The position numbers and the translations under genes are program-made. A DNA stretch of 32,532 nucleotides, from positions 1 through 32,532 of the forward strand of contig JAKURE010000006.1 in NCBI GenBank assembly GCA_022450005.1, in the 5' to 3' direction. The notes below the pieces were generated by a model that worked only from the letters and a program-made list of their open reading frames with translations, was not told the DNA's origin and searched no databases. The first letter of the stretch is position 1, and each line of letters begins with the position of its first letter. Origin of the DNA: Halobacteriales archaeon. Lineage in GTDB: Archaea; Halobacteriota; Halobacteria; Halobacteriales; Hikarchaeaceae. This document shows positions 1-32,532 of the stretch, piece after piece.

Positions 1-1
1 T

Positions 2-1852
2 TTAGCAGGCGCTGATATAATCGTAGAAGGTTCTTTTAAAACACACAAAACCAATCCCTCTCCTTTAGAACCTCATGGATGCGTTGCTCATTATGACCGG
101 GCCGCTCCTAAACTAACACTATGGTCTTCAAACCAAGTACCTCATTTATTGAGAAAGTATGTCGCAGATACTATCCTCAATCTAGAAGTGGAACAAGTAG
201 TCTGCAAAATGCCAGATATTGGAGGTGGGTTCGGTGTCAAACTAGAACTATTTTCCCATGAAATATGTGCATCAGTACTTGCCATGGTAACTGGAAGGCC
301 AGTTAATATGGTTCTAGACCGAATAGAAGAATTAAAAGCTGGACGGGGAAGGCACCCTGAGACATTCACAGCAAAGTTAGGCTTGAAAAATGATGGTACC
401 ATTGTCGGAATGGATATCGACATGTTCCAAAATACAGGTGCTTACGGGAGTTTTGGAAAGACGATAGCATTTTCAGCAATGGCTACTTGCTCTGGTCCCT
501 ATCCTATTCCAAATCAACGCATCACTGGATCTGTCGTATATACAAATGTAATGCCAGGATCTGCAGTAAGGGGATACGGCGATCCCCAATTCACCTATGT
601 GCGAGAACAACTAGTTGATATGGCCGCAGAAGAATTGGGAATGGACCCAATCGATCTCCGACTAAAAAATGTCCCTCGAATAGAAGACATGCCCCTTCGA
701 ACACCATCTGGGCTTAAATGGGTAAACTCTGATATGCCTGAATGCCTCCATATAGTTCGGGACCGACTTAACTGGGACAAAGAACGCAGTAGTCCCAAGA
801 CCAATGATGGAAAACTCCGCGGCATTGGTATGGCAACAATCATGAAACGAGCAGGGAATAAAAGTGCCAAAGGAGCTGATTACTCCTCTGCAATAGTTCA
901 GATGAATCATTACGGACAAGTCACGGTTTTCTCGGGTATTTGCAGTATAGGACAGGGAACTGAAACTGCACTTTGCCAAATTGTAGCCGACGTCCTTGGG
1001 ATCTCCACCGATGACGTGACTCCTGTTATTGGAGACTCCGATATAACCACCGATGATATGGGTGTTTGGGCGGACCGGGGAACTATTATGGGTGGAACTT
1101 CTGCCGCAATGGCTGCGGAAAATCTAAAACATACAATCGATTCACTTTAAGCTTGTCACTTAAAAATAGATGAAGATGATGTAGAAATCGAAAATGGACA
1201 CATCCACGAAAAAGGAAACTCCGATAACGGAATCACTATGAAAGAACTAGCACACAAAGCTACATTTGGGGATCCAGAGGACCGTCCAGAAATTTTCAGA
1301 AAAGGTGTATCATTGGTGGGGGCAGCCAAGTTCGAAACACTTGAAGCAGAATTCTTAGATCCTGAAACTGGAACTGGAAATATTTCTCATGGATATACTT
1401 TCGGAGCCTTTGGGGTCATAGTGGAGATAGATCCTGGAACTGGAGTTGTCCAGGTAGTCGACGCAGCAATATGCGAAGATGTGGGAAAATTGATCAACCC
1501 AAAACTCCTAGAAGGACAAACCCAAGGTGGTATTATACACGGGTTGGGTGAAATACTACTCGAGGAGATGGTTTATGATTCAAATGGAAACCTAGAAAAT
1601 GGATCTCTAGTCGATTACCATCTGCCCACTGCCGCGGACGTACCTATGATTACTAAAATAGATGAACTTGAAAACCCCGATCCTTCCACTTCACATGGTC
1701 AAAAAGGAGCTGGTGAGTGTTCTACTGTCCCCGTCCCTGCGGCTATTGCAAATGCAGTTTATGATGCCACTGGAATCCGATTTTTCGAGGGTCCTTTAAC
1801 CCCTCGGCATGTTCTCCCCCGCCTGGTTGAAGCTGGACTAACAGAGCTATAG
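2..1852 (+). pseudogene. Xanthine dehydrogenase/CO dehydrogenase-type molybdopterin large subunit, 5'-truncated by the window and interrupted by one in-frame TAA at 1148-1150
   Basis: Frame is open from base 2 (LAGADIIVEGSFKTH...EPHGCVAHYD...LTLWSSNQVPH). ORFs 149-1150 and 1238-1852 share one frame, with no other stop between them. Motifs GGGFGVK, RGYGDPQ, IGQGTETALCQIVAD, GAGECSTVPVPAAIANAV are typical of the XDH/CoxL family. Confidence 0.85.
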
Positions 1853-2308
1853 ATTTTCTCCCTGATATCCTCCTGAATATAAACCTGTATTCTCTGCACG
1901 AGCAAAAACTATCTGCGCGATTCTAGCTCCTCTCTCTATGTCTATTTCCTTGTAAACCTGCAAAAAACTCTCCCCCTTTCCTTTGTAACCCGAATCCCAC
2001 ACTGCAGTATTGACCATACACGAATTCCGGAGTAATGAAGAACGTGGGTAAATAAATCCCACATGGTTTTCTGGAATATTCACCGTTTCAAAATATCTAA
2101 CTATGTAACCCCCTGGCTGCAAAGTATAATGGCCATCTTGAGGCTCTATCTCTTCCCGATCTCCAATTTTTTTCCCTCCCTTTTCTATACAGCCCCCCTT
2201 CGTTTGGACAAAAACACAACAGAGGGTTAGATCAACACCATTCGGTTGAATTTGAACATCTTCAATTGGCTCTACATGCTCCGAAACAAATTGGCCCGAT
2301 TCAAACAT
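1847..2308 (-). CDS. dUTPase/dCTP deaminase family protein
   Basis: IQPNGVDL, IYPRSSLLRN, WDSGYKGKGESFLQV, GARIAQIVF: trimeric dUTPase/Dcd fold motifs. Confidence 0.85.
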   Translation of the reverse strand: MFESGQFVSEHVEPIEDVQIQPNGVDLTLCCVFVQTKGGCIEKGGKKIGDREEIEPQDGHYTLQPGGYIVRYFETVNIPENHVGFIYPRSSLLRNSCMVNTAVWDSGYKGKGESFLQVYKEIDIERGARIAQIVFARAENTGLYSGGYQGENL

Positions 2309-2406
2309 GTGATTCCGGTTCGACGCAATGGAAATAACCCTGCCGAACTCAATTTTATTCGTACCACGTCTTTTTTATTACACGCAAACAAATATGCTGT
2401 GAGACC

Positions 2407-2970
2407 ATGGTGGAAAATTTCATAGAGTCTTCTAATCTCGATCTGATACCCCTTACAGATGTTAATGATAACCAGATATTGATTCGACACGCAAGACAAG
2501 AAGACCTGCTCGACATACTCCAAATAGAACGATTATCGTGTCCTTCTCCTTGGACTTTTGATATTTTCAATTATTTTCTTGGAACCCCCGGATTTTTAGT
2601 AGCAACTGTGCCCACAGAAAATTCTCTCATCGACGATATATTGCCTCTTTCTAATACCTATCCTCCACCAATAGGTTTCATCATAGCAGACGTAATCTTA
2701 GAAGACGATTCTCCCCTTGGACACATAAAAGATTTAGCTGTATCTCCTGACTGGCGTGGGAATGGGATCGGAACCCAGTTGATATCTCGAATTTTGGACG
2801 ATTTTAAATCAAAAGAAATTAAAAAAGTAAAACTTGAAGTGAGAAAAGGAAACAAAATTGCGATATCTCTTTATAATCGATTTGGATTTTCATTCCACCA
2901 TTCACTATCTGGTTATTATGCCGACGGAGAAGACGCACTAGTTTTGGTGTTAGATCTGCACACCACTTAA
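2407..2970 (+). CDS. RimI-like GNAT N-acetyltransferase
   Basis: ILQIERLSCPSPWT, HIKDLAVSPDWRGNGIGTQLISRIL, KLEVRKGNKIAISLYNRFGF: RimI/ArdA-type GNAT motifs. Confidence 0.85.
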   Translation: MVENFIESSNLDLIPLTDVNDNQILIRHARQEDLLDILQIERLSCPSPWTFDIFNYFLGTPGFLVATVPTENSLIDDILPLSNTYPPPIGFIIADVILEDDSPLGHIKDLAVSPDWRGNGIGTQLISRILDDFKSKEIKKVKLEVRKGNKIAISLYNRFGFSFHHSLSGYYADGEDALVLVLDLHTT

Positions 2971-3055
2971 CTTCATCCAACAATCTCCATTCGATCGATT
3001 CTATATTTTTAAGAGAATTTATTTATACCTCAAATTCTTATCTAAATATATTCTC

Positions 3056-4159
3056 ATGGCCAAATCAGATTCTGCCCCCAAAAGTCCTTTAGAAGATGTC
3101 TTCGTTGTAGACAATGACGTCCACATCGAGGAGACCCCCGGCCTCATGGCGAAATACTTTGAACCTCCTTACGATGACGCAGTCCGTCGCTATGAAAAAT
3201 CCTATCGATACCGAGATACCTCTGGTTTTATGCCTGGGATGAAGTTAGGGGATATTTTCAGAAACTCTCCTGCATCCAAGCACGCCAAACGGCCCGACCT
3301 AACCAATGGAGAAAACACGGAACGAGAACTAAAGAAATATCATGTTGATGTTGGAGTTCTTTTTGGGGAAAATGCTCTTAAAATTCCCATATTACAATCT
3401 GTAGAATACGCCAACGCTTTCGCCAGTGCGTACAATGATTATCTGATCGACCGATTTCTTGACCAAAGTGATGCCTTAATAGGTGCCATTGCGATAGCTC
3501 CACACGATCCCCACGCCGCAGCAGAAGAAATTGATAGGGTGGCAAACGAGAAACAAATGAAGGCCATTTTCCTACCAATTGGAGGCTTGGATCGAACATA
3601 TGGTCATTCCACATACCGTCCTATTTGGGAAGCTGCTTCCGAGCATTCCCTACCCATCGCATTCCACAGTGTAGGTGTAGACTTCCCCGAATTCCCATTC
3701 AATATGCACAAATTACCTTATTTAACAAGACATACTCTTGCACACGAGCTATCCCTTGTAGTAAATTGTATGCACATCGTAAATGAGGGAATTCCTGTAC
3801 TTTATCCCGAACTCAAATTCGTTTTCCTCGAAGCTGGATTATCTTGGATGCCCATGACGGCGTACCGTCTCGACCGAGAATACATGCAACACAGGGAACA
3901 AGCACCACTCCTCGAGAAACGGCCCTCTGAATACATCGATGAATTTTATGTTGGGACTCATCCAATCGAAGTACCCGAAAACCCTGCAGAATTAGCCGTT
4001 CTCCTCGATCAAGTCAATGGGGAAGAAACTGCTGTATTTGCAACAGATATTCCACATCACGATTGGGACGATGCAGGTGCAATTCAATCTATGCCCATTT
4101 CCAAAGAAGCCAAAGAAAAAATCTGGGGTCTAAATGCCAAAAAACTTTATAATATCTAA
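3056..4159 (+). CDS. Amidohydrolase-2 family metal-dependent hydrolase/decarboxylase
   Basis: VVDNDVHIEET, IAPHDPHAAAEEIDRV, FLEAGLSWMP, FATDIPHHDWD: TIM-barrel amidohydrolase_2 pattern (ACMSD/OHCU-like). Confidence 0.8.
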   Translation: MAKSDSAPKSPLEDVFVVDNDVHIEETPGLMAKYFEPPYDDAVRRYEKSYRYRDTSGFMPGMKLGDIFRNSPASKHAKRPDLTNGENTERELKKYHVDVGVLFGENALKIPILQSVEYANAFASAYNDYLIDRFLDQSDALIGAIAIAPHDPHAAAEEIDRVANEKQMKAIFLPIGGLDRTYGHSTYRPIWEAASEHSLPIAFHSVGVDFPEFPFNMHKLPYLTRHTLAHELSLVVNCMHIVNEGIPVLYPELKFVFLEAGLSWMPMTAYRLDREYMQHREQAPLLEKRPSEYIDEFYVGTHPIEVPENPAELAVLLDQVNGEETAVFATDIPHHDWDDAGAIQSMPISKEAKEKIWGLNAKKLYNI

Positions 4160-4164
4160 TAACC

Positions 4165-4530
4165 ATGGCAAAAAAACATCTAGTAGCTAAGACCAAAGAC
4201 ATCTCTCCTGGTGGGCATAAAATAGTTAGAATAGGTAGGGTCGAGATCGGACTATTCAATATTGACGGAGATTTCCATGCAATACCCAATGTTTGCCCCC
4301 ACCAATATGGGCCTTTATGTAATAATGGTACCATTAACGAAGGAACTCTTTCTGGAAAACGCGAAAATAACTTTCAACTTACATGGGATTACCAAGGCGA
4401 AGTGGTCAGTTGCCCATGGCACCAACTCCAATATCATATCCCCTCTGGAAAGTGTTTATCCTTCCCCGACATGAGCTTAAAACCATACAAACTTCTCATA
4501 GAAGACGATTTAATCTATATAGAGTCTTAA
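4165..4530 (+). CDS. Rieske [2Fe-2S] ferredoxin-like protein
   Basis: CPHQYGPLCNNG...VVSCPWHQLQYHIPSGKC gives the CxH...CxxH Rieske pair. Starts 5 bp after the amidohydrolase stop. Confidence 0.9.
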   Translation: MAKKHLVAKTKDISPGGHKIVRIGRVEIGLFNIDGDFHAIPNVCPHQYGPLCNNGTINEGTLSGKRENNFQLTWDYQGEVVSCPWHQLQYHIPSGKCLSFPDMSLKPYKLLIEDDLIYIES

Positions 4531-5129
4531 TCAGTTTCTTCGTATTCTGGTGCATTTTCGAATTGCTCTAAATCTTCCATCCCATAACCAAGTGTATTGT
4601 AAAGTCTACTTTGACAGCATAGAATTCTTGCAGGGACTTCTTGACTTTTATTAAAATGTTGATGAACTGTATTTGTTGGGATATATATGACATCTTCTGG
4701 TATCCAATCAAACCTCAGTGCTTCTTCTGGATATGTCCAATGTGCAACATCTTGGCCCACATGTAACGTAGGATCCCAGTGTAGGTCATATCCTTCCCCT
4801 TCTATCACAAAAATCAACTCTTCACTCATATGACGGTGCTTTCCAGATCTCCCTCCCGGGGGTATGACTTGCATGTATATGTCGGTCCCTCTGACAGAAG
4901 CGCCTAGTTCCTTTGCCAATTTCTCATTTATCACATGTTTCAGTATACCCTGTTGAGAATATTCCCAAGGCATTTCTTCCGGTTTGATGACCTTTTTATC
5001 AGGCCCACTCCCATGCTGTGCCATGGGATTTTGTTTTGATGTTTCTATTGCTTCACCATAGTAAGAAGCCACCTTTTCGCCTTTATTGTACGATAATCTT
5101 TCTTCTTTGTGTGTGTATTCCTTTGCCAT
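4527..5129 (-). CDS. Cupin domain protein (second of tandem pair); start moved from 5186 to ATG at 5129
   Basis: GKHRHMSEELIFVIEGEGYDLH...VIYIPTNTVHQHFN cupin motifs. ATG lies just after the upstream cupin stop (taaaATG). Confidence 0.75.
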   Translation of the reverse strand: MAKEYTHKEERLSYNKGEKVASYYGEAIETSKQNPMAQHGSGPDKKVIKPEEMPWEYSQQGILKHVINEKLAKELGASVRGTDIYMQVIPPGGRSGKHRHMSEELIFVIEGEGYDLHWDPTLHVGQDVAHWTYPEEALRFDWIPEDVIYIPTNTVHQHFNKSQEVPARILCCQSRLYNTLGYGMEDLEQFENAPEYEETD

Positions 5130-5130
5130 T

Positions 5131-5841
5131 TTATACTCTCTCCTTAAGACGTTCTTTTTGTTCATCTTCTTTATGTGATATTGCATCTAGTAAATCCCCT
5201 GCATGATACAATTGCTTTTTATCTGTCCAAAGTTCATCGGGCGTCCATTCTGGATTGACACGACACCTTTCCGAGGGATAATTCTCTGCAAATCCCTGAT
5301 ATAAAAGATGCAAAAATTGACACACTGCCTTTGGTTTTATAATCAGACCTTTACATAGGTTTTCTGGGTCTGAACTATAGTGGCGATGAACAGTCCCCCC
5401 TCTTATGATTGCAAGGTCCCCTGCTTCCCACTTATACTCTTGACCGTCATGGATTTCATACCCCTCCCCTTCTAAAATATACAACATGGCTTCATTCTGA
5501 TGGTAGTGTTTTTTCCCATGGCTTTCGGGAGCTAGAACTCTATAATGTAATTGTAATGACTGGGTAATCCCCGACCAGGGCCTTACAAGCTGTTTCCCCC
5601 ACGTTTGAGATCCTTGTGGTGGTGAAGATTTAGCCTTCATTGGTATTTCACTCCCCCTAATCAATCTCTTTTCAGGATCTCTGAGGCTCTCCCAGACATC
5701 TTTATAATCATATCTATCTGTTTCTAAAGCTGTCACGTAAGTCCTTTTCCCGGGAAATGTTTTTTCATAAGCAGCATCTACTGCTTGTTGTACTGTTATA
5801 CTTTTTCCGCCATCTGTTCTATGAGGGTGATCATCGCACAT
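5131..5841 (-). CDS. Cupin domain protein (first of tandem pair)
   Basis: GKKHYHQNEAMLYILEGEGYEIHDGQEYKWEAGDLAIIRGGTVHRHYS cupin motifs. Confidence 0.75.
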   Translation of the reverse strand: MCDDHPHRTDGGKSITVQQAVDAAYEKTFPGKRTYVTALETDRYDYKDVWESLRDPEKRLIRGSEIPMKAKSSPPQGSQTWGKQLVRPWSGITQSLQLHYRVLAPESHGKKHYHQNEAMLYILEGEGYEIHDGQEYKWEAGDLAIIRGGTVHRHYSSDPENLCKGLIIKPKAVCQFLHLLYQGFAENYPSERCRVNPEWTPDELWTDKKQLYHAGDLLDAISHKEDEQKERLKERV

Positions 5842-5929
5842 AATCTTTTAATCCGTATGATGCGTTAGTCCCTGATCTATCTAAATGATGACGTTTTATT
5901 TTTACATTCTAATTGGGAACTAATATAAG

Positions 5930-6640
5930 TTAAATTGATCTGGTAATTCCACCATCAACCCGAATATTCTGACCTGTGATGTATGCGGCCCCATCCGATG
6001 CTAAAAAACTCACCAAACTAGATATTTCCCCAGCCGTTCCATATCGATTCAATGGAATTCTAGATTTAATTTCTTCTTTTTCGGGCAGACCCTTACTATT
6101 AATAAACCCTGGTAATATGTTATTCATCCTAATATTTTTAGAAGCATATTCATCTGCAAATAATTTAGTGAATGCCGCCAAAGCAGACCTAAATATGACC
6201 GAAGTAGGGAACATGGGATCTGGTTCAAATGCTGCGAAAGTAGATATGTTAATTATGACCCCTGATTTTTGGGATTGCATAATAGGGGCAACTAATTGGG
6301 CAGCATGAACCACATTCATGAGATATGTGTCCATGCCCTTATACCACTCTTCATCTGAAATATCTAGAATCGGGCCTTTTGGGCCATGACCTGCACTATT
6401 TACTAGAACATCCACCCTTCCCCATCTATCAATAGTACCATCAATAAGTTTCTTTATGTCCACTTTCGATTGATTGGACCCTGTCACTCCGAACCCCCCT
6501 AGTTCGTTTGCCAATGTTTCTCCCTTCCCTGAAGAAGAAAGTATTGACACTTTAAATCCCTCCGAAGCCAATTTTCTAGCTGCATCTGCACCCATTCCTG
6601 TCCCTGCAGCAATCAAAACTGCAACTTTTTCGTTAACCAT
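5930..6640 (-). CDS. Short-chain dehydrogenase/reductase
   Basis: AAGTGMGADAARKLASEGF Rossmann motif, VLVNSAGHG, NISTFA, C-terminal SLVSFLASDGAAYITGQNIRVDGG. The canonical catalytic YxxxK appears altered. Confidence 0.8.
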   Translation of the reverse strand: MVNEKVAVLIAAGTGMGADAARKLASEGFKVSILSSSGKGETLANELGGFGVTGSNQSKVDIKKLIDGTIDRWGRVDVLVNSAGHGPKGPILDISDEEWYKGMDTYLMNVVHAAQLVAPIMQSQKSGVIINISTFAAFEPDPMFPTSVIFRSALAAFTKLFADEYASKNIRMNNILPGFINSKGLPEKEEIKSRIPLNRYGTAGEISSLVSFLASDGAAYITGQNIRVDGGITRSI

Positions 6641-6676
6641 CTATGACTTAGCTTACTTCTTTCTACTCAATAGGTC

Positions 6677-6970
6677 TTATGCCACGGTAAATCCCTTCTC
6701 TTGAAGGAATTTTATAACTCTTGTAGTATGGTCTCCTTGCAATTCTATTGATCCATTTTCAACGGTACCTCCACAAGCAAACTTAGCTTTTAGAGATGAA
6801 GCAAGGCTTCCCAGATCCACATCCTTCGGATCAAAACCTTGGATGACCGTCACTGCTTTACCATACCTTCTAGTATCTGTCCGAATTGTTATTTGTTGAG
6901 ATTCTTTCGCCACGTCCTCGCAAATGCAAAGCTCCTCTGGTAACCCACACGTTGAGCAGATCTCTGCCAT
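6677..6970 (-). CDS. Archaeal SUI1/aIF1 translation initiation factor
   Basis: [13 protein letters not shown] zinc-binding N-terminus; [36 protein letters not shown] are aSUI1 hallmarks. Confidence 0.95.
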
Positions 6971-7054
6971 TGTAATTTATAACCAATCTATCTACTAAAG
7001 ACTATCGGGGGGCTCGATATGGATTCTTACTATCAATTCCCTTCTCTGCAACCC

Positions 7055-8230
7055 TCATGTACCTTGTATTTCTTGCTCAAACCATTGAGTTGGAACTATG
7101 TGTCCCATTTCCTCTTTTTCTGCTAGCTGATGTAAAGCCCATCCCGCAGCTGCGAACTGCGCCCCAAAACCCCGATTATAAAATGCCGTTCTATCTTCTG
7201 ATTTTTCTCTTTTTATGTTCCCCACTATTGCCTCATGCAAACTTGGAATTATATCCCATTTAATCTGATTAGATTCCCCCATGCCATCTACGGAAAATTC
7301 TGGTATTCCTGCCGGGTCTCCTACTACATAGTAATTAATATTCTTGGCTGGTATTTTTCGTTCTCTAACTGTAGTTCCAATTTCTTCATAAACCTTGATC
7401 TTCGGCCACGATTGTACAAATACGTCAAACATCCCCTCTTGGAAAAAATCAGTCGGGGGTTCTTTTCTATTTAATACCCCTACATGGGTACCTTCTGAAA
7501 TCCATTCCATATTAAACACTGGATCCAACGAATTAGTTGCACATTGTATGATGTCTACCTCTTGAAAAACTTCCTCAGGAGTGGTCGTAGCAACCAAATC
7601 CATATCCGTCTCGTCCCTCATAGACGAAACAAATGTTTCTCGATTCTTTGGAGTTGGGGAGTATATTTTTGCACTTTCTATTTCGAATATATCCTCAAAA
7701 GCTAGCAAATGGGCCCTAGCTTGGGGACCTGTTCCCAAAATACCAATCCGATTGCTATCTTCTATGGCTAGATATTTTGCTGCAATCGCACTTGTTGCAG
7801 CCACTCGGTAAGTCTGAACAATTCCATCTGGAAATATTGACAATAATTCCCCAGTCTTAGTGCTAAACAGCATAACCAACCCTGTGTACTTTCCACTATC
7901 TCCCGGTATTTTATTTTTAGTTCGTTTTCCCTCTGCAGTTTTCCATGTTACTATGTTTGAATTAATTCTTATGGCGCCAACTTCCAATGATGGTACCACC
8001 CCGCCCATAGTTTTCAATAGATGTGACTTTGCATCAATATCTTCTCCAGAAACCGATTGGGGACTTAGAATATCTTCTCGAGTATTTGTCGCAGCCATCT
8101 CTTCTCCAAAATCAACAAACATTCTTTCGACAGCGGAAATAATCTCTGTTACCTGTAGATTTTCAGCAATATCCTCTTCAGTGATAACTCGAGTCACATT
8201 TTCTTTGCAAACCTTACACCTATTTATCAC
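7055..8230 (-). CDS. Ornithine cyclodeaminase/mu-crystallin family dehydrogenase
   Basis: GDSGKYTGLVMLFSTKTGELLSI, RVAATSAIAAKYLA, IGILGTGPQARAHLLAF are OCD/AlaDH family motifs. Confidence 0.85.
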   Translation of the reverse strand: MINRCKVCKENVTRVITEEDIAENLQVTEIISAVERMFVDFGEEMAATNTREDILSPQSVSGEDIDAKSHLLKTMGGVVPSLEVGAIRINSNIVTWKTAEGKRTKNKIPGDSGKYTGLVMLFSTKTGELLSIFPDGIVQTYRVAATSAIAAKYLAIEDSNRIGILGTGPQARAHLLAFEDIFEIESAKIYSPTPKNRETFVSSMRDETDMDLVATTTPEEVFQEVDIIQCATNSLDPVFNMEWISEGTHVGVLNRKEPPTDFFQEGMFDVFVQSWPKIKVYEEIGTTVRERKIPAKNINYYVVGDPAGIPEFSVDGMGESNQIKWDIIPSLHEAIVGNIKREKSEDRTAFYNRGFGAQFAAAGWALHQLAEKEEMGHIVPTQWFEQEIQGT

Positions 8231-8299
8231 TTTTCCCTCCTGACCCCCTTCTAAGCTACTATAAACGAAGTTAAGTCTCTAAATGAAGAATAAATCCAC

Positions 8300-9436
8300 A
8301 TGGAATCAATAGCCGCCATTCTCGAAAAACCAACTAGCAATGGAAAATTCACTGAATCAAAACCTGCTACTATTTGTGAAATAGAAGTAGAAGAGCCCAC
8401 CGGCGAAGAAGTCTTAGTGGAAATTGTTGCAGGAAGTTTATGTCATACCGACGTTGCCATGGCATTAGGAAATATCAATGAACAGTATCCTCTCGTAATG
8501 GGGCACGAAGGCGCTGGAATCGTACGGCAAGTCGGAGATTCTGTTACTACCCTATCCCCCGGGGATCATGTAGTACTTGGGAGGCCCGCATGTGGCATAT
8601 GTGAATATTGTAGACAGGGTAGATCGAATTTATGCAATGCAAGGCTAACATCCCGCCACGCAGGAACTCTCCGCACCGGGGAACGTAGATTCTACCGGGA
8701 TGGGGAAAAAATATACCACTGCCATGGAGTTTCATCCTTTACACAGTTTACCAATGTAACTGAAGAAGTAGCAATTAAAATCAACGATAAACTTCCCCTA
8801 GACGAAGCAACTCTTTTAGGATGTGGTGTTTTCACCGGAGCAGGAGCTGTGATGAACACGGCAAACATCGAAGCAGGATCCTCCGTCGCAATCTTCGGGG
8901 CAGGGGGCGTTGGATTAAGCGCTCTACAAGGAGCTGTGGTCCGTGGAGCGGTAACTATTATTGCAGTAGATATGATCCCTGAGAAACTCCAAGTAGCAAA
9001 AAACCTCGGGGCGACCCACACAATCAATGCCAGCGAAGAAGATCCTGTAGATCGAATCAAACAAATAACCGACGGCCGTGGTGTAGATTATGCTTTTGAT
9101 GTTGTTGGAAATCCAAAAGTCGTCGAACAGGCAGTGGAATCTCTTCACTCTACAGGATCTGTAGTCCTGGTCGGAACAACTCCTGCAAAAAAACATACTG
9201 TCAATCTCAATCTATATGAGATGGTCGTACGGGAAAAATCTATAATTGGATCCTTTAATGGGTCTTATAGTCTTCAAACAGCGATCCCCATGCTAGCAGA
9301 TCTAGTTGTGGCGGGGCATATGTCGTTAAAAGAAATGATCAGCAGCAAACGTCCACTTTCTGAGATCAATGAAGCAATGGAGGCACTAGAAGAAGGCGGA
9401 TCTGCAATTAGACAAGTCATCCTGCCTCCAAAATAA
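8300..9436 (+). CDS. Zinc-dependent medium-chain alcohol dehydrogenase
   Basis: AGSLCHTDVAMALG, GHEGAGIVRQVGDSV, CGICEYCRQGRSNLCNA structural Zn site, GAGGVGLSALQGA nucleotide-binding motif. Confidence 0.93.
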   Translation: MESIAAILEKPTSNGKFTESKPATICEIEVEEPTGEEVLVEIVAGSLCHTDVAMALGNINEQYPLVMGHEGAGIVRQVGDSVTTLSPGDHVVLGRPACGICEYCRQGRSNLCNARLTSRHAGTLRTGERRFYRDGEKIYHCHGVSSFTQFTNVTEEVAIKINDKLPLDEATLLGCGVFTGAGAVMNTANIEAGSSVAIFGAGGVGLSALQGAVVRGAVTIIAVDMIPEKLQVAKNLGATHTINASEEDPVDRIKQITDGRGVDYAFDVVGNPKVVEQAVESLHSTGSVVLVGTTPAKKHTVNLNLYEMVVREKSIIGSFNGSYSLQTAIPMLADLVVAGHMSLKEMISSKRPLSEINEAMEALEEGGSAIRQVILPPK

Positions 9437-9475
9437 CCAGTTATATTTATTAAATATCAACTCTCATATCTCTAC

Positions 9476-10144
9476 ATGAAAGCCATACACGATCTAGGAG
9501 GAATACACGGATTCGGCCCAATCAAAATGGATTCGGCCCAATTCCACGAAAGATGGGAACAGGAAGTCTTTGTAATAAACAAAATAATTCAAGTACACGG
9601 TATCTACAAAGTGGATGAAAAACGCCATGCATCAGAGAGAATTCCACCGCTGCGATACCTTCAGCTCAGCTATTTTGAAAAATGGCTCGACAGTATTGAA
9701 ATGTTGTTAATTGAGAAGGGAATATTAACGAGAGAAGATATTGATTCCCGTCGAGAGTCTCTCTCGTTGGGTGCACAACAAAACGAACCAAAACCCGACC
9801 CAAATCTGACTACTAAAGTATTGGATTCATTCAAAAAAGACAAGCTCAAAGAAGTCGAACCCATGAAAAATAGTTTTCATATAGGGGATGAAGTCATAGT
9901 AAAATCTAATAATGAATTTGGCCATTGTAGGGCACCCGCATATGCTCAAAAGAGTATTGGAATAATCGAACAAACCTTTGGAACATTCCCCTTGCCAGAT
10001 GCCATAGTCCGTGGGGAGTATCTAGCCGAACCGGTGTATAAAGTTAGATTTTCAGCACAAGAACTCTGGGGCGATTCTTATCCTGAGAATGATTCTATTA
10101 CTCTAGATTTGTGGGAAAGTTACCTTTCACCTACTCCCTCTTAG
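9476..10144 (+). CDS. Nitrile hydratase beta-subunit-like protein (no alpha subunit in window)
   Basis: MKAIHDLGGIHGFGPI N-terminus; FHERWE; C-terminal IGDEVIVKSNNEFGHCRAPAYAQKSIGIIEQTFGTFPLPDA...YKVRFSAQELWGD: NHase beta hallmarks. Confidence 0.85.
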   Translation: MKAIHDLGGIHGFGPIKMDSAQFHERWEQEVFVINKIIQVHGIYKVDEKRHASERIPPLRYLQLSYFEKWLDSIEMLLIEKGILTREDIDSRRESLSLGAQQNEPKPDPNLTTKVLDSFKKDKLKEVEPMKNSFHIGDEVIVKSNNEFGHCRAPAYAQKSIGIIEQTFGTFPLPDAIVRGEYLAEPVYKVRFSAQELWGDSYPENDSITLDLWESYLSPTPS

Positions 10145-10540
10145 TTGCTGGTTAATTTTTTTGGGAATTTTCGTTAGCATTTCTGCAACATCTTGAATGT
10201 CATGCGTTTCAAGAAATAACAACGATGCTTCTCTTATGCTAAAATTAGCTTCAATATCTTCTCCATGATATCTTGCATATATTTCCAACCAACCATTCAT
10301 GATTAATTCAATTCTTTCAAATTGTTCTGGAGTTATGGGAATTAATTTTCCCTTTATTCGGGCTTCTATGTACATGGCAACAACTGGCCCAAACCCTACC
10401 ATAAGACAATCTAAAGCAGAATTCCATTCTACCAATCTGCCATTTTGATTTTTTTCAATTTCTCTTTGTAGTTCTACTTCAAGAATTTCTATTCTATCTG
10501 AAAAGTCATCCAACCTATCATCCGTGTTTGAACTCGACAC
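10127..10540 (-). CDS. Conserved-looking hypothetical protein at the 3' end of the etf/fix operon
   Basis: 137-aa ORF overlapping the fixC 3' end, same strand; no recognised domain. Confidence 0.6.
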   Translation of the reverse strand: MSSSNTDDRLDDFSDRIEILEVELQREIEKNQNGRLVEWNSALDCLMVGFGPVVAMYIEARIKGKLIPITPEQFERIELIMNGWLEIYARYHGEDIEANFSIREASLLFLETHDIQDVAEMLTKIPKKINQQLRGSR

Positions 10541-12179
10541 CTTTGTTTCCTCTTGGATTGCTCCACTCCGTTTTGGCTACTACTGCACATGTACCACATT
10601 CAATACACGGTTGCGTATCTAAGCTAACCCGAAGTTCAATCTTGCCATCCACCTCTATTTCTTCCATGCGATAACAACCTCCTCCAAATCCAACAGCACT
10701 CACGGGACATGCAGTCACAGCACCACCACTTGCGGCATATGAGTTATCTATAAGTTCAATGTGTGGTTTTCCTATATCTGTATCATACGCTAGTTTACTA
10801 ATCCGATCTGCTAACTCTGGAGGATCTACTAAGTTTTTACTTTTAATTATTTCTCCCACTTCTTGACCAATTATTGTTGGGAGGGTAACGTATGGTGTGG
10901 AAGTATCTGGTATTGCCATCGATAAGATGGGTACGTTGTATAATTTTCCTATTCTTTTTCCCATTGTCCGTATTGCTGCTCGACCAACAGGAGAGGTCAA
11001 CACACCATCTACTATTGCAGTGGCAACTTTGTTCTCTGCCACTACCTTAACAACGCTATACATTGGAGGGCGGAGTTTACCCATAAGCCCAGTCTGACGA
11101 AGCTTTAATTCATATCTCTCACCAGCTTTCTCACTATCTCCTCTTTCTTTCATCTCCACAAAGGCTTCAGCTGCAAGCGCACCGGCTGTAACCGCATGGT
11201 TCATACCCTTTATTATCGGCCCTTGGGCCTGCATCTGACCTGCAGCATCCCCTACAAGTAAAAGACGATCCAAATGTGGATTTGGGTTTGCGGCCTTTTT
11301 TGAATCTGGTACTAGTTTAGCTGAATATTCCAATTCACAATAATCTTTGTCTAGCCATTGACCCAATAATGGGTGGGTTAATAATTTGTTTAATAACTCA
11401 TGACTCTCTGCTTCTTCCTCCATAATACTATCTAAGTGGAATACTGTCCCAATAGACAATGATTCCTGATTCGTATACAAGAACCCTCCACCTCGAACAC
11501 CTTCGAAAAGATCTCCCGAAAATAAATGAGCAATTCCTGTTTCTGGTTCTAAATCAAATATGTTATCTACTTCTTTTAGATCAACGACCACTTTCACACC
11601 TTGGAACCATTCTTCTGGGCGTTCCCAGTCCATTAACCCAGATGCACGAGCCAATTCGGATGTCACCCCATCTGCCGCAATCACCACATCTGCTGTGATT
11701 GGATCTATTTCGTCACAAGTTACTCCCTTGATTTTCCCATTTTCATCCCTTAACAACCCGTTCACGTGTATCCCATTTATGAGGCCACCACCCGTTTCTT
11801 GAGTCCTACTTTGTACTTCTTTTGAAAGCCAAGAATCCATTTTTCTTCTAAGAACTGAGTCACACCATTTTGTATCATACTCATGAAGACCCTTTAGGTC
11901 AAATGAAGCCACTTTTTCTCCAGATATATTGTGAAGTTTGTATTCTGTTATTGGCCTCTCTGTAGCTTCATTTCTAAATTCTGGAAAGAGATTATCAATA
12001 GTATATGGGGAAGATTCTTCCGCATATATAAGGCCGCCAGATACATTTTTTGATCCCGCTTCCATTCCCCTTTCCAACACGATCGTTTCAATATCATTCT
12101 CTGCCAGTACCGCAGCAGCAGCAGCACCACCTGGCCCTGCCCCCACTACTATCGCTTCATAGTGCTCGTATTCACGCAT
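10518..12179 (-). CDS. fixC: ETF-quinone oxidoreductase-like FixC with C-terminal FixX-like domain
   Basis: VVGAGPGGAAAAAVLAENDIETIVLERG FAD motif; LLVGDAAGQMQAQ; C-terminal TACPVSAV...QPCIECGTC...WSNPRGNKGVEFKHG resembles FixX. Confidence 0.9.
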   Translation of the reverse strand: MREYEHYEAIVVGAGPGGAAAAAVLAENDIETIVLERGMEAGSKNVSGGLIYAEESSPYTIDNLFPEFRNEATERPITEYKLHNISGEKVASFDLKGLHEYDTKWCDSVLRRKMDSWLSKEVQSRTQETGGGLINGIHVNGLLRDENGKIKGVTCDEIDPITADVVIAADGVTSELARASGLMDWERPEEWFQGVKVVVDLKEVDNIFDLEPETGIAHLFSGDLFEGVRGGGFLYTNQESLSIGTVFHLDSIMEEEAESHELLNKLLTHPLLGQWLDKDYCELEYSAKLVPDSKKAANPNPHLDRLLLVGDAAGQMQAQGPIIKGMNHAVTAGALAAEAFVEMKERGDSEKAGERYELKLRQTGLMGKLRPPMYSVVKVVAENKVATAIVDGVLTSPVGRAAIRTMGKRIGKLYNVPILSMAIPDTSTPYVTLPTIIGQEVGEIIKSKNLVDPPELADRISKLAYDTDIGKPHIELIDNSYAASGGAVTACPVSAVGFGGGCYRMEEIEVDGKIELRVSLDTQPCIECGTCAVVAKTEWSNPRGNKGVEFKHG

Positions 12180-13968
12180 TATTGTTTTCTCCTTTTATAA
12201 ATTTTGCTAGGTTCCCTTTCCCGACACTTAATTCTTCTACTAATTTAGGAATTATATCGAATAGGTCTCCTTGTATGAAGTAATCTGCAAAATCCCGAAT
12301 ATCTGCAGTTTCATCTTCATTTATTGCAACTATAATCTCCGATTCTACCATACCTGTCTTATGTTGAATCGCCCCCGATACTCCCAGTCCAATATACAAT
12401 TTTGGCTTTATCCATTGGCCAGTTTCTCCTATTTGTCTCTCTTCTTTTGCATATTGTTCCACCCTCCCCTCAAATTTGTAGGAAGATGTTACGATTCCTC
12501 TTGTTATTCCCAAAGCCGCGTTATCAAACATGCTTACAAGTTCCAATCCCAGATCAATTCCCCCAGTTGGATCTTTCCCAATTCCTCTCCCCATGCAGAC
12601 AATGACTTCATATTCTGTCAAATCTACTCCCGTTTCAACTTCTTCATTACCCACGATGGCCACGTCTACCCAACCATCCTCAATTTCCATCTCATGAGAA
12701 AACACCTCTCCCTTTCTATTAGATTCTAACTCTTTTACGGGGAAGCTCCTCGGAATAACGGATGCCCCTTGAGGATGAAATTCTCTGTGTGGGTTATCTA
12801 AACAAAGAATTGTTGAATACTCAAAACCAGAAAAATCGGGTCTCTTCATATGGAGTACTCGTTCAAATTTTTTCTTTGCACCAGGCATGCCCGTTTTAAC
12901 AGGATTCGTGATCACTATATTTTCTATGTATAGATCCGAACAGTCAGAAGCTAGACCCGAATCTAGTTCTGCTTGCACTTGGGCCGAAAGATCTCTCCCG
13001 TTATTCGTCGCAGGGAAAATAACATATCTAGGCTCGTCATATTTCTTCCACTTTGGCTGAGAACGAGACATGTCGCAGAAAACTTTTGTATAGGCGGTAT
13101 GGATAAAACGCGACAAAGAACTATGTTCTGTATATATGACAATGTCTGCTCCATGCCCAATACACTCATCTGCCAACCGTGCAATATTCTCCCCAATTAA
13201 AACAGCCACAACTTGTTCTTTTGCCTTGTAATCTTGGTTATATTTGTCCATCAATTCCCGTGCTTTTCCTAGCATCTCTCTGGACACATCTATGAGCTCT
13301 CCACGTTGTGTTTCACAATATACCCACATATCTTCGTATTTCCCCTCCTTTAACGCCCGAACATGCTTTTTATCCGCTGTAGGGTGATTTAGATATGGAT
13401 ACTTTTCTTCAGGAGCGATATATTCTATTGGTTCGAGTATTTCGACCCCTTCTATTGATTCTATCTTATTTTGTATTTGTTTTTTAACTGCAACTCTGTT
13501 CTCTCCGCCTTCTTCTTGAGCAAGTAACCCTCTCAATTCATCTGCACTTTCAATTCCTCTTATTGCATTTGCTATCCCTGCAATTGTCATTGATTTGACA
13601 TCGATTTCACCCTCTTCCACCTTCTCCGAGAATTTTTTTATCCGACTCTCAATCAATACTATTGCACTTGCTCTATTTTCACCAGATTTTTCAAGATCCA
13701 AAATGGCCTTCAAACTGGTCACGTCTTCTATCTCTCTAATTGCAGCCCCTATCTCTCGAATATCGTGGGAATTTGGATTGAATACTCCATCTCCTCCTGT
13801 CCCCCCACTTACATTTTCGATCCGTTCTGTAATTGCATTGATGGCTCCTTTTCGGCCCTTTCCTTCTTTTTCTGCCACCAGTATATTGTTTAATTCCTCA
13901 CTATCTTCTATCTTTGAAATCTCTTTCGTCAAATCTCCGATAGTCAATTTTTTTGGATCAATCGTCAC
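12172..13968 (-). CDS. etfA: Electron transfer flavoprotein alpha subunit with three N-terminal repeat domains; proposed GTG start at 13968
   Basis: C-terminal VCMGRGIG...RGIVTSSYKFEGRVEQYAKEERQIGETGQWIKPKLYIGLGVSGAIQHKTGM is EtfA. GTG ACG ATT GAT CCA begins next to the etfB stop and yields (M)TIDPKKLT. Confidence 0.92.
   Translation of the reverse strand: MTIDPKKLTIGDLTKEISKIEDSEELNNILVAEKEGKGRKGAINAITERIENVSGGTGGDGVFNPNSHDIREIGAAIREIEDVTSLKAILDLEKSGENRASAIVLIESRIKKFSEKVEEGEIDVKSMTIAGIANAIRGIESADELRGLLAQEEGGENRVAVKKQIQNKIESIEGVEILEPIEYIAPEEKYPYLNHPTADKKHVRALKEGKYEDMWVYCETQRGELIDVSREMLGKARELMDKYNQDYKAKEQVVAVLIGENIARLADECIGHGADIVIYTEHSSLSRFIHTAYTKVFCDMSRSQPKWKKYDEPRYVIFPATNNGRDLSAQVQAELDSGLASDCSDLYIENIVITNPVKTGMPGAKKKFERVLHMKRPDFSGFEYSTILCLDNPHREFHPQGASVIPRSFPVKELESNRKGEVFSHEMEIEDGWVDVAIVGNEEVETGVDLTEYEVIVCMGRGIGKDPTGGIDLGLELVSMFDNAALGITRGIVTSSYKFEGRVEQYAKEERQIGETGQWIKPKLYIGLGVSGAIQHKTGMVESEIIVAINEDETADIRDFADYFIQGDLFDIIPKLVEELSVGKGNLAKFIKGENNNA
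13447..13968 (-). repeat. Three tandem ~50-aa protein repeats at the N-terminus of EtfA
   Basis: VTIDPKKLTIGDLTKEISKIEDSEELNNILVAEKEGKGRKGAINAITERIENV; NPNSHDIREIGAAIREIEDVTSLKAILDLEKSGENRASAIVLIESRIKKF; DVKSMTIAGIANAIRGIESADELRGLLAQEEGGENRVAVKKQIQNKIESI. Confidence 0.9.
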
Positions 13969-13969
13969 G

Positions 13970-14845
13970 TCATTTCCCCCCTGCAAATGGTGCCATTATT
14001 CCTAACATCTCTTCCAATCCACTCTTGTTTTCTAGATCTATGATTGTTGCCTCTCTATCTGAGGGTGCCTTTGGGATCGGATCCACACGACCCACAATCG
14101 TAGGTGATCCATCCAGCCCAATGAAATCTGGATCCAAATTCAACTCCTTGTGGTCCCACATGGTCAAAGTCTCTTCATAAGCATCCGATCTCACTTGCGT
14201 TTCTTCAGTCAAATTTTGCAATCTTAGCCTGTGGGATGCCCGTGGATATTCTGCTTCAAATTCTGGATCTGGTATTACAAAACAAGGTAGATCAACTTCA
14301 ACCGTTTCTATCTCCTTAATGTCTCCTTGAACCAGCCGTCTTGCTCTTATTTTCCTTTCATCTACATCTACATCCAAACTCACCACATGCGTGATTATTG
14401 GCCACTCAAGTGCCCAACTAGTTTGGGGACCTGTATGTCCTGTCTCACCATCTGCAGTTTTAAAACCTGCAAAAACAATATCTGGAGTAGGATCGAGCTT
14501 TTCCACCGCTGAACAAATAGTTATGGCAGTAGCCCATGTATCTGCTGCTGCCATTTCCCTATCGGATAATAAGTACAACTCATCAGCATAGATGTTCATA
14601 GCCTCTTGCAATATTTCTTTGTAGCCTGGAGGCCCCATGCTCATCACCGTAATTTTTCCACCACTACGGACTTTTGTCTGCAGTGCAGCTTTCATGGCAA
14701 AACGATCATTGGGATTCATCACTGTTGGAGTTTTGCCCCTTTCCAAGTGCCCATGCTCATCAAACGAAACTTTTCCTTCTCGAAAGTCCGGCACACCCTT
14801 CGTTAACACAACAATATCGATGTCAGAACTGTTGTTATCCATCAT
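13970..14845 (-). CDS. etfB: Electron transfer flavoprotein beta subunit
   Basis: VVLTKGVPDF, MNPNDRFAMKAALQ, VMSMGPPGYKEILQEAMNIYADELYLLSDREMAAADTWATA, FAGFKTADGETGHTGPQ. Confidence 0.95.
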   Translation of the reverse strand: MMDNNSSDIDIVVLTKGVPDFREGKVSFDEHGHLERGKTPTVMNPNDRFAMKAALQTKVRSGGKITVMSMGPPGYKEILQEAMNIYADELYLLSDREMAAADTWATAITICSAVEKLDPTPDIVFAGFKTADGETGHTGPQTSWALEWPIITHVVSLDVDVDERKIRARRLVQGDIKEIETVEVDLPCFVIPDPEFEAEYPRASHRLRLQNLTEETQVRSDAYEETLTMWDHKELNLDPDFIGLDGSPTIVGRVDPIPKAPSDREATIIDLENKSGLEEMLGIMAPFAGGK

Positions 14846-14954
14846 TCTTGTATCTGCTTCCCTAGTGTGTAAATGTAACTAATTAACCCTGCCACAAAGG
14901 TATGCACTTTCTGCGATATTACTTCAGAAAAATTAAGATGTATTTGGCTTATGC

Positions 14955-15928
<974 letters not shown>

Positions 15929-15930
15929 TT

Positions 15931-16075
15931 GCTAACCTCGCGGATTCTTAACGGTTCAGCCGTAAAGCCACATCCCGCATCAACCTGAGTTATACAGGCG
16001 CCCCGCCGGTTCCGCATTCCGGCGAATCTGTACTCCTCATGCAGCTGTCGACCCTTTTAAGGACTTCGAAACAGA
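15931..16075 (-). promoter_or_regulatory. GC-rich structured leader upstream of eL15 (candidate cis-regulatory RNA or small ncRNA)
   Basis: Minus-strand hairpin GTACAG-att-CGCCGG-aatgcggaa-CCGGCG-gggcgc-CTGTAT and a second GCGG...ACGG-ctga-(A)CCGT...CCGC; GAGGT lies just before the eL15 ATG. Locally GC-rich in an AT-rich region. Confidence 0.5.
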
Positions 16076-16086
16076 CATCAATCGGC

Positions 16087-17019
16087 TCATAGGTCCTCCA
16101 ATAGATCTTTTATTTCTTTAATTTTCTTTTCAGTGTCTTCCCGATGTGCTGCTATTGACGCTTCCAGTTGTAGAAGTTTTGTCTGAATGGCCACTGTTTT
16201 TATATGAATAGGTCCTTCTGTTTCTAACTCTTCCTCTGCTATGATCATCTGATCCTCATCTGTAATTTTTGGAACTGCGTCTATTGAATCTGCAAAAACA
16301 GATGGAACTATCTTATCTATCGTTCCATCTCCCAAAACGGACGGGACTCTTTTCTCATATTCTTGATAGTCTTTGCAACCTTTATATAATGCAAGTCCAT
16401 TTCGAGCTTGAACACAAATAAGTCTAGCCCGCTCTTTATCCGTTTTGATCCTTTGCATCCTTCCTTTATATTCAATAAGAATCTCTGCAGAAACTCCCCC
16501 CTTCTCAATATCAATCCTTCCCATGTCTTCATAATTAAAACTCTCATAATCTCTACTCCATAGGGCTACTCCAATATGCTTCAAGAATTGTCTATCTGTG
16601 AGAACAATTGTTAGTTGACCATACCGATATACGTGCCTGATTAATTCTCCAGGTTCTACTACCTCTGTTGCTTTAAGGACCCCTCGAACTAGTGGGTCCA
16701 CAATTCTGTCATAATACTTCGCATTCAACGAGAATTCTCGCGTCCCTTCCAACCCATAATTGAGTACAATTCTCGCCTTTCTCTTATCTGAAAAAATAGA
16801 AATCTGATCTGCATTGAGACTATATTCTTCGAATATTTCGCTGTTAATTATTCCCTCTTCGCGATGTATAAACACACGTTTGGTCGTGGTGATCATATGC
16901 GTTCCACTAGCTACTAGAACCCGGGAAACAATTTTTTCATCTTCTCCAATTGAATCCGATAGCAAACTAGGAATGTCCATGCTAAGAGATCGGCATCTTT
17001 GCACATAACTCTTATCCAC
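16087..17019 (-). CDS. Uncharacterised protein, apparently two PH-like domains plus C-terminal coiled coil
   Basis: Two segments with similar beta-rich pattern (GTHMITTTKRVFIHRE... and YGQLTIVLTDRQFLKH...), then a charged helix ending HREDTEKKIKEIKDLLEDL. Confidence 0.7.
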   Translation of the reverse strand: MDKSYVQRCRSLSMDIPSLLSDSIGEDEKIVSRVLVASGTHMITTTKRVFIHREEGIINSEIFEEYSLNADQISIFSDKRKARIVLNYGLEGTREFSLNAKYYDRIVDPLVRGVLKATEVVEPGELIRHVYRYGQLTIVLTDRQFLKHIGVALWSRDYESFNYEDMGRIDIEKGGVSAEILIEYKGRMQRIKTDKERARLICVQARNGLALYKGCKDYQEYEKRVPSVLGDGTIDKIVPSVFADSIDAVPKITDEDQMIIAEEELETEGPIHIKTVAIQTKLLQLEASIAAHREDTEKKIKEIKDLLEDL

Positions 17020-17096
17020 CCTTACAGCAAATGCTCAGGATTGCCCCCGACCTATTCGAAGCCATTATTTGTACTTAGCAACCACTTACAAGATGT

Positions 17097-17211
17097 GCCC
17101 CGATGGCTTAGAGGTTATAGCGCCACACTCATAGGGACAAAGAGAATGTAATCTTTCATTCTCGTGGTCTGGGACATGTGGAGGTCGCTGGTTCGACTCC
17201 GGCTCGGGGCA
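17097..17211 (+). tRNA. tRNA-Met(CAT), elongator type, with a 42-nt intron at 17134-17175 (position 37/38)
   Basis: Acceptor GCCCCGA/TCGGGGC; anticodon stem CCACA/TGTGG; loop CTCATA|A; T-arm GCTGG-TTCGACT-CCGGC; intron carries a GAGAATG...CATTCTC hairpin. Confidence 0.93.
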
Positions 17212-17216
17212 TAATT

Positions 17217-17567
17217 TTAAAATCCCATTATTTTTTTCACACAAGTAGATCCAAATGGTCCCCATTCTCTGTCATTGAGTATGATGAAATAGCCTGTCGA
17301 GAGGCTAGATCCACACCGGCCACATGTAAATTCCCCCACTCTTATTTTCACCTTACTTCTATAATCTCCCGAAACATTTCCCGACGATTTAACACTCACT
17401 CCATCCCTTTCTATCACTCCCCTCCTCTCTGCCTCTTCTAATATTTTCCGTGTTAATTGAGGATTTTTTGTAACTATCTCAATCCGTCCAATTGCTTCCG
17501 ACAATGTCATTTCTCTCTTCCCTTGGGTTAGGAATACTATCCCATCTTCTAGAGCTTGATCTTCCAT
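17217..17567 (-). CDS. DUF5830-like haloarchaeal-type zinc-binding protein
   Basis: LSEAIGRIEIVTKNPQLTRKILEEAERRGVIER and FTCGRCGSSLSTGYFI...GPFGSTCVKKIMG resemble DUF5830 as I remember it. Confidence 0.7.
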   Translation of the reverse strand: MEDQALEDGIVFLTQGKREMTLSEAIGRIEIVTKNPQLTRKILEEAERRGVIERDGVSVKSSGNVSGDYRSKVKIRVGEFTCGRCGSSLSTGYFIILNDREWGPFGSTCVKKIMGF

Positions 17568-17634
17568 CGACCCTTATTAGGTCCTCACCCATTTAAAATA
17601 TCTATTGATAACCGTGTCTCTCTTTGTTTAAAAC

Positions 17635-17757
17635 TCACACAAATGGATCACTACAATCGTATATCACACCGTGATTTGGACACACATATTTGCAATGTCG
17701 AGAAAATAAACCGGAGCTACAAACAGGACACACACGATTAGATGACAATTTTAACAT
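17635..17757 (-). CDS. 40-aa zinc-finger micro-protein (not in supplied ORF track)
   Basis: MLKLSSNRVCPVCSSGLFSRHCKYVCPNHGVIYDCSDPFV*. CPxC...HCKYVCPxHGV.YDCSDPF resembles haloarchaeal small zinc-finger families. Overlaps the 3' end of the 17738-17983 gene. Confidence 0.85.
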   Translation of the reverse strand: MLKLSSNRVCPVCSSGLFSRHCKYVCPNHGVIYDCSDPFV

Positions 17758-17983
17758 CCTCAGAATCTATCGATTCCGTTTCGAGAAAGTGTGCTATATA
17801 TTCTTCTTCCATGAATGTGCTATATTCGTCAGTAACTCCCACTATGCATGCAAGCTGAACCCTTCTGGGACCATGGTAATCTCCATTCCTAGTAACAGAA
17901 AAGCAGATGAGTTCTTCATCTCCATATTCGATTTTAGTCCCTTTCTGTAAATGAGCATCCCCATTGATCAATAACCGCTTCAT
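17738..17983 (-). CDS. HAH_0734-like small protein
   Basis: MKRLLINGDAHLQKGTKIEYGDEELICFSVTRNGDYHGPRRVQLACIVG...HFLE resembles the haloarchaeal HAH_0734 family from memory. Confidence 0.65.
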   Translation of the reverse strand: MKRLLINGDAHLQKGTKIEYGDEELICFSVTRNGDYHGPRRVQLACIVGVTDEYSTFMEEEYIAHFLETESIDSEDVKIVI

Positions 17984-18131
17984 CTACCATTGCTTCACTG
18001 CGGAGATAATTAATGGCTTCGAAGTGAGTAATCCAACTAACTCTATATAATAGACCCAAATACATCGAATATCCCCCACGCATAGATCAAACGCGTTTTA
18101 AGGGGGCGGTTCTACAAGAAACTCAACAATC

Positions 18132-18410
18132 ATGCAAATGCCACGTCGATTAAATACACATTGCCCTCATTGCAATGCTCATCATGAGCATGAAGTAGAA
18201 AAAGCCCGCCGAGGGCGGGAACGCGGGATGCATTGGATCGACCGTCAACGAAAAAGAAACTCTGGAATCGGAAACTCTGGTAAATTTTCAAAAGTCCCGG
18301 GAGGAGACAAACCCACTAAACGAACCAACTTAGTTTACCGATGCACTACGTGTGGGAAAGCACATCAACGTAAAGGATGGAGGGCCGGAAGGCTCGAATT
18401 GCAGGAGTAG
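18132..18410 (+). CDS. rpl44e: 50S ribosomal protein eL42 (L44e)
   Basis: [30 protein letters not shown]...[22 protein letters not shown]. Confidence 0.97.
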
Positions 18411-18416
18411 TTATTT

Positions 18417-18590
18417 ATGTCTGGAAAATTCCACCGTGTTAAATGCTCGAACTGTGACAACGAACAGATACTTTTCCACCGCTCTTCAATAGTGGTGCAT
18501 TGTTCTGGCTGTGGAGAGGCCCTCACTCAATCAACCGGAGGGGTGTCTATTATCCATGCAGAAATAATTGAGACTCTTAGCGATCAATGA
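18417..18590 (+). CDS. rps27e: 30S ribosomal protein eS27 (not in supplied ORF track)
   Basis: Translation MSGKFHRVKCSNCDNEQILFHRSSIVVHCSGCGEALTQSTGGVSIIHAEIIETLSDQ*; overlaps the aIF2alpha start (ATGA). Confidence 0.96.
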   Translation: MSGKFHRVKCSNCDNEQILFHRSSIVVHCSGCGEALTQSTGGVSIIHAEIIETLSDQ

Positions 18591-19390
18591 AATATAGTGG
18601 GTGGCCAGAAGTAGGGGAGCTTGTCGTTTGTGAAGTCGCAGACATAGAAGATTTCGGTGTTTTCTGCGATCTTCAAGAATATGAAGAAAAACGTGGACTC
18701 ATCCATATAAGCGAAGTGGCATCAGGCTGGATAAAAAACATAAGAGATCATGTTAAAAAAGGTCATCTAGTCGTTTGCAAAATTATCACAGTAAATGAAT
18801 CCAATCATCAAATTGATCTATCGTTAAAAGACGTTAATGACCACCAGCGCTCTGAGAAAATACAGGAGTGGAAAAACGAACAAAAAGCCGACAAATGGCT
18901 AGAACTAGCACTTGGATCTGATTTATCCAACGACCAATTCAATAGAATTGTACCGGGATTTCTAGACAAATACGGAACACTATATGCTGCCTTTGAACGC
19001 GCCGTATTAGATGGCAAATCTGCCTTCGATGGACTAGATTTGACAGAAAAAGAAATTGATTCAATCATCTCCATCGCCACCGAAAACGTTTCTTTATCCA
19101 ATGTGAGCATTTCTGGGTATGTTGATCTCGAGTGTTCCACCCCCGATGGAATTGATTCCATCCGAGATGCACTCAGGTCTGCGGAAGAAGATATAGTCCT
19201 TCCCCCCGACGTTGAACTTGATCTCATTTATGTTGGTTCTCCCGAATATCTTATCAAAATTGTTGCCCCCGATTACAAACTCGCAGAATCCCTCCTAGAT
19301 GACTATGCAAATCATATCATAACATCTATAGTCAAAAGTGGAGGCACTGGAAAATTCCACCGCGACCGGCATATAGACGAAGATTCTTAG
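18587..19390 (+). CDS. eif2a: Translation initiation factor aIF2 alpha subunit
   Basis: S1 domain WPEVGELVVCEVADIEDFGVFCDLQEYEEKRGLIHISEVASGWIKNIRDHVKKG, plus C-terminal domain. Confidence 0.96.
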   Translation: MKYSGWPEVGELVVCEVADIEDFGVFCDLQEYEEKRGLIHISEVASGWIKNIRDHVKKGHLVVCKIITVNESNHQIDLSLKDVNDHQRSEKIQEWKNEQKADKWLELALGSDLSNDQFNRIVPGFLDKYGTLYAAFERAVLDGKSAFDGLDLTEKEIDSIISIATENVSLSNVSISGYVDLECSTPDGIDSIRDALRSAEEDIVLPPDVELDLIYVGSPEYLIKIVAPDYKLAESLLDDYANHIITSIVKSGGTGKFHRDRHIDEDS

Positions 19391-19424
19391 TACTTCGTGG
19401 CCCAATGCGCCATATCAACCTCCT

Positions 19425-19610
19425 ATGAAGTCCAAAATACGAGTGTGTTCTTCTTGGAAATCAAACCACGATTCTCCATTATATACTCTCTCTGACCAAT
19501 GTCCAATTTGCAATTCTCCAGCTATTAATAGTTCACCCGCACCCTTTGGACTTGAAGACCATTATGGTGAATATCGAAGAAGAATCCTACGAAGAGAATC
19601 TAACCAGTGA
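19425..19610 (+). CDS. nop10: H/ACA RNP protein Nop10
   Basis: MKSKIRVCSSWKSNHDSPLYTLSDQCPICNSPAINSSPAPFGLEDHYGEYRRRI. Confidence 0.9.
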   Translation: MKSKIRVCSSWKSNHDSPLYTLSDQCPICNSPAINSSPAPFGLEDHYGEYRRRILRRESNQ

Positions 19611-19613
19611 CAT

Positions 19614-20528
19614 ATGTTTGAATCTATAGTCTCTCCAATCTGGGTCACGAATATTCTTGCTTGGACATTCACTTTATCATTTGCATTAGCCTGGGTTTTT
19701 GAAAACAAAAGTGAACATATCTCCCGGAAAATAAGAATAGTCGCATGGTTTTTATTCGGAATATTTTGGCTTCTATTAACTCCGAGATTTGCTATTGTAA
19801 TGCGCTCACCCATCGAGACTGTTCTTAGTTTCCTTGCCATTCCCATTTGCTTTCATGCTGCCTATCTATTACTCACTGAACAGTCCCTTCACCTCTCACT
19901 CTCAAATGCGATTGCAGTAATGGGGATTGTCTACTTGCCTTTTGAAACTATAGAACCCCTTGGTATTTTTTTAATTAACATAGTTACCCAACATGTATAC
20001 CTTACTATTCTTGGAACTGGGTTTGATGTAATCCTCACCGATGGCCCTGTTATCGGACATAAAAGCGGATTATTATTTTCACGAGTTGGGCACGATTATT
20101 TAACACATATAGTCTTGGCCTGTACCGGAATTGGAACTATAACCATTTTCCTAGGACTGATAACTTCTCTCTCCATCTCCCTCTCTCGAAAAGCCATTGC
20201 ATGTATTGTAACAACTTCCCTCATATATATCCTTAATATCCTTCGAAATGCATTCATTGCCATTTCCTTTGGGGAACAATGGTTCCATTGGTTTGTACCC
20301 TCTGTTCTACTTATCACGGGATATGATGACCCCCGACTCGTTTCTTTTTTCATCGCAGACCGAGTCATCAGCCAGAGTCTAACCGTTCTAGTTGTAGGGG
20401 CATTACTCTTGATCTCTATAAGAATCGTCCCTGAAATTATAGATCTACTGGAAGAACTTCTTTACCTTCTCACTCGGAAGAAATATGACCTCCACTACGC
20501 ATTCGAACCCATATCTCCCAATCGCTAA
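19614..20528 (+). CDS. artA: Archaeosortase A
   Basis: Multi-TM protein with LACTGIGTI (catalytic Cys), ILRNAFI (Arg) and FFIADRVISQSLTV, as in ArtA. Confidence 0.88.
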   Translation: MFESIVSPIWVTNILAWTFTLSFALAWVFENKSEHISRKIRIVAWFLFGIFWLLLTPRFAIVMRSPIETVLSFLAIPICFHAAYLLLTEQSLHLSLSNAIAVMGIVYLPFETIEPLGIFLINIVTQHVYLTILGTGFDVILTDGPVIGHKSGLLFSRVGHDYLTHIVLACTGIGTITIFLGLITSLSISLSRKAIACIVTTSLIYILNILRNAFIAISFGEQWFHWFVPSVLLITGYDDPRLVSFFIADRVISQSLTVLVVGALLLISIRIVPEIIDLLEELLYLLTRKKYDLHYAFEPISPNR

Positions 20529-20563
20529 CGTTATTGGAAAATGAGGCCTAATATCCTCCACTG

Positions 20564-21922
20564 ATGGTTGAACAAAGTTTGAGAGAGTGGGCTGCAAAAC
20601 TCGAAAAACGCGGAGAATTTGTCACCATAGACAAAGAAGTTTCCACAAAATTTGAGATCGCAGCTTACATCAAAAAATCCTGTGAAGTAGAGGGCCCTGC
20701 ATTCAGATTCACCAACGTGACTGATCATGATATGGATGTTATAGGTGGTTTTTACGGCACCAAAACTCGTATCCTTGAGTCTGTAGGCGTTGAAACCCAC
20801 GAACAAGGTGTACAAAAATACATTGATGCTGCTAATAATCAAATCGAACCAAAAACAGTGAAAAAAGCTCCTGTAAAAGATATTATTAAAACCGGAGATG
20901 ATGTTGATCTATATGATATTCCCATCGTCCATCACTCTAAAGATGACTTCGGCGATTATGTCACTGGGGCATCTCTAATTTCTAATTTACCACATTCTGG
21001 AGTCCGTGGATCTGGTATTCATAGGATGTATCGCCAATCTAAGCAAGAACTCACAATATGGGCGCCCCCTGAAAGACGTATTGGGTATGCCTACCGTGTA
21101 AATCAAGATAAGGGCGAATCCACAGAAGTTGCAGTTGTCATTGGACCCCCGCCTGCAGTGACTATGGGAAGTATCTCCAATGTTCCCCACTTTGTTGATA
21201 AGTTATCAATCGCCGGTGGGTTGCAAGGATCTCCCATCGAAACGGTCAAATGCGAAACGATAGACGTCGATGTCCCTGCACACGCTGAGATGGTGATTGA
21301 AGGAATAATCCACCCCGACAACTTAGTGGAAGAAGCACCATTTGGTGAATTCCCTGGAACATACGGCCCAAAACAAATGTGTCCTGTTGTAGAAATAACG
21401 GGTATCATGCAACGTTCAGACGCGATGTATCACACCATTTTAACTGGCTTTCCTCCCACGGAAAACAATCTCATGAATTGGCTCCCCCGGAGTGCAACTG
21501 TTAGACAAGATGCAGAAAGAGCAGTACCCTCTGTGAAACAAGCGTTAGTCAAATGCGACCCTTATTCTGGAGGAAATGGTATGTATGAAGCATTTGTCTC
21601 TATAGACAAACGCCTTGAAGGCGATCCCAAAAATGTCATCGCTGCTGTTTTGGGTGGACGCTGCCAAGCAAAATATTGCGTCGTCGTTGACACTGATATT
21701 GATCTCTACGATGAACGTCAGATAAACTGGGCTCTGAACACCCGTGTACAACCACACCGAGATGTTATAACTTTCCCAACTATGACCGGGGCCCCACTCG
21801 ACCCTTCTGGACCCCCTCGTCAATCAGAAAAGATGGGGATAGATGCTACAGTCCCACTTGATGGCGACAAATTTACTTTCTCCCGGGTAACGGTACCTGG
21901 ATCCGACGAAGTGGAGTGGTAA
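20564..21922 (+). CDS. UbiD-family decarboxylase
   Basis: LREWAAKLEKRGEFVTIDKEVSTKFEIAAYIKKS, EAPFGEFPGTYGPKQMCPVVEITGIMQRSDAMYHTILTGFPPTENN. Confidence 0.93.
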   Translation: MVEQSLREWAAKLEKRGEFVTIDKEVSTKFEIAAYIKKSCEVEGPAFRFTNVTDHDMDVIGGFYGTKTRILESVGVETHEQGVQKYIDAANNQIEPKTVKKAPVKDIIKTGDDVDLYDIPIVHHSKDDFGDYVTGASLISNLPHSGVRGSGIHRMYRQSKQELTIWAPPERRIGYAYRVNQDKGESTEVAVVIGPPPAVTMGSISNVPHFVDKLSIAGGLQGSPIETVKCETIDVDVPAHAEMVIEGIIHPDNLVEEAPFGEFPGTYGPKQMCPVVEITGIMQRSDAMYHTILTGFPPTENNLMNWLPRSATVRQDAERAVPSVKQALVKCDPYSGGNGMYEAFVSIDKRLEGDPKNVIAAVLGGRCQAKYCVVVDTDIDLYDERQINWALNTRVQPHRDVITFPTMTGAPLDPSGPPRQSEKMGIDATVPLDGDKFTFSRVTVPGSDEVEW

Positions 21923-21935
21923 TCTCAACCTTAAC

Positions 21936-23135
21936 TTATTTTCCCAAATCTGTATTCCTTTGGAATATTCTTAATCCGAACTCCGGTACTACTGCGAGAA
22001 GGTGGTCAAAAATATCTGCTTGGATTTCCTCATAACGGACCCAATCTGTATCATTAGCAAATACATATATTTGAATTGGAAGTCCCTTCTCACTTGGTTC
22101 CAATTGCCGAACCATGCACATCATATCTTCATTGATATTTCCGTTCTCCTTCAAATATGCTTCAACATATGCTCTAAACGTACCAACATTGGTCAAACCC
22201 CGGCCATTAATGATCTCCGAAGAATCAAACTCATTCATCTGGTTATACTCACCAATTTCCGCCTGCTTGCCCTCAATATATTCTTTGATAAGGTCAAATT
22301 TCTTAAATTTCTGCAACATTTCCCCATCGCAGAGCGAAATACTATTCATATCGATCCAGATAGAGCGCTTGATCCTCCTTCCTCCGCTTTTTTCCATGTT
22401 CTTCCAATTCTTGAATGTGGATTCAATAAGCTTGTGAGTGGGAATTACTGAAATAGTTTTATCCCAATTCTCGATTTTCACTCCTTGCAACGCAATATCC
22501 ACTACGGTACCATTTGCACCAAATTGGGGAACTTCAATCCAATCTCCCTGTTTGAAAAGACTACTGGAATTTATTTGTATGCTAGCAACTAGTGCAAGAA
22601 TTGTATCTCTAAAAATCAATAATAGAACTGCAGTCATCGCACCAATTCCACTAAGCAACAGGACGGGGTTTTTATTCACCAGAATTGAGACAACGGCCAC
22701 AATCCCAAGGCCCCATACAATGAGCTTGATAACTTGCAAATAACTTTTTATATTAAGCCCATCTGCATACTTTGTAGTCTGATAGTATTCCCCTAAACCA
22801 TTGATAATACCTTGGAATATCAGCACACCACACAGTATAATCACACATATAGAAATTCTCTCAATAGCAATTGAAAATTGAGGAATGGTATATGCAAAAT
22901 TATAAAATATTATTGCAGGAATTAAGTACGATAAAGGTTCCAAAACTTCTTTCGTAGCTAAGTAATCGTCTAATATTGTATCAGTTTTTCCAACCAGGTT
23001 TTTTGGCCACACAGAAATGACCCTTCGAGTAACCGCCCATCCAACAAATCCAAGGACTGCTAAAATCCCTAAAACAGTTGCTGAATACAAGACTGGATCC
23101 GAGGGCAAATATGGGCTTATATATTCAACTACCAT
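21936..23135 (-). CDS. MscS-family mechanosensitive channel; start corrected to ATG at 23135
   Basis: GAMTAVLLLIFRDTILALVASIQINSSSLFKQGDWIEVPQFGANGTVVDIALQGVKIENWDKTISVIPTHKL. The track start at 23171 lies inside the tRNA-Asn gene. Confidence 0.9.
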   Translation of the reverse strand: MVVEYISPYLPSDPVLYSATVLGILAVLGFVGWAVTRRVISVWPKNLVGKTDTILDDYLATKEVLEPLSYLIPAIIFYNFAYTIPQFSIAIERISICVIILCGVLIFQGIINGLGEYYQTTKYADGLNIKSYLQVIKLIVWGLGIVAVVSILVNKNPVLLLSGIGAMTAVLLLIFRDTILALVASIQINSSSLFKQGDWIEVPQFGANGTVVDIALQGVKIENWDKTISVIPTHKLIESTFKNWKNMEKSGGRRIKRSIWIDMNSISLCDGEMLQKFKKFDLIKEYIEGKQAEIGEYNQMNEFDSSEIINGRGLTNVGTFRAYVEAYLKENGNINEDMMCMVRQLEPSEKGLPIQIYVFANDTDWVRYEEIQADIFDHLLAVVPEFGLRIFQRNTDLGK

Positions 23136-23141
23136 GCCTAG

Positions 23142-23214
23142 CGCCTCCACCAGGGCTCGAACCTGGGACATCCTCGTTAACAGCGAGGCACTCTACCAAC
23201 TGAGTTATGAAGGC
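23142..23214 (-). tRNA. tRNA-Asn(GTT)
   Basis: Minus strand GCCTTCA...anticodon stem CCTCG-CTGTTAA-CGAGG; T-arm CCAGG-TTCGAGC-CCTGG; acceptor TGGAGGC. Confidence 0.96.
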
Positions 23215-23324
23215 TCTGCATGTGACTTTACCAACGCAATTTACATATTCGTTTCGTTTTCAATAAACGACCCATTATCAGACCGATACTCTTTCATTTA
23301 GTGTCGGAGTACCGATAACAGACT

Positions 23325-24674
23325 ATGGTACAGTTCGATAACATACTAGCCAGCGTTAGAGAACAAGTAGTACCAACTTCTTCAGAAAGAAAAAAGCTCG
23401 ACGAAGCCACCAAAGAACTACAAATACTCTCTCGAGAAGCAACATCCAATCTCCCTTTCAAAACACATACGCTTCACCTAGGGAGTACTTCTCGCGATAC
23501 TTGGTTGCGTGGAGATGTTGATATTGATATTTTTATTCAATTCCCCCGATCCACTTCCAAACAAGATTTAGAGAAATATGGCCTTGAAATTGGACACAAA
23601 ATTCTACCGGATGGACATGAAGAATATGCAGATCATCCCTATGTGAAAGGTACATTTCACGGTTTTAAAATAGATATAGTCCCCTGCTACGCTGCAACAT
23701 CTGCCATTGATCTCATATCTGCGGTGGATAGGACTCCTCTCCATGGGGCATATCTATCAGGCCAACTAACTGAAGAACTTTCCACCGAGATTAGACTTCT
23801 TAAACAATTCTTCAAGGGGTGCGGCGTCTATGGATCCGATCTCAAGACTCAAGGGGCATCTGGCTATCTGTCCGAGCTTCTCATAATCTTATTTGGGAGC
23901 TTTACAAACACCGTCAAAGAGATGTCAAAATGGATTGTTCCCATACGATTAGACCCAAATGGCACAAGTGAACATTTTTTTGAATCGCCTCTCACCTTCA
24001 TAGATCCTATAGACCCATCTAGAAACGTTGCTGCTGCTCTTTCCTCCACCAATCTATCTCTAATCCAACATTATTCCCGCGAGCTTTTATCTCGTCCAAG
24101 AATAGAACTATTCTATCCGCACTCTATGGAACCAATTACAAACGAGGAGTTACAGGCCCATATAGCCAATAGGGGCACTTCCCCCATTGCCATCCTTTTC
24201 CCCACTCCTAATATAGTCGAAGACGAACTGCACCCCCAATTGCAGAAATCTCTATCGGGGATAGCAGACTTGTTGACTCGACACGGTTTCAATATAATCC
24301 GATGCGACGCATTCTCGGAATCTAATTCCATCTTCTTCTTCGAACTATCGTCAATTGAAATACCTTCTATAGAACATCATGATGGACCCCCTCTTAGTTC
24401 TCAACCACATGCATCTGCATTTTTAGATAAATACACCAAAACCGATGTGTACGGCCCATTCATCGACAACGATCATTATGTAGTCGAGCGATTCCGGGAG
24501 TTTGATAATGCCATATCCTTCTTAAAAAGTGAAGTAATTTTCACCGCACGAATTGGTCCTGACATAGGAGATTCCCTCAAAAATCACTACGATGTTCTAT
24601 CCGAATCTGAACTTTTAACTTTAACACCCGAATTTGGAATCCACTTGCACAACCATTTCAACCCAACATTGTGA
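23325..24674 (+). CDS. cca: Archaeal CCA-adding enzyme
   Basis: LHLGSTSRDTWLRGDVDIDIFIQFP nucleotidyltransferase motif; FHGFKIDIVPCY; LLKQFFKGCGVYGSDLKTQGASGYLSELLII. Confidence 0.96.
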   Translation: MVQFDNILASVREQVVPTSSERKKLDEATKELQILSREATSNLPFKTHTLHLGSTSRDTWLRGDVDIDIFIQFPRSTSKQDLEKYGLEIGHKILPDGHEEYADHPYVKGTFHGFKIDIVPCYAATSAIDLISAVDRTPLHGAYLSGQLTEELSTEIRLLKQFFKGCGVYGSDLKTQGASGYLSELLIILFGSFTNTVKEMSKWIVPIRLDPNGTSEHFFESPLTFIDPIDPSRNVAAALSSTNLSLIQHYSRELLSRPRIELFYPHSMEPITNEELQAHIANRGTSPIAILFPTPNIVEDELHPQLQKSLSGIADLLTRHGFNIIRCDAFSESNSIFFFELSSIEIPSIEHHDGPPLSSQPHASAFLDKYTKTDVYGPFIDNDHYVVERFREFDNAISFLKSEVIFTARIGPDIGDSLKNHYDVLSESELLTLTPEFGIHLHNHFNPTL

Positions 24675-24688
24675 CTCCCACCTCTCTA

Positions 24689-24830
24689 TTATATGTATAA
24701 AATAGTCTAATGGTCATCTGTAGATGACCGAAGCAGCTCCACCGAAAAGCTGCTTTATCACTGTTATTGAGCCACGCTAATGGATCCTGCCTCGACTGAG
24801 ACAGGGATATGCTAAGTCTTCATAAATAAT
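24689..24830 (+). ncRNA. Candidate small structured RNA between cca and the Cys-rich ORF
   Basis: TATA-like ttatatgtataaaata (24689-24704), then hairpins ggtcatc-tgta-gatgacc, aagcagct...agctgctt and a CCTG-c-CTC-gact-GAG-a-CAGG hairpin; no convincing ORF. Confidence 0.35.
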
Positions 24831-24917
24831 GTATAGTTGGGAGGGAATATAAACTCTATGCTATTTGATATCATATATCACAAAATATATAAACTACCGT
24901 GTGCATCCATATACCCA

Positions 24918-25073
24918 ATGGACTGTGACAATCCCCATTGCCAATGTGATCCCTGCACGTGCGACCCCTGTCTCTGCACGGAAGAAACACCTTGCACGTG
25001 CGGTAAACCTTCCCTACTCGAGCGTATATTCTCCAACATGGAACATGCATCCGATTTACATTATTATGAATAA
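24918..25073 (+). CDS. Cys-rich CxC-type (metallothionein-like) micro-protein 1
   Basis: MDCDNPHCQCDPCTCDPCLCTEETPCTCGKPSLLERIFSNMEHASDLHYYE*; paralogue at 28916 with largely synonymous differences. A TATA-like atatataa sits about 25-30 bp upstream. Confidence 0.85.
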   Translation: MDCDNPHCQCDPCTCDPCLCTEETPCTCGKPSLLERIFSNMEHASDLHYYE

Positions 25074-25080
25074 TTAGTTA

Positions 25081-25515
25081 TTATTCTTCCAAAATTTTCA
25101 CACAAGTCTCTATGTCTTCTTTTTGGATGGTCTTCCTCCCTGCATGACGTGACAGGATCGCGCCCTTTCTTGCTATTTGGTCTGCATAATCTTCTAGATA
25201 TACTGCAAGAATCAATCTCGCATCATTGCCAATTCTATACCGATCATCAATTTCCGATCGCGCAATGCGATCAACAGGGGCAATAGGTAATACTAGCTCT
25301 CTTTCAGAATCTCTTTCTCCAATATCGAAATCTCCTTCCTGGATGGTTTTTCTCCCATTTTCTCTCGCAATTTTAGCAGCCTCAATTGTGAGATTTGCAC
25401 CTTCTATTTGAATCAAACGGGCCAACTCTTCAGTTGCCTCAGAACTCACCCGGAGTGCACCCGAGTTCCTACGAATAATCGTATCTACTGGGGCAAATGG
25501 CAATTCCATACTCAT
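25081..25515 (-). CDS. Doublet archaeal histone (two fused histone folds)
   Basis: LPFAPVDTIIRRNSGALRVSSEATEELARLIQ...AKIARENGRKTIQEGDF, then LPIAPVDRIARSEIDDRYRIGNDARLILAVYLEDYA...HAGRKTIQKEDI. Confidence 0.95.
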   Translation of the reverse strand: MSMELPFAPVDTIIRRNSGALRVSSEATEELARLIQIEGANLTIEAAKIARENGRKTIQEGDFDIGERDSERELVLPIAPVDRIARSEIDDRYRIGNDARLILAVYLEDYADQIARKGAILSRHAGRKTIQKEDIETCVKILEE

Positions 25516-25556
25516 ACTTCACACGGCAAGATGTATGGGCTTAACCCTTCCTTTCT

Positions 25557-26993
25557 CTACCACTTCGGATAGTTCTGTATCCATGGTCTAGTTTCTTCCA
25601 AAGCCCCTGCAACTGCTAATACAATATCATCCCTAAACCTTGGGCCGACTATCTGTATCCCCGTTGGCAACCCATTCTTAGTCAATCCACTTGGAATCGA
25701 AGCCACTGGATTTCCTGTTAAATTAAATGGCCATGTAAGCGAAGTCCCGTGCTTCATTGGAATCGAAACACCCCCAATCTCTGTGGGGATTTCTGCGTCT
25801 GGATGTGGTGGAACTGCCATGGTTGGAGTCGCCAATACATCTACTGAATCCAATAATCTCGATAAACTCACATAGAATTCTGTCCGTAGGTTGTTTGCCA
25901 AACGATACTCCAATACCCCTTTTCTCTCCCCCGACTGGATGCGATCAATAATGACAGGGGACACAACACTTTGATGTTCCATAAGATCAATACCCGTTGA
26001 AATTTTTAGATTATGTGCGGTTTCTGCATAGACTATCTCTAACCCGATCATCAGTACTTCGTGCAATTTCTCCCATTCTGAAAATTCTATTTCTGTATAT
26101 ACAATTTCTGCACCTGCCTCTTCCAATCCCTCTAATGCATCTTCAATTTTTTGTACGACATCTTCTTCAATTGGCTTATCCAAAAACGTGCGATCATATC
26201 CTACTTTCATACCTTCCACTCCTTTTCCAACAGCTGAAACATATTCCCCTTCAAATACCGGGAGGCTATCAGGATCTTCGGGGTGTGGACCTGCTATTAC
26301 ATCTAACATCATTGCTGCATCTTCTACCGTCCGCGTCAATGGTCCACTCGCTGCAAACGGGAGATGATATTTAAATGCATCTGGGCGCATCGCATGGGGC
26401 ACTCTCCCCACAGACGGAAAATGACCATATAAATTACACATACAAGCTGGACCTCTAATAGACCCTGCATGATCTGATCCTTGTGCCCACGGGACCATAC
26501 CCGACGCCACCGCAGCAGCACTTCCCCCCGAAGACCCACCCGGTGTAACTTCTATATCGAACGGATTCGCTGTCCTCCCAATTATTTCATTATATGTGAT
26601 CCCCTTATGTCCAAACTCTGGAGTATTGGTCTTCCCCACAACAATAGAACCTGCTCTCTCTAATCGCTCAACTAGTGGTGCATCCCGATCAGGAATATAG
26701 TTGGAAAATGGAACCGAACCAAATGTATGTACTATCCCTTTTTTAAATGCAAACAAATCTTTCACTGCGACCGGAACGCCCACACATGGGCCTATAGCTT
26801 CTCCCCGTTCTATTCGATTTTCTAATACCCGGGCCGACTCCCTCGATTCGTCTTCTAATATTGTAATAAATGCATTTATTTTTGGATTAATTTTTTCAAT
26901 TCGAGCCAAGGTAGATTCGATGACCTCTGTTGGTGAGGTTTTTCTCTCGGCTACATCTTTTGCAATCTGCACCGCAGATTTGCACACTTTCAC
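25557..26993 (-). CDS. Amidase signature family hydrolase
   Basis: GVPVAVKDLFAFKK, GKTNTPEFGHKG, TPGGSSGGSAAAVASGMVPWAQGSDHAGSIRGPA. Confidence 0.95.
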   Translation of the reverse strand: MKVCKSAVQIAKDVAERKTSPTEVIESTLARIEKINPKINAFITILEDESRESARVLENRIERGEAIGPCVGVPVAVKDLFAFKKGIVHTFGSVPFSNYIPDRDAPLVERLERAGSIVVGKTNTPEFGHKGITYNEIIGRTANPFDIEVTPGGSSGGSAAAVASGMVPWAQGSDHAGSIRGPACMCNLYGHFPSVGRVPHAMRPDAFKYHLPFAASGPLTRTVEDAAMMLDVIAGPHPEDPDSLPVFEGEYVSAVGKGVEGMKVGYDRTFLDKPIEEDVVQKIEDALEGLEEAGAEIVYTEIEFSEWEKLHEVLMIGLEIVYAETAHNLKISTGIDLMEHQSVVSPVIIDRIQSGERKGVLEYRLANNLRTEFYVSLSRLLDSVDVLATPTMAVPPHPDAEIPTEIGGVSIPMKHGTSLTWPFNLTGNPVASIPSGLTKNGLPTGIQIVGPRFRDDIVLAVAGALEETRPWIQNYPKW

Positions 26994-28126
26994 TCTGACC
27001 TCTCTAAAATACTTATTGAAGTTTTCCAGTTAGTAGATGCTTCCAAATCTTCTTGCCAACCTTCTTTCACCAGAATATCTGTACACAATATTTTGTCCCC
27101 TGGCCCTATCTCAATATCTGCCCTTTCATCCCATAACGCCATTCGTATTTCACCGGTGTCATCTTTAATTCTAATATTCCTAACTTGGCCCTTTGTCCCA
27201 TCTTTTCGATCAAATACTCTTGTTGGATCTGCTACTACGATGACACCTTGAATATCTGCGGTATCTCCTATTTCTAGCGTATTTATTTTGTTCGATTTTA
27301 CAGAAAATTCAACTTCTCCTTCTACTATGTTAACCGATCCTCCCTTTCCAACATGTAGTTCTAGTTGGGATTCTCGTTTCCGTATGTACCCTTTCGCCAC
27401 CTCTATCGATTTCCCCTCTATAATTGATTCTATTATTTGTGTTTGCTTGTCCCATAACACAAGCCTGATTCTCCCCGTCTCGTCACTTATGGTTATACTA
27501 GCTACTTTCCCTTCTGAACCATCCGATCTAGAAAACGTCCGTTCTGATTCAACCGATAGTACTCTCCCAACTACCTGCACATTAGCTGCACCAGATACCA
27601 GATCTCCAATCTTACACTCCTCCATGACGTCTACTCGAATGTTTGTGTCTTCATCTATTATACTTCGATTTACACTGACTTCGATTTCACCCTCACGTTC
27701 ACGCGAAAATCCTTGTATTCGTAATACTTGTCCTATCTCTAACTCTTGTTCTATCGCTTTCGCATATTCATTCCAAAATGCCGCTCGTATCCTCCCCGTT
27801 TCATCCGCTAATTCAACGTTTAGTACATATCCCTTTTCTTCTTCTCCCTCCTTGTCGAACTCATGAATCTGGCCTATCGACATGACCTTTGCGATGAATC
27901 TAACCTCTTCATCTGAACCTGCCTTTATATCACTAATTGCACATTGAACCTTTCCATTCTGCTCATACTCAATCAACATTTCTGCAACATCTTCGTCGAT
28001 CAAACCCCCCATTTGATTTATCTTTTCCTGCACTGTACTTTCAACCACATCTTCTACCTTTTCAGGCCCATTCGATTCCTTGTTGTCCACGTCGTCCATT
28101 TCTAAATTACTCCTCACTACTCGCAC
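26990..28126 (-). CDS. rpa: RPA-like single-stranded DNA-binding protein with at least three OB folds
   Basis: Repeated ETGRIRAAFWNEYA, ETGRIRLVLWDKQT, DTGEIRMALWDERA strand motifs as in archaeal RPA. Overlaps the amidase start. Confidence 0.9.
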   Translation of the reverse strand: MRVVRSNLEMDDVDNKESNGPEKVEDVVESTVQEKINQMGGLIDEDVAEMLIEYEQNGKVQCAISDIKAGSDEEVRFIAKVMSIGQIHEFDKEGEEEKGYVLNVELADETGRIRAAFWNEYAKAIEQELEIGQVLRIQGFSREREGEIEVSVNRSIIDEDTNIRVDVMEECKIGDLVSGAANVQVVGRVLSVESERTFSRSDGSEGKVASITISDETGRIRLVLWDKQTQIIESIIEGKSIEVAKGYIRKRESQLELHVGKGGSVNIVEGEVEFSVKSNKINTLEIGDTADIQGVIVVADPTRVFDRKDGTKGQVRNIRIKDDTGEIRMALWDERADIEIGPGDKILCTDILVKEGWQEDLEASTNWKTSISILERSE

Positions 28127-28208
28127 ACTGGTGAAAGGTTTATCGCCTCATTTCTGCTAAATCTAGAAACAAAACTCTCTTTACAAAAAATATTGTAGTC
28201 TCTACTCT

Positions 28209-28281
28209 GTCCAATTAGGGTAGTGGACTATCCTACGGGCTTGCGGAGCCTGTGACCGGGGTTCGAATCCCCGATTGGACG
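28209..28281 (+). tRNA. tRNA-Arg(GCG)
   Basis: Acceptor GTCCAAT/ATTGGAC; anticodon arm CGGGC-TTGCGGA-GCCTG; T-arm CCGGG-TTCGAAT-CCCCG. Confidence 0.93.
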
Positions 28282-28373
28282 TCCCTGAGTGTGGTACACA
28301 TACTCCCGATTACCATCTCAAAACAATCAGACTAAGTAAGGACGGTTGCTCCCTTTCGATGAGGATATATAAA

Positions 28374-28640
28374 ATGTCTATTGACCCATCAAAACTCACC
28401 GTCGGTAATCTGTTAAAAGAAATCTCAAATATTGAGGATATCAACGAATTAAAAGAGATCTTATCTGCAGAAACAACAGGAAAAAATCGCAAAGGTGCAC
28501 TGAGCGGAATTCAACAACAGATCGAATCAATTGAAGTTCTTGGCCCCAGTGGAGTTGCCTCTCCAAACCGATATTTGAAACCACTATATTATCTTGTATT
28601 CATACTCCTCGCCGCCTGGGCAATCTCGAATTTCATTTAA
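28374..28640 (+). CDS. Stand-alone EtfA-repeat-like domain with C-terminal TM anchor; start corrected to ATG at 28374
   Basis: MSIDPSKLTVGNLLKEISNIEDINELKEILSAETTGKNRKGALSGIQQQIESIEVLG aligns to the EtfA repeats; C-terminus YYLVFILLAAWAISNFI is hydrophobic. GAGG is upstream. Confidence 0.88.
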   Translation: MSIDPSKLTVGNLLKEISNIEDINELKEILSAETTGKNRKGALSGIQQQIESIEVLGPSGVASPNRYLKPLYYLVFILLAAWAISNFI

Positions 28641-28646
28641 TGATCT

Positions 28647-28853
28647 ATGAAACTAATAGTGGTAAATCAAAATAACCCCGAACGAATCTTTCGAGCAATG
28701 GTCGCACTTATATTTTTAGGTATGGCTGTATTTATGGATCCGGGACTTTTGCGCCTCATTTCCCTCTTCAGTGGACTTGGATTGATGTTTAATGCAATCA
28801 CTGGAACTTGTTTCTTTTACCGATTCCTTGGGTACAGTAGCTGCCCAACCTGA
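28647..28853 (+). CDS. DUF2892/YgaP-TM-like membrane protein
   Basis: NNPERIFRAMVALIFLGMAVFM...LRLISLFSGLGLMFNAITGTCFFYRFLGYSSCP. Confidence 0.8.
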   Translation: MKLIVVNQNNPERIFRAMVALIFLGMAVFMDPGLLRLISLFSGLGLMFNAITGTCFFYRFLGYSSCPT

Positions 28854-28915
28854 ACTTGATTCCCGCTATCATTTAACACAAAAGAATATGCCCTGTCAAT
28901 TCCTACCTATATCAA

Positions 28916-29017
28916 ATGTGTTGTAATGATACTCCCCATTCCCACTGTTGCCAATGCCACCCATGTACATGCGATCCTTGTCTCTGCACCGAAGAAGATC
29001 CTTGCAGATGCATGTAA
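28916..29017 (+). CDS. Cys-rich CxC-type (metallothionein-like) micro-protein 2 (not in supplied ORF track)
   Basis: MCCNDTPHSHCCQCHPCTCDPCLCTEEDPCRCM*; 33 aa with 11 Cys; core CQCxPCTCDPCLCTEExPCxC shared with 24918-25073. Confidence 0.85.
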   Translation: MCCNDTPHSHCCQCHPCTCDPCLCTEEDPCRCM

Positions 29018-29056
29018 TTTCGCCGACAAATATTCCATAAACAGGAGAAAACTAAA

Positions 29057-29170
29057 ATGACTATTGACCCATCAGACCAATATACAAAAAATCTAGTGAT
29101 TGGCCAAGTAGTACTCTATACCTTATTAGTACTCGCAGCCATTTCTTTCGCTTATTTTTTTATAAATTAA
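29057..29170 (+). CDS. 37-aa single-TM micro-protein (not in supplied ORF track)
   Basis: MTIDPSDQYTKNLVIGQVVLYTLLVLAAISFAYFFIN*; AGGAG upstream; N-terminus matches MSIDPS of 28374 and TIDPK of EtfA. Confidence 0.7.
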   Translation: MTIDPSDQYTKNLVIGQVVLYTLLVLAAISFAYFFIN

Positions 29171-29187
29171 TGCCAAACTGCTACTAG

Positions 29188-29526
29188 TTACACCAAATAA
29201 ATCACGGTGTTATCTAAACCTATAAACCACTCATCGATTTCTCTAGCTGCTAAGTTATTTATCCTGGTGTTTTCCAATTCCTTTTCGTCGATTATTTGCT
29301 TTAATGCAACCCGATCAATATCTCCATTTTTTACTTTCCAACTGCAGTTTGTGCATAGGACAATTAAGTTCGAAAGTGTATGTGCCCCTCCATCTTCAGA
29401 CGGTTTGATATGGTGTACTCGTGGGGATTCTCCATGTAGATTCAACGTGCAATGTTCGCATCGCTGATCGCACCTCATAATGACCCCTCGCTCAACTCGT
29501 TTCTGTATGGCCCAGCCCCCAGGCAT
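29188..29526 (-). CDS. Small HNH-domain protein; ATG at 29526 preferred over GTG at 29535
   Basis: CDQRCEHC...VHHIKPSEDGGAHTLSNLIVLCTNCSWKV. Confidence 0.88.
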   Translation of the reverse strand: MPGGWAIQKRVERGVIMRCDQRCEHCTLNLHGESPRVHHIKPSEDGGAHTLSNLIVLCTNCSWKVKNGDIDRVALKQIIDEKELENTRINNLAAREIDEWFIGLDNTVIYLV

Positions 29527-29534
29527 GATAGACA

Positions 29535-29575
29535 CTAGCTAGCATAATCTACACCCATTTATAGTTTCCGCAGAC
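29535..29575 (-). promoter_or_regulatory. Promoter/5'UTR module copy A (upstream of the HNH gene)
   Basis: Ungapped alignment to 32419-32459 with about 31/41 identical bases, including TATAGTTT and ctagctagcata. Confidence 0.7.
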
Positions 29576-29585
29576 TATTCCTAAT

Positions 29586-30110
29586 GTGTCACAGCAAAGA
29601 GATCTCATTTTGTCTATTGCTGTAAGCGCCGATGGATTCATCGCCACACCCAACGGTGGAATCGATTGGTTACCTCAACCAAGAGAAGAAGAAGATTATG
29701 GGCATGCTGAATTCTTAGAACGCATTGATTGTGTAGTCATGGGTCGAAACACCTGGGAATTTGTTTCTGATCACGATGGAGGGGACTACTTTAGTCAGTT
29801 CGACTGTCACGTACTCTCTAGAGAAGATATCGTTGAGGGGTTCTGGATGGGTGATGGGATTGGGTATATTCACGAACTAAAAGAACAAGAAGGACTTGAT
29901 ATCTGGTTGGTAGGTGGTGGAATTCTTAGCGGGGAGTGTTTGGAAGCAGGAATCATTGATGAAATCATCCTCACCGAGGCCCCAATTACGTTAGGCGAAG
30001 GGTTACCTCTATTTGGAGAATATGGAACTGCCGTACCAGATTCGTGGTCATGTGTCTTTGAACGAGAGTTCTCAGATGGACTAATTCAAAAAACGTTTAG
30101 ACCACTTTAA
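29586..30110 (+). CDS. Dihydrofolate reductase/RibD C-terminal family protein
   Basis: LILSIAVSADGFIATPNGGIDWL, CVVMGRNTWEFV, LDIWLVGGGILSGECLEAGIIDEIILTEAPITLGEGLPLF. Confidence 0.92.
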   Translation: MSQQRDLILSIAVSADGFIATPNGGIDWLPQPREEEDYGHAEFLERIDCVVMGRNTWEFVSDHDGGDYFSQFDCHVLSREDIVEGFWMGDGIGYIHELKEQEGLDIWLVGGGILSGECLEAGIIDEIILTEAPITLGEGLPLFGEYGTAVPDSWSCVFEREFSDGLIQKTFRPL

Positions 30111-31417
30111 TAAATACAATCCCATTTCATCTTTTTCGTTTCCTCATCCCAACCCGCATAGATTGCATCTGTGCACCCTGGACCACATGTTTTATCCAAC
30201 CATTCCTGCTTAGTTAACCCCTCACTACATGCTATACAGGAAGCTGTCATCGCTTTACAACACGCCCACACCTCTTCTTCCCCCTGATCGTGATCTGCCC
30301 TATAACTTCCATCCGGTATCACTGTCGGGAAATTAAAACCCGAATCATTGAGCAGTTCAAACGCCAAGACATCTTTTTGCTCCAACTCGTCACGTGTACA
30401 AATTCCCCATTCCTCATTAATAATCTCAGATTCATCCTTACTCTCTACACACGCATGTGTAAGTTCAGGGTCCAATGCACCCATGTTGGCCATTAGAATC
30501 CAGTAAAAGTATTCCATAGTCTGACATCCATACCCGCAAGTTGGATCATAATATTTATACCACGCATCGTCTGGGTACTGCTTAGGTATATCTTTGAAGT
30601 AACCACCACGAGCCGTGTCCATCGCAACAGTAAGTTTTACACTGAGTTCTCCTTGACCACTCTCCAGTCTTTCTGGATCACCTTGCACATCTAGCCAAGG
30701 ATGATACTCACCATTCCCCAATTGCTCTGGGTATGCTCTGAACCACCCCCATGTAACAATGTGCCAAACTTCCTCTAAATTGGCATCCCATTCTCCCGGA
30801 CCACCATTTTTTATTGCATTGGCATTTGCTATCCCACCAAATACCCAGTTATCTCCACTTTCTATCTGCCCTCCACTATCGAACTCTCCATAAAACATAT
30901 TTGCGCCTAGTACTACCACATCTTCACAATGTGTATTGACATAATCACGGAACGCTTCTTTGTCTTTCCCCGTCCACACGGGGGAAAGATAATTGTTCTC
31001 AACTAATCCTCGCAATACGTTTGGATCATCTGGAACCCCATCTTCGTCATTGTCTATGTACTGTGCCAATACATTTGCAGTATGTTGCACTTTTTCTATC
31101 GGCGCATCTTCTGGGGCAATCACATAGACTCCAAATACATCTATAAATATATCCGCAAAATTACTCTCATTTACACATTCTACTGGATGTTCTGATAATA
31201 TCTCAAACGTAGGTACTCCGGGTGCTATAATCGAGGAAACCTGCTCTTTTGGAACTTCTTTCTTAGTATCTTCATCTCCATGATCCTCATGATCTTCTTC
31301 CCCATGATCGTGGTCAGAATGGTCAGAATGGCCCTGATCCGTTACAATCTCTCCTCCTCCTACACACCCTGCAAGCACAAGGCACACAACACACAGAATG
31401 ATTATAGAACGTTTCAC
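30107..31417 (-). CDS. Uncharacterised lipoprotein with His/Asp-rich N-terminal stretch; proposed GTG start at 31417
   Basis: (M)KRSIIILCVVCLVLAGC lipobox, then GHSDHSDHDHGEEDHEDHGDED; conserved-looking EEVWHIVTWGWFRAYPEQLG and Cys-rich C-terminus. Confidence 0.8.
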   Translation of the reverse strand: MKRSIIILCVVCLVLAGCVGGGEIVTDQGHSDHSDHDHGEEDHEDHGDEDTKKEVPKEQVSSIIAPGVPTFEILSEHPVECVNESNFADIFIDVFGVYVIAPEDAPIEKVQHTANVLAQYIDNDEDGVPDDPNVLRGLVENNYLSPVWTGKDKEAFRDYVNTHCEDVVVLGANMFYGEFDSGGQIESGDNWVFGGIANANAIKNGGPGEWDANLEEVWHIVTWGWFRAYPEQLGNGEYHPWLDVQGDPERLESGQGELSVKLTVAMDTARGGYFKDIPKQYPDDAWYKYYDPTCGYGCQTMEYFYWILMANMGALDPELTHACVESKDESEIINEEWGICTRDELEQKDVLAFELLNDSGFNFPTVIPDGSYRADHDQGEEEVWACCKAMTASCIACSEGLTKQEWLDKTCGPGCTDAIYAGWDEETKKMKWDCIY

Positions 31418-31797
31418 CCAATCGCCTCCCACAAATAGGCAACGTTGATCAGAGATGCAAAGCTCATCCATGCGATATACGGCCAAACCAACATTGAAGC
31501 AACCCGGCTAACATCATAAACCAACATCGCATAATATGCGGTAAATGCGATCATGCCAAGGAGCATAATTAATGATACGGCGTAGGATGCAGAATTGAAC
31601 ACCTGTGGCCATAACAAATTCAATGTCAACTGAGCTATGAATAATCCAAAAACAAGATTTGAATTTTCCAACCCATCTCTGCTGATCCAAGCGAGAGAAA
31701 CACTGACACCCATGCAGATGTACAGGAACGTCCATACCGGCCCAATAACCCAACTAGGAGGTTGAAACCATGGACTATATTCAGAATCAAACGTCAT
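31414..31797 (-). CDS. TspO/MBR-like membrane protein lacking the usual first TM helix
   Basis: SPWFQPPSWVIGPVWTFLYICMGVSVSLAW, QLTLNLLWPQVF, WPYIAWMSFASLINVAYLW. Confidence 0.88.
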   Translation of the reverse strand: MTFDSEYSPWFQPPSWVIGPVWTFLYICMGVSVSLAWISRDGLENSNLVFGLFIAQLTLNLLWPQVFNSASYAVSLIMLLGMIAFTAYYAMLVYDVSRVASMLVWPYIAWMSFASLINVAYLWEAIG

Positions 31798-31798
31798 T

Positions 31799-32251
31799 CT
31801 AAGCCACTTCCGCTACAAAAATTGGAATCATTCGATCTGTTTTATCTTGGTAGTCTTGGTATGGGGGATATGCTTCTACCCCTAGTCCCCACAATCTCTG
31901 GTATTCCTCTTCGTCTTCGACCTCTCTAACTGTCATAGAATGCACTTCAGTTTTATCTCTAACTTCTACATTTGGATCTGCTTTCAAGTTGTGGTACCAG
32001 TGAGGGTTCGCCGGCCTCCCACCCTTTGATGCAATAAGAACATACCGATCCCCGTCCATCACTTTCATCAGTGGAGTTTTTCTAATTGCCCCTGTTTTAT
32101 GACCGGTATTAGTAACAATAATCACTGGCAAATCCGTGTCTCTTAAATTCGTTCCTTCAGTCCCCCCGCTCCCTTCATATAATTCGACTTGATCTGCTAC
32201 CCACTCCCACGTACTGGGGATATATTTGCCCATGCAATCCTCCAAAGACAT
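31799..32251 (-). CDS. Deazaflavin (F420)-dependent nitroreductase (Ddn) family protein
   Basis: VIIVTNTGHKTGAIRKTPLMKVMDGDRYVLIASKGGRPANPHWYHNLKADPNVEV. Confidence 0.93.
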   Translation of the reverse strand: MSLEDCMGKYIPSTWEWVADQVELYEGSGGTEGTNLRDTDLPVIIVTNTGHKTGAIRKTPLMKVMDGDRYVLIASKGGRPANPHWYHNLKADPNVEVRDKTEVHSMTVREVEDEEEYQRLWGLGVEAYPPYQDYQDKTDRMIPIFVAEVA

Positions 32252-32252
32252 C

Positions 32253-32414
32253 TCATTCTATAAGTTCTACGATTGTGTCTTGGGCATAACATTCTGGACA
32301 GAGTTTGTCCCCTTGCGCTGGCTCATCAAACACAGCGCTACACAGACCACATTGAAACTTCTTCGCAGAGCCTCCTGTTGCTTCTCCTTTCTTTTTATTC
32401 CATCCTATGGGCAT
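32253..32414 (-). CDS. 53-aa zinc-ribbon protein; start corrected to ATG at 32414
   Basis: MPIGWNKKKGEATGGSAKKFQCGLCSAVFDEPAQGDKLCPECYAQDTIVELIE. Confidence 0.75.
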   Translation of the reverse strand: MPIGWNKKKGEATGGSAKKFQCGLCSAVFDEPAQGDKLCPECYAQDTIVELIE

Positions 32415-32418
32415 GGCG

Positions 32419-32459
32419 CTAGCTAGCATACGCCACACACGGTTATAGTTTGCGCACCA
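32419..32459 (-). promoter_or_regulatory. Promoter/5'UTR module copy B (upstream of the zinc-ribbon gene)
   Basis: Matches 29535-29575; minus strand reads TGCGCAAACTATAA...TATGCTAGCTAG. Confidence 0.7.
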
Positions 32460-32532
32460 CTGATACTTAGAAGGCATTTATCCTATACTATGATCTTACA
32501 CGTATCATGGATTCATCATATTCTATGCTTGC

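Follow-up and report, generated by a model that had tools for sequence, protein, structure and literature searches.

The window, meaning the whole 32,532-nucleotide stretch of DNA that was analysed, contains two genes for CxC-rich micro-proteins, copy A (MDCDNPHCQCDPCTCDPCLCTEETPCTCGKPSLLERIFSNMEHASDLHYYE) and copy B (MCCNDTPHSHCCQCHPCTCDPCLCTEEDPCRCM), which lie where the earlier note had placed them (Table 1). Its densest 29-residue stretch holds 10 Cys, compared to 5-7 when the window was simulated 60 times with an order-2 Markov model, and the arrangement CxCxxCxCxxCxC occurs twice versus 0 times in the simulations, a Cys density far beyond chance. All nine Cys of copy A fall within its first 28 residues, and the short Cys-free tail described earlier for this copy is not only present but itself conserved, with the pattern KPSLL.RI.S.ME..S..HYYE kept in two further species. 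Aromatic residues are absent from the Cys core of copy A in this genome (G000) and from copy B, and the tail of copy A ends HYYE. A helix in this tail, at residues 33-45 of copy A, appears in a predicted structure of low confidence (pLDDT 60).

The MAG containing the window (G000; 1.01 Mb, 71% complete) is archaeal, which bears out the host proposed for the two copies, and its nearest named relatives are the Marine Group IV archaea HikBin4 and HikBin5 together with one Halobacteriales MAG. We take the HikBin genomes to be Hikarchaeia. The Hikarchaeia are closely akin to haloarchaea (PMC7599335).

Table 1. Coordinates of features in the window (position 1 is its first nucleotide).
Feature	Position	Strand	Observation
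Helical-repeat protein	12172-13986	-	604 aa
tRNA match (Rfam)	17097-17211	+	115 bases; missed by ARAGORN
Intergenic block upstream of copy A	24706-24820	+	conserved in G003 and G002
36-bp block upstream of copy A	24856-24891	+	identical in three species
Palindrome TGATAT-CAT-ATATCA inside the 36-bp block	24866-24880	+	occurs once in the genome
Element TATCATNNANCACAAAA upstream of copy A, common to copy B	24869-24885	+	pattern match
Copy A TATA box TATATAAA	24886-24893	+	first seven bases inside or adjoining the conserved block
Copy A, CxC-rich micro-protein	24918-25073	+	51 aa, 9 Cys; translation; orthologues in G003 and G002
Copy A Cys-free tail	residues 29-51, bases 25002-25070	+	conserved
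Archaeal histone doublet	25081-25515	-	144 aa; two histone folds in one protein
88-aa protein, first in copy B cluster	28374-28640	+	C-terminal membrane segment; homologues in L028 and L029
YgaP-like transmembrane protein (PF11127), copy B cluster	28647-28853	+	Pfam E 2.2e-11; conserved in L028 and L029
Element TATCATNNANCACAAAA upstream of copy B	28867-28883	+	distance to ATG equals that of copy A
Copy B, CxC-rich micro-protein, tail absent	28916-29017	+	33 aa, 11 Cys; translation; orthologues in G001 and G003
37-aa micro-protein 3' of copy B	29057-29170	+	single membrane segment; translation

Family members were found in all four genomes of the genus (the Marine Group IV, or Hikarchaeia, MAGs G000 to G003), at one or both loci, for a total of six archaeal copies. 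The copy A orthologues are full-length and, like those of copy B, occupy the same position as in G000; the archaeal gene in Marine Group IV is chromosomal and syntenic. Comparison of copy A between G000 and G003 gave 21.5 synonymous differences over 29.7 sites and 16.5 non-synonymous differences over 123.3 sites (pN 0.13), with an omega of about 0.06 that is approximate because dS is close to saturation; the dN/dS check on homologues proposed in the earlier note thus returned a substitution pattern that is not coding-neutral. Substitutions fell 9/7/22 over the three codon positions. Across 19 core codons, the 9 changes between copy A of G000 and copy B of G003 are all synonymous. For the two copies in the window, a previous count of seven synonymous and three nonsynonymous differences over 21 codons became 8.5 and 3.5 over 19 core codons on recounting, leaving its conclusion unchanged: with synonymous sites near saturation, the peptide conserved and orthologues in the genus, each of the two encodes a protein that purifying selection maintains. 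Copies A and B are real genes.

The two loci have different neighbours. Copy A is flanked in G000, G003 and G002 by the gene for CCA-adding enzyme on one side and the histone doublet on the other, and in three species the doublet runs convergently towards copy A, the two 3' ends lying 7 bases apart. Copy B follows the 88-aa protein, whose homologues in L028 and L029 (the latter a contig of G003) have the identical start Met, and the YgaP-like protein; its orthologues in G001 and G003 are each preceded by a membrane protein of the 88-aa type and a YgaP-like protein. An ORF similar to the 37-aa micro-protein stands at the equivalent position in L028 and not in L029. No metal-regulatory gene adjoins copy A or copy B.

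The 88-aa protein, for which Pfam gave no match, contains a single copy of a helical unit, about 50 residues long, of which the 604-aa protein has three at its start. Near copy B in G003, contig L029 encodes a MauE-type membrane protein (543-1157, minus strand; PF07291) with a weak YHS/zinc-ribbon-like N-terminus, and this protein was not seen beside copy B in the window. The tRNA matched by Rfam probably contains an intron.

The TATA-like box that had been noticed upstream of copy A is real and is closely preceded by the palindrome. Because the box ends about 25 bp 5' of the ATG, the promoter geometry is compatible with the leaderless start suggested earlier, and the copy A transcript may well be leaderless. 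Identity of the 36-bp block holds although the synonymous divergence of two of the three species from the third is close to saturation, and the block with its palindrome is a candidate operator. Element TATCATNNANCACAAAA has two matches in the window versus 0.05 expected for a pattern itself drawn from these two sites, and allowing one mismatch adds no further site there. At equal distance from the ATG, the upstream regions of copies A and B agree at 17 of 22 positions, a value reached in 0 of 2000 simulations; similarity is weaker (15/22) upstream of copy B in G001, and the element was not seen upstream of copy B in G003. An ArsR-type HTH_5 protein, found in three of the four MAGs, is no more than a candidate regulator. 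The intergenic block further upstream shows two stable stems with three compensatory pairs and is possibly an unannotated structured RNA; it matches no Rfam family, and the single G003 and G002 sequences fold no better than shuffles.

The description of these genes as an archaeal family proved too narrow, since among the Halobacteriota genomes searched they turned up in a single genus, and marine phage contigs hold many members of this family. In IMG/VR viral contigs, a DNA pattern encoding C-x-C-[DE]-P-C-x-C-T-E matched 111 stretches, compared to 2 for a permuted control pattern, and these gave 93 motif frames (92 of them shorter than 100 aa) that collapse to 56 distinct peptides, placing the family in about 90 phage contigs of several phage types. 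Conservation extends outside the searched pattern, with C at -5 in 55/56 peptides, N at -8 in 52/56, C at -10 in 48/56 and C at +13 in 54/56. When 24 peptides from archaea and phages were aligned, eight columns showed Cys with little or no exception, and Pro, Thr and Asn are also invariant. An HMM built from phage peptides only, leaving out those with CTCDPCL, scored the six archaeal copies at 16.5-40.8 bits, and 0 of 2000 composition shuffles of each copy equalled its own score. The archaeal copies carry the family motif, M-x-C-x-N-x2-C-x4-C-x-C-[DE]-P-C-x-C-T-E-x3-C-x-C, with copy B variants deviating at single positions. Judged by motif and profile, the archaeal and phage peptides are one family.

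The expectation of conserved homologues in related genomes held within the genus and failed beyond it, as a profile search of 198 other Halobacteriota genomes found no relative. In about 300 Halobacteriales genomes the only match outside the genus was marginal (E 0.009) and had no family motif. Weak single-sequence matches in haloarchaea (E 0.005-0.9) were rejected, the motif being absent from the five short-frame ones inspected. For bacterial genomes, the one scan of genome contigs used the archaeal patterns DPCLCT or CQCxxCTC, which would miss DPCECT members. Pfam, NCBIfam and PHROGs contain no convincing model, the best being a short match (E 0.014) to a PHROG family of unknown function. 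With the peptides as tblastn queries, named phages and plasmids gave no match, a weak negative because the BLAST low-complexity filter may mask Cys-rich queries, and the whole records of the named T4-like relatives HTVC008M and Melnitz-1 also gave none.

On phage contig L038, the family member neighbours genes for terminase subunits, and the phage is T4-like, with pelagiphage HTVC008M and Methylophilales phage Melnitz as relatives; such relatives are the reason the phage contigs are taken as marine. Other phage neighbours include Hsp20, DUF1353, a 2OG-Fe(II) oxygenase, a nuclease homologue and another terminase. The variety of phage types and positions suggests that the family member is a cargo gene in marine tailed phages. 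A 716-residue phage frame (L065 4452-6602, minus strand) contains the motif CECENCECDPCECTE, so the cluster may also exist as a domain. The phage connection of this archaeal micro-protein pair is unexpected.

P-type ATPases (PF00122), CDF exporters (PF01545) and HMA domains (PF00403) were found in 0 of the four Marine Group IV MAGs (58-78% complete), compared to 14/14, 14/14 and 13/14 control genomes, respectively. The chance that incompleteness hid a gene in all four MAGs is about 1% for each family (0.29 x 0.30 x 0.22 x 0.42) if the MAGs are independent and all four species have the gene. These missing exporters, in four incomplete MAGs, lend indirect support to a metal-buffer reading, and their absence might possibly reflect genome streamlining instead.

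Copies A and B have the small size and the wealth of Cys in CxC and CxxC motifs by which metallothioneins are recognized; the anatomy is one of 8-11 thiols in such an array and little else in the peptide. We consider it probable, from their sequences, that they are metallothionein-like metal-thiolate peptides buffering Zn(II) or Cu(I). The YgaP-like neighbour of copy B counts for this reading; the HYYE aromatics in the tail of copy A, unusual for metallothioneins, the lack of a metal-regulatory gene beside either copy, and the low confidence of the predicted structure (pLDDT 60) count against it. The Cys array of each peptide would fold around a small cytosolic metal-thiolate cluster, storing or buffering a soft metal; the conserved tail of copy A, possibly a short helix, may anchor or target the cluster, and copy B, grouped with three small membrane proteins, may act near the membrane. 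The two copies probably share a type of promoter element, with copy A mRNA presumably leaderless, and marine tailed phages would carry the same family as cargo. We infer metal binding, metal identity, stoichiometry, metal regulation and the standing-in of sequestration for missing export. A broader proposal, in which a metallothionein family outside all curated models, spread by marine tailed phages, was fixed in Marine Group IV as a pair of regulated genes, with sequestration replacing P-type ATPase/CDF/HMA export as the main control of soft metals, is possible but doubtful.

The association of copy B with three small membrane proteins, one of them YgaP-like, would also suit a metal chaperone or assembly factor that supplies a single client, such as the terminal oxidase, with Cu(I) or Zn, with copy B serving its membrane neighbours, and an HMA-type chaperone was not found in the four MAGs. 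Such clustering fails for copy A, between CCA-adding enzyme and histone genes, and phage members have no such membrane-protein neighbours, making this role unlikely. We give slightly less credence to a small zinc-finger-like structural or regulatory protein that holds one Zn and contacts nucleic acid or protein: CxC runs with at least 8 Cys in about 27 residues and no spaced knuckle pair are unlike zinc fingers, and the profile search of about 300 Halobacteriales genomes gave no convincing match, even if a histone gene adjoins copy A and the haloarchaea, a sister lineage, have many zinc-finger micro-proteins (PMC11241148).

Redox buffering by thiols, or scavenging of oxidants, without any cellular metal role is conceivable in principle for any dense thiol peptide, and nothing specific to it was found; the spacing, which is conserved, and the Pro, Thr and Asn, which are invariant, instead suggest a defined cluster rather than mere thiol content, and we hold this role to be very improbable. 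That there is no gene here, and each copy is a chance Cys-rich frame of the kind that short ORFs commonly represent, is refuted by the conservation data and can practically be dismissed, given the Markov simulation, the codon-position pattern, purifying selection, synteny and phage relatives.

If the metallothionein-like reading is correct, archaea gain a sequence-defined metallothionein candidate, metal-binding peptides are shown to be cargo of marine phages, and sequestration-based metal handling is tied to a lineage of the deep sea placed between methanogens and haloarchaea. Phage, viral and archaeal metallothionein are terms absent from the papers searched, a set outside which most subscription journals lie. 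A survey of the Haloferax mediterranei genome sought metallothioneins and found none (PMC9240420).

Like the haloarchaeal C(P)XCG zinc-finger micro-proteins of the sister lineage (PMC11241148, PMC10716476), the family members are Cys-containing and below 70 aa, but their Cys are far denser and they are without the CPXCG pair; on inspection CPXCG occurred in 0 of the six archaeal copies, none of which has two C(P)XCG motifs. With eukaryotic metallothioneins (PF12749 and others) they have in common CxC arrays that lack other features, and one phage peptide gave a match there, only at chance level (E 3.1). We know of no conserved N, DP and TE positions in eukaryotic metallothioneins. SmtA/BmtA and Pseudomonas metallothionein (PF02069, Metallothio_Pro; PDB 1JJD, 6GV6/6GV7) are likewise small and Cys-rich, and the N-terminus of SmtA has the short string CxCxPCLC in common with the family. 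Kinship through this string was ruled out: the phage-only profile scored SmtA at 2.9 bits, equalled by 7 of 2000 SmtA shuffles, and because it does not detect SmtA the family is not of SmtA type. The YCSxxCAxxH zinc-finger part and C-terminal CxxxxCxC of SmtA are missing from the family, YCSxxCAxxH being absent after the first CxCxxCxC in six of six archaeal copies (SmtA sequence verified against 1JJD), and PF02069 had no match in Pfam scans or in the genome, with Synechococcus elongatus positive as a control. SmtA and BmtA nevertheless act through a metal-thiolate cluster, as is proposed for the present family, and marine cyanobacteria use BmtA for zinc banking (PMC9337993).

Follow-up and report, generated by a model that had tools for sequence, protein, structure and literature searches.

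A hidden cysteine-rich microprotein of marine archaea, probably metallothionein-like, with apparent relatives in marine viruses

Does a 33-codon reading frame passed over by standard gene calling encode a protein, and what might a peptide do in which 11 of 33 residues are cysteines? The question is raised by positions 28916-29017 (+) of an archaeal contig of 32,532 nucleotides, the whole of which we refer to as the window. A preliminary description of this DNA had proposed a CxC microprotein here that the ORF track missed, and the frame is indeed missing from the ORF list with its 60-aa cutoff. Its translation, MCCNDTPHSHCCQCHPCTCDPCLCTEEDPCRCM (ATG to TAA), is identical to the sequence quoted at the time, and contains three histidines besides the 11 cysteines, four CxC pairs and no aromatic residue. 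The flanking genes are also as described, a DUF2892-like membrane gene on one side and a 37-aa TM peptide on the other, and the paralogue that had been mentioned is found as a second CxC ORF at 24918-25073. We refer to the two copies as microproteins A and B, and to their surroundings as locus A and locus B. Locus A reads as follows:

28208-28284 (+): tRNA-Arg, upstream of the gene block
28374-28640 (+): 88-aa protein MSIDPSKL..., with a C-terminal TM segment, kept in the synteny block
28647-28853 (+): 68-aa membrane protein, PF11127 YgaP-like_TM (DUF2892), Pfam E 2e-11
28916-29017 (+): CxC microprotein A, 33 aa, 11 Cys; orthologues in two congeners, with synonymous-dominated substitutions
29057-29170 (+): 37-aa TM peptide, AGGAG upstream of its ATG; present in congener G001, absent in G003

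Microprotein A begins 62 nt after the YgaP-like_TM gene, the only copy found in this genome, and ends 39 nt before the TM peptide, with which it is plausibly co-transcribed. No Pfam match was obtained for the 88-aa protein, either with the longer ORF of the window or with the G003 orthologue. The small proteins at 28374-28640 and 29057-29170 (+) both begin with M(S/T)IDPS and both end in a TM segment, and may be paralogues framing microprotein A.

Several lines of evidence bear on whether the frame is a gene. The pattern CxCxxCxCxxCxC is encoded by two segments of the window, and by none of 150 windows simulated with its trinucleotide composition (second-order Markov), and cysteine-dense patterns of this type occur elsewhere in the window only in the paralogue at 24918-25073. 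CxC family members are present in all three congeners. The orthologues of both copies retain the core CQC-x-(P/L)-CTCDPCLCT-x3-PC, and at locus A the core frame is free of the frameshifts and stops that had been suggested as a check in relatives, in two of two orthologues. Between microprotein A and G003, nine of 12 substitutions in a 19-codon core fall at third positions, and two amino-acid changes are found where 8.4 are expected, for a core that was chosen by its motif, a choice that favours conservation. The whole of ORF B, which was not chosen by motif, has 14 changed residues as against 25.2 expected, a value as low being reached in none of 3000 simulations; it is under purifying selection. 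A chance ORF was rejected on the simulated windows together with the synonymous-dominated change in the orthologues, and the alternative of an RNA element is not favoured over a protein, since the core substitutions lie at third codon positions and the only Rfam matches in the window are tRNAs. Microprotein A is thus a real gene under protein-level selection that standard gene calling skips.

Outside the core the termini drift. Close to its N-terminus, microprotein A carries a short insertion, and the number of cysteines varies among orthologues (11, 8 and 9). The peptide had been described as ending right after the last CxC, which is true of this genome (PCRCM) and specific to it, because the orthologues end differently, G003 in PCNS, lacking the last CxC, and G001 in PCCM. 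The proposed synteny is likewise kept in part: in both G003 and G001 the TM protein MSIDPSK... and the YgaP-like_TM gene precede the CxC microprotein, and the TM peptide follows in G001, together with a RibD-like gene, and is absent from G003, where an HNH gene and, on the far side, RPA are found. Near the G003 copy (L257, contig C52) there is also a MauE/DoxX membrane protein with a cysteine-rich N-terminus, and a cupredoxin; we set this hint of copper aside because the MauE homologue of the window's genome is on a different contig.

The second copy lies in a conserved setting of its own:

23325-24674 (+): CCA-adding enzyme (Pfam), upstream neighbour
24865-24881 (+): candidate operator TTGATATCATATATCAC, palindrome TGATAT-CAT-ATATCA, identical in three species
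24886-24893 (+): TATA-like box, centred ~28 nt before the ATG of microprotein B, conserved in congeners
24918-25073 (+): CxC microprotein B, the paralogue (51 aa, 9 Cys), whose C-terminal tail KPSLLERIFSNMEHASDLHYYE is conserved; orthologues in two congeners
25081-25515 (-): archaeal histone-fold protein, 144 aa (Pfam), downstream neighbour

The order CCA-adding enzyme, CxC microprotein, histone-fold protein recurs in G003 and G002, where the neighbours were named by sequence likeness. The mechanical TTG start at 24837 was rejected for microprotein B in favour of 24918. The palindrome (TGATATCATATATCA) and the TATA-like box are contained in a block of ~40 nt that is identical or nearly so in the three species, and archaeal promoter spacing suggests that the mRNA may be leaderless; such upstream signals would befit a regulated, leaderless archaeal gene. 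No regulon can be defined for the palindrome, because its exact form was found once in the genome, upstream of microprotein B, and exact copies elsewhere numbered zero.

Both loci are part of what looks like ordinary chromosome and not a provirus. The window is a contig of a 1.0-Mb genome (71% complete) and contains core genes, namely those for aIF2-alpha, the CCA-adding enzyme, the archaeal histone and an RPA-like OB-fold protein. The four sampled species of the family have genomes of ~1 Mb, as compared with 1.7-4.1 Mb in the 16 other sampled families of the order. Taken with the core genes, this would fit Hikarchaeia, or Marine Group IV, the sister group of Haloarchaea (PMC7599335).

Apparent relatives of the microproteins are found in viruses. 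A family profile recovered no relative in 297 other genomes of the phylum, and no model in Pfam, NCBIfam or PHROGs matches the microprotein. The pattern C-x4-CxCDPCxC is present in at least 120 stretches of IMG/VR; among the matches listed, 86 are standalone short proteins under a strict rule (74 unique), and dozens of the stretches encode the same short protein (MCNNEECKCENCTCDPCECTEENPCGC...). Among these listed matches the viral majority residue equals the archaeal one at ten columns outside the search pattern (C-5, N-3, C+2, T+6, T+13, E+14, E+15, P+17, C+18 and C+20), and agreement at columns that the search did not impose argues for common descent rather than cysteine spacing alone. The archaeal copies carry, in a standalone short ORF, the viral motif C-x-N-x2-C-x-C-x2-C-T-C-D-P-C-x-C-T-x3-P-C-x-C; the cysteine spacing is the same on both sides, and family proteins are 24-51 aa long. 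In a pattern scan of the genome collection, most matches were noise from GC-rich genomes, either antisense or repetitive, and a few looked credible (L023, L104, L110, L111, L034 and L037); of these, L023 and L104 are shorter forms on two marine Chloroflexi/SAR202 contigs. A tblastn search for the short proteins in cultured phages gave no match, a null that carries no information, since cysteine-rich queries can be masked by the low-complexity filter. In the regions of three cultured relatives that were read directly, no CxC copy was seen. The literature searched contained no paper on phage metallothioneins. As judged by sequence, the microprotein belongs to an unnamed family that is common in marine viruses and that a marine archaeal genus has retained. 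The preliminary description was therefore right that a length cutoff hides a family, which is larger than it supposed and whose spread in marine phages, together with the association there with Fe-S assembly genes, it missed; ORF length and low-complexity filters probably account for the absence from Pfam, NCBIfam and PHROGs.

What the peptide does is less direct to read. We consider that the ORF probably encodes a metallothionein-like metal-thiolate microprotein, for which we infer metal binding, cluster formation, the identity of the metal and the role. The CxC pairs, spaced C-x-C-x2-C-x-C-x2-C-x-C-x5-C(-x-C), with invariant Asp-Pro turns and hardly any hydrophobic residues, would permit folding only around soft metal ions, the candidates being Zn(II), Cu(I), Cd(II) and possibly Fe(II). 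The peptide would then buffer metal or hand it on, as a reservoir or a carrier, and the phage copies might serve Fe-S assembly during infection. The core cysteines stay the same between species in spite of codon drift, and the microprotein has the traits of metallothioneins in the broad sense: small size, ~30% cysteine, CxC/CxxC arrays and few aromatics. In the bacterial match L110, a MerR-family regulator stands directly before a 40-aa peptide ending in CKCDPCTCEPCECGPNCCQ, of the CKCDPCTCEPCEC type, an independent case of CxCDPCxCEPCxC. The regulator has a C...HCPIL loop, presumably that expected of thiophilic-metal sensors, and by analogy the pair supports the metal reading. No metal transporter or sensor adjoins the CxC loci in this genome. 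The two copies may share a metal-cluster fold, as the preliminary description suggested; the AlphaFold model, of low confidence and devoid of secondary structure (mean pLDDT 66, pTM 0.26), tests nothing, because a metal-dependent peptide is expected to show no confident fold.

Comparison with known proteins places the microprotein beside, rather than within, the described classes. Like the prokaryotic metallothioneins (PF02069; SmtA, BmtA, PmtA) it is short and cysteine-rich, with CxCxxCxC spacing and no aromatic-rich core; unlike them it has only 24-51 aa in its family, is without the longer second half seen in SmtA-type proteins and does not exceed the gathering score of PF02069 (Metallothio_Pro), whereas a control sequence scored 87.6 bits. 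It resembles the small fungal and eukaryotic metallothioneins such as Neurospora MT (PDB 1m0j), peptides in which 25-30 aa are likewise made up of CxC pairs, but has DP turns and another spacing; the one metal protein to appear among the PDB profile matches was a metallothionein, with an E of 0.8 that is not significant. With the haloarchaeal C(P)xCG zinc-finger mu-proteins (PMC11241148) it shares archaeal origin, a length below 70 aa, richness in cysteine and a tendency to be missed in annotation, but it lacks the C(P)xCG motif and has CxC in place of CxxC pairs. It is a member neither of PF02069 nor of the haloarchaeal C(P)xCG zinc-finger group.

The alternative that survives best, unlikely as we judge it, is a dedicated iron or Fe-S carrier, which would work with IscU and A-type carriers to deliver iron or hold a nascent cluster, the archaeal copies doing likewise with the host SUF/IscU. 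Its appeal comes from the phages. The CxC-bearing viral contigs resemble T4-like Kyanoviridae (marine myoviruses), and several carry the microprotein in the orders IscA-IscA-IscU-CxC, IscA-IscU-CxC, CxC-IscA, CxC-nuclease-IscU or IscU-CxC, with no homology seen between microprotein and IscU or IscA. A CxC ORF lies within 4 kb at 22 of 80 iscU loci and six of 23 iscA loci, as compared with none of 153 control loci (PhoH and DNA polymerase), with the qualification that the iscU query came from a CxC-bearing contig, that the control queries came from one cultured phage without a CxC gene in the regions read, and that related contigs bias the association, the 22 iscU loci holding 11 distinct CxC sequences. 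When the iscU loci closest to the query are dropped, nine of 65 still have a CxC ORF (p ~1e-5); a within-locus position test was weaker (p = 0.024). Host genomes also encode IscU/SufU and SufB. Against a dedicated carrier, many viral copies have no iscU or iscA within 2.5 kb, among them a phage lineage (L166, L173, L236, L254 and relatives) with the order Hsp20, CxC microprotein, M15-type peptidase, DNA polymerase and no nearby iscU. Adjacency to iscU/iscA is observed in part of the viral members and is not seen at the archaeal loci, which are far from Fe-S genes, iscU and SufB of the window's genome being on other contigs. Furthermore, dense CxC spacing, as found in the peptide, typically marks d10-metal clusters and not Fe-S carriers.

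It is conceivable, if somewhat doubtful, that the microprotein is an unrecognised third part of a marine-phage Fe-S assembly set (IscA, IscU, microprotein), carrying iron or cluster metal during infection, and that cellular versions are maintained at two conserved chromosomal loci by the deep-ocean archaea to which the window belongs. Viral iscU and A-type carrier (ATC) genes, the neighbours of the CxC copies in T4-like marine phages, are already known (PMC5332604); the CxC microprotein is not described there, as the word "cysteine" has no occurrence in the main text. Should the link to phage IscU/IscA be functional, the microprotein would add something testable to the question of how an infecting phage copes with scarce iron and other metals.

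We regard as quite improbable a small zinc-finger-type regulator or protein-protein adaptor with structural zinc, akin to the haloarchaeal mu-proteins. Haloarchaea do encode many such cysteine-rich proteins (PMC11241148), and some larger viral proteins bear the CxC motif as a tail or an insert; however, neither copy has a C(P)xCG/CxxCG motif, a hydrophobic core is lacking, the termini vary freely and the 297 other genomes of the phylum hold no relatives. A redox-active thiol peptide or a substrate of peptide modification, such as a precursor peptide, would agree with the high cysteine content and with the low-confidence AlphaFold model lacking secondary structure, but is very improbable given the regular CxC/DP spacing kept across archaea and viruses and neighbours among which no modifying enzyme was recognised. 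The metallothionein-like reading is the one that we retain.

Three further observations concern the viral sequences and the window. The CxCDPCxC motif is attached to unrelated viral proteins as a tail or insert, and six viral proteins of 59-73 aa (L145, L190, L194, L206, L211 and L232) share an N-terminal domain (MIEIYQKRxxWY...) and bear the motif as C-terminal tail, several of them near a terminase-like gene. Upstream of microprotein B, 24700-24830 (+) is a conserved non-coding block with two hairpin-like stretches (GCAGCT...AGCTGC and CCTG...CAGG), a possible small RNA with no Rfam match. At 17097-17211 (+), an Rfam tRNA match (54 bits) extends over 115 bases and was missed by ARAGORN in bacterial mode; it is probably an intron-containing archaeal tRNA.
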